Assembly (NCBI GenBank): GCA_943789165.1
Contig: CALSTB010000001.1
Location: 397,113-461,112 of the forward strand
Length of the DNA: 64,000 bases
Source of the DNA: an uncultured Bacteroidia bacterium
GTDB taxonomy: Bacteria; Bacteroidota; Bacteroidia; NS11-12g; UBA9320
Reading direction: 5' to 3'
Below, piece by piece: positions 1 through 64,000 of the stretch (the stretch's first letter is position 1; each line of letters begins with the position of its first letter). The notes beneath the pieces were generated by a model. The model made no database searches and was not told where the DNA came from. It was given only the letters and a program-made list of their open reading frames with translations. A program made the position numbers and the translations under genes.

Positions 1-102
1 AGCTTGACTGACAAACTAAGCGGAGTTATCAATGTATCCTCTACGGAGTTTTTAAATAGAATTGATGGTCAACGTGCGTACTCAGTTGGTCAAGGAAAAT
101 AA
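1..102 (+). CDS. C-terminal end of an unidentified protein, truncated by the window start
   Basis: Frame 1 is open from base 1 to TAA at 100-102 (SLTDKLSGVINVSSTEFLNRIDGQRAYSVGQGK*). Too short to assign. Confidence 0.5.
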   Translation, partial: SLTDKLSGVINVSSTEFLNRIDGQRAYSVGQGK

Positions 103-113
103 ACGATTAAATC

Positions 114-1214
114 TTGTCAGAAAGATCTGACATACTGAAGTTTTTTAAAGTCAGAAGGATTCTTATCCCTCTGATTCTAGGATTTGGTGTATCCGCTTAT
201 TTCCTGTTCTGGAATAACGAAGGCATCACAGGTGTATCCGAAATTGCATGGTCTAAAGGCGCATACATTTGGCTATTAGCCGCTGCCGGTTTAATGGTCG
301 TTCGCGACCTTGGCTATATTATCCGGCTGAGAATCTTATCGGAAAAAGAACTTACTTGGAAACAGTGCTTTCAAATTATCATGTTATGGGAATTTGCCTC
401 GGCTGTATCTCCTGGGGCTATTGGTGGCACAGCAGCAGCAGTTGTCATCATGGCTCAAGAAAGAATGAAGACAGGTTTAACCACTGCAATTGTTCTGGTC
501 ACATCGTTTTTAGATGAACTCTATTATATGATTATGACGCCTATTGCATTTTGGGCAGTAATGAACACGTCTTTGTTTCCAACGTTTCAAAATGTAGGTT
601 TCGACAACGTAATCAATACCGGCAACTTAAGAACCTTGTTTTGGAGTGGGTATATCTTCCTTTTGATTTGGACTATTTTCTTAGCTTTTGCGCTCTTTAT
701 CAAACCCGAAATATGTCGAGGTTTGATTATGTCTATCGTGAAACTACCTTTCCTTAAAAGGTTTAGTAGACGCGCAAATAGGTTTAGCGATGACCTATTG
801 GTGGCTTCTAAAGAATTCAGGTCTAAACCTAAAAAGTTTTGGATCAAAAGTATGGGAGCAACGTTTGTTACTTGGACAGCCCGATTTTTGGTAATCAACT
901 GTTTGATTATGTTGTTGAGCACCGTTGAAGCAAATGAGCATTGGGTCATTTTCGGCAAACAATTGGTCATGTGGATTTTGATGATGATTGCGTTAACTCC
1001 CGGTGCAAGTGGGGTAGCTGAGTTTATTTTTCCAGCCTTTATGGGACCGTATTTACCTACCAAACAGGTCTCCAATCAATTGTCGATTCTATGGCGTGTG
1101 CTGACCTACTACCCGTATATATTGATAGGCATTATGGTATTGCCGATATGGCTTAAAAGAGTAGGTATTGAAGAACGTTTTAGGCGATTACGCCTCCGCA
1201 AGAAGCGAGGATAA
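114..1214 (+). CDS. UPF0104 / lysylphosphatidylglycerol synthase TM region (flippase-like) integral membrane protein
   Basis: 366 aa, TTG start, many hydrophobic segments, GAIGGTAAAVVIMAQE and TPGASGVAEF motifs typical of the family. Confidence 0.75.
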   Translation: MSERSDILKFFKVRRILIPLILGFGVSAYFLFWNNEGITGVSEIAWSKGAYIWLLAAAGLMVVRDLGYIIRLRILSEKELTWKQCFQIIMLWEFASAVSPGAIGGTAAAVVIMAQERMKTGLTTAIVLVTSFLDELYYMIMTPIAFWAVMNTSLFPTFQNVGFDNVINTGNLRTLFWSGYIFLLIWTIFLAFALFIKPEICRGLIMSIVKLPFLKRFSRRANRFSDDLLVASKEFRSKPKKFWIKSMGATFVTWTARFLVINCLIMLLSTVEANEHWVIFGKQLVMWILMMIALTPGASGVAEFIFPAFMGPYLPTKQVSNQLSILWRVLTYYPYILIGIMVLPIWLKRVGIEERFRRLRLRKKRG

Positions 1215-1550
1215 CGCTTCAACATTTAACGGCTTTTCCCAAAGCTTAATTTGGTCGTGTAAACCTTTGTACTTCTCGCGCAATTCTTCATGAACACTTG
1301 CAGTAAGCACAATCATCAATGGCAAATCATCTTGTTTACATTCGATTATTTTCTCTAAAAACCCATAGCCTGAAATTTCTGGCATTTGGTTGTCTACGAT
1401 GATCACGTCAATCTCCTTTGAACACAACTCGTCTAAGGCAGCCAAAGGATTTAAATAGCTGCTAATTTCGGCAGTGATAGACGATGTTTCAAGTAGTTTG
1501 GTGTTTACAAAAATGTCAATTTCGTTATCATCAATTAGAGCTATTCGCAT
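1188..1550 (-). CDS. single-domain response regulator (REC only)
   Basis: 120 aa; IALIDDNEID, VDNQMPEISGYGF, VLTAS, WEKPL: receiver-domain acidic pocket, phospho-Asp, Thr/Ser and Lys. Confidence 0.85.
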   Translation of the reverse strand: MRIALIDDNEIDIFVNTKLLETSSITAEISSYLNPLAALDELCSKEIDVIIVDNQMPEISGYGFLEKIIECKQDDLPLMIVLTASVHEELREKYKGLHDQIKLWEKPLNVEALSSLLAEA

Positions 1551-2634
1551 GGAATTCAGATTGGTTATTTGGTATAAAAATATTAAAACTTGTTCCTTCT
1601 CCTGGAATAGAAGTTACGTCAATTGTGCCGTTCATATTTTCTACGGCCTGTTTAACTAGATATAGGCTGATATCTTGGTTATTTCCTTTCGACAGAATGA
1701 GTTCAAAAAGGCCATTGAGTTGTTCGTTTTCGATCCCAATATCATCATCTGTAAACATGATTTGAACGCCAGATTTCCCATCAATGACTTCAATATCTAA
1801 GTTAATTTGTCCTTTATCTGGATTAATCTGGTCGCCAACGTAATTAAGTAAATTACTAATGACCAGCTGAATTCTAAATGGGTCGTTGTAAAACGATTCC
1901 GTCGCCCTGACAACCACATTCATATTAATGTTACTGAAGTCTTGGAAACTATCTAAGGCTTGTTTACAACGTTGAATGATTTCGTTAAAGTCAATTTTAT
2001 TTGAAACGCCTATGCGTTGGTCAGACTCATAATGCTCAATTATATTTCTTAATTGAAGATCAATCTGCATGATGCCTTTTTCTAAAATAGGCCAGTAATT
2101 CATGTTTTTATTATCACTGTCTTCAAGCTTGGCCAATCTTACAATGCCATGCATAGAAACCAGCGTGCTTCGCATTTCATTAGAAGCCTTATGGACAAAT
2201 TGATTTAAGCTATCATACGAGTTCTCAAGCTCTTTCTGGTGCTTGGCTATGTTTTTTCTAGCATCGTATAACTCTATGGCCGACAAAATGGTTTGTCTTA
2301 AATCATACTCGTTCCAAGGTTTACTCAAGAATCTATAAACACGCGCTTTGTTGATGGAATCCATCATAGCGGTTTGATCTGCAAAACCAGTGAGGATGAT
2401 ACGTATGATGTATGGGTGTTTTTCGAGAATGCTTTCAAAAAATTCAATACCCGTAATCCCTTTCATTAAGTAGTCACTGATAACCACTTTGACTTCAGGG
2501 TTGTCATCTAATTTTTGACGTCCTTCTTCAGCCGAAGTTGCTGTAATCACATTAAACTCTCGACGAAAGATAGCTCTGAAAGCGACCAAATTTGGTTCTT
2601 CATCATCAACGTATAATAGGTATTGCTTATTCAC
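1531..2634 (-). CDS. response regulator receiver fused to histidine-kinase-like ATPase domain
   Basis: N-terminal REC (YVDDEEPNL, SDYLMKGITG, LTGFAD, SKPW); C-terminal HATPase-like region (VISNLLNYVGDQ, GEGTSFNIFIP). Confidence 0.85.
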   Translation of the reverse strand: MNKQYLLYVDDEEPNLVAFRAIFRREFNVITATSAEEGRQKLDDNPEVKVVISDYLMKGITGIEFFESILEKHPYIIRIILTGFADQTAMMDSINKARVYRFLSKPWNEYDLRQTILSAIELYDARKNIAKHQKELENSYDSLNQFVHKASNEMRSTLVSMHGIVRLAKLEDSDNKNMNYWPILEKGIMQIDLQLRNIIEHYESDQRIGVSNKIDFNEIIQRCKQALDSFQDFSNINMNVVVRATESFYNDPFRIQLVISNLLNYVGDQINPDKGQINLDIEVIDGKSGVQIMFTDDDIGIENEQLNGLFELILSKGNNQDISLYLVKQAVENMNGTIDVTSIPGEGTSFNIFIPNNQSEFHANSSN

Positions 2635-4750
2635 TTGTTACCGGTAATTCAATTGTAAATGTGGTTCCTACGTTTGGTTCGCTTTCTACGGAAATATGTC
2701 CATTGTGTTTTTCCATTATTCCGTAAGTAATGGAAAGACCTAATCCTGTTCCTTTACCCACGTCTTTCGTGGTGAAGAATGGATCAAAGATGCTATTTTT
2801 TACTTCTTCCGGCATTCCACAGCCGTTGTCTGCAATAGTAATGACTACCTTGTCGTCGACATGCATAGTTTTAACCGTAAGAACACCCTGGGTTGGGTCT
2901 TCATATCGATCCCTAATTGCGTCAATGGCATTGTCTATCAAATTCATAAAAACTTGATTCAGTTTACCAAGATAACATTTTATATGCGGTATTGACCCAA
3001 GTTCAATTACGGTTTCGATATCTTTCATCTCACTTTTTAAGATGGTAATGGTAGATTGGATACCATTATTGATGTCAGCACTTTGTGCCTCATCGTCATC
3101 GGTTCTTGAGAAATTCTTTAGTCCGGTAACAATTTCAGAAGTTCGTTTTGCGCCTTCTTCAATGCCACCAAGCAGCTCGTGCATCTCTTTAATAGCATAA
3201 TCAATATCCAACTCCTCTTCCTGAGTCAGGAGTGCTTTCATCTCAGGTAAGTCACTATCTTTAGCAAATTCCTTGTATCCATTTAGGATGGTTAATATGT
3301 CCCCCAAATCCTGTCTTAACGGTTCAACGTTAGAAGACACATAATTGATAGGATTGTTTATTTCGTGGGCAATACCAGCCGTTAGTTGACCAAGCGACGC
3401 CATTTTTTCGGCCTCAACTAGGTGGCCTTGTGTCGATTTTAGGTTGGAGAGGGTGTCTTGTAAATCCAAGTTCATTACCTCCAATTCTTCTGTACGTTTT
3501 TTAACCTTTTCTTCTAAGACCTTATTTTGATTTCTTGTTAAATCGTTATTCTTCTTCACTTCCATCAACATCAACCTTTGTGACTCCTCACGTTGTTTTT
3601 TAAGCATGTTGATTCTGTCAGCTAGTGCAAACGAAAGCAGTACTGTTTCAATTGCAGCGCCTATAGGCATCGAATAGTTGGTCAAAAGACTATAACTCAA
3701 AATGTTTAAGCTACGCATGACATAGAGTATCACCCCAATTAAAAAGATGGTCCAAGCAACCAAAACGAACTTGGCTGAGCTTACTTTCCTTCTCGTTAAT
3801 ACAGCACAAATGGTAATAATGACCAGCGCCGACACCATGCCATTGGCGTTTAGAATAATAGAGGCTATTGCTGTTTGGCCAATTAATGAAAAGCCAATAC
3901 CAATCACACTGACTGCTATAAATACATTGATGGCCCAAATGGACCAAGGCATGTTTCGTTTTAGATTGATAAAACGCGACATGAATATCAGTCCGAAAAT
4001 GATGGATAACAGCGGGAATATGACGACTGCATGGTCTGGCCAGAAATTAGAATTAGGCCAGAAAAATTTATTCGCATACCCTACCAAAGACGACTGCCCA
4101 ATGAAAAGTGGTAGGATATTAATTACATAAAAGAAATAGATACTCGTTCTAAGAGATAAGAAGAGAAACAGGTTGTACAGGATCATTACCGCTAGAATTC
4201 CAGCGAATAGTCCAAAAAGCGTTTCACGCACTTGACCTTTACTCTGTATGGTTTGCGTGGAACTGACATGTATGGGTATTACCAGCTCATCTTGTCCTTT
4301 AACCTTAATATACACTTCCTTTGTTTGACCAGGTTTGATAGGCATTTTAAAGATAGGTTTCGGATCTTTGATCGCTCTATCTGAAAATTTAGTGAGGTCG
4401 GAAACCACTTGAACTTGATCATCGAAGTACAATTCGACAATATCTGTATTGGTTTGGCCAATTTCAAACATCAGTTCATTGACAGTCGTACCATTTTGTA
4501 CAGTGGTTTTTAACCAGTACGTGCTTTTTGTGAAGCCGAAATTAAAAACGTCCATTTCGTTTAGTAGAAACTGATCTGGGCTAACAGCCTTTACATCTTG
4601 GATGGTCAATTTGCCCTTTTTGTCTTCAAGGTAGACAAAACTTCTACTTCTTAAATCGTAAGAAGACTCATCCTCAATTTTCAAGAACTGTGCGCGTACA
4701 GAGTTTGTAAGCAAACAACCGAATAAAAGAATGACAAGTCGCTTCATCAT
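2627..4750 (-). CDS. 7TMR-DISM sensor histidine kinase
   Basis: 707 aa; signal peptide, extracellular 7TMR-DISMED2-like domain, seven hydrophobic helices, HisKA ([13 protein letters not shown]), HATPase ([25 protein letters not shown]). Confidence 0.9.
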
Positions 4751-5469
4751 GAGTCGATATTTAAATTAAATGATAAATTTAGTTTTAGTTGGTTGACAAC
4801 AATCTTTCGTTTGAGGTTGGTGTCTTCTCTGAGCAAGGCTACAAACGCCTGCTCCTCAGACCCCGAAGTTGGTAAGTCATCACAATCACCAATCATCACT
4901 ACACGTGCTATGTACTTTTCAGTTGGGTAGTTAAAACCACCTTTGTTTCCAAACTGTTTTTGAATTTCAAATCCAGCCGGTGAAAACAAGAACATACTGT
5001 AGTCGGAAGCCAAGCCATACAATTTGTGTATACCAAGCTGAGGCAGTAATGCTATTGACGAATTCACCAAAATCCAACTGATGCCATAGCCTCGGATAGT
5101 TTTCGAATTCCATAATCCGCATTGTTCGCCACAACCCAATTCAGTGTACTTGGTTATTTCATCACTAACAGTCGGATCGATTTTGGAGACACCTTCCTCC
5201 ATTGGCAAAAGATGTACGCCATCGGCTTTGTGAATACGAATACCACCCATCATCTCATTATCCCGCATGGCAACGATGCAATATGCGTTCGGGTTTTTCG
5301 TCCAGGTTGGATTACTGGACTTCACAGATGTCACTCCATAATCTTTTAAGACATTAATATGCCCCTCAAGATATTCCTTGCACAACTCGGGGTAATCTAC
5401 CGCCCTAAAAGACAATATTTCAAACGTCGTTGCCTGGAGTGTTTTTACGTTTTTTAACCCAATATTCAT
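4747..5469 (-). CDS. GNAT-like acyltransferase, possibly N-acyl amino acid/autoinducer-synthase-like
   Basis: 240 aa; acyltransferase-like layout (YCIVAMRDNEMMGGIRIH..., LYGLASDYSMFLFSPAGFEIQKQFGN). ATGA overlaps with both neighbours. Confidence 0.5.
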   Translation of the reverse strand: MNIGLKNVKTLQATTFEILSFRAVDYPELCKEYLEGHINVLKDYGVTSVKSSNPTWTKNPNAYCIVAMRDNEMMGGIRIHKADGVHLLPMEEGVSKIDPTVSDEITKYTELGCGEQCGLWNSKTIRGYGISWILVNSSIALLPQLGIHKLYGLASDYSMFLFSPAGFEIQKQFGNKGGFNYPTEKYIARVVMIGDCDDLPTSGSEEQAFVALLREDTNLKRKIVVNQLKLNLSFNLNIDS

Positions 5470-7718
5470 TCTATTTCTTCAAAAAATAAATGTTCGTTTA
5501 TATCACGCCTCAAAGAGCGTGTCTCTATCTCTTTCCCTTTGAACAGTCTAAATAGGAATATTTCGCCTCGCTGATCATCAAGGTTAAGTATGTCCTTAAA
5601 TTCCGCTCTAATGTTTAACAACTCATTTCGAAACGGCTTCAATTGTTCATCGTCATTGTCATGTGCAAACCGATTAAAAATAAAAGTCGACGGACTAATA
5701 GGATGAAATCCTAAGTTGAGCTCGGTTGCTTTTAACCATGCCCTTTGCAAAGCGCGTCCGCCTTCGAAATAATCCTTACGAGTGCCCGATGGCATAGAGA
5801 TAAAGCCAATGCGTTCGGTGTTTTTAATTGCCTTTCGCATCATGGTTTCAAAACCAGTACCTAGGCCCCAGTCTCTTAGTTGCCTTATGACTTTATAATT
5901 TTTCGAAACGTATAGACCAGCCTTTTCTGTTTCTGTTAAGTCTATAGTTCTTAAGTCAATTCCATCCTTGGTGGATTCAGCTTCCTCAACTGTCCAGCGT
6001 ATTTCATCAATAAAATCGGTATGACCTCTGTCGGTCATTAAACGAATTCTTTCGACGGCACATAGTACTTCACCGAGTTGTTCTTTTTTATCCGTAATCC
6101 ATGTAAGTTGAGCGCCAGGGATCTGTTCTGATGCTTCTTGAATTAAACCAAAATCGTCTTTGGGAATTGGCTCAAGTTCTCCCAACATTCTATTAGTTCC
6201 TCTAGCTCGTATGTGTGAATACAGATTTAAATCATATTCGTTTAGCATGGCGGTTGGCTCAAAATCGATGACGGCAACTAGTGGGTTTTTTTCTTCAAAT
6301 ACAAAATGGTATCGACCCTTGAGACCAAGTTTATTTGCCCCAATTATGATGTTTTCGATAGCAGCACCAAAACCGACCATCCCTCCTAGAAAGTTATAGT
6401 CTAGGAACGAGTTGGCTTGCGCATGATCTACAAAAGCGAAAATTTGATTTTTCTTAGCGTACCAGCGCCAGGGCTGCATATTACCGCCAGATGGAGCCGT
6501 TTGTGCAAGTTCAACAAGTTCATGAATCTGCTTTTTGTTTAATTCGACGCCGTTGGATTTTGTATATCCGTTTAATATCTGCACCATTTGGTCTAAACTC
6601 AAATGAGTTTGTTTATCGTAGACAAATGGTTTTTGTTCAGGTGAGGTTTCAGTGAGTTTTTCTTCAATATCAAAATAGAACCTGCCAGACTTTATTTGCT
6701 CGGACAATAGGATCCTTCGGATAGTATCGCTTACGATACCGCCTCCGAAAGTGACCGAGCTTGCAAGCTGTGGCCATGTACTAACTGATTGTTCAATTTC
6801 CAACATGGATGCCCGTAGTAATGGGCTTGTATCGTCTATTCCAATCATGTCAAGCATGTATGGAACTTTATCTTCATTTGTTTTTAACGTCTTGAGCTTG
6901 GCAACATCCAAACCTTGAACCAAGCCGTGCAGAATTGGTCTGTCTGGCTCTTTGTCGAAACGCTCAATGTCTAGCATTGCACGATCATTGGTCTCCATAA
7001 CCACCGGAATACCAAGTTCTTTCGCTTTCTGACGGGCAATTATTTTTATATCAAGGCCATCACATTCTTCCACGAGGGCATCCAGTGTGCCGTTTAAAGT
7101 GAAGAAGTCATCAATATTCTCTTCCGTTATTCCATTTTCATAAACGGTCACTTTCAAGTAGGGATCAATCTCAGCAATTTCACGAGCGACAATTACGGCT
7201 TTGTTAATACCGATATTGATGAGGTGGGTTCTCACTCGGTTGAGATTGCTCAAATCAATTTCATCAAAGTCCGCCAAACGTATTTCACCGAACATCCGTT
7301 ACATTGCCATGGTTACTGCAACCGTTTGTCCGACAGATAAGCCAATCACTCCGACTATTTTTTTTCGAAGTGTTTGTTGTTGGGCTTCAGTAATCTTGTA
7401 TTTGTTCCGATTCGTCCTAATTTCAACGAATTCCTCTTCAGGAAGTAGGTGAATTAATGTGTTATTCCATGGGTAATGAACCCAGTTGCCAATTGAATCT
7501 TGGCTTCTACCGCTTAAGTAATCCTCAATTAAATGTTGATATATTTCGGGATTCTCCTTGAATTTGACTTTTGGATTGCGGCAGTTTACCAATTCTTTTA
7601 GCTGATTTTCGATGGTATCAAAAATTTGAATTCCGGGCGTTTGCTTTATTTTTTCTAAAACATCAAGCGCCGCAACGCCTTGCGATAGGGAGATTATATG
7701 TGGGTGGTAGGAATACAA
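5466..7718 (-). pseudogene. Rv1355c-like protein: ThiF/HesA E1-type Rossmann domain fused to a nitroreductase-like domain, interrupted by an in-frame TAA at 7301-7299
   Basis: ORF 7299..7718 ends GVIGLSVGQTVAVTMAM*. ORF 5466..7295 resumes in the same frame two codons later (CGG ATG: R-MFGEIRLADFDEIDLSNLNRVRT). Together they rebuild an E1-like nucleotide-binding domain. The C-terminal half has a nitroreductase motif (LAQTAPSGGNMQPWRW). Confidence 0.75.
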
Positions 7719-7970
7719 TTACTAATCTTCTTTCGTGTGAAGATACTTAAGTACAAGCAGAATAGCGGTAATCACTTCAGTACAAGGACTTTAAATATGT
7801 ACCCTATAGTAGACAATAATAAAATGGCTATTACTACCACATTTTTAAGTTTTGTTGAAGAAAAGTTGATAAATACAAAAACTTGGTTTACATTTGCTAA
7901 AGAATGTGCGGTGCATGTTCTACTTTTTTACTACTACTACTTAATTATAACTACATGAAAATTGTTGATC

Positions 7971-8432
7971 ATGAGCACGAAAATCTCTGTTCTGTACCTC
8001 GATGACGAGGTTGAAAATTTAAATTCATTTAACGCAAATTTCCGAAGAGAATTCAACGTACACCTTGCTAATAGCATTGATGAGGCGTATTCTGTCATTG
8101 AATCTAAGGAAATACATGTTGTTTTGTCTGACCACAAGATGCCTCACATTACGGGTATCGAGTTTTTTGAAACTTTATGCAAAACCCATCCGTCCATCAC
8201 TCGTATCCTTTTAACAGGATGTTCTGAGTTAAATGTGGTTGTTGATGGCATTAACCGAGGTCAGATATTCAAGTATCTCTACAAGCCAATGAATGTTGAC
8301 TTGGTTCGTAAAACGGTTGAAGACGCTTACAAGAAGTTCTTAGAAGACAAAAAGAATCAAATGGAAGTTGTTGAGTTAATCGAAACAAACGAGAAACTTG
8401 AATTCATGTTAAGACAAAAGCTCATTAGCTAG
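7971..8432 (+). CDS. response regulator receiver protein, paralogous to the REC domain at 2634-2250
   Basis: VLYLDDEVENLNSFNANFRREFNV, SDHKMPHITGIEFFETL, LLTGCSE, YKP; ATG at 7971 preferred over the TTG at 7962. Confidence 0.85.
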   Translation: MSTKISVLYLDDEVENLNSFNANFRREFNVHLANSIDEAYSVIESKEIHVVLSDHKMPHITGIEFFETLCKTHPSITRILLTGCSELNVVVDGINRGQIFKYLYKPMNVDLVRKTVEDAYKKFLEDKKNQMEVVELIETNEKLEFMLRQKLIS

Positions 8433-8493
8433 TCTTTTACGAACTACTTATTCATAAACAAAATCGTTCCTTTGGGATTCCCAATGTATTTTT

Positions 8494-9594
8494 GTGGCTA
8501 ATACAAACGCATTGGATTTTAAAGAGACCAAGTTAGGATTTACCATTGGCGATGCAAATGGTGTGGGAATGGAAGTCATGTTACGTGCCTTCTCAACTCC
8601 TTATCTATTCAATCACTGTACTCCTGTTTTATATGGGGATGCAGAGGTGTTTAAGTTTTATTGCAACGCGTTAGAGTTAACTGACCTTAGATATAATCTT
8701 ATTACAGACACAAAAGACTGTGTACCGGATATGATTAATCTGAAACAAGTTACTTCCAACAAGGTGACTGTTACACCTGGTACTCCAAGCGAGGAAGCAG
8801 GTGCTTTGGCTTTAAAAGCAATTAATGCTGCTATTGAAGATATCAAAGTGGGTCAGATTGAGAACCTAGTGACGCTACCAATTGACAAAAGCACGATTCA
8901 ATCAGATTCATTCGATTTTGCTGGCCACACTGATTACTTGGCAAAGTCATTTGAAGTGGATGACTATATGATGATCTTGACCAGTGACGATTTAAAAGTT
9001 GGCGTGGTTACAGGACATATCCCAATCACTCAAGTTAGTCAGTCCTTGACTATTGAGAGAATTACCAATAAGATTCAAATCTTATTAGACTCATTACAGT
9101 TTGACTTTGGTGTTAGAAAACCTAAAATCGCTGTCTTAGGTCTTAACCCACACAGCGGTGATAACGGGTTAATTGGCAAAGAGGAGTTAGATATTATCAA
9201 ACCGGCCATTGATGGCTTCATTGAAGAAGGACATTTAGTTTTTGGTCCTTACTCAGCAGATGGGTTTTTTGGAACAAAAGGATATGAGCAGTTTGATGCG
9301 GTTTTGGCCATGTATCATGACCAAGGTTTGATTCCTTTCAAACAGATTTCATTTCACAATGGCGTGAACTATACCGCCGGTCTTCCAATTGTAAGAACCT
9401 CACCAGATCATGGGACAGCGTATGATTTGGCTGGCAAAGGGACAGCAGATATTGCGTCCCACGTAAGTGCCATATTTGAAGCCAAGAAAATTTACCTTAA
9501 TCGTTTGGAATCAAATGAGTTAAACAAGTCCCCATTGGCCTACAAATCACACAGAAGAGAAAAATTCAGCATCGGTGTTCCCAATCTGAAATAA
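8494..9594 (+). CDS. pdxA: 4-hydroxythreonine-4-phosphate dehydrogenase
   Basis: GFTIGDANGVGMEV, TLPIDK, HDQGLIPFK, GLPIVRTSPDHGTAYDLAGKG: PdxA signatures; GTG start. Confidence 0.95.
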   Translation: MANTNALDFKETKLGFTIGDANGVGMEVMLRAFSTPYLFNHCTPVLYGDAEVFKFYCNALELTDLRYNLITDTKDCVPDMINLKQVTSNKVTVTPGTPSEEAGALALKAINAAIEDIKVGQIENLVTLPIDKSTIQSDSFDFAGHTDYLAKSFEVDDYMMILTSDDLKVGVVTGHIPITQVSQSLTIERITNKIQILLDSLQFDFGVRKPKIAVLGLNPHSGDNGLIGKEELDIIKPAIDGFIEEGHLVFGPYSADGFFGTKGYEQFDAVLAMYHDQGLIPFKQISFHNGVNYTAGLPIVRTSPDHGTAYDLAGKGTADIASHVSAIFEAKKIYLNRLESNELNKSPLAYKSHRREKFSIGVPNLK

Positions 9595-9648
9595 AGTTCT
9601 TTTTTTCCACAAATTATGCTAATTTTGCCGACCCTTTTGGGAGTGAAG

Positions 9649-10167
9649 ATGGAGCGTAAAGATTTCACTATACAATTTGGTTCATTAAAGGAAGGATTTC
9701 ACGACTTTAAGTACCAATTAAACAACGAATTTTTTGCGTTAATAGAGCAAGAGTTGATCCGAGAAGGGGAGGTTAATGTTCTTTTAAATTTAGAGCGTTC
9801 TGAACGCCACATGTCTTGCAACTTTACCCTTGAGGGTTGGGTGCTTAAAACTTGTGACGTTTGTTTAAGTGAACTTCAATACCCGGTAAAATGTGTACAA
9901 CATTTACATATTAAAATTACCGACAAGGAAATTGAAGAAGAACCGGAGTTGATAAGCGTAGATAGTAACGCATATGAGTTGGATTTAACCAACCATTTGT
10001 TTGATTATGTTGCGTTGTCGTTGCCGATGAAACTTGAATGCAAGGATGCAATAAATCGAAAGAACTGCGACGAAGAAGTGTTAGAAATGTTAGCCGATTC
10101 AGAAGATGAAACAGATAATTCAGATCATCCTGAATGGCAAAAACTAAAAGAAATATTTAAAAACTGA
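9649..10167 (+). CDS. DUF177/YceD family protein
   Basis: Directly upstream of rpmF; TCDVCLSELQYPV and acidic C-terminus typical of DUF177. ATG at 9649 preferred because a TAATTTTG motif overlaps the longer ORF start (9616). Confidence 0.85.
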   Translation: MERKDFTIQFGSLKEGFHDFKYQLNNEFFALIEQELIREGEVNVLLNLERSERHMSCNFTLEGWVLKTCDVCLSELQYPVKCVQHLHIKITDKEIEEEPELISVDSNAYELDLTNHLFDYVALSLPMKLECKDAINRKNCDEEVLEMLADSEDETDNSDHPEWQKLKEIFKN

Positions 10168-10171
10168 TAGT

Positions 10172-10357
10172 ATGGCTCATCCAAAGAGAAAGATTTCCAG
10201 AACAAGGAGAGACAAAAGAAGAACCCACGACAAACTTGGGTTTAAGCAGCTTATTAAAGATCCTAAAACAGGTGAAGTGTCTCAATACCATCGTTTAAAC
10301 CTTGAAACAGGCATGTATCGAGGAATGAAGGTTATTGACGTAAACGAGCAAGCTTAA
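10172..10357 (+). CDS. rpmF: 50S ribosomal protein L32
   Basis: MAHPKRKISRTRRDKRRTHDKL. Confidence 0.97.
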   Translation: MAHPKRKISRTRRDKRRTHDKLGFKQLIKDPKTGEVSQYHRLNLETGMYRGMKVIDVNEQA

Positions 10358-10379
10358 GAATTTATTCTTAAACATTTTT

Positions 10380-11315
10380 ATGAAGATTGGGATAGACGTG
10401 ATGGGCGGGGATTTTGCCCCGAGTGAAACACTGAACGGTGTTATCAGCGCACTTTCTACGCCTGATTTAAGCGACGTTCAACTCACTCTGATCGGTGATC
10501 AATCCACCATAGAAAAGCATTTAAGTGCTCATATTGATCTTAGTCGGGTGGATATTGTTCACACCGAAGAGGTAATCGGTATGGCTGAGCATCCAACCCG
10601 TGCTATTTCGCAAAAAAGGAATTCTAGTATTAACGTAGGACTCAAGATGTTGGCCGAAGGGCACATTGATGGTTTTGCTGGTGCTGGAAATACAGGCGCA
10701 ATGATGGTCGGTGCCCTATATACGGTGAAAGCTATCGACGGAATCCTTAGACCTTCATTAACATCTCTTGTTCCAAAAATTGATGGAACAAACGGTTTGA
10801 TTTTAGACGTTGGCGCCAATGCCGATGTTAAACCTGATGTAATGGGGCAATTTGGTGTTTTAGGCTCACTGTATGCACAGTACGTTCTCGGAATTGAAAA
10901 TCCAAGAGTTGGATTGTTAAGTATCGGAGAGGAAAAAGAAAAGGGGAACATGTTAAATCAAGCGGTGTACCCAATTCTTGAAAACACTAGAGGAATAAAT
11001 TTTATCGGGAACGTTGAAGGGCGAGACCTTTTTTCTGATAAAGCGGATGTTATTGTTTGTGACGGATTCACTGGCAATATTGTCCTAAAAACATGCGAAG
11101 GCTTCTTTTATAAGTTAAAGAAACGTGGAATCAATGATGACTTCCTTGACCGCTTTAACTTTGAGTCGTACGGAGGTACTGCTATATTAGGAGTTAACAA
11201 ACCTGTTATTATTGGACATGGAATTTCGAAAGCAAACACATTTGTGAATATGATTCGCTTAACAAAACAAGTGGTGCTTTCAAATCTTATCCAGAAAATC
11301 AAAGCAAGTCTTTAA
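10380..11315 (+). CDS. plsX: phosphate acyltransferase PlsX
   Basis: IGIDVMGGDFAPSETL, GFAGAGNTGAMMVGAL, CDGFTGNIVLKTCEG. Confidence 0.97.
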   Translation: MKIGIDVMGGDFAPSETLNGVISALSTPDLSDVQLTLIGDQSTIEKHLSAHIDLSRVDIVHTEEVIGMAEHPTRAISQKRNSSINVGLKMLAEGHIDGFAGAGNTGAMMVGALYTVKAIDGILRPSLTSLVPKIDGTNGLILDVGANADVKPDVMGQFGVLGSLYAQYVLGIENPRVGLLSIGEEKEKGNMLNQAVYPILENTRGINFIGNVEGRDLFSDKADVIVCDGFTGNIVLKTCEGFFYKLKKRGINDDFLDRFNFESYGGTAILGVNKPVIIGHGISKANTFVNMIRLTKQVVLSNLIQKIKASL

Positions 11316-11346
11316 TTTTTATATTTTTACCGCTTAATTTTTTGCA

Positions 11347-12345
11347 ATGAGTCATATACACGCAGCGATTACCGCAGTTAATGGTTACGTTCCAGACCAA
11401 GTTGTTACAAACTTCGACTTGGAAAAGATCGTCGATACCACCGACGAATGGATAAGAACCAGAACTGGTATTATCGAAAGAAGAAAGCTGACTGGCGAAG
11501 GACAAGGGTCTTCAGCAATGGCAGTTCCAGCGGTAGAAGGACTATTGAAAAAGAGAGGCATTTCAGCCGAAGAAATCGACTTATTAATTTGTGCTTCTGT
11601 TACTCCAGATTACGTATTTCCTGCCACATCGAATGTAATTTGTGATAAAATCGGAGCAGTAAACGCTTGGGGTTATGACCTCGCAGCGGCCTGTTCTGGA
11701 TTTTTATTCGCTATGGAAACAGGCAGAAGATTTGTTGAATCTGGACAATATAAAAAAGTGGTAGTTGTAGGGGTAGATAAAATGTCTGCCATACTCGATT
11801 ACGAAGACCGCAACACGTGTATCATTTTTGGGGATGGAGCTGGAGCTGTTTTACTTGAACCAACTGAAGAAGAAGTTGGTGTAATAGATAGCATTTTGAA
11901 AGTGGACGGCTCAGGACGAGAATTTTTACATCAGAAAGCTGGTGGTTCTGTTTTACCTCCAAGTCACGCTACAGTTGATAACAGACAACACTTCGTTTAC
12001 CAAGAAGGTAAAACCGTATTTAAATTTGCGGTAACCAATATGGCAGAAGTGAGTTACGATATTATGGAGAGAAACCAACTAAAAGCGGATGACATCGCGT
12101 GGTTGGTTCCACACCAAGCCAATAAACGCATCATTGACGCAACTGCAAATAGAATGGGTCTACCAGCAGAAAAAGTAATGATGAACATTCATAGGTACGG
12201 TAACACCACCTCGGCCACCCTACCCTTGTGTTTATGGGATTATGAAAAACAATTGAAAAAAGGTGACAACATTATTTTGGCAGCTTTTGGAGGAGGATTT
12301 ACTTGGGGCGCCATCTATATTAAGTGGGCCTACGATGCTTCATAA
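11347..12345 (+). CDS. fabH: 3-oxoacyl-ACP synthase III (KAS III)
   Basis: DLAAACSGFLFAME catalytic Cys, PHQANKRIIDA, HRYGNTTSATLPL. Confidence 0.97.
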   Translation: MSHIHAAITAVNGYVPDQVVTNFDLEKIVDTTDEWIRTRTGIIERRKLTGEGQGSSAMAVPAVEGLLKKRGISAEEIDLLICASVTPDYVFPATSNVICDKIGAVNAWGYDLAAACSGFLFAMETGRRFVESGQYKKVVVVGVDKMSAILDYEDRNTCIIFGDGAGAVLLEPTEEEVGVIDSILKVDGSGREFLHQKAGGSVLPPSHATVDNRQHFVYQEGKTVFKFAVTNMAEVSYDIMERNQLKADDIAWLVPHQANKRIIDATANRMGLPAEKVMMNIHRYGNTTSATLPLCLWDYEKQLKKGDNIILAAFGGGFTWGAIYIKWAYDAS

Positions 12346-12386
12346 ACAGTACTAATATTATCGAATAATTTACCTTAATTTGAATT

Positions 12387-12863
12387 ATGGATTTAAAAGA
12401 AATTCAAACACTCGTTAAACTGGTTTCCAGTTCAAAGGTTGATCATTTAGAAATCGACAAACAAGATTTTAGCATAAAGATTAAGAAAAACTCGAATAAA
12501 ACTGAAGTGGTTTCAGTTGCCGCTGCGCCTATTGCAGCTGCCCCTGCACCAGCAGCTCCAGCCGCACCGAGTACACCAGCACCGGCACAAAAATCAGAAC
12601 CCGCAGCTGAACCAGCTGTTAGTGGTGTTGAAATTAAGTCGCCAATGATTGGAACTTTCTATAGAAGTCCGTCACCGGACAAACCAAACTTCGTTGAAGT
12701 TGGGGATGAAATTAGAGTTGGACAAACCATTTGCATCGTAGAAGCAATGAAATTGTTTAATGAAATTGAATCAGAAGTGGCAGGCCGAATTGTAAAAGTT
12801 TGTGTTGATGATGCTTCTCCTGTCGAATACGATCAACCATTGTTTATTGTAGAGCCTATTTAA
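12387..12863 (+). CDS. accB: acetyl-CoA carboxylase biotin carboxyl carrier protein
   Basis: Ala/Pro linker and the VEAMKLFNEIE biotinylation motif. Confidence 0.97.
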   Translation: MDLKEIQTLVKLVSSSKVDHLEIDKQDFSIKIKKNSNKTEVVSVAAAPIAAAPAPAAPAAPSTPAPAQKSEPAAEPAVSGVEIKSPMIGTFYRSPSPDKPNFVEVGDEIRVGQTICIVEAMKLFNEIESEVAGRIVKVCVDDASPVEYDQPLFIVEPI

Positions 12864-12893
12864 GGTTCATTTTTTCACAAAACGTAACGACAC

Positions 12894-14231
12894 ATGTTTA
12901 ATAAAATTCTGATAGCCAACAGAGGTGAAATTGCTTTGCGAGTGCTGCGTACTTGTAAGGAAATGGGTATTAAAACAGTGGCCGTTTATTCAACGGCAGA
13001 TAAGGATAGTATACACCTTAAATTTGCTGACGAAGCCGTTTGTATCGGACCTCCAGCAAGTAAAGATTCATACTTGAACATGGCTAACATTATGGCTGCT
13101 GCAGAGATTACCAATGCAGATGCGATACATCCTGGTTACGGGTTCTTATCTGAAAACGCAAAGTTTTCTGAGTTATGCCGTGAAAGTGGAGTCAAATTTA
13201 TTGGGGCTTCGCCAGAGATGATCAACAGCATGGGCGACAAGGCCAATGCCAAAGCAACCATGATAAAAGCTGGTGTTCCTTGTGTTCCTGGTTCAGAAGG
13301 GTTGTTAGAAAGTGTTGAAGAAGGCATTCGCCTTTCAAATGAAGAAATTGGATATCCGGTAATCATGAAAGCTACCGCCGGTGGAGGTGGAAGAGGAATG
13401 CGGATCGTTTGGAATGACGAGGAGTTTGAAGAAGCATGGCACAGTGCACGTAAAGAATCTGCTGCCGCTTTTGGAAACGATGGCATGTACCTAGAAAAGT
13501 ATGTGTTAGAACCTCGACACATTGAGATTCAAATCGCAGGAGACCAATACGGCAAAGTGTGTCACTTAAGCGAACGCGATTGTTCAATCCAAAGAAGACA
13601 TCAAAAACTTGTTGAAGAAGCACCTTCTCCTTTTGTAGATGAAGAGTTGCGAAACAAAATGGGCGAGGCAGCTATCAAAGCAGCATCTGCCATTAAATAT
13701 GAAGGAGTAGGAACAATTGAGTTTTTGGTAGACAAAGACAAGAATTTCTATTTCATGGAAATGAATACGCGTATTCAAGTGGAGCATCCAGTAACTGAAG
13801 AAGTGATTAATCACGACTTGATTATGGAGCAAATTAAACTTGCGGCAGGAATTCCAATTACTGGTAAGAACTATTACCCACAAGGTCATAGCATCGAATG
13901 TCGTATTAACGCCGAAGATCCATACAACGATTTCAGACCAAGTCCTGGTACCATTACAGTTTTACACAAGCCAGGAGGCCATGGCGTTCGAGTTGATAGC
14001 CATATTTATGCGGGATATAGAATTCCGTCAAACTATGATTCAATGATTGCTAAACTGATTGTAAAAGCAAATACAAGAAAAGAAGCGATTACAAAAATGC
14101 ACCGCGCATTGAATGAATTTATTATTGAAGGGGTAAAAACAACGATTCCTTTGCAGATAAAATTGATGGAAGACGAAAACTTCCAAAGCGGTAACTTCAC
14201 TACCAAGTTTATGGAAGACTTTAAGTTCTAA
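12894..14231 (+). CDS. accC: acetyl-CoA carboxylase biotin carboxylase subunit
   Basis: [44 protein letters not shown]. Confidence 0.97.
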
Positions 14232-14306
14232 CGAATTATTCCATTTTCTACTTCTTCCTGAATTTTTTCCGTTCTATTTTTACGGCTTTTGTAGTTTTAT
14301 TTTTTA

Positions 14307-17213
14307 ATGAAAATTCCTGCATCAGCGTCTTATGAACTGGTTTATTCCATTTCACGTCATCCACACCTTGGACCGACGATAGAAGCCTATGTCGTTCAAT
14401 TAACAAGTGCTGGTAATATGTCGATGGTGCACCAACGCGTACATAGCGGAAATGGGGATTATTACGACAAAAAAATGCTGCCTAACGACTACAAAGCGCT
14501 TGAGTTGTTGGATGAATGTTTACCGGAATACATCGTAAAACGTTTTAGCAAGGTTAAAAAAATTAGACCTACCGAGTTTTTTGCAAAACACTTCGATAAG
14601 GTTTTATACGAAAAACAAATACGGCCTCATATTGAAGAACGTTTGGCCAAAGTGGTTGCCTTGATAAAAGGCCGTCAGGTCTTTTTGAAAAACCTCAAAA
14701 ACGTCATTTATGAGCCAATAGAGTGGTGCAAAGAACCGGCAACGGCTTTATTTCATTTAAGACGGAATGACACGAACACACATTATTTCGCCACCATAAA
14801 GCACAACAACCATCGGGTTCAGTTTGCGCAGAACAATGCTATTTTACTGACGCGAAGCCCATGCTATTTAATCGCTGGTGGAAGAATATTGTATTTTGAA
14901 GAAGGGTTTAAAGGGCAAAAACTCCAACCATTTATTAAAAAGAGGTTCATTGAAATACCTAAACGCAATGAAGAAGAGTATTTCAAAAAGGTGATTGTTC
15001 CGCTAATCGAAGAACACAATGTGTATGCAGTGGGCTTCGATATTCAAACAGAAAAACATCAGGCGAATCCGGTAATCAAATTGCAACGATTACTCAATGG
15101 GAACTATGGACTCACGCTTGGCTTTCGATACGATAAATACGTTTTTCCGTATCATTCCACTAAATACGTTTCTGTGCGAATGGATAAAACAGATGATTCT
15201 TTCACTTTTAAAAGAATCAAGCGATCAAAGCCGTGGGAAGAGATTAAGAAAGAAACGCTGGCATTGATGGGAGTGCAACACATCAGTGGGTCTGAATTCG
15301 GATTTGAGAATGAAGCCACAGTATCAGATTTAATTCATTGGGTCACGAATAATAAGGAGGATTTGCAAAAGGCTGGTTTTGAAGTCATGCAAAACTTAGA
15401 GCAAGAATATAGTCTCGAAGCATCAAGCATAGAACTGGTAGCCTCAGAATCCGGAGATTGGTTCGATATTAAGGCCAAAGTAATTTTAGGTGGGGTGGAA
15501 ATTGAAATTACCAAATTACGTCAGGCAATTCTCAATGAGCAAACCACGATATTACTACCAAACGGCAAAACCGCTATCATACCCGAACGTTGGATAGACC
15601 AAATAAAAGGGCTTTCGATTTTTAGTCAAACCAGTAATCACTTCAGACTGAAAAAACATCACGTTGGTTTGGTCAAGCCATATTTAGAAGCAGGAGAAAA
15701 GTTCGGTCAAGACAAATCCATTTCGGATTTTGATGGAATCGTTGAAACAGCGTTGCCACAAGGATTTATTGGGACGTTAAGACCGTATCAAAAAGCTGGC
15801 TATGATTGGCTTTGTTTTTTATACGACATGGGTTTTGGCGGTTGCCTTGCAGACGATATGGGATTGGGAAAAACAGTTCAATCACTGGCGTTTTTACAAA
15901 AAGTCAAAGAAGATTCTGAGACCGAGGCACAGCAAGAATCGTTACAACCGAAATTGTTTAAAGAAACGGTTGGAGCCAATACAAGCTTGTTGGTGGTGCC
16001 AACCTCGTTGATCTATAACTGGATTCAAGAGGCCAGTAACTTCACTCCAGAATTAGTGATTAAGCCCCATGTAGGTATGAATCGCGACAAAGACAGTGGT
16101 TTATTTGCTGAGGCAGATGTAGTCATTACGACCTACGGGACATTGCGAAATGATATTGAACTCTTTAAATCTGTCGAATTTGATGTTGTATTGCTTGATG
16201 AAAGTCAATTTATCAAAAACCCGACCTCTCAGCTGGCTAAAAAAATCACGCAGCTCAATGCCAAGTTGAGGCTCACGCTCACAGGTACACCAATCGAAAA
16301 TACCATTGTTGATTTGTGGAGTCAAATGAATTTTGTGAATCCAGGCTTGTTGGGAAATCATAAATTTTTTCAAAAAGAATATGTACTGCCAATAGAAAAG
16401 ACATTAGATATAGCCAAATCAGAGGAGCTACAGCAAATTATAAAACCGTTTGTCATGCGCCGGACTAAATTCCAAGTTGCACAAGATTTGCCACCGAAAA
16501 CCGAGCAGATTGTGTATTGCGACATGACAGACGAACAACAGGACGTATACGAAAAAACCAAGTCAACTTATCGAAATATGATTTTGGACGCTGTGAAGGA
16601 GAAGGGAATGGCTAAGTCACAGATCCAAATTTTGTCGGGGTTAACCAAATTAAGACAAATCGCAAATCATCCTATTTTAAGTGATGAGGCGTACGAAGCA
16701 TCGTCAGGGAAATTTCAGGAAATTGAACAAAGGCTAACATCGGCACTCGAGCAGAATCACACACTTCTCATATTTTCTCAATTTGTAGGTCATTTATCTT
16801 TAGTGGAAACTTTACTGCAATCAAAGCAAATACCCTACTGCTATTTGGATGGGTCTGTTCCAGCAAAAGAGCGCAAGAAGCAAGTAATGGCGTTTCAGCA
16901 AAAAGAGAAACAGGTGTTTTTAATCTCATTAAAAGCAGGTGGATTTGGACTCAACCTTACCGCAGCAGATTATGTGTTCATGTTAGACCCATGGTGGAAC
17001 CCAGCCGCAGAGAACCAAGCGATAGACCGAACACATCGGATTGGTCAAACCCAAAACGTGTTTAGCTACAAGTTTGTAACAAATAATACCGTAGAAGAAA
17101 AGATTATTCGGTTACAACAAAAAAAACAGTCGTTGAGTGACGGCTTGATTAAAACCGAAAAATCGTACCTAAAACAAGTCACACTTGAGGATTTGCACCA
17201 AATATTTAGCTGA
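14307..17213 (+). CDS. SNF2/Rad54-type helicase
   Basis: 968 aa; DDMGLGKTVQSLAFL, DESQFIKN, LTGTPIEN, LKAGGFGLNLTAAD, DRTHRIGQ. Confidence 0.93.
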   Translation: MKIPASASYELVYSISRHPHLGPTIEAYVVQLTSAGNMSMVHQRVHSGNGDYYDKKMLPNDYKALELLDECLPEYIVKRFSKVKKIRPTEFFAKHFDKVLYEKQIRPHIEERLAKVVALIKGRQVFLKNLKNVIYEPIEWCKEPATALFHLRRNDTNTHYFATIKHNNHRVQFAQNNAILLTRSPCYLIAGGRILYFEEGFKGQKLQPFIKKRFIEIPKRNEEEYFKKVIVPLIEEHNVYAVGFDIQTEKHQANPVIKLQRLLNGNYGLTLGFRYDKYVFPYHSTKYVSVRMDKTDDSFTFKRIKRSKPWEEIKKETLALMGVQHISGSEFGFENEATVSDLIHWVTNNKEDLQKAGFEVMQNLEQEYSLEASSIELVASESGDWFDIKAKVILGGVEIEITKLRQAILNEQTTILLPNGKTAIIPERWIDQIKGLSIFSQTSNHFRLKKHHVGLVKPYLEAGEKFGQDKSISDFDGIVETALPQGFIGTLRPYQKAGYDWLCFLYDMGFGGCLADDMGLGKTVQSLAFLQKVKEDSETEAQQESLQPKLFKETVGANTSLLVVPTSLIYNWIQEASNFTPELVIKPHVGMNRDKDSGLFAEADVVITTYGTLRNDIELFKSVEFDVVLLDESQFIKNPTSQLAKKITQLNAKLRLTLTGTPIENTIVDLWSQMNFVNPGLLGNHKFFQKEYVLPIEKTLDIAKSEELQQIIKPFVMRRTKFQVAQDLPPKTEQIVYCDMTDEQQDVYEKTKSTYRNMILDAVKEKGMAKSQIQILSGLTKLRQIANHPILSDEAYEASSGKFQEIEQRLTSALEQNHTLLIFSQFVGHLSLVETLLQSKQIPYCYLDGSVPAKERKKQVMAFQQKEKQVFLISLKAGGFGLNLTAADYVFMLDPWWNPAAENQAIDRTHRIGQTQNVFSYKFVTNNTVEEKIIRLQQKKQSLSDGLIKTEKSYLKQVTLEDLHQIFS

Positions 17214-17272
17214 TATTCGTTTGTTTATTGACAAAAAAAACTCCAACTTGCTAAACTAATTCTAATAAAAAA

Positions 17273-18046
17273 ATGAGAAAAGTTTACGTATTAAGTTTAA
17301 TTATGTTCATAGCGGCAGGCGGAGCGTTTGCACAAAGAACAATTGATTTATCTGTGGATGAGATAATTACTCCGACTCAGTTAAATAGTAATTCATCAAC
17401 CGGCACCAACCTGTCTACAGAGTTTGTGTTAAAGAATAACGGTACTGATGATGTGAAAGTTGGAGATACAATTATCTACCAAATGGTTATTACCTCTACA
17501 TCTAATCAGTTAATTACTGCATTCCCAAGTGCAAACCAGTTCGCGTTTGTTCTAGCAACGAAGGAAATGAAAAGCGGTGACACCATCCACGTGAACAGAA
17601 CTTTGAATACAACTGCGTATTTCAAGCAATCTGTACAAGTACGTTACATCATTCAAGCATATATCAGAAACAATGGTACCGCTGACCCAGTTTCACCTGA
17701 AGTAGCACCAGGAAACGCAAATAACGTAAAGTACAATGAAATCACTTGGTGGAATCCTCAAGGTTGGGGTGTAAGTGTTGCAGATGTGACGACTACAAAC
17801 GTTGTTGATGTGTATCCAAATCCTGCTACAACTGATTTAACCATCGATTGGAACATTTCAAACGGAAATGAAAATCGTGAAGTAGTGATTTACGATATGA
17901 ATGGAAGAGAAGTGTTACGTCAAGAGGTAACTGCAGAAATTTTCACTCAGTCAATAAACATTGAAGGTTTGGAAGATGGAATGTACGTTGTAAAAATGAC
18001 CACTGGAGAGTTTTCTACAACTGAAAAACTACAGGTAGTTCATTAA
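17273..18046 (+). CDS. secreted protein with T9SS type A sorting domain
   Basis: Signal peptide; C-terminal VYPNPATTDLTIDW...VVIYDMNGREVLRQ...GLEDGMYVVKM. Confidence 0.85.
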   Translation: MRKVYVLSLIMFIAAGGAFAQRTIDLSVDEIITPTQLNSNSSTGTNLSTEFVLKNNGTDDVKVGDTIIYQMVITSTSNQLITAFPSANQFAFVLATKEMKSGDTIHVNRTLNTTAYFKQSVQVRYIIQAYIRNNGTADPVSPEVAPGNANNVKYNEITWWNPQGWGVSVADVTTTNVVDVYPNPATTDLTIDWNISNGNENREVVIYDMNGREVLRQEVTAEIFTQSINIEGLEDGMYVVKMTTGEFSTTEKLQVVH

Positions 18047-18069
18047 TTCCTGATTAAAAAAACTTTAAC

Positions 18070-18106
18070 GCCCCTTTCGCAGTATGTGAAAGGGGCTTTT
18101 TGTTTT
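18070..18106 (+). terminator. Rho-independent terminator
   Basis: GCCCCTTTC / GAAAGGGGC perfect 9-bp stem followed by a T-rich tract. Confidence 0.85.
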
Positions 18107-18205
18107 TGGCATTTCGGGGCTTATTTTGCAAGGCGAATGAAACGGTCATTCAATAGTTTGAAATACTAGGTATTTGTATGTGTTTAACGCAGCAAAAATG
18201 GTAGC

Positions 18206-19753
18206 ATGAATAAACAAGAACGAAGAGAAAAACTCATACGTAAAAGAGAACAATCACTGCTTGGCGGTGGTGAAAAAAGAATTGAATCTCAACACGCCAA
18301 AAAGAAACTTACCGCTCGGGAACGATTAGAGTACTTTTTGGATAAAAACTCGTTTGAAGAAATTGGGGCCTTTGTGAAGCATAGAAGCACCGATTTTGGT
18401 TTAGATAAGCAACATTATTTGGGCGACGGTGTAGTAACCGGTTATGGTACAGTGAATGGCAGACTCGTGTACGTTTTCTCGCAAGACTTTACCGTTTTTG
18501 GTGGATCCTTATCGGAAACACACGCTGAGAAGATTTGTAAAATCATGGATTTATCCATGAAGAATGGAGCGCCAGTCATTGGTTTAAACGACAGTGGCGG
18601 AGCACGTATTCAAGAAGGTGTTGTCTCATTAGGTGGGTACGCCGATATTTTTTATAGAAATACAAGAGCGAGTGGTGTTGTTCCACAAATCTCAGCCATC
18701 ATGGGCCCTTGCGCAGGTGGCGCTGTATATAGTCCAGCCATTACCGATTTTATTATGATGGTTGAAGACACGTCATATATGTTTGTAACTGGACCTAACG
18801 TTGTCAAAACGGTAACCAATGAAGAAGTAACGTCTGAAGAACTAGGTGGGGCAAGTGTCCATTCTACCAAGTCAGGAGTTGCCCATTTTACGGCAGTGAA
18901 TGAAATAGCCTTGCTCGACAACTTGAAAAAGGTGTTGAGTTACATTCCACAAAACTGTGAAGAACAAGCGCCATTGGTGTCATACGAACTAACTGATGAA
19001 ACCCGTTCAGTATTGGCTGATGTTGTACCTGAAAGTGTAAACCAACCGTATGACATACGTGAGGTAATTACGGGCATTATAGATGAGGATTCGTTTTTAG
19101 AAGTACATAAAGACTTTGCTGAAAACATAGTTGTCGGATTTGCACGTCTTGCTGGTAGAAGCATAGGCATTGTTGCCAACCAACCCGCTTTTTTGGCTGG
19201 GGTGTTGGATGTGAAGTCTAGCCAGAAGGCCGCGAGATTTGTGAGATTCTGTGATTCTTTTAATATTCCGTTATTAGTCTTGGAGGATGTACCAGGATTT
19301 TTGCCAGGAACGGATCAGGAATGGAATGCCATTATTACCAACGGAGCTAAGTTGCTCTATGCTTTTAGTGAAGCTACAGTACCCCGTGTAACGGTCATTA
19401 CTAGAAAAGCATACGGAGGGGCATATGACGTAATGAATTCAAAACACATTGGTGCGGACATGAATTTTGCTTGGCCAAGTGCTGAAATTGCTGTGATGGG
19501 TGCTAAAGGTGCCGCTGAAATTATTTTTAGAAAAGAGATTCAAGCAGCGGCTGATCCAGAACAAGCCTTGTTAGAAAAAGAACAAGAATACGCGGGAATA
19601 TTTGCGAACCCATATAGAGCTGCGGAACGCGGTTTTGTGGATGAAGTCATATTACCTGAAGAGACACGAACCAAGTTGATAAAAGCATTTAAGATGCTTG
19701 AAAACAAGGTTGATACTTTACCAAAGAAAAAACACGGAAACATTCCTTTATAA
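18206..19753 (+). CDS. acyl-CoA carboxylase carboxyltransferase (beta) subunit, propionyl-CoA-carboxylase-like
   Basis: 515 aa; [50 protein letters not shown]. Confidence 0.92.
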
Positions 19754-19757
19754 CTGG

Positions 19758-20879
19758 ATGAAAAACGAATACGATTTATTAATTGTTGGTGCTGGTCCAG
19801 TTGGATGCGTTGTAGCTGAACAGCTGGCTTTAAAAAAGGGATGGAAGAGTTTGATAATAGACAAACGGGACCACATAGCAGGTAACTGTTATGACCGAAT
19901 TCATGAGTCTGGCGTATTAATTCATCAATACGGACCACATTATTTTAGAAGTAATAAAAAGGAGTTAATAGATTACCTTGGACAATACACGGACTGGATT
20001 CCTGGTAATTACGAAGTAAGAAGTTCGTTTAACGATGAGTTGTACCCATTTCCAATCAACCTACTTACTTTAGGTCAGTTTTTTGGCCGGGAATTTACAG
20101 CAGAGGAGGCTGAAGCATATTTAAACGAAATTCGAATTCCGAATGATGATCCAGCAAATTCGGAAGAATTTGTGTTGTCAAGGGTAGGCAAAGAGCTATA
20201 CGAAGCCTTTTATTTGAATTACACCCTGAAACAGTGGGAAATGCACCCGAAGGATTTAAACAAATCGGTATGTGGCAGAATTCCTATCAGGTTTAACAAA
20301 GACATTCGATATGTAGATCACGAATACCAATTAACGCCAAAAGAAGGCTTTACCAAGATGTTTGGGAAGATGATTGACAATCCATTGATTGACGTCCGAC
20401 TTGAAACAGATTTTGAAGAGGTACGAAACAGCATTAAACCAAATGTGGCAACGCTTTATTCAGGACCAATTGATGCGTATTTTGGATATGCATATGGCAA
20501 GCTTCCTTGGCGGTCATTGGACATATCGTTTAAGGAATTCAAAGAACCATTAAAACAACCTTGCGTTCAGATTAATTATCCCAACGACCATCCATATACA
20601 AGGTCTGTGGAAATCAAACATGTTACAAAGCAGGAGACTGATAATACTGTAATCTCATACGAAGTGCCTACTTGGGAAGGAGACCCTTATTATCCGGTGC
20701 CAGCAGATGACAATGCAGCACTATTTAAAAAATATTGGCTTCTTGCCGAAGAAGAACAGGCAGAAAACAATGTGTATTTTTCGGGCCGCTTAGCGCGATA
20801 CACGTACATCAACACAGATGAAGCTATAGAAATGGCTTTGGAAACAGCTAGTCAAATACAACAAGATGCAGAAAGATGA
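19758..20879 (+). CDS. glf: UDP-galactopyranose mutase
   Basis: YDLLIVGAGPVGCVVAEQLA, GNCYD, HQYGPHYFRSN, FNLNYTLKQW-like. ATG at 19758 preferred over the track start at 19698. Confidence 0.9.
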   Translation: MKNEYDLLIVGAGPVGCVVAEQLALKKGWKSLIIDKRDHIAGNCYDRIHESGVLIHQYGPHYFRSNKKELIDYLGQYTDWIPGNYEVRSSFNDELYPFPINLLTLGQFFGREFTAEEAEAYLNEIRIPNDDPANSEEFVLSRVGKELYEAFYLNYTLKQWEMHPKDLNKSVCGRIPIRFNKDIRYVDHEYQLTPKEGFTKMFGKMIDNPLIDVRLETDFEEVRNSIKPNVATLYSGPIDAYFGYAYGKLPWRSLDISFKEFKEPLKQPCVQINYPNDHPYTRSVEIKHVTKQETDNTVISYEVPTWEGDPYYPVPADDNAALFKKYWLLAEEEQAENNVYFSGRLARYTYINTDEAIEMALETASQIQQDAER

Positions 20880-21585
20880 TTTGGTTTGGGTGATTATGCC
20901 CGTATACAATGAAGAAGAATCATTGTCGCATGTATTAGATGCGTGGCTACCTGTGCTCAGAGAAAACCTCACAAACTTTGTGTATTGCATCATCAATGAT
21001 GGGTCTAAAGACAAGAGTATCGACATCATGAAGTCGTATGCTGAGACCAATTCGGAAATTAAAGTAATTGATAAAGCGAATTCAGGTCACGGTCAATCGT
21101 GTATCTATGGATATCAATTGGCGATTGAAAATAACGCACAGTGGGTTTTTCAAATGGACTCCGATGGTCAGTGTAACCCAGGTTATTTTGCCGCGTGTGT
21201 AAAAGCGAGCGATGATCACCCAGTGGTGTATGGTTACAGAAAAACACGGGACGACGGTTGGAAGCGATTTTACATTTCTAGAATTGTAAGCTCATTTATT
21301 TGGATTGCAACCCGCGTTTGGGTGCGTGATGCAAATGTGCCTTATCGCTTTATGCATACAGATACGCTGAAGTCGATTGTCAATCACGTACCAAAAGATT
21401 TTCACCTTGCCAACGTTTTAATAAGTACTTACCAGCAGTATAGGTATACGATAAAATGGGTCAATATTCATTTCGACGACCGATTCGGAGGTGAGCCAAG
21501 TGTTAAACTGTCGCTTTTTGCCAAACACGGCTTTGTGCTTTTTAAACAATTAAAGGCGGCGTTTAAAAGTGCGAAAAGGGCTTAA
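20866..21585 (+). CDS. glycosyltransferase family 2
   Basis: WVIMPVYNEEESLSHVL, INDGSKD, FQMDSDGQ; overlaps the end of glf by 14 bp. Confidence 0.88.
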   Translation: MQKDDLVWVIMPVYNEEESLSHVLDAWLPVLRENLTNFVYCIINDGSKDKSIDIMKSYAETNSEIKVIDKANSGHGQSCIYGYQLAIENNAQWVFQMDSDGQCNPGYFAACVKASDDHPVVYGYRKTRDDGWKRFYISRIVSSFIWIATRVWVRDANVPYRFMHTDTLKSIVNHVPKDFHLANVLISTYQQYRYTIKWVNIHFDDRFGGEPSVKLSLFAKHGFVLFKQLKAAFKSAKRA

Positions 21586-21713
21586 ACCCATATATAAAAA
21601 ATTAGCCAATATGAAACTACAGTCCAATAATGAGACAACGTTGAGTAGTTGAGGAAACGTAAAACACTGTAAATCAGATTATAAACATTTTGTGGCACAG
21701 CAATTGACAAGTA

Positions 21714-22835
21714 TTGATTGTATTAAAGTCGCACGTTATGTTTATTAATTTCAATCTATTATTGCCAACAATGCCTGTTTTCTTTTGTTGGTTACAAACA
21801 ACAAAACTTTATAAATATGCAGTTAAAGTAAGTTTCGCTTTTGCATTAGCATGTACTCAATTTGTACCGGTCAGCGCTCAAAGTGTTTCAAACGGTAATT
21901 TTAATAGTACGTCAACTGGTTGGGGCTGTAGTCCTGAAGCTACGCACAGAGAAAGTACTTACGGTGGATCAAGTTCTACGAACCGAGTAGCAGAAGTGGA
22001 CAAGCAAGCTGGTTTGTGTCAAACGATTTCTGGCTTTACGGTTGGATATGAATATGAATTGTCGTTTAAGTGTTCTCGCCGAACAACCTGTGGTCCAACA
22101 TTACAAACTATGGATGTGACCATTAGTGGTAATGCTTTATCTGAATCAATATCACGAAATGGAGGAGGATTCAACTTTACAACGGAATCCTTTTCGTTTG
22201 TTGCCTCTTCTACGAGTCATACATTAACATTTACTGGAACTGTTTCTGGTACTTGTGGTTTGATAGTAGATGATATCGAAGTAAACTTTGTGAGTGCACT
22301 ACCAGTAGAGCTTTTACACTTCGACGGAGTCATGAACAACAACAATCAGGTGGAATTAACTTGGGCAACTGCAATGGAGTTGAACAACGACTATTTCTCA
22401 ATTGAAAGATCTCAAGATGGTATAAACTGGAGCGTTATTGAAGAAATCAAAGGCGCTGGAAACGCAAATGAAGTATTGAATTACGAAACAACGGATGCAA
22501 CGCCATTAGCGGGTTCATAATATTACAGGTTGAAACAAACGGATTTTGATGGAACATACAGCTATTCAAAAATTGTACATGTACAATCGGTCAACAACGA
22601 AAAAGCGACAATACACATGTTCCCAAATCCAACAACGGATATGATTATCGTGACTAACCTGGATTACGGAATGGAGGTACAGGTGCTTAATTCTGTAGGT
22701 CAAAACGTAACAAAGTCTGTAAAACAGGAAACTAACAGAACAGATGGTCAAATGGTTATCGATATGTCAGACCTACCAAATGGTTTGTACCACTTCGTAG
22801 CTAACAATAAGTCGACTATTGTTAAAAAGAGATAA
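21714..22835 (+). pseudogene. secreted T9SS type A protein interrupted by an in-frame TAA at 22518-22520
   Basis: ORF 21714..22520 ends ...TTDATPLAGS*; the same frame continues YYRLKQTDFDGTYSYSKIVHV...MFPNPTTDMIIV..., giving the standard PLAG-x-YYRLKQTDFDG T9SS pre-sorting module. Confidence 0.8.
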
Positions 22836-22852
22836 CCCTTAATTAGAGCAAT

Positions 22853-22887
22853 AAAAAAAGGTGTCCGCATTGCGAGCACCTTTTTTT
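22853..22887. terminator. bidirectional terminator between convergent genes
   Basis: AAAAAAAGGTG...CACCTTTTTTT with inner CGC-ATT-GCG stem. Confidence 0.8.
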
Positions 22888-22905
22888 AGTTTTAACAAGA
22901 TTGTT

Positions 22906-24102
22906 CTATAACTGCATTTCCACCTGCAAACGGAATCGATAATCAGTCGAACTAGAAGAACCAACAGTTTCTATAATTCCATAGTCTGATTGAATCTTTA
23001 AGTTATGCCCTGAAATATAACGACTGATGCCAAGCGTATATTCATTTTGTTCTCTAATCGCTGAAAAGTTCGCATCATCTGGGGCAACCGTCGTATATCT
23101 AGCGGCTACCTCCCAATTGTTTTTGAACAAATAACCAGCCTGAACGTTAATACCCGATCCTGTATTGAAATGTCTAGATACATCAGTAAGTTGAAGGGCT
23201 CCTTCCGTCATGGCGTATTCTGTTAATAGAGAAAAACCTTGATATTTGAAAAGCAGGTCAGCCTCAAAATGGGTCAGTGTGTTCTCAACAAAATTTCCTA
23301 ATGAGTCTGTTACAAATCGGCCTAACTGACCTTGTTGGCGTACGGCATTTTGGTTTTGATTATAAGTGACACCAATAGCAAGTTTTGGTGTTGATTGACG
23401 CTTTATATCAGAAAGCACATAATCTTGTTTACTTCCTTCAAAAGAACCAAAAGGTAAAAAATCTAATCGTGCGGTGTAATTTAAACCGCCGTGATTTCCT
23501 TCTGTAATGTTTCTTCCTTCGCCATTTGAAAGGGCAAATTTTGGTTGAATAACGGTACCACCTGCCTTGAATTTACCGTGAAGCTGTATGCCCATATCAC
23601 GGTCAATATTAAACCGGCTATTAACATTAGAACGATCTACGAACTGCAAATTGGCAGATGAAACAACACGTTCGCGGTTACCAGGAAGCTTTGTTTGTCC
23701 GGCCCACAGTTGCCAGTGTTTGGTCATTTGGTATTTTAAAGCTGCATCTAAAATTAAACGAGAACTTTCGCGACCTTGTCCTGCTTCACCCGAAACACTC
23801 ATATCACGTCCCGATAGTCCTAACTCCACTTTATATACAAGTTTAGGAGTCAATGCATAACCGTCAAGTTTAATACGCGAACGTCTAATTAACGCATTGC
23901 TTGACCAATCGGTACCGTCGTATTCTGCAGTAAACAACTGTTGCATCCTATAATGAAACTTAATTTTAAGTGTCGAATCGTCGGTAATGAAATTAAGGCC
24001 TTTTCCAAAAGAGGAAGTCTTGACGCTCTGTCCAATTGCTGCACTAGAGGTTAGCAATAAGACTGCGATACAAGTTGTAAAAAGTTTAAAATTATTTAAC
24101 AT
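22906..24102 (-). CDS. OprO/OprP-type phosphate-selective porin
   Basis: 398 aa; signal peptide, KIKFHYRMQQLFTAEYDG, RRSRIKLDGYALTPKLVYKVELG, beta-barrel alternation. Confidence 0.8.
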   Translation of the reverse strand: MLNNFKLFTTCIAVLLLTSSAAIGQSVKTSSFGKGLNFITDDSTLKIKFHYRMQQLFTAEYDGTDWSSNALIRRSRIKLDGYALTPKLVYKVELGLSGRDMSVSGEAGQGRESSRLILDAALKYQMTKHWQLWAGQTKLPGNRERVVSSANLQFVDRSNVNSRFNIDRDMGIQLHGKFKAGGTVIQPKFALSNGEGRNITEGNHGGLNYTARLDFLPFGSFEGSKQDYVLSDIKRQSTPKLAIGVTYNQNQNAVRQQGQLGRFVTDSLGNFVENTLTHFEADLLFKYQGFSLLTEYAMTEGALQLTDVSRHFNTGSGINVQAGYLFKNNWEVAARYTTVAPDDANFSAIREQNEYTLGISRYISGHNLKIQSDYGIIETVGSSSSTDYRFRLQVEMQL

Positions 24103-24341
24103 TTTAATGAGGATAAAGTAATACTTGAGGGCAAAGGTGTATAATACAACTCAATTCCTACAATGATGTTATTAAATTGTAATCAACTGATAATACAATC
24201 TTAACATAACCATAACATTGGAATCCAACGAGAATTGAATATTTTTTGTATGCCACGATAAATTACAGTTTGAATTTTACATATTACAAGGCCCAAAATG
24301 GAACTAAAATAACGGTTAAACTACGTGTAAACCTTTGTAAA

Positions 24342-24367
24342 CGAGAAACATATATTTATGTTTCTCG
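24342..24367. promoter_or_regulatory. perfect 11-bp inverted repeat with 4-nt spacer in the porin / Na-Pi symporter intergenic region
   Basis: CGAGAAACATA-TATT-TATGTTTCTCG; no T-tract follows. Confidence 0.5.
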
Positions 24368-24574
24368 ATAAATATTATAAAATTAAGTGGTTTTTTCATC
24401 AGTTACTGAAGGCCATTCATAAAGGATTTAAATTGAAGTCTGTTTAACAAAAATTTAATGTCCATATGGTTACAGTCCACAGCATATTGTGCATTTTTGC
24501 TCAATGAAAATTGGCAATAAACATTGAAGGCTAATTTGATTTGTAAAACTCAATATTTTATCAAAAACTAGAAT

Positions 24575-26263
24575 ATGGACTTTGGAATAGGTAGTATTAT
24601 TCAGATCCTTGGAGCATTGGCATTTTTCATCTTCGGTATGAAGATGATGAGTGAAGGAATTCAACGTGCAGCAGGGTCTCAATTAAGAGGTTTTTTGGGC
24701 AACATGACAAAAAACCGAGTATTAGGGGTTTTGACAGGATTCTTAATCACAGCATTGGTTCAGTCGTCTTCTGCAACCACGGTAATGACGGTGAGTTTTG
24801 TAAACGCCGGATTACTTTCTCTAATGGAATCAGCAGGCGTTATGATGGGTGCTAATATTGGTACCACGATTACTGGTTGGCTGGTTTCTGTTTTGGGTTT
24901 CAAAATAAAATTGTCTGCGTATTCTATCCCTCTATTCGCCATAGGTGTACCGATGTTGTTCATGAACAAAGGAAAAGTGAAGTATTGGGGTGAGTTTATC
25001 GTAGGTTTTGCCATTTTGTTTTTAGGCTTAAGTGCTCTAAAAGACGCAGTGCCAGATATCAAGCACAATCCAGAAGTATTAGAATGGTTGAAATCCTTCT
25101 CTAATCATGGAATTTGGTCACGACTATTCTTCGTTTTCGTAGGAACGGTACTAACTATTGTGGTTCAATCCTCGAGCGCGGCAATGGCAATAACATTAAC
25201 CATGTGTGCCCAAGGTTGGCTTCCATTCGATGTAGCAGCAGCCATGATTTTGGGAGAAAACATTGGTACAACAATTACAGCCGAGCTGGCTTCCATAGTT
25301 GGTAATACAGCGGCCAAACGATCGGCAAGGATTCACTCATTATTTAACGTAATTGGGGTGTCCTGGATGGTTATATTACTCCCTTTCTTCTTACCAATTT
25401 TGTCGACATTTATGATGTCAATTGGTTTTGATGATCCAACCTCGAAAGAAGGTATGGCTATGGGCTTATCTGCGTTCCATACGTCCTTCAATATGATAAA
25501 CGTATTGATCATGATTAGTTTCGTGCCGTGGCTTGTAAAAGTGGCGACAAGAACTGTGAAAGAAAAGCTTGATGAAGATGAAATCAACAGTAAGCTTCAG
25601 TTTATTTCTGGAAGTATTATCACTCCAGAATTAGCTACCATAGAGTTACAAAAGGAAACAGCTCATTTTGGACAAGTGACCGGAAAGATGAATGAATTTC
25701 TCGAAGCTTTACTAAAAGAAACGGATGAGAAGAAGAGACGCAAGCTTCAAAAAAAGCTGGCAAAATATGAGAACATAACCGACAATATGGAGATAGAAAT
25801 CACCGAGTACATCACTAAACTCGCTGATAAAGAAATCACCCAGGAGACGTCAATTAGGTTAAGAACGTACATGAATATTGCGAATGATTTGGAAAGGATA
25901 GGTGATATCTATTTCCAAATTGCTAAAAACATCGAGGCTAAAAACGAGAAGAAAATTTACTTCCTACCGGAGCAAAGAGAAAACTTGTTGGCCATGATTA
26001 AGTTAGTTGGCGAGGGCTTTGATGTAATGGTGAATAACCTAAAAGTGTCTGATTACGCAACAGTTACCAAAACGAAAGCAAGAGAGGTGGAAGACCGCAT
26101 CAATATTATGCGAAACAAGTTGAGAGATGAAAACCACGACAAGCTAGGTGATGAGGAATACAACGTTGAAGCAGCAATGATTTACAATACGATATTCTCA
26201 TCTCTTGAGCGTGTTGGGGACCATTTAATCAACGTGACAGAGTCAGTTGTTGGGGAAATATAA
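24575..26263 (+). CDS. Na/Pi cotransporter family protein with PhoU-like C-terminal domain
   Basis: 562 aa; QSSSATTVMTVSFVNAGLL and QSSSAAMAITLTM repeat motifs (NptA-type), C-terminal helical PhoU-like region. Confidence 0.92.
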   Translation: MDFGIGSIIQILGALAFFIFGMKMMSEGIQRAAGSQLRGFLGNMTKNRVLGVLTGFLITALVQSSSATTVMTVSFVNAGLLSLMESAGVMMGANIGTTITGWLVSVLGFKIKLSAYSIPLFAIGVPMLFMNKGKVKYWGEFIVGFAILFLGLSALKDAVPDIKHNPEVLEWLKSFSNHGIWSRLFFVFVGTVLTIVVQSSSAAMAITLTMCAQGWLPFDVAAAMILGENIGTTITAELASIVGNTAAKRSARIHSLFNVIGVSWMVILLPFFLPILSTFMMSIGFDDPTSKEGMAMGLSAFHTSFNMINVLIMISFVPWLVKVATRTVKEKLDEDEINSKLQFISGSIITPELATIELQKETAHFGQVTGKMNEFLEALLKETDEKKRRKLQKKLAKYENITDNMEIEITEYITKLADKEITQETSIRLRTYMNIANDLERIGDIYFQIAKNIEAKNEKKIYFLPEQRENLLAMIKLVGEGFDVMVNNLKVSDYATVTKTKAREVEDRINIMRNKLRDENHDKLGDEEYNVEAAMIYNTIFSSLERVGDHLINVTESVVGEI

Positions 26264-26288
26264 AAGGACACATTTAACAGATGATAGT

Positions 26289-26318
26289 AAAAAGCGGCTT
26301 ATTTAAGCCGCTTTTTTT
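26289..26318. terminator. Rho-independent terminator
   Basis: AAGCGGCTT ATTT AAGCCGCTT followed by a T-run. Confidence 0.85.
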
Positions 26319-26430
26319 ATTTCGGAGAATGATCCATGGGCGTTGGGAGTTATGTTGCTTTTTCGTTGGTATTTTTCGACTGTTCAAGCGTTAATTTGAG
26401 GAAACATTTTTAACCAAATAAACCAAACAC

Positions 26431-26772
26431 ATGAACTCATTAAGAAACAGTGTTCGACTTGTCGGGCATTTAGGAAACAATCCAGAAGTCAAGGAAATTT
26501 CTGGTGGAAAGAAAGTTGCAAAGATCAGCTTGGCGACCAACGAATCATTCCGCAGATCTAGCGGTGAACAAGTATCTGAAACACAATGGCACAATCTAGT
26601 AGCTTGGGGTAAGACAGCAGAAATAGCAGAGAAATACCTTCAAAAAGGACAAGAAATCTGTGTTGAGGGAAGACTTAACAACCGCAGTTGGGAAGACCCA
26701 GAAGGTAACAAGAAGTACGCTACTGAGGTCGTGGTGAATGAATTGTTGATGGTCGGAAAGAAGGCCTCGTAG
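26431..26772 (+). CDS. ssb: short single-stranded DNA-binding protein
   Basis: NSVRLVGHLGNNPEVKEISGGKKVAKISLATNESF, WHNLVAWGKTAEIAEKYLQKGQEICVEGRLNNRSWED. Confidence 0.88.
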   Translation: MNSLRNSVRLVGHLGNNPEVKEISGGKKVAKISLATNESFRRSSGEQVSETQWHNLVAWGKTAEIAEKYLQKGQEICVEGRLNNRSWEDPEGNKKYATEVVVNELLMVGKKAS

Positions 26773-26831
26773 CGAACAGGAAACAATCCAGGTTTATGAC
26801 TTGGATTGTTCTTTCATTTTTGTATTCCGTG

Positions 26832-27677
26832 TTAAGGCGCTTGTTGGTGGAAATCAGCCAAGCCATCAATTGGCTTTTGTATGATGCTACCAATAGTAAA
26901 TCCCAAGTCTACAGCAATTTTTTCAAGAATAGGTTTGAAGTAATAGGCAATTGATCCAACGAAATTGACAGGAACCGAGTGATGGTTTTGATAACACAAA
27001 ATATGAATTTCCGCGAAGCGTTTTAATCCGTCATGGACCATTTGTGCCAAAAACGGATGCGCAACGTTGTCCGAAACAAATTGCATAAACGAAGCCAAAT
27101 ACACATTTGCATTGGGTTCATTATAGACATTGAACAAAATGTTGTCTTTTGTCAAACCAAACCTAGATCTAAAACTGTCTGCAATGTCTTGTGGTAATTG
27201 ATTGTAGAGTAAGTTGGAAAGCAGGTATTTTCCAAAATAAGAACCGCTACCCTCATCATCAAGAACATATCCAAGTGCAGGAATTTGTTCGTGAATCGAT
27301 TTTCCATCAAAATAACACGAATTGGAACCTGTACCCAAGATACACGCAATTCCTTCTTGTCCAGCACACGCAGCGATTGCTGCACCTTTCAAATCATGGT
27401 CAACAGAAATGATAGCTGCATTGGTAAAAACCTTGGAAAGGGCCTTTTGGACAATGCCAATTCTTATGTCATTTGAACAGCTTGCTCCATAATAATACAC
27501 CGCGTTTATATGTAAAGCTGAGTCGCTTAACAATTGGTTTTTGATTAACTCTTCTGCAATAAATTCAGTTGAATGAAAGAAAGGATTAAAACCTTTGGTG
27601 TGAGTAGATAAACGCTTGTCTCCGTCTAGAATCATCCAATCACACTTTGTAGAGCCGCTATCCGCTAATAGAATCAT
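26832..27677 (-). CDS. BadF/BadG/BcrA/BcrD-type ATPase / N-acetylglucosamine kinase-like
   Basis: LLADSGSTKCDWMI phosphate-1 loop, ACILGTGSNSCYFDG, GYVLDDEGSGSYFGK. Confidence 0.85.
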   Translation of the reverse strand: MILLADSGSTKCDWMILDGDKRLSTHTKGFNPFFHSTEFIAEELIKNQLLSDSALHINAVYYYGASCSNDIRIGIVQKALSKVFTNAAIISVDHDLKGAAIAACAGQEGIACILGTGSNSCYFDGKSIHEQIPALGYVLDDEGSGSYFGKYLLSNLLYNQLPQDIADSFRSRFGLTKDNILFNVYNEPNANVYLASFMQFVSDNVAHPFLAQMVHDGLKRFAEIHILCYQNHHSVPVNFVGSIAYYFKPILEKIAVDLGFTIGSIIQKPIDGLADFHQQAP

Positions 27678-27794
27678 TATTCAGTTTCTTGAGGTCAAAC
27701 TTACCGTTATTCTCTTACAATTGTAGAAGCGAAAAATCTCAAATTAAATCCAAACTTGTGTTTTTTGATATAAACAAATCGCGTAGTTTTGACC

Positions 27795-27877
27795 CATCAA
27801 AGGGGTGCTTCGAGTTAAATCGTGGCTGAGATGATACCCGTAGAACCTGATGCAGGTAATGCTGCCGTAGGAAGATT
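27795..27877 (+). ncRNA. TPP riboswitch (THI element)
   Basis: AGGGGTGCTTCG...GGCTGAGATGATACCCGTAGAACCTGATGCAGGTAATGCTGCCGTAGGAA matches the conserved THI-box segments in order; located upstream of the TonB receptor. Confidence 0.93.
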
Positions 27878-27920
27878 AGATTCGGATCAACTCGACTCCT
27901 GTTATTTAAAATTACAGGAA

Positions 27921-30374
27921 ATGAAAAAATTACTTTTAACTTTTATTATAGTCGCAACCGCGGTTATAACCCACGCCCAGACCACTGTTACGGGCTCAGT
28001 GTTTACTACAAAACCAAAACAAGTCGTAGCCTTCGCTTTTGTTAAAATGTCTAATGCAACTTCGTCTTTAGGTACAGTAACCAATGAACTAGGTGAATTC
28101 GAATTCAAGAATGTCAAGGTCGGTTCATACACCATCGAGGTCGAACACATTGAGTTTAAAAACTATACAGCGAACTTTGAAGTAACTTCGGAAAACGCTC
28201 TATTAAACATTCAACTCACTAAAGAATTTGAGTACCTAGATGCGGCAATTATTAATGGAGTTAGAGCGACGAATACAACACCTGCTACGGTGACTAATCT
28301 AGATCAAACTGACATCCAAAGATCTGACCAACAAAAGGATTTTCCGTTCTTATTAAACCTAACACCTTCCACCGTCATTTCTTCTCAGGCTGGTAATGGA
28401 GTTGGGTACACGGGTGTACGAATTCGGGGTATTGACCCAACACGAGTTAACGTAACCATAAACGGTATTCCACTTAATGATGCGGAATCACAAGGGGTTT
28501 ATTGGGTTAATTTACCTGACCTTGCGTCGTCCTCAGAAAGTGTTCAGGTGCAAAGAGGTGTTGGAACTTCTACAAACGGTGGATCAGCCTTTGGTGCTAG
28601 TGTAAACATTCGAACAAATGACCTTAACAAGTTAAAACAATCTAGGGTTGTTTTAGGGACCGGCAGTTTTGGAACCAACCGCGTGAGTTTAACCCACAAT
28701 TCGGGGAGATTAAAACACAATTGGGGTTATCAATTACGTGGATCTCTGATAGAAAGCAATGGATTTATTGATCGAGCCAGTTCAGACCTAAAATCTGCCA
28801 ATCTAATCGTCGCTAAGTATTGGGATAAAGCCTCTTTAAAAGCCAATGTGCTGTTAGGAAGTGAGCGCACGTATCAAGCTTGGTATGGTATTCCTGAACC
28901 AAAGTTTGAAGGAAATACCGCAGAAACCAACCGATACATCAATCAATTATATATTGTTGGCGATGAGTTGGTGAATTTGCAGCAATCAAATTCCAAAACG
29001 TACAATATTTACACCTACGAGAACGAAGTAGACAACTACAACCAAAACCATTACCAGTTGTTTCACGATTATGAGTTAAGCGGTAAATGGAATCTCAATT
29101 CGGCAGGATATATCACAACGGGTAAAGGCTATTATGAACAGTTTAAGCCAAAAGAAGACTTAACAGATTATGGTTTGCCAACTGTTTTGCAGGGCACCGA
29201 TACTTTTGAGCAAGCGGATGTGATTAGAAGACGCTGGTTAGACAACACCTTGCTTGGATTCATCACAAATGCGCATTACAATTCTACCAAACTTAACGCA
29301 ACTATCGGTGCTGGATTTAGCACTTATACTGGCAGGCATTTCGGAGAGGCAATTGCCACTGAATTTACGGGATATGAAGACTTGAATCAGATATATTACG
29401 ACAACGAATCGAGTAAAAACGAGGTGAATGCGTATGCAAAAGCGACCTATAGACTTGGGAAATGGTTACCGTATCTAGACGTTCAATTTCGTCAGGTAGA
29501 CTACTCCTTCGAGGGTTTAGATAACAATCTTGAATTTGGTAACCAACAAGTGCAATATACCTTTATCAACCCCAAACTTGGTGTAACCTATAACCACAAA
29601 AGAACGAGGCTTTACGCCACCGTTGCACAAGGTAACAGAGAACCTGTTCGGGATGATTTTAGAAACAATAGACCCGACGATTGGCCAAAACACGAATCAC
29701 TCAACAACGTAGAAGTTGGATATCGATATACAAAAGGTCGAAAGCAAATGGGTGTAACATTCTACCACATGGATTACGACAACCAATTGGTATTGACTGG
29801 CGCAGTGAATGACGTTGGAGAAGCTGTTCGTACCAATGTTGAATCAAGTGTGCGGCAAGGTGTCGAATTCGAATTTCAATACCCATTAAGTAAAGACCTT
29901 CAGTTTGGCGGGAATGCCACTTTCGCTCAAAACAAAATTGACGCATTTACAGAATACGTAGGCGAATGGGATGGTAATTATGATATTATCGAAATCAATC
30001 ATTCCAACACAGATATTAGCTTTTCGCCCAATGTGATAGCCATGGCGATGTTAAGCTATAAAGTGAGCAAAGCTGTGCAGATGGATTTGACTAGTAAATA
30101 TGTCGGCAGACAGTTTTTAGACAAAACACAAAACGATGCGCGTAGCCTTAAAGCGTACAACAATATTGATTTCGCGATTCGCTACCAAACCAAAAAAGTT
30201 CAGGGCTTGTCTGGAGTTGAGGTGGGCTTGTTTATTAACAACATATTGAACCAATTCTACACTCCAGATGGGTATACGTTTAGCGGATTTATTGGAGGAG
30301 AAAGGCAAGATTTTAACTACGTGTATCCAATGGCTGGAAGAAACGTCATGTTAAAAGCCAGTCTTGATTTATAG
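27921..30374 (+). CDS. TonB-dependent receptor, probable thiamine-compound transporter
   Basis: SP MKKLLLTFIIVATAVITHAQ, carboxypeptidase-like domain, plug (RIRGIDPTRVNVTINGIPLND), beta-barrel; downstream of the TPP riboswitch. ATG at 27921 preferred, since the track start 27822 lies inside the riboswitch. Confidence 0.9.
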   Translation: MKKLLLTFIIVATAVITHAQTTVTGSVFTTKPKQVVAFAFVKMSNATSSLGTVTNELGEFEFKNVKVGSYTIEVEHIEFKNYTANFEVTSENALLNIQLTKEFEYLDAAIINGVRATNTTPATVTNLDQTDIQRSDQQKDFPFLLNLTPSTVISSQAGNGVGYTGVRIRGIDPTRVNVTINGIPLNDAESQGVYWVNLPDLASSSESVQVQRGVGTSTNGGSAFGASVNIRTNDLNKLKQSRVVLGTGSFGTNRVSLTHNSGRLKHNWGYQLRGSLIESNGFIDRASSDLKSANLIVAKYWDKASLKANVLLGSERTYQAWYGIPEPKFEGNTAETNRYINQLYIVGDELVNLQQSNSKTYNIYTYENEVDNYNQNHYQLFHDYELSGKWNLNSAGYITTGKGYYEQFKPKEDLTDYGLPTVLQGTDTFEQADVIRRRWLDNTLLGFITNAHYNSTKLNATIGAGFSTYTGRHFGEAIATEFTGYEDLNQIYYDNESSKNEVNAYAKATYRLGKWLPYLDVQFRQVDYSFEGLDNNLEFGNQQVQYTFINPKLGVTYNHKRTRLYATVAQGNREPVRDDFRNNRPDDWPKHESLNNVEVGYRYTKGRKQMGVTFYHMDYDNQLVLTGAVNDVGEAVRTNVESSVRQGVEFEFQYPLSKDLQFGGNATFAQNKIDAFTEYVGEWDGNYDIIEINHSNTDISFSPNVIAMAMLSYKVSKAVQMDLTSKYVGRQFLDKTQNDARSLKAYNNIDFAIRYQTKKVQGLSGVEVGLFINNILNQFYTPDGYTFSGFIGGERQDFNYVYPMAGRNVMLKASLDL

Positions 30375-30454
30375 CATACCCTAACCTAAAATGTTGAGCT
30401 ATGAAGGCATCGTTACAAATTTTATTGTAACCTTGTGTAACTAAAAACAAGAAT

Positions 30455-30901
30455 ATGGATCAGGGTCTTTTACACGCACACTCGTGGCTACGATGGGTAT
30501 TATTAATTCTTGCAATCGCCTCAATTGGACTTTCAAAAGTGGGGTGGTTTGGGAAAAAACCATATACAGATACCAATAGAAGGTTGGGTCTTTTCTTAAC
30601 TATCACCGCCGATATTCAATTGTTATTGGGTTTAGTCATTTATCTCTTTACAAGTGCAATTACCAAAACCGCTTTTAGCGATTTCGGTGCTGCTATGAAG
30701 ACACCAGAACTAAGGTTTTACGCTGTTGAACATATATTGGTAATGATCATTGCTATTGCTTTGTTACATATCGGGAAATCGAAGGTAAAAAAGGCAGAAA
30801 CAGATTTAAAGAAACACAAAACGACTGTTTGGTTTTACGGCATCGCATTACTACTCATTTTATCGCGTATCCCGTGGGATGCAAGTCGAATGGGATTTTA
30901 A
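30455..30901 (+). CDS. small integral membrane protein (4 TM), unknown function
   Basis: 148 aa; HAHSWLRWVLLILAIASIGLS, conserved His in helices. Confidence 0.65.
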   Translation: MDQGLLHAHSWLRWVLLILAIASIGLSKVGWFGKKPYTDTNRRLGLFLTITADIQLLLGLVIYLFTSAITKTAFSDFGAAMKTPELRFYAVEHILVMIIAIALLHIGKSKVKKAETDLKKHKTTVWFYGIALLLILSRIPWDASRMGF

Positions 30902-33900
30902 TCTCTGATTAAAGTAACTGTACCTTCTACGGTAATTTCTTCATTTGGGTTATCGTTGAACGCATACTTCAATAAGTAGAAGTACGTCCCTGACGGACAC
31001 TCTTTACCATCGTTATTGATCTTCCCGTTCCACGCTAAGGATTCATCTTTCGTATCGTCTTTACGACTTTCAAATACCACATCGCCCCATCGGTTGTATA
31101 TCACCAAGTCGTGCTGTGATTGATTGTTTAATTGAATTTCAAACACATCATTTTTGCCGTCACCGTTTCCTGGAGTAAACACGTTGTACATGTCAGCAGA
31201 GCTCACTGTGGCAGGATCTACGTAATACGTGTTTGTGATTTTTTTACAAAATGTATCAAAGCATGAGAATACGCTTGCCACTAAACACACCGTATATTCA
31301 CCAGAGTCAATACCATAATCGTGACTTGGTTCAAATATGGTAGAATGGTTCGTTGGGCCGGAGCTTGGCTGACCAAAATCCCAGAAGTACGCTGCCTGTT
31401 TTGGTGACGAATAATTAAAAAACCCAAATTCTGGTTCTTCATAAGAGGGATCTAAACCAAAATCTGCTGTAACATCAACGACCTCAACATTCTTTTCTAT
31501 GTACCTAATGCATTTTGGGGTTACTTGCATATGCGCAAATTCTGGATGTAAGGTTATCGTATATGTACCAGCTTTGGTATATGCATGGGCGATTTTACCA
31601 TTTGTTGTGGATATGGCATTACTATTATCACCTAAGCGCCACACTTCCTTATCGAAGGATATAAAGTCAAGTGACTCGAAGGATCCTGTATCGTTCACGC
31701 AAAGCGTATCTGGACCAAAAATACCGCGGTGAGTTGAAGGCAAAACGGTAATCTTTATACCTGTCTTGCCTAACTCCGGATATACGGTATGACAGGTTTC
31801 GATAAATCCTGTTTTGGTATTAAGAAATGAATCAATGCCAATCAGTCGGACATAGTATTCACCGGGTTTGTGGTAGGTATATTGTTCATTGAATAAAGAA
31901 TCTCGTTCAATGGTAATGTTGTTGGTATCACCTAATTCCCAAATGTATTGATTGGCACCTACTGTGTGGTTTATTAGTTCAGCTGTAAAGGGAGCACAAC
32001 CGACGGAATCTTTTGGAGAGAAATGAGGTTTAGACGTGAGTACCCTAAGGTTAAATTGAGTTTCATCACTACAGCCTTCATGTGACACGGCCATATGCCT
32101 AATTAAGACGTTTTTCTTTGTGCCGTCAAAGGCAACCGTAGGGTTTTTCTCATAACTGCTGTAGGTGCCGCTCCCTAAATCCCAGTAATACCGGTCAATA
32201 ACACCTTTGTGTTTTGGTGTACTATTGATGGACGATGAGTCTAGAAATGTCCGTTGACCATTGCAAAAGAATCCTTTTGATTCGTCTTTAATACCCGCTG
32301 TTACCCGATGTACATAAAACGTTTTTGTGACGGTATCCGTGCATCCAGACATGGCTTTAGAAACCATATCAAAGCGATACAACCCTAAAGAATCAAAGGT
32401 ATAACAGGCATCATAAGTAGTATCTAACAGAACGCCATTTAGCAACCACTCTATTTTTCCTAGCTTGTTGATGGAGTCCCAGCGGACCTCTGGTTTGTAA
32501 TAGCTCACATCTGAAAATAGGCACATTTCTTCATTTAAGCATGGATTTCCAACGGCATCAAAGTCAGATTCGTGACCATAGGTAAAATCAAACTCGTATT
32601 TTTTTAAACAGCCACCATTTCCAGTTACGATAACTTTAATCGTTCCAGAACCACCTGCTCCTGCATACGCATGGGTAAATGATTTGGTTATAATCGTGTC
32701 TTTAAAATCTATGTACGTATTTTTACCATCGCTCCAATCGATCCTAATGGTTTCACTAGGGTAAAATTTCCCATTCTCGAAGTTTATCCGTGCGACAGTT
32801 GGATTACAACTTGATTCAAAATCAAGACTTACTTTGTCATTTTTTGCTCGGTAAACAGTTAACAGGTCGGGTATAAAAAGAGTATCAATATAGACACGAG
32901 GTGATTTGTGAACACGTATTGAATCGTTTCCAATTTCCTCTACCCATTCCGAATCACTGAATTTGTAAATCAAACCCACCATGTAATCACCGGCGTATTT
33001 TCCATTCAATTGTAAAGGAAAAGCGTGCCACGTTTTACCACTGTCTAACGAAACTTTTTCAGGACTATTGGCATTGTTTCCGTTATTTATAAAAGTGCCA
33101 TCTTCACACAAACTAATGTGTCCGGCGCTGCCACCAGTGCAATTTCCACAGGCATCAAGGTCAATGTTTTTGGTTAGAAAATCGGAACAACCTGTTACCG
33201 TGTCTGTGATGGTATAATCCAACCTATTCAAAGATTTGAGTGTTGAAAATTGGTGTTTACCAAACCATCCAATGGTCACATTACAATTCTTATTTCTGTT
33301 TAGGTTTTCACTTCGGTTGATGATACAATCATCGCCGTCGGAATCCCAAACAACCCATTTAGAAGTGACATTGGATGAATCAAAATACGTAGAACGATCA
33401 ACAAAGAACACCTTCCTATTGGACCGACATTGGGTGGCATTAAATAGTTTTATATCGGCAACTGGGCCAATAATCTCAACTGTTTCAATATATGTTTTAC
33501 TACAACTTCCTCGCGAGACTTCACAATAGATGGTGTATTTTCCAGGCTTTAAACCGTGTGTGGCGAAGTTGTAATTCCATGAGGCCCAAGTCGGACCTTG
33601 TGCGCCATTAAAAGACCATTTCAATTTTTCACCGTCGACAAAGTCTATACTGGCTACAAACGATTTCTCACCGTAACAATATTTGGTTTTATCTAGTTTG
33701 ATCTTTCGGTTTGGGTCGGCTAGTTTTATGGGAATGCTGTATTCAATCGAATTGGTGCATCCCGAGTTTGCAGTGGCTTCAAGTCGGGCCTTAACTGTTG
33801 TTGATGCTTTATAATTTATACAAAGCGAGTTTCCACTAAAATGGTCTTTGTTAGAAGTAGAATCATCGACAATCCATTTGAAAGTGGAAGAACCTCCTGT

Positions 33901-34602
33901 GCTAGTGGTTGACGTATTGGTAAAGCAAAGTTCTGCTGATTCACAATCTGGATAGGTAGTACGGACGGTAAGCTTTGCAACCACACCTGCGACAATTTTA
34001 ACGGTTCGATTAACTGTCGATTTGCAACCTAGATTGTCTTCAACTTCCATTTCAACGTAGAAACTATCAGGCACGTAATATGAATGACAAGACTTGTCAC
34101 CGTTTTTAGGCGATTTTGTTTCATCATACTTGCCGTCACCCCAGAAATAGGTGCGTTTTTGTATGGGTCTGCCAGAAACTACTGGCGTAGATTTATCAAT
34201 AAAACACACTTCATTAGTGTAATGACAAGTGTCACTGGTTGAGATGTACTGGAAAGATGCATTAGGCAAAGCAACCACATCTACATCGCGGGTATACGTC
34301 AACACTTGATTGGTCGTATAGGTAACCTCAAGCTTAATGGTATACGTCCCTTGCTTCTTAAACAAATGGGTTGGGTTGGCTTTGGTAGAGGTGTAAGTAT
34401 CTCCAAAATCCCAGTCATATGACTTAACGGTTTTTCCCGCAGGAATGGTAAAACTGAAGGTACCCAAATCGCCTTCACAAATGACCGATTTTCCGTTCAA
34501 TGTTATTTGTGCTAAAGTCCAAGTGGAAACAAGGACAAGTATCGCGGTGGTAAGGATGTTTCGTAATACTACAGGCATTCTTTTGGTTTTGTGATGAATC
34601 AC
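30898..34602 (-). CDS. PKD-domain protein with T9SS type B (CHU_C / gliding motility-associated) sorting domain
   Basis: Multiple PKD-like repeats (YDWDFGD, YFWGDGKYDET, YYWDLGSGTY, YFWDFGQPS); C-terminal FTPGNGDGKNDVFEIQ...IYNRWGDVVFES...WNGKINNDGKECPSGTYFYLLKY. Confidence 0.9.
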   Translation of the reverse strand: MIHHKTKRMPVVLRNILTTAILVLVSTWTLAQITLNGKSVICEGDLGTFSFTIPAGKTVKSYDWDFGDTYTSTKANPTHLFKKQGTYTIKLEVTYTTNQVLTYTRDVDVVALPNASFQYISTSDTCHYTNEVCFIDKSTPVVSGRPIQKRTYFWGDGKYDETKSPKNGDKSCHSYYVPDSFYVEMEVEDNLGCKSTVNRTVKIVAGVVAKLTVRTTYPDCESAELCFTNTSTTSTGGSSTFKWIVDDSTSNKDHFSGNSLCINYKASTTVKARLEATANSGCTNSIEYSIPIKLADPNRKIKLDKTKYCYGEKSFVASIDFVDGEKLKWSFNGAQGPTWASWNYNFATHGLKPGKYTIYCEVSRGSCSKTYIETVEIIGPVADIKLFNATQCRSNRKVFFVDRSTYFDSSNVTSKWVVWDSDGDDCIINRSENLNRNKNCNVTIGWFGKHQFSTLKSLNRLDYTITDTVTGCSDFLTKNIDLDACGNCTGGSAGHISLCEDGTFINNGNNANSPEKVSLDSGKTWHAFPLQLNGKYAGDYMVGLIYKFSDSEWVEEIGNDSIRVHKSPRVYIDTLFIPDLLTVYRAKNDKVSLDFESSCNPTVARINFENGKFYPSETIRIDWSDGKNTYIDFKDTIITKSFTHAYAGAGGSGTIKVIVTGNGGCLKKYEFDFTYGHESDFDAVGNPCLNEEMCLFSDVSYYKPEVRWDSINKLGKIEWLLNGVLLDTTYDACYTFDSLGLYRFDMVSKAMSGCTDTVTKTFYVHRVTAGIKDESKGFFCNGQRTFLDSSSINSTPKHKGVIDRYYWDLGSGTYSSYEKNPTVAFDGTKKNVLIRHMAVSHEGCSDETQFNLRVLTSKPHFSPKDSVGCAPFTAELINHTVGANQYIWELGDTNNITIERDSLFNEQYTYHKPGEYYVRLIGIDSFLNTKTGFIETCHTVYPELGKTGIKITVLPSTHRGIFGPDTLCVNDTGSFESLDFISFDKEVWRLGDNSNAISTTNGKIAHAYTKAGTYTITLHPEFAHMQVTPKCIRYIEKNVEVVDVTADFGLDPSYEEPEFGFFNYSSPKQAAYFWDFGQPSSGPTNHSTIFEPSHDYGIDSGEYTVCLVASVFSCFDTFCKKITNTYYVDPATVSSADMYNVFTPGNGDGKNDVFEIQLNNQSQHDLVIYNRWGDVVFESRKDDTKDESLAWNGKINNDGKECPSGTYFYLLKYAFNDNPNEEITVEGTVTLIRD

Positions 34603-34678
34603 TAACCTAAAGACACGACCATTGACAATGGTTGCCTCACGAATATGTCATTTGTATTTTATGGGTTAAAACCCGTCG

Positions 34679-37600
34679 TCATTCTTTCATTAATCTTACC
34701 GCAAATTGTTGGTTATTTTCAGTTATTAAAAGAAGGTAGGTACCGGATGGATACTGGGACAAGTCAATTAGATGTGATAATGTGTTTGGCCCGGCTTTAT
34801 ACACCTCTCGCCCAGTCATGCCTAAAACCCTTATTTCTTGAATTTGATTGGTACTTTCGACTTGAAATACACCTGAAGTGGATGGATTTGGACTAATGCG
34901 TAACCAGTCTGGAAGCAATTCGGATATGCCGACATACACCAAATCAAAAGTATCTGAAACCGAAGAACATCCTGAATCGGAGGTAACGACTGTCCAGTAC
35001 AAACCATTTCCGGTTGCGTCAAACGATTGGTTGGTCTCACCAGCTATTAAACCAGAAGTGGTATACCACTGATTTCCATTCAAATGACTTGAAATTAACG
35101 TGTTTTTAGTTTTTGATATAACAGGTTTATTAGGATTCGGGTTAATTACCAAAGTGGTGTTGACAGAATCTACGCAACCCAAATTAGTAACCACTTTATA
35201 TTCAATGAACATGGTTCCCTGACCGAGTTTAGTAGGAAATAAGGAATCCATAACCACACCATTCACTCGATACACACCATTTTTGGGAGTTCCATTATCC
35301 AGTTCAAACACGTCATCTTGTGCGCATATACTATTCATTGGACTGAGTTGAACATCTGGTTTTGCACCAACGGATATTTCTACCGAATCGATCGCCGCAC
35401 AACCTTGTGAACCCGAAATGGAATACGTAATCACATAATTACCCGGACCACTAACTGAAGGTGAAAATACATTTCCAATGATGCCTTTACCTTTTAAGGA
35501 ACCACCGCTTGGATATTTTTTAACTACAACAGGATCGTCATATGTGCATAGCTTATCAGTTGCTGAAATAGAAATGGAGTCCGGTTTATAAATTTCAATA
35601 GTTGAATAATCGGTACTGGTACAATTTGAAGCGTTCGTGTATTCGTACTTAATAGGAATGGAACCATGACCGGAGACTTGTGGATACAAAGTATCGGCAA
35701 CAACACCTTGTCCTGAATAACTCCCACCGTTTGGACTAGCAAAAGTCAGGGGTAAAGGATCACTTATTAAACAGATGGACGGAGGTGTGGTAAACGTAAT
35801 TCTGGAAGTGTCGTTCACAACGGCCGTTTGGTATGCCTTGTTGTGGCAACCATTTCCATCGATTGTGACATAAGCCAATACGTGATTCCCAACATTTGAA
35901 AGTTCAGGAATAAAGTGATTCGAAGAACTTACCCCAGATCCTTTGAAGTAACCCCCTGATGGAGTCCCTTCTTTCAGTAATACACTATCGCCGTTGATAC
36001 AAGTCGTAATTTGCTGCGGCCAAGCAACACTTCCATTTGCAATCACCGTAACTTGTTGCGTATCGGTGGTGGTGCATTTAAGAAGGTTGGTGAAAGCGTA
36101 TACGATTGAATGTGTTCCTACGCCAGCCACAGTTGGGTTGAAGAAAGAACCATTTACGCCTTTACCACTAAAAGTACCAGTGGTAGGACTCCCTTTTAAT
36201 TTAACAGAGTCGTCTTGATAACAGAGCTGTGCAATGCTCGAAAGCGTGCATGGTGTTGCCCATTTGATTTCTAACGAATCGTCATATGAATTTGAGCAAT
36301 TATTTCCATCGGTATAAGTATACCTAAACGCATATAGTTTGTTCACGCGATTCGCACTGTCGATATGAAAATAATTATTAGAGATAAACGGGCCACTGTA
36401 TATACCACCTTTTGGCGTAACGGCATCCAATTTCACCGAATCTAGATCATTACAATACGACAAAGACCCTGAAGAATTCAAACTAGGCAGTGCAAATACC
36501 TGAAAGTTTTGACTGGCCTCGTTGCTACATTTATTTGAATCGGTATACGCGTATGTGATGGTGTAATTCCCAGATCCCACTTGACTTGTTAAAAAGAATT
36601 CATCGCTAACTCCAGTTCCTGAATACACGCCACCAGAGGGAGAACCACCACTGAGCGTCACGGAATCGATACTTTCACAAACGCCGTTAAACTTCGACAA
36701 CGTTACCTTCGGTTTACTAATGCGGGTAACCGATATGGTTTTGGATTTAAAAGAACAAGAGCTACCATTTCGAGTAATTTCAACCCGATACTTGGCAACA
36801 CTATCTACGGTCAGCACATTGCCTGTTACACCATATAATTGACTATCGTTTAAAAACCAGTTGTAAGTAAATGAGTCGTTGCCAATGGCAATAAGGTCAA
36901 TTTTATCACTTCCACACATGACAAAAGCGCCTGAATTTGAGGTGACAATATTATTTGAATCTGTTGGATAGCTAATGATACCATATTCACTTAAGTCTTG
37001 ATTGGTTAGTGTTAACGAGTCACCTTTTTGATGAAAAGTGGCACCAGCATGAACCCATTTCCCGGATGAGCCTGCAGTTTTCTTGAACAAGTCGATACCG
37101 CATTTTTGGTTTCCGGTAACCCCAGATTTGTTTCCAAAGTCATACGAAACAGAAAAGTGCACTGCCGTATCAGGTAGATGATACATGGTGAAATAATGAG
37201 TTGAATCTAGTTCTACACTTAATCCGCTTGACAAACCTTGTCCACTGGCCGAATATTCTGCGACAACGTGCACTGTATTAGGACTTCCCGTTATGCTTGA
37301 AAGGATCAACTCATCTTGATACTTTGTTTTGAGTCGAACCAAGCTGCCTCCATATACATGCGCACTTGTATCACCAACAACTGCTCCAGAGAGACTGATA
37401 GTGGGTCCGTTGGTTAGTGTACCCGAATTGGAATTTCCAGATTCATCCAAAGTAGTTGTGCCTGAGTCTTCATTCAATCGCCAATTTCCTTCTAAATTAG
37501 CTACGTTGGGATGAGCCGAATTCACTTTTCTACACATCCAATCTCGCAGCGTAGCTTGATCAACTGCTGTCGACCAAACCCGTACTTCGTCAATCATTCC

Positions 37601-38128
37601 ATCAAACAACCTACCTCCACCATTGGCAAGGTCTCCGATTCGAGCTGTTAAGCCAGACGACGGTGAGATATATCCAGTATATAACGTAGTCCCAACAAGT
37701 TCACCGTTGATATAAACGTTTACAGAATCACCATCAAAACTTCCCGCGACGTGGTACCAAATACCCGTTTCCATAATTGACGCAGAAGCCGCTTCCCTCC
37801 ACGTACCGCTACCATCAGAAATATTAAAAGATATTTTACCGTTACTCCCACAACGCAACACATATCCAAGATTGCCCCGCGACCAACCATGTTTGCAAAA
37901 AATACTGTTGTCATACACATTTCTCCCATAAGCATCCGCCTTAATCCAAGCTTCAACTGTGATAGTAGAATCAGAATTTAAAGAAGAATGATCGCTAATT
38001 AGCACGTAATCATCGGTGCCATCAAACTCCAAACATTTATACGCACCTGGCTTTTGGGCAAAGGCCGTGGTTGACACCAAACAGAAGATAAGATAGAAAA
38101 ATAAGCGCGATGAGTTGACCTTGAACAT
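34679..38128 (-). CDS. LamG-domain (concanavalin-like) multi-repeat protein with T9SS type A sorting domain
   Basis: CLEFDGTDDYVLISDHSSLNSDSTITVEAWIKAD...GMIDEVRVWSTA (LamG), about eight repeats of SG.GVS..F.P...G.GNYTI.YAYTDSN.C, C-terminal ISPNPSTSGVFQV...VLGMTGREVYK. Confidence 0.88.
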   Translation of the reverse strand: MFKVNSSRLFFYLIFCLVSTTAFAQKPGAYKCLEFDGTDDYVLISDHSSLNSDSTITVEAWIKADAYGRNVYDNSIFCKHGWSRGNLGYVLRCGSNGKISFNISDGSGTWREAASASIMETGIWYHVAGSFDGDSVNVYINGELVGTTLYTGYISPSSGLTARIGDLANGGGRLFDGMIDEVRVWSTAVDQATLRDWMCRKVNSAHPNVANLEGNWRLNEDSGTTTLDESGNSNSGTLTNGPTISLSGAVVGDTSAHVYGGSLVRLKTKYQDELILSSITGSPNTVHVVAEYSASGQGLSSGLSVELDSTHYFTMYHLPDTAVHFSVSYDFGNKSGVTGNQKCGIDLFKKTAGSSGKWVHAGATFHQKGDSLTLTNQDLSEYGIISYPTDSNNIVTSNSGAFVMCGSDKIDLIAIGNDSFTYNWFLNDSQLYGVTGNVLTVDSVAKYRVEITRNGSSCSFKSKTISVTRISKPKVTLSKFNGVCESIDSVTLSGGSPSGGVYSGTGVSDEFFLTSQVGSGNYTITYAYTDSNKCSNEASQNFQVFALPSLNSSGSLSYCNDLDSVKLDAVTPKGGIYSGPFISNNYFHIDSANRVNKLYAFRYTYTDGNNCSNSYDDSLEIKWATPCTLSSIAQLCYQDDSVKLKGSPTTGTFSGKGVNGSFFNPTVAGVGTHSIVYAFTNLLKCTTTDTQQVTVIANGSVAWPQQITTCINGDSVLLKEGTPSGGYFKGSGVSSSNHFIPELSNVGNHVLAYVTIDGNGCHNKAYQTAVVNDTSRITFTTPPSICLISDPLPLTFASPNGGSYSGQGVVADTLYPQVSGHGSIPIKYEYTNASNCTSTDYSTIEIYKPDSISISATDKLCTYDDPVVVKKYPSGGSLKGKGIIGNVFSPSVSGPGNYVITYSISGSQGCAAIDSVEISVGAKPDVQLSPMNSICAQDDVFELDNGTPKNGVYRVNGVVMDSLFPTKLGQGTMFIEYKVVTNLGCVDSVNTTLVINPNPNKPVISKTKNTLISSHLNGNQWYTTSGLIAGETNQSFDATGNGLYWTVVTSDSGCSSVSDTFDLVYVGISELLPDWLRISPNPSTSGVFQVESTNQIQEIRVLGMTGREVYKAGPNTLSHLIDLSQYPSGTYLLLITENNQQFAVRLMKE

Positions 38129-38234
38129 AATTGGACTTTAAGAGGTAATACGAGTATACAAATTTTTCACGATAACGTAAGTATGACGGTAGATGGGCTC
38201 GCATACAGAATATAGTTTTTATCTTTGTTCCCTT

Positions 38235-38777
38235 ATGAAACACCTACCACTTAGTCGGATCTTTTATGTGTTTGTTTTAGTTGCATTGACCACCGGATGT
38301 AACCAATTTGAAAGTTTTACAAATTTCACGTTGAAGTATGAACAAGACGTAAAAATTGAAAGTTCAACCGGCATTAATCTACCGTTTAACATTGCAACAC
38401 CTCAAACGGAAACGAATGCTGAAAGTGAGTTTGAAAGCAACGATACAGAAAAGAAGTATATCAAAACTATTTCTTTAGACAGCCTTGTGCTTACGCTGTT
38501 TGATCCGCCAAATGAAGACTTTAGCTTTTTAGAAGAAATAGCGATTTTTATAAATGCCGATGGTTTGGAAGAACAACGCATTGCTTGGAAATCGCCTGTT
38601 CCCTCATCAACTACGAACGTACTAGTATTGGATTGCACGGATGAGGATCTACAAGAGTACATTAAGAAGGAAAAGTTTAGTCTTAGACTAAAGGTGGTTA
38701 CGGACGAATTAGTCACAAGAGATCATTATTTCAGAATCCGTTCTGCTTATTCTGTATCAGCCAAATTAAGGGAGTAA
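38235..38777 (+). CDS. lipoprotein, unknown function
   Basis: SPII-like MKHLPLSRIFYVFVLVALTTGCNQ; TATCTTTG -7-like motif just upstream; ATG at 38235 preferred. Confidence 0.6.
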   Translation: MKHLPLSRIFYVFVLVALTTGCNQFESFTNFTLKYEQDVKIESSTGINLPFNIATPQTETNAESEFESNDTEKKYIKTISLDSLVLTLFDPPNEDFSFLEEIAIFINADGLEEQRIAWKSPVPSSTTNVLVLDCTDEDLQEYIKKEKFSLRLKVVTDELVTRDHYFRIRSAYSVSAKLRE

Positions 38778-38781
38778 TTCG

Positions 38782-39351
38782 ATGATTAAAAAAGTTGTTG
38801 TTGGTCTTTTATTATCTGGTACTGCTCTATCTGGTTATGGCCAAATAGGTCACGATTCACTCGAAATAAATAGGTATCGTATTTCTCTTCTAGGAGGCTT
38901 ACCTCGAATTGGAGGCTTACAAGCCGAATATGTGTTGCCCTTGGCTAACAATCATATTGGTATAAAAGCAGATGTTAGTGTATTGCCAAACTTATTTCCT
39001 GACTCAAAAACGTTTACCCGTTATACAGGTCTAGGTGTCAACACGTATCTAAATAAAACAGGTTCAGGACCCTATGCAGGACTGAGCTACGGGACATTAT
39101 GTATCCGTGCTGACGAAATTGAAAACGACATAGTGGACTTAGACGTTCGCTTTAATTGGTGGTCGTCCCAAATTGGGATCAAAACGGGCAAACGGTTGTT
39201 TTTTAGATTTGAATTGGGCTATTCTCTCATTTACTATGACGTTGACAAAGCCAATGAGTTCCTAAACGAAACGTATGGTGTAGAAATTAAACCTACCATA
39301 AACTTCCTTCACTTCCCTAATGGGAGCATTGGCTTTGGTTACGCTTTTTAG
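38782..39351 (+). CDS. secreted/outer membrane beta-barrel-like protein, unknown
   Basis: Signal peptide, alternating beta-strand pattern, C-terminal ...GSIGFGYAF aromatic end. Confidence 0.6.
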   Translation: MIKKVVVGLLLSGTALSGYGQIGHDSLEINRYRISLLGGLPRIGGLQAEYVLPLANNHIGIKADVSVLPNLFPDSKTFTRYTGLGVNTYLNKTGSGPYAGLSYGTLCIRADEIENDIVDLDVRFNWWSSQIGIKTGKRLFFRFELGYSLIYYDVDKANEFLNETYGVEIKPTINFLHFPNGSIGFGYAF

Positions 39352-40277
39352 TGTTTTTTACGTCTAGACGGAATTTCAAAGTTTGTACAATCGTCGTATT
39401 TAGATTTGCCTAAAGTGCGTTCGAACTTTAAACCAATTAGAAAATAATTGTCGTTGCTTTGTCCATTTCCACGTTGACTACCTTCTGTCATCCCTGATAC
39501 CGAACGATCTGCTAAAATTCCAGCTATAGAACCTCCAGATTCACTAATCGATGAATTATTCGCATATACGCCACTGACGTCATCAAGGTAGTCGGTGAAT
39601 GTTTTACGTAGACTAACATCCAGTTTTAAGGTAGACCATCTGTTTAGCTGAAACTTATAACCATATCCAAAAGGAATCACCATACTCACAAGTTTGTATG
39701 AATTTTGGTCAGCCAAGTAATTTTGCCCCTCCGTGCCCAATGGGCGAAGTTTATACCAGTCATCGTTGTAGTTGGCTTTCGGTTGGAAATAAAAAGCACC
39801 AACACCTCCATTAATATAGATTCCTTTTAGAACCTTGTTGTGTTTGAAAGGTAATATCTCAGCTTTGAGACTTGCCTCAACTAAATCCGTTCGGACACTT
39901 AGATTTCTAATTTGTCGACCAGGCGCATCCGTAAACGCGTCATCACCGACTAATCTTGTTATGATAATATCGGCAGTGTAATTGACATTGTTACGGTGGC
40001 GTTGAAGACCAAGACCAAGTGCAGGTCGGAACGCTTTCATGTCGATATCACGGATGCTGGAGCTGCCAATTAAATCACTTCCCCCTAAATCACCTAACAT
40101 ATTGCTAGCACCGACATAGACCGTATATGACCAAGAATTTCCACGTGCAAATTGTCCAAAACTGAGCGAACTGATCGCGAGCATTATGCTCATTAAACTG
40201 AATCTTACCATAATCATACTTTTTAATGGAACGGTTGATTTCGAAGAATTAACATTAACAGCCTTATTGTCGGGCAT
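39348..40277 (-). CDS. outer membrane beta-barrel protein (DUF6089-like)
   Basis: WSYTVYVGASNMLGDLGGSDLIG...PALGLGLQRHRNNVNYTADI...FKLNR/TLKLDVSLRKTFTDYLDDVSGVY. Confidence 0.7.
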   Translation of the reverse strand: MPDNKAVNVNSSKSTVPLKSMIMVRFSLMSIMLAISSLSFGQFARGNSWSYTVYVGASNMLGDLGGSDLIGSSSIRDIDMKAFRPALGLGLQRHRNNVNYTADIIITRLVGDDAFTDAPGRQIRNLSVRTDLVEASLKAEILPFKHNKVLKGIYINGGVGAFYFQPKANYNDDWYKLRPLGTEGQNYLADQNSYKLVSMVIPFGYGYKFQLNRWSTLKLDVSLRKTFTDYLDDVSGVYANNSSISESGGSIAGILADRSVSGMTEGSQRGNGQSNDNYFLIGLKFERTLGKSKYDDCTNFEIPSRRKKH

Positions 40278-40536
40278 AATTCTACGGTTACATGACGTTC
40301 CGGGTTCTAATTACTTATTAGACTCTGCAGTTTCCATTTCGTTGGTCGAAGTAATGTCATAAATCACCGGATCCGAAGGTTAGAGCTAGTAATTCACATT
40401 AGTAGTCACTTTTGATTATCGGCAGAAAAAAATATTTCAGCATACATAGTGAAAATTAAAAAATTGTATGAAAATTTACATGGGTAAATAAAAAATCACT
40501 TTTAGTGCTATTTATTTGTAACATAAATTAAGTCAG

Positions 40537-40884
40537 GTGAGGAGAATTAAATATTTCACTGCCATGCCTACTGGACTTAAGAAGTCCATTAGACAAGATA
40601 TCGATGATGGCGAATTAGAGCCATTTGGTGTCGATTACAAAGGAGAAAGGTTCAGAGCTGTCGTTATGCCACAGGAAGAAGACGAGTGGTTGGTCTTGCT
40701 TGACTACTATGAACAAATGAAGGATGATGACGACGATGACGACGACGATGACTCCGACGACGATGATGATACGCCAAAAGACTTAAGCGAAGACATTGAT
40801 GATGATATGGACGACGACGATTCTGAGGATGACGATGATTCGGATGACGACGACGACGATTCTGATGACGATGATGAAGATTAA
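40537..40884 (+). CDS. small protein with a short globular N-terminus and long Asp-rich C-terminal tail
   Basis: N-terminal about 60 aa then about 50 aa of D/E/S; Asp codons alternate GAT/GAC. The start may be GTG 40537 or ATG 40564. Confidence 0.65.
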   Translation: MRRIKYFTAMPTGLKKSIRQDIDDGELEPFGVDYKGERFRAVVMPQEEDEWLVLLDYYEQMKDDDDDDDDDDSDDDDDTPKDLSEDIDDDMDDDDSEDDDDSDDDDDDSDDDDED

Positions 40885-40992
40885 CCTTCGTCACAACTTG
40901 GGCATTTTCAAGGCTATTTAATTTTTTCTTTCTTCGGTTTATTTGAGACTTCGGAAATTAGTATTTCCTTTATGCCCTCTTAATCATATAAA

Positions 40993-41865
40993 ATGAAAAT
41001 CGTCGTATTATCACGTAATTCTAAACTATACTCAACACGTAGATTGGTAGAAGCAGGTGAAAAAAGAGGTCACGAAATGTTAGTAGTTGACCACTTAACT
41101 TGTAACATCGAAATCGAAAAGAAGACGCCTAAAATTTATTATAAAGGAGGGTATTTAACAGATGTTGACGCGGTAATACCAAGAATAGGAGCCTCTGTAA
41201 CTTTTTATGGTACAGCCGTTGTCAGGCAATTTGAGATGATGAAGGTCTTCTCGGCTGTGGAATCTCAAGCACTTGTTCGTTCACGTGATAAGCTTAGAAG
41301 TCTGCAAATACTTGCAAGAGCGGGTGTTGGTTTGCCAAAAACGGTTTTTACGAATTATACCAAAGACGTTGAACACTTTGTAGAATCTGTAGGTGGAGCA
41401 CCTCTGGTCCTAAAACTTCTGGAAGGAACTCAAGGAATTGGTGTCGTATTAGCAGAGACAAAAAATGCAGCTACTTCCGTACTTGAAGCCTTTAACGGTT
41501 TAGGCGCAAGGGTAATAGGACAAGAATTTATCAAAGAAGCAGGAGGAGCGGATATCCGGGCTTTTGTTGTGAATGGTAAGGTAGTTGGTGCGATGAAACG
41601 TCAAGGTAAGGAAGGTGAATTTAGATCGAACTTACACCGTGGTGGCAGCGCAACAGTCATTGAGTTATCCGACGAGGAAGAAACCACAGCGTTGAAAGCA
41701 GTTAAAGCAATGGGCTTAGGTGTTGCAGGCGTAGATATGTTGCAATCATCAAAAGGACCATTGGTTCTTGAAGTGAATTCATCTCCAGGTTTAGAAGGCA
41801 TCGAAGCGGCAACCAATAAAGACATCGCAAGAGAAATCATTCGGTATTTAGAACTGAATGTGTAG
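40993..41865 (+). CDS. rimK: RimK-type ATP-grasp ligase (ribosomal protein S6 modification-like)
   Basis: [85 protein letters not shown]. Confidence 0.93.
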
Positions 41866-42004
41866 AGTCTAAACACGTATGTGATTGATTTCTTGTTGGC
41901 TTTGGAAATGACAAATGACCGTCATAATTGGAAAAATCCAATAGATTGAAGGCATCGTACAATTAAGGAGTAACTAAATCTTAGTTACTTGTCGGTCGCA
42001 AATA

Positions 42005-42880
42005 ATGGCTAAGCACGTTTCAATACCCGAGTTCAAATTAGGATCTACTATCATGGATTCAAATGACATCATTATTGAACGTTTGGAAAAAAACGCCAAT
42101 TACGACCACACAGAACCGCACCGACACAATTACTATGAAATCTTCATTTTTGAGAAAGGTGGAGGGAGCCACATGATTGATTTTGAAGACTGGGACATTG
42201 CCGATAAGGATGTACATGTACTTTATCCAGGCCAAGTTCATTGTGTTCAACGAGACGCTTCGTCAAACGGCTGGGTGTTAAAATGTACACCAGAATATTT
42301 TGGTCCCATGGGAAATACGACCTTTAGTACCCGTGGACTATTGCACAATGATTTCAACTTAAAACGACCAACTAATCAACTCAACCAAGAGTCATTTCAC
42401 AAAATTCAGGCATTTGTTCATTCAATAAACCAAGAGAAGGCCTCGAAAGATTGGGCGAGTCAAACCGTGATTCGAAATTACTTGAACCTGTTGATGTTGG
42501 AATTGTCAAGAGCAAACAACACAGGTTCTAATGAAGTCAAAAAAGTTGACAGCATGGCTTCAAAGTTTAGCAGTTTATTGGAACACAACTTCAGCAAACA
42601 ACATCGAGTCACGTTCTACTGTGAAGCATTGGCCGTGAACGATTCGAAGCTTGGCAACATATTGAAAGAGGCATATGGACATGGAACAAGTGACCTAATT
42701 GCCAATAGGATTTTGTTGGAGGCGAAACGGTTTTTACTACATTCGGATAGCTCAATTAAAGAAATAGGATTCCTTATCGGATTTGAAGATAATGCGTATT
42801 TTAACCGCTGGTTTAAAAAATATGCAACTTATACGCCTGGTGAGTTTAGGATTCGAGCAAAGGAAAAGTACCAAACTTAA
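42005..42880 (+). CDS. AraC-family transcriptional regulator
   Basis: N-terminal cupin-like (HRHNYYEIFIFEKGGG), C-terminal HTH_18 (IKEIGFLIGFEDNAYFNRWFKKYATYTPGEFR). Confidence 0.9.
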   Translation: MAKHVSIPEFKLGSTIMDSNDIIIERLEKNANYDHTEPHRHNYYEIFIFEKGGGSHMIDFEDWDIADKDVHVLYPGQVHCVQRDASSNGWVLKCTPEYFGPMGNTTFSTRGLLHNDFNLKRPTNQLNQESFHKIQAFVHSINQEKASKDWASQTVIRNYLNLLMLELSRANNTGSNEVKKVDSMASKFSSLLEHNFSKQHRVTFYCEALAVNDSKLGNILKEAYGHGTSDLIANRILLEAKRFLLHSDSSIKEIGFLIGFEDNAYFNRWFKKYATYTPGEFRIRAKEKYQT

Positions 42881-42934
42881 TAGGAATAGTACATAAGACA
42901 TATCAATACATACACGAAATTTGAATAAAAAAAT

Positions 42935-43570
42935 ATGAAATCAATTAATAAAAACATCTTCTTTATTTTCTTACTCGGTCTTACGAGTATCATGTTCACC
43001 TCATGTGGCGGTGATGACGGAACCACTCCATCTGCAACAGCACCATCGGATTTAGTATATGAACCCAATTCGCTCACAACAGATGTTGGTGTGGCCGGAG
43101 AATCTGAAGCTCCAACGATAAAAGGAACAGCTCCAATAACATACAGTATCACTACTACACCAGATGCTGGGGCAGAAATTACGATTGATAAAAATACTGG
43201 GGTGATATCAACAACTGCTGCAACAGCAGGGAATTACAAAGTATCGGTTACAGCCACGAATGAAGCTGGTGACGTTGAGTTTAAAGATGCCTTTTCGGTG
43301 GATGTAACTTCGAAAGTCAAAGTAACCTACAAAGGCAACATACAAGGCATCATTACATCATCTTGTGCACCTTGTCATGTGTACGGAGGTAATGAAACAA
43401 ACTACGCCAATGCTTACACCACCGCTAAAGACGCAGTTGACTATATCATTGACAGAGTAAACAGAGACCAAGGAACCGCTGGTTTTATGCCATATAGTGG
43501 AACTAAGCTTGATGCAGCTACTTTGGCGATTATCGCCCAGTGGAAGACTGATGGTTTATTAGAAGAGTAA
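42935..43570 (+). CDS. lipoprotein with Ig-like region and C-terminal c-type cytochrome motif
   Basis: Lipobox FTSCGGDD; Ig-like region; IITSSCAPCHVYGG (CxxCH) then ...FMPYSGTKLDAATLAIIAQWKTDG. Confidence 0.75.
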   Translation: MKSINKNIFFIFLLGLTSIMFTSCGGDDGTTPSATAPSDLVYEPNSLTTDVGVAGESEAPTIKGTAPITYSITTTPDAGAEITIDKNTGVISTTAATAGNYKVSVTATNEAGDVEFKDAFSVDVTSKVKVTYKGNIQGIITSSCAPCHVYGGNETNYANAYTTAKDAVDYIIDRVNRDQGTAGFMPYSGTKLDAATLAIIAQWKTDGLLEE

Positions 43571-44511
43571 TGACCAAACCATCAAACAATAGAAGGCAGT
43601 TCTTAAAAAATGCTTCGATAGCTGCCTTTACGGTTGGGCTATTCCCCAAAAGTGTTTTAGGAGAGACACAATCCACTCAGCAAACGATGGCTTGTGACGT
43701 TACGACCAAAGATTACTATGGCGTTGGCCCGTTTTATACAGAAAATCCTCCCGTTAAAACCGACAATCAATTAGCTAAATCTACCGAGCCTGGTGAGCGT
43801 TTGATTATATCTGGTCGGGTTACAAACTTAGATTGTACTGAGATGATAGCCAATGCGTTGATAGATGTTTGGCATGCAAACGATGCTGGCGAGTATGACA
43901 ACACTGGCTATAATTTGAGAGGTAAGTTTACCACCAATAGTCAAGGGTTTTATTCGTTCGAAACGATAAGGCCTGGTAAATATTTGAACGGCAGTCAATA
44001 CCGACCCTCTCACATTCATTTTAAAATAACCCCTCCAGGAAAAGACACCCTAGTAACTCAACTGTATTTTAAAGGCGATACCGATATTGACAAGGATGCT
44101 GCGGCATCTATTAAAACGGGAAACTTTGATGCCACGCACCGTATTGTCGAGTTGACAAAAAATACGGATGGGAAATGGGAAGGAACTTGGGATATTGTAG
44201 TTGATGGTGATGGTAAAAACATTGGTGTTCAAGATGTACACCTCGACAAAGGTGTTATTTATACTGCGCAGCCAAACCCGTTTGAAGACGAGGTAGAAAT
44301 ACGATACGGTGTATTTAACAAGACCAAAGTGGGTATCATGATTTATGATATTCGAGGACAATTAATAGCTAGTTTGGCAGACAAAGAGTTGGAACCTGAA
44401 AAATATTCTGCTGTTTGGAAACCGGACCCAAGCACACCTCCAGGCCAGTATTTTGTAGCTTTTAAGGTGAACGATTTACAAGTGCAATATCTTAAGATTT
44501 TAAAAATCTAA
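43570..44511 (+). CDS. secreted intradiol ring-cleavage dioxygenase-like protein with T9SS C-terminal domain
   Basis: NRRQFLKNASIAAFTVGLFPKSVLG leader; YYGVGPFYTENPP, DVWHANDAGEYDN, RPSHIHFKITPPG; C-terminal AQPNPFEDEVEIRYGVF...VGIMIYDIRGQ; TAATG coupling with the preceding gene. Confidence 0.85.
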   Translation: MTKPSNNRRQFLKNASIAAFTVGLFPKSVLGETQSTQQTMACDVTTKDYYGVGPFYTENPPVKTDNQLAKSTEPGERLIISGRVTNLDCTEMIANALIDVWHANDAGEYDNTGYNLRGKFTTNSQGFYSFETIRPGKYLNGSQYRPSHIHFKITPPGKDTLVTQLYFKGDTDIDKDAAASIKTGNFDATHRIVELTKNTDGKWEGTWDIVVDGDGKNIGVQDVHLDKGVIYTAQPNPFEDEVEIRYGVFNKTKVGIMIYDIRGQLIASLADKELEPEKYSAVWKPDPSTPPGQYFVAFKVNDLQVQYLKILKI

Positions 44512-44557
44512 GAACAGAGGGTTACCTTTTCTTCAATGGGTGATTAAATAGTATTAA

Positions 44558-46198
44558 ATGCATAATACTATGAAAAAAATCACTTATCTATTTCTAATCA
44601 TTTTACTTCTGGTTGGATCCATTTGCCAAGCGTCAATTGAGATTGAACGCGTGGTTAAATTTAATGACACACATGAAAACACGGTTATTATTCCAAGTCG
44701 GTTTGGGGAATCGTTTATCGACGAAAACACTGACTTAAGTGCCTTACGTAATCTGGAAATTCACCATGTCGATTTAGTCTACACCTCTTTTAAACTTGCT
44801 GAAGGTTTTGACCAGCAGGCGTTAAATGAACAACGCATGCGGAAGCTAATTGCGCTTTTAGCACAAATTGGTAAAAAAGACCCATCATGGAGGGCTATTT
44901 GTCAAACGGGAGCATCAACAGTTGAAGATGCCAAAACCTATTTCCACGGCTTTATTCTACACGTAGGAGCCAACTTAAATTATGAAAGTCAAGCAAAGTT
45001 TTTTGAAAGCTTTCAGAAGAAACCAAGTACAAAAAAAGTAGACAATTCGAAGTCTACAACGCTTAAATTCTCATCTGGGACAACGATTGACATACCTACC
45101 AACGCGGTGGTCGACAAAAACGGAAAACCTGTCAAAGGTAAATATGACCTAGTCTATCAAGAATTTAGAGATGCTGCGGACATCGTTTTTTCTGGAATAC
45201 CAATGACCTACACATCATCAGGTACGGAATACAATTTTTCATCTGTTGGCATGTATGAAATACGTGCGAATCAGAACGGAAATGAATTACAATTAAACAA
45301 ACCTATTCAAATAGACTTCAATGCAACAGCGGTGAAAGACGATGTTGGTTTCTTTAAGATGGATGACAATACGGGTGAATGGGAAAAGATAGAGGATATC
45401 GAATTTAATAAAGAAGCCAAAATTGAGGGGGGATTTTTAAACGACATTAAGGAAGAAGAAGTTGGAGATGAATTTGTTATACAAAATGTACAGGCATCAG
45501 TTACTGACAGCGCCTATTCTTGGGCTTATTCTGATTGGAACAACCATCGGTATTACATCCTATCGTCAGCCACATTTGACGATTTCTTAGAACGGTTAGA
45601 TGTTTCTAAAGAACTCGCAGGTAAAGTAGTGAGCATGGATAAGTCCATTAAACACTTAAAAGTTGAATTGGCCAACGGCGCAGAGTTCAACAAAGAAATT
45701 GGTGAGTTATATGTTGGCAGATGGAACAACAACATGGAGCTTGGGAATATGGGAATGGACAATGATATGAACGCCACCTTGTTAAGAGGAGGTGGGGATG
45801 CCGGTCACACCTATCCTAAATTGGTTCGTGGTTTAAACTCTCCGAAGTTTGGCGTGTACAATTGTGACCAAATCTATCGAATTGGTCGTGCTCAAAATTT
45901 AACGCCAACTTATGTAGATGCAGCAACGGGTAAAGAAATTAAGAATAAGCATGTGGCTTGTGTAATGGATTTGACATACAATGGAGCGTTTAGTTTTTCA
46001 CCTAATTACGTAACATGTAATGTGGATGGCAAGAATGTAATCCTGTTGTTTACAAAAGATAAAAAAACGTACATGTTGGATGCGGAAGCGTTCGACAAGT
46101 TGGGTGTTGACCAAAACAGTCGTCCTGTTTTTGCCATGACCGATATGACAGATCAGCTAAAATCGAGTAAAGACTTAAGCCAACTTTTAAAACTATAA
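44558..46198 (+). CDS. secreted protein, unknown function
   Basis: 546 aa; signal peptide KKITYLFLIILLLVGSICQA; no family recognised. Confidence 0.6.
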   Translation: MHNTMKKITYLFLIILLLVGSICQASIEIERVVKFNDTHENTVIIPSRFGESFIDENTDLSALRNLEIHHVDLVYTSFKLAEGFDQQALNEQRMRKLIALLAQIGKKDPSWRAICQTGASTVEDAKTYFHGFILHVGANLNYESQAKFFESFQKKPSTKKVDNSKSTTLKFSSGTTIDIPTNAVVDKNGKPVKGKYDLVYQEFRDAADIVFSGIPMTYTSSGTEYNFSSVGMYEIRANQNGNELQLNKPIQIDFNATAVKDDVGFFKMDDNTGEWEKIEDIEFNKEAKIEGGFLNDIKEEEVGDEFVIQNVQASVTDSAYSWAYSDWNNHRYYILSSATFDDFLERLDVSKELAGKVVSMDKSIKHLKVELANGAEFNKEIGELYVGRWNNNMELGNMGMDNDMNATLLRGGGDAGHTYPKLVRGLNSPKFGVYNCDQIYRIGRAQNLTPTYVDAATGKEIKNKHVACVMDLTYNGAFSFSPNYVTCNVDGKNVILLFTKDKKTYMLDAEAFDKLGVDQNSRPVFAMTDMTDQLKSSKDLSQLLKL

Positions 46199-46264
46199 TG
46201 TGAGTAGATAACGTTCATCGGGCACATGAGCGTTGTTCAAAACATTTCTTTTCAATTAGGGTAA

Positions 46265-46290
46265 AGGCACTTGGCGACAAGTGCCTTTTT
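46265..46290 (+). terminator. Rho-independent terminator
   Basis: AGGCACTTG GCGA CAAGTGCCT then TTTT. Confidence 0.85.
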
Positions 46291-46465
46291 GTTTTGGTAA
46301 ACAATTGAGGTTTGATAAGCTCATGCAGTTGTGCTGTGGGATGTTTATATTTGGATGATAGAGTTTAAAGACGTTTACAAATCGAAACAGTTCAAAGGAG
46401 AAGTGCACGTTTTAAGATAAAAGGAGACGTTTTGATCATCGAACACGTCATTAAGTAAAGAGGCT

Positions 46466-47995
46466 ATGAAAAAACTATTAATTTCAATCTTGGTATTTGC
46501 GATACATTTTTCCGCGAATGCACAAAATACTTGGAGTAACAACATTGCACAAATTGTGTACGACAATTGTTCAAACTGTCACAACCCAAATGGAATAGCC
46601 CCATTTTCACTTTTGACTTATACCGACGTTAAGCCTAATGTTTTTGGCATAAAAGCGAGTATTGAATCAGGTAGTATGCCTCCATGGATTGCGGATACAA
46701 AATATCAAAGCTATGCCCACGAACGCGTGTTGTCGACAGATGAGAAAGTAGCGATTATCGATTGGGTGAACAATGGCAGTCCGGAAGGCGAGGCAAGTAA
46801 AACGCCACCGCCTCCAGTATACGGCACAAAAGGATTTATCACACAAAAACCAGACTTAGAACTTAAAATGCCGGTATATGCAAGCAAGGCGACGGCTAAT
46901 GGTGATGATTACGTTTGTTTTTCAGTACCATCTGGGTTGACAAAGGATAAGAAGATTCGAGGTTTTGAAGTAATACCAGGGAATCACGCTATAGTCCACC
47001 ATGCTTTGGTTTATTTGGATGGAACTGGTAATTACCCAACTGATACCAATGCGGGAGTTTGTACAGGACCAACCAAAGGATTGATTGGTGGTTACGTTCC
47101 CGGATCTCCTCCAACCGTATTTCCAACCAATGGGTCGGATTTTAATCTAGGTTTTACAGTACAAGCAGGCTCCAATATTGTATTGGCAATGCATTATCCA
47201 GAAGGGTCATTTGGTAAAGTCGATAGCACCATGATTCGGTTTTGGTTTTACGACGATGAGATTTCCATACGTGAGCTCAGTACCAATCCACTAATAGAAA
47301 ACTGGCAATTTTTGCTACCTGCAAATAAGGAAACGAACGTGAATGCGACCAGAAACATTGGCAATAATGATTATTCTATGTTAAGCGTATTCCCCCATAT
47401 GCATTTATTAGGAAGTAAAATTGGGTCATATGCCATTACGCCAACGAATGACACTATTCGGTTTGTGAACATTCCACACTGGGATTTTGAGTGGCAAGAG
47501 TTCCTGTTTTTTGAGAAGATTAAAAAGCTTCCCAAAAACAGTACTATCTATGGATATGGAACGTACGACAACACGAGTAAGAATACACACAACCCAAACA
47601 ATCCACCAGTGCTTGTTAGGCCTGGACTGAACACGACAGATGAAATGTTTCTCATTTACTTTCATTATTTGCCGTATCAGGCCGGTGATGAAGATAGAGA
47701 CATTGAGGCGCTGACAAGTTTGGGAATAGGAGACTACAACTCTCTGAATGTTGCGGTATACCCCAATCCGTCTTCTGACATAATTAATTTCCGTCTGCCG
47801 GAAGAAAGTTACGGTTCCATGCAGTTACGGATTTTTGATGTCAATGGACAAATGGTGTATGAACATAAACCGACTACTCAAAGTACGAATGAATTGTCGT
47901 GGGACATTCCTGAAGGAATAGAAGCAGGTGTCTATTTTTATTCGATGAATGTAGATGGTACGCTGGCTAGCGGGTCATTTATGATACAGCGATAA
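46466..47995 (+). CDS. c-type cytochrome / copper type II ascorbate-dependent monooxygenase-like protein with T9SS domain
   Basis: CSNCHNPNGIAPFSLLTY heme motif; HAIVHHALVYLD, MHYPEG, FPHMHLLGS copper-site-like His/Met motifs; C-terminal VYPNPSSDIINFRLP...LRIFDVNGQMVYE. Confidence 0.82.
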   Translation: MKKLLISILVFAIHFSANAQNTWSNNIAQIVYDNCSNCHNPNGIAPFSLLTYTDVKPNVFGIKASIESGSMPPWIADTKYQSYAHERVLSTDEKVAIIDWVNNGSPEGEASKTPPPPVYGTKGFITQKPDLELKMPVYASKATANGDDYVCFSVPSGLTKDKKIRGFEVIPGNHAIVHHALVYLDGTGNYPTDTNAGVCTGPTKGLIGGYVPGSPPTVFPTNGSDFNLGFTVQAGSNIVLAMHYPEGSFGKVDSTMIRFWFYDDEISIRELSTNPLIENWQFLLPANKETNVNATRNIGNNDYSMLSVFPHMHLLGSKIGSYAITPTNDTIRFVNIPHWDFEWQEFLFFEKIKKLPKNSTIYGYGTYDNTSKNTHNPNNPPVLVRPGLNTTDEMFLIYFHYLPYQAGDEDRDIEALTSLGIGDYNSLNVAVYPNPSSDIINFRLPEESYGSMQLRIFDVNGQMVYEHKPTTQSTNELSWDIPEGIEAGVYFYSMNVDGTLASGSFMIQR

Positions 47996-48040
47996 GGACA
48001 AAATTCTAAAAAGGATAGATTTCTTATAGGGGTGTTTTAT

Positions 48041-48817
48041 GGTTCTGTCGCGTTAATCTTAGTAAATAGCGAAACGATTAATTTGCGACCATGAACTACA
48101 AACACCATCGATATCCCAAATCTATAATTCTTCAAGCGGTATATTTCAAGTTGAGATTTACATTGAGCTATCGCGACGTTGAAGAAATATTGAGAATTAG
48201 AGGTGTGAGAGTAGACCACTCAACAATTCAAAGATGGGTCTTTAAGTTCTCTCCTATTGTTGAAGCCAATATGCACAATCGGAAAAAGCAGGTTTGTGAT
48301 AGTTGGAGGATGGATGAGACCTACATAAAAGTGGGTGGTAATGATAGATATCTTTATCGAGCGGTTGATAAATATGGAAACACAGTTGATTTTCTGTTAA
48401 CCAAGCGAAGAATGAAGGGTTCGGCTCAGAAGTTTTTAAACAAGGCTATAGGGAATAACGACAAACCAAGGATAATCAACATTGACAAGAGTGGAGCGAA
48501 TACAGCAGGGATACGTACAATTAATAAACGAAGTCTTTCACTAAAGAAGATAAAGATAAGACGAGTTAAGTATCTAAATAATATTGTTGAACAGGATCAT
48601 CGGACTATTAAAAGGCGAATAGCAATAAGTACAGGATTCAAGGAATTTGAATCAGCCCAACGAACGTTGGCTGGAATAGAAATCATCAATATTATCAGAA
48701 AGAATCAACTCAAAGATTCAAGATCAAGTTGGTTTAACACATTTAAATCTTTAGCAGCTTGATGAAAAGTGAAATCCCTCTACTTTTGGATACTAGAGGG
48801 ATTAACGCGACAGTACC
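48041..48817 (+). mobile_element. IS6-family insertion sequence, about 777 bp, with about 20-bp imperfect terminal inverted repeats
   Basis: IRL GGTTCTGTCGCGTTAATCTT (48041-48060) vs reverse complement of IRR GGTACTGTCGCGTTAATCCC (48798-48817); contains a complete transposase. No 8-bp TSD: TGTTTTAT vs TAAAAAAG. Confidence 0.92.
48091..48762 (+). CDS. IS6-family transposase (DDE)
   Basis: 223 aa; SYRDVEEILRIRGVRVDHSTIQRWV, WRMDETYIKVGG, INIDKSGANT, NNIVEQDHRTIKRR. Confidence 0.93.
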   Translation: MNYKHHRYPKSIILQAVYFKLRFTLSYRDVEEILRIRGVRVDHSTIQRWVFKFSPIVEANMHNRKKQVCDSWRMDETYIKVGGNDRYLYRAVDKYGNTVDFLLTKRRMKGSAQKFLNKAIGNNDKPRIINIDKSGANTAGIRTINKRSLSLKKIKIRRVKYLNNIVEQDHRTIKRRIAISTGFKEFESAQRTLAGIEIINIIRKNQLKDSRSSWFNTFKSLAA

Positions 48818-48819
48818 TA

Positions 48820-48962
48820 AAAAAGGGGCGTAACCAGTCACACCCAAAGGAATAAACCCTTATTATGAGGCGGAAATTAAATGATAAAGTACATCATTGT
48901 GCATTGAAGTCTCCAAAAGGTGGTTTTGAATCTCCCACCGTTTTGCAACTTTGGGTATGAAA
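48820..48962 (+). repeat. integrase-tail repeat copy A (3' coding tail, spacer and promoter-like segment)
   Basis: AAAAGGGGCGTAACC...CACCCAAAGGAATAAACCCTTATTATGAG...GAAGTCTCCAA...CGTTTTGCAACTTTGGGTATG aligns with 50970-51112. Confidence 0.8.
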
Positions 48963-49080
48963 AAAATACCAATAATTGCGATTGCCTCAACTAGTGCTGA
49001 CGCATAACCCCTTTTTTAGTACCCTAAACAAAACATAGGGAAGAACTAATATGAACCACCAATTGATGTTAATGAATAAA

Positions 49081-50160
49081 TTACTTTAAAAACTTCTTGA
49101 AGTAGATTATATTACGATTACGGTCTCTTAGCACCAGAACATAGCTTCCTTTTGGCAAAGCAGATACATCCACAACATTAGATTCAAGTGCATTCTCTAT
49201 CATATTTTGCCCCAAATAATTCAGTATCGCATAGGAGTCTATACTTAAATTAGAATGACTTATAGTAATTTGATGTTGAGCTGGATTAGGATAAAGTCTA
49301 ACTTTGCTACTAGAAAACTCAGACATACTAGCTCCTATACTTGTATCCGATTGCTCGGGCATCCATATTGCGCCAATACTATCACCCCATAAATATTCAG
49401 CTAGTTCAGGATAATCAATAAAAGGATTGCGGTTGTGCTGGTAAAAGCTATCGATGATGTTATTTCTATTACGTTCCCAGTTGCTAACTGTATCAATCCT
49501 ATTCCAATGAAGGAGTGTGTTTAAGCGAGCTTGTAAGGGACTTTGGTCGGTATTGTTAAGTAATGTATTAGTCAACTCTAAATCAGGCTCAGAGCCTTCT
49601 CCTTCGTATCTGACAGCCATATAGAATATCATTCGTGCTACATCTCCTTTGACTGCGTCAGGTGGTTCAAATGTCCATAAATCAGCATCACGCTTAGACC
49701 CTGTATTAAAGCCATTATCTATTACATCTACGCAAGTAATGCACGTATCGAAATTTCTATTATTCCTTGTGGAGTTGACACTAATGTCACAAGGTCTTAA
49801 ATGATGAACATCTGTCCCTGCACCGTTGCTTGTGCCAAAATCTCCTCTAGATTTTGCCCAAACGTGTTCCCGACTCCAGCCAGACCCACTATTATACTCT
49901 TGTGCAGCATCAACACTCCTCTGTGAATATATTAAGATAACATTATTTGCATTGGCAGTGTCCTTATCTGTGTGTTTAAGAATATCCCATACATCTGTTG
50001 ATGATGCGGTATAGGTAAATTCTGTATGATTCTTAATTATTTGATTCAGTTCAAACTTCAATGAGTCATCCTGCTTGTTATGAGCAGGTAGATAGTAAGT
50101 ACTGTCCTGTGCAGAAAGTACGTTTGGGATAAGAAGTAAAGAGAATATAATGAATTTCAC
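49081..50160 (-). CDS. secreted endonuclease I-family nuclease with T9SS sorting domain
   Basis: SGWSREHVWAKSRGDFG...TDVHHLRPCDISVNSTRNNRNFD endonuclease I core; C-terminal LYPNPAQHQITISHSNL...ILNYLGQNM. Confidence 0.88.
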   Translation of the reverse strand: MKFIIFSLLLIPNVLSAQDSTYYLPAHNKQDDSLKFELNQIIKNHTEFTYTASSTDVWDILKHTDKDTANANNVILIYSQRSVDAAQEYNSGSGWSREHVWAKSRGDFGTSNGAGTDVHHLRPCDISVNSTRNNRNFDTCITCVDVIDNGFNTGSKRDADLWTFEPPDAVKGDVARMIFYMAVRYEGEGSEPDLELTNTLLNNTDQSPLQARLNTLLHWNRIDTVSNWERNRNNIIDSFYQHNRNPFIDYPELAEYLWGDSIGAIWMPEQSDTSIGASMSEFSSSKVRLYPNPAQHQITISHSNLSIDSYAILNYLGQNMIENALESNVVDVSALPKGSYVLVLRDRNRNIIYFKKFLK

Positions 50161-50186
50161 GAGGTAAAGATATTATTAAATCCAGG

Positions 50187-50468
50187 CTATTACCAATTGA
50201 CTGTATACCGTCAGGAAAGAGTGAACCCCATAATGGAGACTATTTTAAGACCCTTTGGAGTCGATTTAAGAAACAATCAGAGTTGATTGAGGAAGGACAG
50301 ACATTGTACTCCTTCAGACATTCAGGAGCTATTGATATATTTAAGCGCACAGGGTCACTTAGTACACTTCAGAAGGCAATGGGGCACTCATCCCTCAATG
50401 TTAGTTTAACCTACCTCAGAGGACTTGAGATAGCCGAGCTGACTGAGGAGGATATGCCGGTGGTTTAG
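50187..50468 (+). pseudogene. 3' fragment of a tyrosine recombinase (copy B)
   Basis: Open reading through PSGKSEPHNGDYFKTLWSRFKKQSELIEEGQTLYSFRHSGAIDIFKRTGSLSTLQKAMGHSSLNVSLTYLRGLEIAELTEEDMPVV*; no N-terminal or core-binding domain. Confidence 0.85.
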
Positions 50469-50857
50469 TTACACTTAGAATTTAATCTATGTAAACTATA
50501 TTTTGGCGTTTCAAAATATGCTTCCCCACCATCACATTCAAAAGTAATGGGCGTAATTAATTCATTCCCAAAGTTCAAATCAACTCTGAGTGTATCGTTA
50601 ATAAAAGTGTAATTATTAGTTCCCGGTAAGGCGTTTGTATCACCCGCCTGAAAGGTATTATAAAGTGAATCGCAGTTATCGTCAATACAATAGTACGTAT
50701 ATCTTATGCCATTTTCATAGATATACATTGTATTTAGGTTGTTTCCTTGATACGTCCATTTACCTTCAATAGTATAAGTCGGTAATGGATTGTCTTCAGT
50801 ATCATCACTACCACAAGCGAAGAAGAATACAAGGGAGATTAAAAGTAAATTTCTCAT
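50465..50857 (-). CDS. small lipoprotein, lipocalin-like, unknown
   Basis: 130 aa; lipobox VFFFACGSDD; TIEGKWTYQGNNLNTMYIYENG. Confidence 0.65.
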   Translation of the reverse strand: MRNLLLISLVFFFACGSDDTEDNPLPTYTIEGKWTYQGNNLNTMYIYENGIRYTYYCIDDNCDSLYNTFQAGDTNALPGTNNYTFINDTLRVDLNFGNELITPITFECDGGEAYFETPKYSLHRLNSKCN

Positions 50858-50895
50858 AAATTGAATTTATAAAACGAAAATAAATAATAAATAAT

Positions 50896-51109
50896 TAACC
50901 TACTTGAGGGGTCTTGAGATAGCTGAGCTGACTGAGGAGGATATGCCGGTAGTATGGCATAAACTAAAAAGGGGCGTAACCATGACATCACACCCCAAAG
51001 GAATAAACCCTTATTATGAGAGCAGAATTTAAATGAGATTTATCAGAATTGAACGTCGAAGTCTCCAATAGAATACTAATAATCTCCAAACGTTTTATAA
51101 CTTTGGGTA
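50896..51109 (+). repeat. integrase-tail repeat copy C (end of recombinase coding sequence plus tail, spacer and promoter-like segment)
   Basis: TAACCTACTTGAGGGGTCTTGAGATAGCTGAGCTGACTGAGGAGGATATGCCGGTAGTATGGCATAAACTAAAAAGGGGCGTAACC = TYLRGLEIAELTEEDMPVVWHKLKRGVT; front half matches copy B, rear half matches copy A. Confidence 0.85.
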
Positions 51110-51505
51110 ATGAGAACCATTCTAATAATGCTGTCAGTCTTATTATCTTATTCGACACAAGCACAAGTAATACCTCCAAAGAAAGCCAGTAAGATAGTTG
51201 TAACACTAGATTCAAACGCTTTTAACACTTCGTACAAGTTTCTAATAGAAAAGGGGTTCACAATCGACAAAGCAGATCGAGACTTAGGACTCATTAAAAC
51301 AGTCAAAAGAGACATGCACACCATCAATGTCAACATCTTAGATTCGACAGTTTATTACTCCGTTACGTTTGTAACGTTAGTGGGTCTTACACTAGAACCC
51401 ATGACCATTGAGGCTTGTTGGTGTGGTATCTTAGGCGATTACCGAAAGAAGTACTTTAAGAAGCTCATAGCCCTATTCGAGGGTAAAGAGTACACATTCA
51501 AATAG
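51110..51505 (+). CDS. small secreted protein, unknown
   Basis: 131 aa with signal peptide MRTILIMLSVLLSYSTQAQ; TAACTTTG five bases upstream of ATG. Confidence 0.6.
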   Translation: MRTILIMLSVLLSYSTQAQVIPPKKASKIVVTLDSNAFNTSYKFLIEKGFTIDKADRDLGLIKTVKRDMHTINVNILDSTVYYSVTFVTLVGLTLEPMTIEACWCGILGDYRKKYFKKLIALFEGKEYTFK

Positions 51506-51534
51506 TACCATGAGATAACTGTATTGAGTTAAAA

Positions 51535-51771
51535 ATAAACCAAGCTATCCCTCTGTTTAAGCATTGGCAAAATCAAAAATTCTTAACAAAAGCTCCTGTC
51601 GAGTTTAAACTGATTACAGAAAAATTCATTGTTGAAACCAAGCTATCCATCTATTTATTTATTGCCACGTTTTGAAATTGAGGGGGTAGGCGCGCCTTCG
51701 AAAGATAATTAGTTTTCAAATAAATAAACCAAGCAATCCACCTATTTATTCACTGTCAAATTCAAAAAAGT
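51535..51771. repeat. three degenerate direct repeats, about 46 bp each, about 90-97 bp apart
   Basis: AACCAAGCTATCCCTCTGTTTAAGCATTGGCAAAATCAAAAA (51539), AACCAAGCTATCCATCTATTTATTTATTGCCACGTTTTGAAA (51637), AACCAAGCAATCCACCTATTTATTCACTGTCAAATTCAAAAA (51728). Confidence 0.7.
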
Positions 51772-51840
51772 GCTGAGAAGAAAAGCGCAAGAAAGTAAAG
51801 GTAGAAAACAAGTTATTGTAGGCTATATGTAACCACAAAA

Positions 51841-51873
51841 AAAGCAACTCCTTGATAATTAAAGAGTTGCTTT
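51841..51873. terminator. hairpin with A/T flanks, terminator-like
   Basis: AAAGCAACTC ... GAGTTGCTTT 10-bp stem. Confidence 0.65.
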
Positions 51874-52046
51874 GCTTTAAGAGTAGCGGGGAGCAGAATG
51901 TTATCGAATTTTTGTTGCAGAGGCGGAAAATTTTGACATGCCATAAGCGTAACGTATTAATTCACGGAGATAAGATTTGAAGCACATTTTTGTAAAAACA
52001 AATTAAACTGGCTGATGTTTTTATTAAGGATTAATCATAAAGCCGT

Positions 52047-53087
52047 ATGGTCGTTCAAAAAGAAGAAATCTATAATTGGAATACTGAATACCGATTGAAA
52101 CTTATCAATTCGCTGTCAGGGTATAAGGGAGTCCATCTTTTAGGGACCAAAAGTAAAGACGACATCCCCAATTTGGCGATCTTCAATTCAATCGTTCACA
52201 TAAGTTCAAACCCTGCCCGTATAGGGTTTATTATGAGGCCGCTAACTGTGCCAAGGCATACCTACAAAAACATAGTAGATACGGAATACTACACCATCAA
52301 TCATGTCCATAAATCTTTTTTAGATCAAGCACATTATACTTCGGTAAAATTCGAATCCAATCAATCCGAATTTCGGGAATGTAATCTAGGGGAAGAATAT
52401 ACCGAGAATTTTTACGCTCCGTTCGTTGCTGAAAGTAGAATCAAAATAGGGTTGAAACTTGTCGAAAACGTTGAGCTGCAGGAGAGCGATTGTCGCCTTA
52501 TAATCGGTGAAGTACAGTGTATCATAACTGAAGATGATTACCTCGAAGAAGATGGCGCATTGGATTTAGAAAAAGCAAATGATGTTTGTATTACGGGCTT
52601 AAACCAATATTCATCTGTCCAGAAATTTGCAAATATTCCTTACGCAAGAAAAGAGAACTTACCCAACTTTAAAAGGCAGAAGCGTCCTGATAGCACAGTT
52701 TTTGACGAGGAATCTCAATCGTATAATGCAAAACTATTACCATATGGAACGAACGTCGGGGCACCTAGCATCATGGCAAATAATCTATCTATTTGGAAAA
52801 ATCGAGGAATAACCAGTTTTAATCACGTACTGAAAAGTAAAATTGAACGCATTAAAGCCGAGTATGAATTACTGCTCGACGAATATGCCGTTAATGAACT
52901 GTTATATAACACACACTGTGACTTTGAACCCATAATAGGGGAGGTGTATCACCTGTATGAAAAGAATAACAGAGATCAAAATTTTCTTTCAATAATTCCA
53001 CCACACACATGGAAAAGAAAACATCTAGGGTCGTTTAAACTGAATAGTGACAAGGTATGGAGTAAAGAAACAAATTTGGATGAGTGA
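52047..53087 (+). CDS. flavin reductase-like domain fused to DUF2452-like domain
   Basis: 346 aa; N-terminal flavin reductase-like (VHLLGTKSKDDIPNLAIFNSIVHISSNPARIGFIMRP); C-terminal YNAKLLPYGTNVGAPSIMANNLSIWKN...NELLYNTHCDFEPIIGEVYHLYEKNNRDQNFLSIIPPHTW (DUF2452 pattern). Confidence 0.75.
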   Translation: MVVQKEEIYNWNTEYRLKLINSLSGYKGVHLLGTKSKDDIPNLAIFNSIVHISSNPARIGFIMRPLTVPRHTYKNIVDTEYYTINHVHKSFLDQAHYTSVKFESNQSEFRECNLGEEYTENFYAPFVAESRIKIGLKLVENVELQESDCRLIIGEVQCIITEDDYLEEDGALDLEKANDVCITGLNQYSSVQKFANIPYARKENLPNFKRQKRPDSTVFDEESQSYNAKLLPYGTNVGAPSIMANNLSIWKNRGITSFNHVLKSKIERIKAEYELLLDEYAVNELLYNTHCDFEPIIGEVYHLYEKNNRDQNFLSIIPPHTWKRKHLGSFKLNSDKVWSKETNLDE

Positions 53088-53454
53088 TTTAAAAAAACAA
53101 CTTCGACCAGAAATTTCCAGCATCGTGTTAACTGAAAATTTTAGTTTAGAAGAAAAATTTCAGAATGAGGTACTACGACCTATTATTAAGCTTCAACACG
53201 ACATAATCTTATGTTGCTTCGAACATTATTTGCAACAAAATAAAGGATCAATAGAAGCACTAACTCCCGTTCAGACAGAAGAATATATTGCGAACATATT
53301 TAAGACGAGTGCACGGCTTAAAACCGAATTACGCGGTTTAATCATCGGGCAATTCACGCTTGAAGAATACAAAAATTATATTGGTATACCTTCACAGCTC
53401 AATAGGAGGATGAACAATATGATTCTGCAGCGAATTGTTTCTTGTTATGTTTGA
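53080..53454 (+). CDS. small conserved hypothetical protein
   Basis: ATG at 53080 overlaps the end of the preceding CDS by 8 bp (translational coupling); MSDLKKQLRPEISSIVLTENFSLEEKFQNEVLRPIIKLQHDIILCCFEHYLQQNK. Confidence 0.65.
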   Translation: MSDLKKQLRPEISSIVLTENFSLEEKFQNEVLRPIIKLQHDIILCCFEHYLQQNKGSIEALTPVQTEEYIANIFKTSARLKTELRGLIIGQFTLEEYKNYIGIPSQLNRRMNNMILQRIVSCYV

Positions 53455-53704
53455 TAACGCTTTTTCCTTTTAAATCGCTACAAGTTTTAACATTAAGTTT
53501 TGGTAGCTTTTATTAATTCAAAATTGGTTTGTAAGGGATTTAGATTTTAATTACTCCAAGATTTTTTTTTTAGAGAAAAGATTAAGTTTTTCAGCAAGCT
53601 AAAATGGACTTTCCAAACCTTAAAATCGTAATAAGTAGAGGGGAAGCAGAATGTCGAACCAAAATCGCCGAATTATCGAACTACCTTAAACCTGCGTCAA
53701 TAAA

Positions 53705-53737
53705 CAAAAAAGACCCATCAAGTAGATGAGTCTTTTT
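53705..53737 (+). terminator. terminator-like hairpin
   Basis: AAAAAAGACCCATC AAGTA GATGAGTCTTTTT. Confidence 0.65.
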
Positions 53738-53850
53738 AGCTAGTAGGGGGAATCAGATTGTTATCGAACTTTTAAATCTGAGGTCTACAATCTATTTTGA
53801 AGAATGCGGCTTAAATGAGTTAGATTGCGCAACGTTTAACGTAAAATCCA

Positions 53851-56800
53851 ATGCAAAAAACTTACTTATTTATTTTACTAGCATCTTTATGCTTTCTTTC
53901 CTTTGAAACACAAGCAACCGTAATATTTGTAGACTATAATTCTTCGGGTACTAATACTGGTGCATCCTGGACCAATGCATTTACCACACTACAGCCTGCC
54001 CTGAATGCAGCCTCTGCTGGGGATAGTATTTTTATAGCTGAGGGCACATATAAACCTACGCTAGATCCCTCTTCAGGTACTGCAAGTGGGAATACCCGTG
54101 ATTATGCCTTTTACCTTGATAAAGATATTAAAATATACGGAGGATTTGCCGGTACAGAGACAGCATTAAGCCAACGAAATAGTGCCAGTAATCCCGTAAT
54201 TTTAAGTGGAGATTTAGGTGGCAATTCACCTACAACAATCACAGATGACTGCTACCATGTTTTTATAACAGAAGGGCTCAGCTCTGCTGCAGTGCTAGAT
54301 GGGGTAACTATTACTTACGGTAATGCAAATGGATCGGGTACAATAAGCTATTCCGGACGAACATTTAATCGAGACGCAGGGGGTGGTTTATATGTTACCA
54401 TTATTAGTGGTTACACGAGTCCTACCCTCGAAGACGTAATTATCAATTATAATACGGCAGCTTTTGGTGGCGGTATGTATAATGACAAATCATCAGCTTC
54501 ACTTACCGGGTTGAATATACACAATAACACTTCAACAAACAAGGGTGGCGGTATGTATAATTATGACTCACCTCTTACATTGTCAGGCGTAACCATTGAA
54601 AATAATAGTTGTGTAAATGCAGGTGGCGGTATGAATAATCAAAATTCTGGTAATATTACAATTACGGAGACATACATTGCGGGGAATACAGCAGATGAAG
54701 GTGGTGGTATGTATAATGGGAGTTCATCATCTACTACCACACTTACCAATGTAACTATAAGCGGTAATACAGCATCTACTCATGGCGGCGGTATAATGAA
54801 TACGGGTACATCTACTACCGCACTTACCAATGTAATCATAAGCGGTAATTCGGCAGGTAATTCGACATCTTGTTATGGCGGCGGTATAATGAATACGGAT
54901 ACATCTACTATCACACTTACCAATGTAATCATAAGCGGTAATTCGGCAAACTCTGGCGGTGGTATAACCAACAATGGATCGAGCTTGACAATTATGAATG
55001 CAAGCATATATGGCAATGCAGCAACTATTGCAGGTGGCGGTCTAATCAACACAGGCACTCCAACGATTACCAATACTATCTTTTGGGGGAATACACAAGG
55101 AAGTAGTGCATCTGTAGCAGGAGCAGATATTTATACCGCGGGTGGTACAGTAACTATCACCTACTCGCTAGTACAACTAGCTAGCTCCAGCTATACTTCA
55201 GGAAATAATAATTTGCTCACCACAAATACCAATATGGTTTATGCAACAGATCCTTCATTTAACGATGCAAGTGATCCAGATGGAGCTGATAATGTATGGA
55301 TGACGGCGGATGATGGGTTAAATATTATTAATTCTCCTGCTTACGGTGTAGGAACAAGCTCAGGCGCTCCTTCTACCGATATTACGGGTGCTTCACGAGC
55401 GTCATCTCCATCTATGGGAGCGTATGAAGGTTTTACGCGGTATTACGTAGATATTGACGCTACGGGCACCGGTGCAGGTACAAGTTGGACTAATGCCTAT
55501 ACAGGGCTTCAAGACGCTATAGATGCATCCTCAGTAGGGGATGAAATATGGGTCGCAGAAGGTACGTATAAACCGCTTACTATACCTGTATTCCTATCTG
55601 TGAGTACGAACAATAGAGACAAAGCCTTTACACTTGATAAAAACATATCTATCTATGGTGGATTTGCAGGTACAGAAACTGTAAAATCTCAACGTGATTA
55701 TGTGAGTAATGTAACCATACTAAGTGGAGATATTGGTACAGCTGGGTTAAATACCGATAATTGTTACCATGTTTTCATGACTTCAAAGTTGAGTTCTTCT
55801 GCAATTATAGATGGACTTACTATACAAGACGGAAACGCTAATGGCGGAACTCATACTAATCAGTATTCTGGCAAGAACTTTCCGAGGGAGGCTGGTGGAG
55901 GAATGGCGAATAATGGTTCGTCACCTACACTCGCTAATCTTATATTTAAAAATAACTTTGGTGACAATGGTGCTGCTATAAATAATAGAATTTCTTCGAC
56001 AATCCATGTAAATGTGGTATTCTCAAATAATTCAGCTAAAAATGGTAGTGGAGGTGTTTCCAATGATATTTCAGGATCGCCAAAATTCATAAACTGTGTA
56101 TTTAGTGAGAATACCGCCAATCATTATGGAAGTGCAATCTACAGTGATGGTTCCTCGCCAACTATTACAAATTGTACTTTTAGTGCTAATGTAGCAACGG
56201 CCGCAACAAGTGGTGGAGCTGTCTGTGGAAGTGGCAACTCGACTACCACTATATCTAATTCACTATTTTATGGGAATAAAATAGGTTCATCAACGACTAA
56301 TGTTTGCTCAGATATTAAAAACCTTACCACACATACTACGACTATAAGCAATTCATTAGTTCAATTGAATAGCGGGAGCTATACGTCTGGTAATAGTAAC
56401 GCTTTTACATCTGCGACTAATATGGTCTATAACCAAGACCCATTATTCAGCGGTCATGGTGGTCCAGATGGAGTAGATAATGTATGGATGACTGAGGATG
56501 ACGGACTCAGATTAAATAGTAATAGCCCTGCAGTAGATGCGGGACTTAATAGTGCCATAAGTGGGTATTCTACAGATATTGTAGGTACTGCTCGTGTGGT
56601 GAATACTAACGTAAATATGGGAGCTTATGAGGTTCTTTGTTCTGAAACGACTGAAACGATAACAGCAAATGTATGCGATACGTACACCTCTCCAAGTGGC
56701 AGGCATACCTGGTTTGGAACAGGAATATATAAAGACACGATTCCAAACGCAGCAGGTTGCGATAGTATTCTAACAATAAACTTAACGGTAATTGCAACAC

Positions 56801-59800
56801 CAATAGTTACTGTCAGCACGCTCGCTGGTAGTACATATGGCTATACAGATGGTACAGGGACATCGGCTAAGTTTCACTTACCTACAGGAGTAGCGGTCGA
56901 TGGCGCTGGAAATGTGTATGTAGCGGATTACAGTAACCACCGCATTCGAAAAATAACTACATCAGGTGTGGTCAGCACGCTCGCTGGTAGTACAAATGGC
57001 TATACAGATGGTACAGGGACATCGGCTAAGTTTTTCAATCCTTTCGGAGTAGCGGTCGATGGCGCTGGAAATGTGTATGTAGCGGATCTGTATAACCACC
57101 GCATTCGAAAAATAACTGCATCAGGTGTGGTCAGCACGCTCGCTGGTAGTGGTACATCTGGCTATACAGATGGTACAGGGACATCGGCTCAGTTTAGAAA
57201 TCCTAGCGGAGTAGCGGTCGATGGCGCTGGAAATGTGTATGTAGCGGATAGGGTAAACCACAGCATTCGAAAAATAACTACATCAGGTGTGGTCAGCACG
57301 CTCGCTGGTAGTGGTACATCTGGCTATACAGATGGTACAGGGACATCGGCTCAGTTTAAGTCTCCTAGAGGAGTAGCGGTCGATGGCGCTGGAAATGTGT
57401 ATGTAGCGGATCAGGAAAACCACCGCATTCGAAAAATAACTACATCAGGTGTGGTCAGCACGCTCGCTGGTAGTACATATGGCTATGCAGATGGTACAGG
57501 GACATCGGCTAAGTTTGACTCTCCTTTCGGAGTAGCGGTCGATGGCGCTGGAAATGTGTATGTAGCGGATCAGGATAACCACCGCATTCGAAAAATAACT
57601 ACATCAGGTGTGGTCAGCACGCTCGCTGGTAGTACAAATGGCTATACAGATGGTACAGGGACATCGGCTCAGTTTAAATATCCTACTGGAGTAGCGGTCG
57701 ATGGCGCTGGAAATGTGTATGTAGCGGATCAGTATAACCACCGCATTCGAAAAATAACGTTAAGTGCTGGTAGTGCTGAAACAACAGAAACGATAACAGC
57801 AAATGTATGTGATAGCTATACCTCTCCAAGTGGAAAGACTTGGACAACAAGCAACACGTATTCAGATACGATAGCAAACACTGCGGGTTGTGATAGTGTT
57901 ATCACGGTGAACCTTACGGTTCGCAATAAGTCATTTGCAACTATTAACCCTGATGTGTGTGATAGTTACACCTCTCCAAGTGGAAAGACTTGGACAACAA
58001 GCAACACGTATTCAGATACGATAGCAAACACTGCGGGTTGTGATAGTGTTATCACGGTGAACCTTACGGTTCGCAATAAGTCATTTGCAACTATTAACCC
58101 TGATGTGTGTGATAGTTACACCTCTCCAAGTGGAAAGACTTGGACTACGACCAACACATATTTAGATACAATTCCGAACGATGCCAATTGTGATAGCATC
58201 ATTACGGTAAACTTAACGGTGCGTTACAAGTCGTTTGCAACGATAAGTGATGATGTATGTGATAGTTATACCTCACCAAGTGGAAAGACTTGGACTACGA
58301 GTAATACATATCTGGACACCATTACGAACGATGCCAATTGTGATAGCATCATTACCGTAAACTTGATTGTACGATATAAAAGTTTTGCGACCATCTCTCC
58401 AGATGTATGTGATAGTTTCTTATCTCCAAGTGGTAAGATTTGGACAACGACAAACACGTATTTGGACACGATTCCAAATGATGCCAACTGTGACAGTATT
58501 ATAACTGTTAATTTAAAGGTTCGATATAAGACATTTGAAACGATTAACCCTGATGTGTGTGATAGTTACACCTCTCCAAGTGGAAAGACTTGGACTACGA
58601 CCAACACATATTTAGATACAATTCCGAACGATGCCAATTGTGATAGCATCATTACGGTAAACTTAACGGTGCGTTACAAGTCGTTTGCAACGATAAGTGA
58701 TGATGTATGTGATAGTTATACCTCACCAAGTGGAAAGACTTGGACTACGAGTAATACATATCTGGACACCATTACGAACGATGCCAATTGTGATAGCATC
58801 ATTACCGTAAACTTGATTGTACGATATAAAAGTTTTGCGACCATCTCTCCAGATGTATGTGATAGTTTCTTATCTCCAAGTGGTAAGATTTGGACAACGA
58901 CAAACACGTATTTGGACACGATTCCAAATGATGCCAACTGTGACAGTATTATAACTGTTAATTTAAAGGTTAGATATAAGTCATTTGCAACGATTAGCCC
59001 TGATGTATGCGATAGTTTCTTATCTCCAAGTGGTAAGATTTGGACAACGACAAACACGTATATGGACACGATTCCAAATGATGCTAACTGTGACAGTATT
59101 ATAACTGTTAATTTAAAGGTTCGGCATAAGACATTTGAAACGATCAACCCTGATGTATGCGACAGCTACACTTCCCCAAGCGGAAAGACTTGGACAACAA
59201 GTAACACCTATTTAGATACCATTCCGAACAATGCTGGCTGCGATAGTGTAATAACAGTAAACCTTATGGTGCGTTATAAGTCCTTTGCGACGATAAACCC
59301 TGATGTATGCGATAGTTATGTATCTCCAAGCGGTAAGACATGGACAGTGAGCAACACATATATGGATACGATTCCAAACGATGCCAACTGCGATAGCATC
59401 ATCACAGTAAACCTTACGGTGAGATATAAAAGTTCCTTCTCGTTCGCAGAAACGGTATATGAAACCTTTACATCGCCAAGCGGAAAAACATGGACAAATT
59501 CAGGCACATATTTAGACACAATACCTAATGACGTTAATTGTGACAGCATCATAACGGTCGATTTGACTGTAATCAACAAGTTATTTGTCGATACAGATGG
59601 TTCATCAGGAACAGGAAAATCATGGGGGACTTCAATGAAAACCCTAGATGACGCCATCAAAGTAGCTAATGCAACGGGCAATCATGCTGAAATATGGGTG
59701 CGCAAGGGCATGTATTATCCTGGCGGACAATCGAGCAGCAATCGAGATTCAGCGTTCCTAATTACCAATCCAAATGTTGAATTATTAGGAGGTTTTTCTG

Positions 59801-59922
59801 GAACAGAAACAGAGCCTGGTCAACGTAATCAAACGGCCAATCCAACCATATTGTGTGGAGATATTGGTAAAACAAGCGATTCCTCGGACAACGCATATCA
59901 CGTGATTGATCATCGCACCTAA
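53851..59922 (+). CDS. giant T9SS surface protein, main ORF: parallel beta-helix regions, NHL-type propeller repeats, Cys-containing 50-aa repeats
   Basis: 2023 aa; signal peptide, choice-of-anchor-Q-like beta-helix segments (GGGMYN..., FIAEGTYKPT, SGDLGGN...DNCYHV), six NHL repeats, twelve 50-aa repeats. The reading frame probably continues into 59906..60925 and 60870..62048 after two +1 frameshifts. Confidence 0.85.
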   Translation: MQKTYLFILLASLCFLSFETQATVIFVDYNSSGTNTGASWTNAFTTLQPALNAASAGDSIFIAEGTYKPTLDPSSGTASGNTRDYAFYLDKDIKIYGGFAGTETALSQRNSASNPVILSGDLGGNSPTTITDDCYHVFITEGLSSAAVLDGVTITYGNANGSGTISYSGRTFNRDAGGGLYVTIISGYTSPTLEDVIINYNTAAFGGGMYNDKSSASLTGLNIHNNTSTNKGGGMYNYDSPLTLSGVTIENNSCVNAGGGMNNQNSGNITITETYIAGNTADEGGGMYNGSSSSTTTLTNVTISGNTASTHGGGIMNTGTSTTALTNVIISGNSAGNSTSCYGGGIMNTDTSTITLTNVIISGNSANSGGGITNNGSSLTIMNASIYGNAATIAGGGLINTGTPTITNTIFWGNTQGSSASVAGADIYTAGGTVTITYSLVQLASSSYTSGNNNLLTTNTNMVYATDPSFNDASDPDGADNVWMTADDGLNIINSPAYGVGTSSGAPSTDITGASRASSPSMGAYEGFTRYYVDIDATGTGAGTSWTNAYTGLQDAIDASSVGDEIWVAEGTYKPLTIPVFLSVSTNNRDKAFTLDKNISIYGGFAGTETVKSQRDYVSNVTILSGDIGTAGLNTDNCYHVFMTSKLSSSAIIDGLTIQDGNANGGTHTNQYSGKNFPREAGGGMANNGSSPTLANLIFKNNFGDNGAAINNRISSTIHVNVVFSNNSAKNGSGGVSNDISGSPKFINCVFSENTANHYGSAIYSDGSSPTITNCTFSANVATAATSGGAVCGSGNSTTTISNSLFYGNKIGSSTTNVCSDIKNLTTHTTTISNSLVQLNSGSYTSGNSNAFTSATNMVYNQDPLFSGHGGPDGVDNVWMTEDDGLRLNSNSPAVDAGLNSAISGYSTDIVGTARVVNTNVNMGAYEVLCSETTETITANVCDTYTSPSGRHTWFGTGIYKDTIPNAAGCDSILTINLTVIATPIVTVSTLAGSTYGYTDGTGTSAKFHLPTGVAVDGAGNVYVADYSNHRIRKITTSGVVSTLAGSTNGYTDGTGTSAKFFNPFGVAVDGAGNVYVADLYNHRIRKITASGVVSTLAGSGTSGYTDGTGTSAQFRNPSGVAVDGAGNVYVADRVNHSIRKITTSGVVSTLAGSGTSGYTDGTGTSAQFKSPRGVAVDGAGNVYVADQENHRIRKITTSGVVSTLAGSTYGYADGTGTSAKFDSPFGVAVDGAGNVYVADQDNHRIRKITTSGVVSTLAGSTNGYTDGTGTSAQFKYPTGVAVDGAGNVYVADQYNHRIRKITLSAGSAETTETITANVCDSYTSPSGKTWTTSNTYSDTIANTAGCDSVITVNLTVRNKSFATINPDVCDSYTSPSGKTWTTSNTYSDTIANTAGCDSVITVNLTVRNKSFATINPDVCDSYTSPSGKTWTTTNTYLDTIPNDANCDSIITVNLTVRYKSFATISDDVCDSYTSPSGKTWTTSNTYLDTITNDANCDSIITVNLIVRYKSFATISPDVCDSFLSPSGKIWTTTNTYLDTIPNDANCDSIITVNLKVRYKTFETINPDVCDSYTSPSGKTWTTTNTYLDTIPNDANCDSIITVNLTVRYKSFATISDDVCDSYTSPSGKTWTTSNTYLDTITNDANCDSIITVNLIVRYKSFATISPDVCDSFLSPSGKIWTTTNTYLDTIPNDANCDSIITVNLKVRYKSFATISPDVCDSFLSPSGKIWTTTNTYMDTIPNDANCDSIITVNLKVRHKTFETINPDVCDSYTSPSGKTWTTSNTYLDTIPNNAGCDSVITVNLMVRYKSFATINPDVCDSYVSPSGKTWTVSNTYMDTIPNDANCDSIITVNLTVRYKSSFSFAETVYETFTSPSGKTWTNSGTYLDTIPNDVNCDSIITVDLTVINKLFVDTDGSSGTGKSWGTSMKTLDDAIKVANATGNHAEIWVRKGMYYPGGQSSSNRDSAFLITNPNVELLGGFSGTETEPGQRNQTANPTILCGDIGKTSDSSDNAYHVIDHRT
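56812..57765 (+). repeat. six tandem NHL-type repeats, 159-162 bp each, nearly invariant except clustered hypervariable codons
   Basis: Units begin GTCAGCACGCTCGCTGGTAGT at 56812, 56971, 57130, 57292, 57454, 57613; protein VSTLAGS..GYTDGTGTSA(K/Q)Fxx-P-x-GVAVDGAGNVYVADxxNHRIRKIT. Confidence 0.93.
57808..59600 (+). repeat. twelve tandem repeats of exactly 150 bp (50 aa), last one degenerate
   Basis: The GTNTGY (Val-Cys) position recurs ending at 57810, 57960, 58110, 58260, 58410, 58560, 58710, 58860, 59010, 59160, 59310 and a degenerate copy at 59460; protein DVCDSYTSPSGKTWTTTNTYLDTIPNDANCDSIITVNLTVRYKSFATIxP. Confidence 0.95.
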
Positions 59923-60925
59923 CGGATCAGACATCGGACCTAATTTTAAACTAGATGGGTTAACCTTTAAAAACGGTAACGCTGACGGTAGCACAAAATA
60001 CACCTACGAAAATAGAGATGTATATCAATCAGAGGGTGGCTCAATAGTTATTCTGGGTAGTGGTAAGTCTGGTCAAGAGATTAGTCCAACGATTACCAAT
60101 TGTCATTTTGAAGGCAACTACGGCGATTATGGCTCGATTTACATACGCGTGCCTAATGGTAAGTCTTTTGCAACCATTAGCCATTGTACGTTTAAAAACA
60201 ACCATTCAATTTATGGCGCTATCTTTAACGATGGTCAAGCAGGTGAAGTATCTCCAAACATTGTAAACTGTGCCTTTGATGGCAACACAAGTGCCACTTC
60301 GGGTGCAGCGATATACAACTATGGTTATGGAGGCAAATGCTCTCCTACAATCACAAGTTGTGTGTTTAACAGCAACAGTGCTAGTTCAATGGGAGGAGCA
60401 ATCTATAACACGGGTTATGGTGGAACATCCAATCCAGTGATCACAAACGCTACCTTCCATGCAAACGCAGCTGGTTCTCATGCAGGAGCGATGTATAGCT
60501 TTGGTAACAGCGGAACATGTAAACCTGAGGTGACCAACTCTATCTTTTACAAAAACACAAAAGGTGGAGATGATGACCATAAGTTTAGTGAGTTCTATAA
60601 CTATGCAGCGTATCCATACATAAAAAATAGTTCGATGCAACGTGCAAGCTCAACATACACAGCAAGCACATTCAACAGCTTAAATAGTGGAACAAACAAC
60701 ATCTTCCAGACCAATCCAAACTTTGAGGCGATTGCCGATGGCAATGGTGCGGATGATGTTTGGAGAACAGGAGATGATGGATTGAGATTATCTTCATCAA
60801 GCACCAGGTTTATTAAACGGTGGAACCAATACAGGTGCCCCAACTGCGGATATCTTAGGAAATCAGCGTATGGGAACAACCGACATGGGTGCTTACGAGT
60901 ATGTCAACTGTGGCTTAAATGTTAA
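59906..60925 (+). pseudogene. second segment of the giant T9SS protein (beta-helix), displaced by frameshift
   Basis: IIAPNGSDIGPNFKLDGLTFKNGNADGS... continues the SGDIG...DNAYHVI pattern of the upstream ORF. Its own end (FIKRWNQYRCPNCGYLRKSAYG) is out of frame with the downstream C-terminal part. Confidence 0.8.
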
Positions 60926-62048
60926 ACTAGCTACTTCGGTTACCACTCATACAGCAACGCAAAGTGTTGTGGATGGTAATTTTGTATGCTACTGTAACAG
61001 CGACAATGAATTACTCTTGGCTCTTGACACCAATGGAACTGGGGCGGTGATTACACCTAGTCAGGTAAAACTATACATTGGCAATCCATCAACCTTGAGT
61101 TACAACTCTGCTGGCGGTATGATAACCAACACGGCTGGTGGTGTGATACTAGAAAGACGTTGGGATGTGGAACCAACGACTCAACCAACTTCTCCTGTAA
61201 CGGTTCGTTACTTCTACACCAACGACAACTACGACGACATTGTAACGGCTATGGCTGGATTAACATCGCCTACAACCATTACTTCGCCAAGTCAACTACA
61301 GTTTTACAAGGTAACAGGCGGCTCATCGGCAACCTTCCCGAACCCACATGATACGGGTGTAACGGGTATTGTACTGACCAACGGAACAACAGCCAGCACA
61401 ACAGTGTGGGTTAATGGAACACATGGTGTACAAGACCATACAGCAGAATACCTAGTAAGCACGTTCTCCGGTGGTGGAGGCGGAGGCGGGGGTGGATCTA
61501 GCCCACTACCAGTGGAACTGATCCAGTTCGAAGCAAGCCCAGCAGCTAGTCATACAGCAGACCTTACATGGAAGACCGCATCAGAGCTAAACAACTCACA
61601 TTTTGTAGTTGAACGTAGCTATGATGGTAGAGACTTCCAGGCAGCAGCAATTGTTCAAGGAAACGGTACCACACAAAACGTGATTACCTACAACCACAAC
61701 GACAATACGATTGATCTAGCACAAAACACTGTGTTCTATCGATTACGTCAGGTGGACTTTGATGGCACCACGGCTTACTCACCAGTAAGACGAGTAGACT
61801 TTGAAGGCAGCATCATACCAAACAGCGTAACGCTTTATCCAAACCCAACAAAAGGAACGGTTACGGTTAGCTTTACAGACGATGAGGCTGAAAGTCATGC
61901 GATTAAAGTAATTGACAACCTCGGAAGAGAGCTGTACAAGCAAACCTTCGACGGACAAGCCATAGAGCTTGATTTGTCGAGCCAAGCAACGGGTATCTAC
62001 TTTATCATTTTAGATTCTGGTGAATCCTTTAAAGTGATTAAACAGTAG
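60870..62048 (+). pseudogene. third segment of the giant T9SS protein with T9SS type A sorting domain
   Basis: In-frame continuation PGLLNGGTNTGAPTADILGNQRMGTTDMGAYEYVNCG is readable from about 60809; C-terminal SGGGGGGGGSSPLPVELIQFEA...YRLRQVDFDGTTAYSPVRRV...LYPNPTKGTVTVSF...IKVIDNLGRELYKQ. Confidence 0.85.
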
Positions 62049-62089
62049 TGAGAAAGTATCGTATTACTACACAAATACAATAAGAGAAG

Positions 62090-62116
62090 GCCATTCGTTT
62101 TACGGATGGCTTTTTT
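62090..62116 (+). terminator. Rho-independent terminator
   Basis: GCCATTCG TTTTA CGGATGGC TTTTTT. Confidence 0.85.
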
Positions 62117-62272
62117 GTTGTTCAATTGATTTGAAAATATAAAAAGTGAAGTAAACAAGATATCGGGTTGGTGAAAGTATTTACGGATATAAGTTGGTTT
62201 AAGACCAGTAGCTAGTTACGAATACTAGTTTTATATATTACTAACGCGTAATATTATTTGTATATTCGCTTT

Positions 62273-63229
62273 ATGGAGTTCAAGCCCCTTGAATCATATC
62301 TATCTGATCCTAGTCCTTACACAAGCCGTAGACTCGTGGAACAGTTGGGTGAGGAAAAGTTTACCATTAATGACATAGGCGTTAGTTCACGGGTGTTTAC
62401 CCATTGGCGATCAAATGGGTTAATCCCTGAAATAGAGGATGGCTCATGGGTAAAACTGAACGTGTTTCAATTTATCTGGGTACAGATAATTAAAGACTTG
62501 CGTGCGTTTAACTTTTCTTTAAAGCAGATTGTCAAAGTACGCGCTTCGCTATTTGAGTCCTTCGAAGGGTTTGCTACGGCGGATTTGTTTGATAAAAAAG
62601 GAAAGATAACCAAGGTATTGCGAGCACAGCTTAAAAAGATGTTCGACAATCACCAAGAGATAATTGAAGGCCTAGAAAGTGGTTTCGAGTCGGATTCAAA
62701 TTCAATAAAAGATTTCCTTGAGGCTTTTCAAATCCCATTGCTCCTATCACTTAGCTTGAACGTATTGTTCCGTGCAATGGATCACACGCTACTGATTAGG
62801 CCAGATGGTCGAGTTGATTATACTTCAGAAACGCAAGACGAGACATTGGTCAATTACTTGTCCGAGCACGATGCGGAGTCCATCTTGGTGCTTCCACTCA
62901 AAAAGTACATTCTGGTGCTGGTATCGACAAAAAAACTAGAAGATAAAGTTGGTAATATGGCCCTGGTTACCCAAGTTGAAATGGAAGTTTTACAAGCCAT
63001 GCGGCAGGGAACGCTATCCGAACTTAGAATAATTTTTGACCCCAAAGACCAACACGCAGATTTGGTGTATACCTATAAAGGGGTTGTACCCGAAAATGAA
63101 ATGAGTAAAGTTTTAGATCGTTTTCGGCATAAAAAACACGTTCAATTGTCTATGAAAACCAATGACGGTAAAACGGTATCTTTCGAATACCAAGACCGAA
63201 AACGGGTCCATAAATTAAATGGAAATTAA
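62273..63229 (+). CDS. MerR-like helix-turn-helix protein with uncharacterised C-terminal domain
   Basis: FTINDIGVSSRVFTHWRSNGLIPEIEDGSWVKLNVFQFIWVQIIKDLRAFNFSLKQI winged-HTH-like; ATG at 62273 (MEFKPLESYL) preferred over the 62258 start. Confidence 0.7.
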   Translation: MEFKPLESYLSDPSPYTSRRLVEQLGEEKFTINDIGVSSRVFTHWRSNGLIPEIEDGSWVKLNVFQFIWVQIIKDLRAFNFSLKQIVKVRASLFESFEGFATADLFDKKGKITKVLRAQLKKMFDNHQEIIEGLESGFESDSNSIKDFLEAFQIPLLLSLSLNVLFRAMDHTLLIRPDGRVDYTSETQDETLVNYLSEHDAESILVLPLKKYILVLVSTKKLEDKVGNMALVTQVEMEVLQAMRQGTLSELRIIFDPKDQHADLVYTYKGVVPENEMSKVLDRFRHKKHVQLSMKTNDGKTVSFEYQDRKRVHKLNGN

Positions 63230-63297
63230 TTGATAATTAATTCAGATTAATTGATAATAAACTCGGATTAATTGATTTTTAAATGGAAATTAATGGA
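63221..63297. repeat. four tandem AT-rich iterons, 21-22 bp period
   Basis: ATTAATTGAT cores begin at 63225, 63246, 63267; a degenerate ATTAATGG begins at 63289. Confidence 0.75.
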
Positions 63298-63407
63298 CAA
63301 AAAGAGGTGTAGATGCAGTAATGACAAGGCATTGAAGAACTCAAGCCAATTAAATACGGGTTCATTAGAAACGGAAACACCGCTAATGGGCATACTCCAA
63401 TTGAGTT

Positions 63408-63551
63408 ATGTCAGAAAAGTCAAAACAAGGACTTACAATACAAGAATTAAAAACCTATAGCGGATTTGAAAAACTAAGTGAGAAGGAATTAGAACAAGCG
63501 CTTCGATTTATTGAGTTGATGAGTGAGGTGCTTATTGAAACATTTAAGTAA
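63408..63551 (+). CDS. very small protein (47 aa) immediately upstream of the recombinase
   Basis: MSEKSKQGLTIQELKTYSGFEKLSEKELEQALRFIELMSEVLIETFK*; compact ORF, 7 bp before the recombinase ATG. Confidence 0.5.
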   Translation: MSEKSKQGLTIQELKTYSGFEKLSEKELEQALRFIELMSEVLIETFK

Positions 63552-63558
63552 AAGAATA

Positions 63559-64000
63559 ATGCAGCATGTAGATCAACAATTGGCAGTCTTTGCCAAAGGG
63601 CAAAAGAACAACAAAGGGAAGGCCATTACAGCGGTAATGTATACCCGTGTATCGACCAAGGAACAGGCCGATAACAATCAGAGTCTCTTTACGCAAGCAA
63701 AGCACATCAAGCAATTTGCAATGAACAATGATTTGCAGATAATAGGGGAATTTGGTGGGACTTATGAAAGCGCCAAGAGTGATGAACGGGTTCAGTTCAA
63801 ACAAATGATTGCCTTTGTCAAAAGACATAAGGTAGATGCCATTGTGGTATACTCGATGGATCGCTTTTCAAGAAGTGGTCCCAATGCTATTTACATTTCA
63901 GAACAACTCAGAAAGATAGGTACTGAGATTATATCTGTAACCCAACCTGTAGATGCGTCTACAGCTGCTGGGGAATTGCAACAGGGAATTTACTTTATGT
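63559..64000 (+). CDS. serine site-specific recombinase (resolvase family), N-terminal part, truncated by the window end
   Basis: MQHVDQQLAVFAKGQKNNKGKAITAVMYTRVSTKEQADNNQSLFTQAKHIKQFA...VVYSMDRFSRSGPNAIYISEQLRKIGTEIISVTQPVDASTAAGELQQGIYFM; catalytic Ser in YTRVSTKEQ. Missing from the ORF track because it runs off the end. Confidence 0.93.
   Translation, partial: MQHVDQQLAVFAKGQKNNKGKAITAVMYTRVSTKEQADNNQSLFTQAKHIKQFAMNNDLQIIGEFGGTYESAKSDERVQFKQMIAFVKRHKVDAIVVYSMDRFSRSGPNAIYISEQLRKIGTEIISVTQPVDASTAAGELQQGIYFM

Follow-up and report, generated by a model that had tools for sequence, protein, structure and literature searches.

What brings a pair of biosynthetic enzymes into the same operon as a membrane sensor kinase and its response regulators is the question raised by this locus, which lies in a stretch of 64,000 nucleotides (the window) from an uncultured Bacteroidia bacterium. 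A sequence-only reading had described five minus-strand genes, packed with overlaps, and had proposed that the enzymes make or modify a small signal which is sensed by the kinase. The five genes and their order were recovered by checking the open reading frames of the window, together with the overlaps of 4 bp between the end of the TrzS-like gene and the start of the acyltransferase gene (5466-5469), 4 bp between the end of the latter and the start of the kinase gene (4747-4750), 8 bp between the genes of the kinase and the REC-HATPase protein (2627-2634), and 20 bp between this gene and that of the REC protein (1531-1550). The divergent REC gene was also confirmed upstream, starting at the ATG at 7971 (the longest reading frame runs from 7962), and the domain calls held throughout, that is, the Rv1355c family (ThiF and nitroreductase), a weak GNAT, 7TMR-DISMED2 with 7TM and HisKA/HATPase, REC with HATPase, REC, and, in the divergent gene, REC (Table 1). 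While genes, order, strands, overlaps, and domains stood, the ThiF-nitroreductase gene had been taken as intact, and an in-frame TAA was overlooked. The arrangement of the operon is far beyond chance, given that the tight packing is kept in the relatives, where successive genes are separated by median gaps of 2, -4, 10, and -4 bp, and the gene set is kept across the class. The scan for promoters and terminators found no excess over shuffled sequences, and made no promoter call above the shuffled background in the intergenic region.

Table 1. Coordinates of the trz operon and adjoining features, in positions of the window.
Feature	Position	Strand	Basis
TrzS-like gene, Rv1355c family (ThiF cyclase fused to a nitroreductase-type flavin oxidase), with an in-frame stop inside	5466..7718	-	NF005901 full-length match
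In-frame TAA stop codon, just past the ThiF nucleotide-binding loop	7299..7301	-	Genome search and alignment with relatives
TrzA-like acyltransferase, 240 aa, FeeM / AHL-synthase fold (predicted)	4747..5469	-	AlphaFold2 model, Foldseek
7TMR-DISM histidine kinase, 707 aa, candidate receptor	2627..4750	-	Pfam; model of the periplasmic part
REC and histidine-kinase-like protein (REC-kinase), 367 aa	1531..2634	-	Pfam; alignment with relatives
Single-domain response regulator (REC), 120 aa, without an output domain	1188..1550	-	Pfam
Divergent single-domain response regulator (REC), conserved C-terminal tail	7971..8432	+	Pfam; alignment
Intergenic region between the divergent REC gene and the trz operon, presumed promoter region	7719..7970	.	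Position only

The family of the first enzyme is clear. In the profile search of the genome, the TrzS gene matched NF005901 with 764 bits (cut-off 476) over positions 11-718 of 722, and both parts of the split gene fall in the Rv1355c family (1.8e-31 for the N-terminal part and 1.7e-190 for the C-terminal part). A sulfur-carrier E1 of the thiamine or molybdopterin pathway was rejected for the ThiF part, for which the Rv1355c model is ahead by hundreds of bits, and a modified-peptide (azoline) pathway found no support, as the nitroreductase part belongs with the oxazolone oxidase family. Homologues of TrzS elsewhere have been shown to make N-acyl oxazolones (PMC12856293, PMC10404671), and the related tyrazolones are the products of OxzAB and TyzACB (PMC10404671). 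Compounds of this kind do not survive contact with acids or methanol (PMC12856293). The small acylated or peptidic product proposed earlier can be narrowed down, from the literature on the homologues, to N-acyl oxazolones (PMC12856293, PMC10404671).

The second enzyme, TrzA, can hardly be matched to characterised proteins by sequence, with a weak GNAT match in Pfam and no significant sequence hit in the PDB; homology to LuxI was thus rejected at the sequence level, and the fold search alone was informative. The AlphaFold2 model (pLDDT 92.3) has FeeM (2g0b) as its top Foldseek match, followed by BjaI (5w8e) and RpaI (6wn0), which are also, in the case of FeeM and BjaI, the published structural neighbours of TyzA. 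The comparison with LuxI and GNAT folds thus places the acyltransferase, by its predicted fold, with an N-acyl amino acid synthase (FeeM) and the AHL synthases, and with no housekeeping enzyme. The sequence identity to FeeM and the LuxI-type, CoA-dependent AHL synthases BjaI and RpaI is only about 10-15%, and the partner of TrzA is a membrane kinase, with no LuxR. As TrzA has both the predicted FeeM/BjaI-like GNAT fold and a position beside TrzS, and TrzS belongs to its family, we infer that the pair represents an oxazolone pathway.

The closest known systems are TrzAS of Mycobacterium and Rhodococcus (Rv1356c-Rv1355c), OxzAB of Pseudoalteromonas rubra, and TyzACB of M. tuberculosis, in which a member of the TrzS family adjoins an acyltransferase of the FeeM/BjaI fold, according to the same two-enzyme logic as in the window (PMC12856293, PMC10404671). 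No kinase has been described in these pathways, whereas in the window the pair comes firmly linked with a 7TMR-DISM kinase and REC proteins. The trzAS genes of M. tuberculosis and the plasmid-borne trz loci of Rhodococcus lie near c-di-GMP genes instead of a kinase, and no kinase was seen at the plasmid-borne actinobacterial TrzS loci. In the Rhodococcus qingshengii plasmids (L114, L233, and L234), for example, a GGDEF gene is found near TrzS, with one gene between them, which agrees with the c-di-GMP neighbours in M. tuberculosis. In a Streptomyces plasmid (L113:5128-6996), a ThiF protein overlaps a beta-ketoacyl-ACP synthase III gene and has a long extra N-terminal region, which is possibly an acyltransferase.

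The reading frame of TrzS in the window has 750 codons, with one TAA inside (genome search), and starts with the TTG at 7718, the aligned place at which L014, L015, and L016 also start, with the same residue. The stop falls in an alignment column that holds glutamate in the intact relatives, and separates an N-terminal part (7302-7718) from an ORF (5466-7295) that lacks the nucleotide-binding loop. Beyond the TAA, the frame is open down to 5466, as are the downstream genes. With the frame broken only once and clean elsewhere, the stop is either a nonsense mutation of recent date or an error in the assembly. The adenylation aspartate of the ECD motif is aligned in all the TrzS sequences, and would correspond to D217 of M. 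smegmatis TrzS, when traced through the Mycolicibacterium homologue. The relatives and a second copy on contig 8 of the same genome have an intact reading frame, but the window copy does not, and TrzS is probably non-functional at this locus. The oxazolone step has thus probably been lost here, or is rescued by the second TrzS copy, while the TrzA and receptor genes are intact.

The second, intact paralogue (L013:9637-11958) is accompanied by neither TrzA nor the kinase. Its neighbours, both there and in L104, are a GCS2-like ligase (which in L013 carries CBS domains), an ABC transporter, and a mechanosensitive-channel gene, a context which is perhaps that of another amide-derived oxazolone pathway. 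In a further genome (G011), TrzS is absent from the locus (L020), and the only copy lies on another contig. Together with the stop in the window, this would be consistent with receivers in which the full product is no longer made at the locus, although two cases prove nothing.

The candidate receptor has DISMED2, 7TM, and HATPase_c above the Pfam cut-offs, with HisKA and HATPase intact. The fold search matched the periplasmic part of its model to the sensor domain of RetS, below which several carbohydrate-binding folds are listed for DISMED2. The architecture of DISMED2, 7TM, and kinase is shared with RetS and other 7TMR-DISM kinases, from which the window kinase differs in being tied to TrzA; RetS itself is a hybrid kinase, and is not known to have a linked synthase. 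The 7TM part of the model (3596-4690, minus strand) has a weak fold similarity (E about 3e-4 and weaker) to GPCRs and to Wntless, the carrier of an acylated protein, which was not used as evidence, given the low TM-score. On a sensor profile, the trz-linked kinases are set apart by their scores from the other DISM proteins, and in a quick tree, with some long branches, the background DISM proteins also fall mostly apart (13/15).

The linkage between enzymes and kinase was borne out by the gene neighbourhoods. TrzA is present in 76 of the 395 Bacteroidia genomes, and in 74 of these 76 the 7TMR-DISM sensor lies within 3.3 kb, so that the putative signal synthase is genetically tied to a sensor kinase, as in two-component quorum sensing. 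The two genomes without a nearby sensor have, in one case, a contig end, and in the other, a very divergent copy. Conversely, 73 of the 74 best sensor matches (at least 320 bits) are found beside TrzA, although linked copies had served to build the profile, and the 320-bit cut was set only afterwards, while the 74/76 figure is independent of the cut. The association has a Fisher p of about 8e-75, uncorrected for phylogeny. The sole high-scoring sensor without TrzA (L223:8228-10321, in G450) is not a kinase but a DISMED2-7TM-SpoIIE phosphatase. A scan of named genomes, with a tighter TrzA alignment, recovered 80 Bacteroidota loci, some of them cut by contig ends and some repeating earlier loci, and all 79 with a called TrzA run on into a DISM protein. 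Among the hosts are Pedobacter steynii, P. duraquae, P. panaciterrae, Sporocytophaga, Xanthocytophaga, and Fluviicola. At the locus of P. steynii DSM 19110 (L122, NZ_FNGY01000003.1), TrzS (5708-7999) is followed by TrzA (8001-8699), the kinase (8692-10848), and the genes of the REC-kinase and the REC protein. When 297 genomes from the phylum were sampled, only one of the 12 matches lay outside the class Bacteroidia. Ten TrzA-carrying genomes have between one and four DISM proteins each, the trz-linked one being the only DISM protein in four (G000, G006, G015, and G228).

Within the genus and family of the window (L014-L016), the full unit of TrzS, TrzA, DISM kinase, REC-kinase, REC, and divergent REC lies beside pdxA, and in another genus (L017-L019), the unit is complete at a different chromosomal place. 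Overall, the flanking genes form 62 clusters among 102 upstream flanks and 64 among 106 downstream, a diversity which indicates that the block has moved often and stayed whole. These observations bear on the possibility that enzymes and kinase were passed on together simply as neighbours, by chance or passive conservation of the operon. The wider neighbourhood (pdxA and the fab genes) is indeed also kept within the genus of the window, but the make-up of the unit is kept in many unrelated contexts, across TrzA proteins that are only about 30-40% identical, which makes passive co-inheritance extremely improbable.

Among the relatives, the acyltransferase and the kinase are the constant core, and the middle enzyme varies. 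The tailoring enzyme may be a TrzS fusion, a ThiF cyclase without the oxidase, a methyltransferase, or a FAD oxidase. A class-I methyltransferase lies between TrzA and the kinase in L215 and L217-L222, an ICMT-type carboxyl methyltransferase in L216, and a FAD_binding_4 oxidase in L180, L183, and L190, the last of which also has a short ThiF gene. In one locus (L179:4025-7045), TrzS and TrzA form a single fused protein of 1006 residues. The earlier view of the operon was right to tie the enzymes to the kinase, but missed this variability, as well as the loss of the histidine in the REC-HATPase protein.

In the quick tree of the sensors, five of the seven methyltransferase-type sensors form one supported group, while the loss of the oxidase domain is scattered. 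A single origin for each tailoring type was thus rejected, and the sensor clade follows the chemistry only partly. Given that the carboxylate of an N-acyl amino acid would be neutralised by cyclisation and by methyl-esterification alike, we infer that a neutral, membrane-permeant product is the decisive feature. Such a product need not travel between cells, and might act as a membrane lipid or a local cue that is sensed by the 7TM part of the kinase in autocrine feedback. The tryptazolones do accumulate in the cells, with the open acyl-tryptophan in the supernatant (PMC12856293), but the predicted fold of TrzA and the layout of the operon resemble those of diffusible-signal systems, and retention of the product seems improbable.

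By Pfam, no DNA-binding domain is present in any of the proteins of the unit, so that the response regulators would act by protein contact or phosphorelay. In the window, the alignment of the REC-kinase has an asparagine in place of the phospho-acceptor histidine, and the G2 box is gone. These changes are shared by the window genome, G003, G004, and G009, while most relatives, and most other genera, keep both the histidine and the G2 box. Despite the loss of kinase residues, the gene is well conserved, with 80% identity to L014 and L015, and the protein is probably a pseudokinase adaptor in these four genomes. By locus, the loss is conserved in the genus of the window (1531-2634; L014, L015, and L016), as well as in G009. 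The divergent REC protein, the gene of which adjoins the unit in 91 of 110 loci, has a strongly conserved C-terminal tail, NExLEFMLRQKLxS, which may be a docking segment.

It is also conceivable that the kinase senses another cue, such as envelope stress, a sugar, or the redox state, and that its REC partners time the synthesis of an oxazolone lipid which acts elsewhere, in the membrane, in antibiosis, or under stress. The conserved linkage would be expected equally in this case. Antibiotics can induce the production of oxazolones in some proteobacteria, for which a role in stress physiology has been suggested (PMC12856293), and the likeness of DISMED2 to the RetS sensor domain and carbohydrate-binding folds also suits a cue of this type. 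Response regulators without a DNA-binding domain would nevertheless be unusual in a dedicated pathway regulator, and the receptor stays while the chemistry changes, with the acyltransferase remaining beside it in 74 of 76 genomes. Control of the pathway by a separate cue is thus the most serious of the alternatives, albeit an unlikely one.

In favour of a signalling role, the layout of the unit matches that of the proven phcBSRQ quorum-sensing operon of Ralstonia, in which the synthase gene phcB comes first, followed by PhcS, PhcR, and PhcQ (PMC8578825). As in the trz unit, the operon encodes a synthase, a sensor kinase, a REC and kinase protein, and a REC-only protein, and neither of the last two has a DNA-binding domain (PMC8578825). 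The likeness is one of gene order and domain layout. In Ralstonia, PhcB makes a 3-hydroxy fatty acid methyl ester as the signal, whereas the window encodes an N-acyltransferase and a cyclase. A methyltransferase is present in some relatives of the trz unit, and absent from the window.

The locus is best explained as an instance of a module, widespread in the Bacteroidia, in which the biosynthesis of a small N-acyl amino-acid derivative is coupled to its own membrane receptor. TrzA would acylate an amino acid, which is probably aromatic, going by the substrates of its homologues, and the tailoring enzyme would then mask the carboxylate, TrzS (ThiF cyclase and flavin oxidase) leading to the oxazolone, and a cyclase alone, a methyltransferase, or a FAD oxidase taking this part in the relatives. 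The product would leave the cell or partition into the membrane, and bind the 7TMR-DISM kinase, which may then change the flow of phosphoryl groups to the REC-kinase, the REC protein, and the divergent REC protein. This model of a synthase and its receptor is the best supported, given the constant acyltransferase and receptor, the swapped tailoring, the near-perfect co-occurrence, and a layout like that of quorum sensing. The broken synthase gene of the window itself counts against it, as does the kinship of DISMED2 domains with carbohydrate-binding folds. Tryptazolones, moreover, were found in larger amounts within the cells than outside them, in the medium (PMC12856293), an unusual distribution for a signal that is secreted freely. 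On balance, a signalling unit that uses neutralised N-acyl amino acids is a somewhat better than even prospect.

The enzymes and the receptor domains belong to known families, and the search of the open-access literature turned up no mention of oxazolone enzymes coupled to a kinase. Few ligands of 7TMR-DISM receptors are known, and we are aware of no well-defined native autoinducer system in the Bacteroidota. The physiological role of the N-acyl oxazolones is itself regarded as a major unresolved question by workers in the field (PMC12856293).

A candidate receptor that adjoins the synthase in roughly a fifth of the sampled Bacteroidia genomes makes the role of the oxazolones, the ligands of the DISM receptors, and the autoinducers of the Bacteroidota testable together, in culturable Pedobacter, and the swapping of tailoring enzymes against a constant receptor provides a natural series for structure-activity work. 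Allelic exchange is established in a Pedobacter related to P. steynii (PMC12181424). The pairing of enzymes and sensor, seen in a large part of the class, speaks for a chemical signalling system that has so far gone unrecognised. The chances are about even that this is a family of cell-cell (or self-) signalling not previously recognised in the class, in which the 7TMR-DISM kinase would receive the neutral N-acyl amino-acid derivatives of its own operon, and lineages would change their dialect by swapping the tailoring enzyme.
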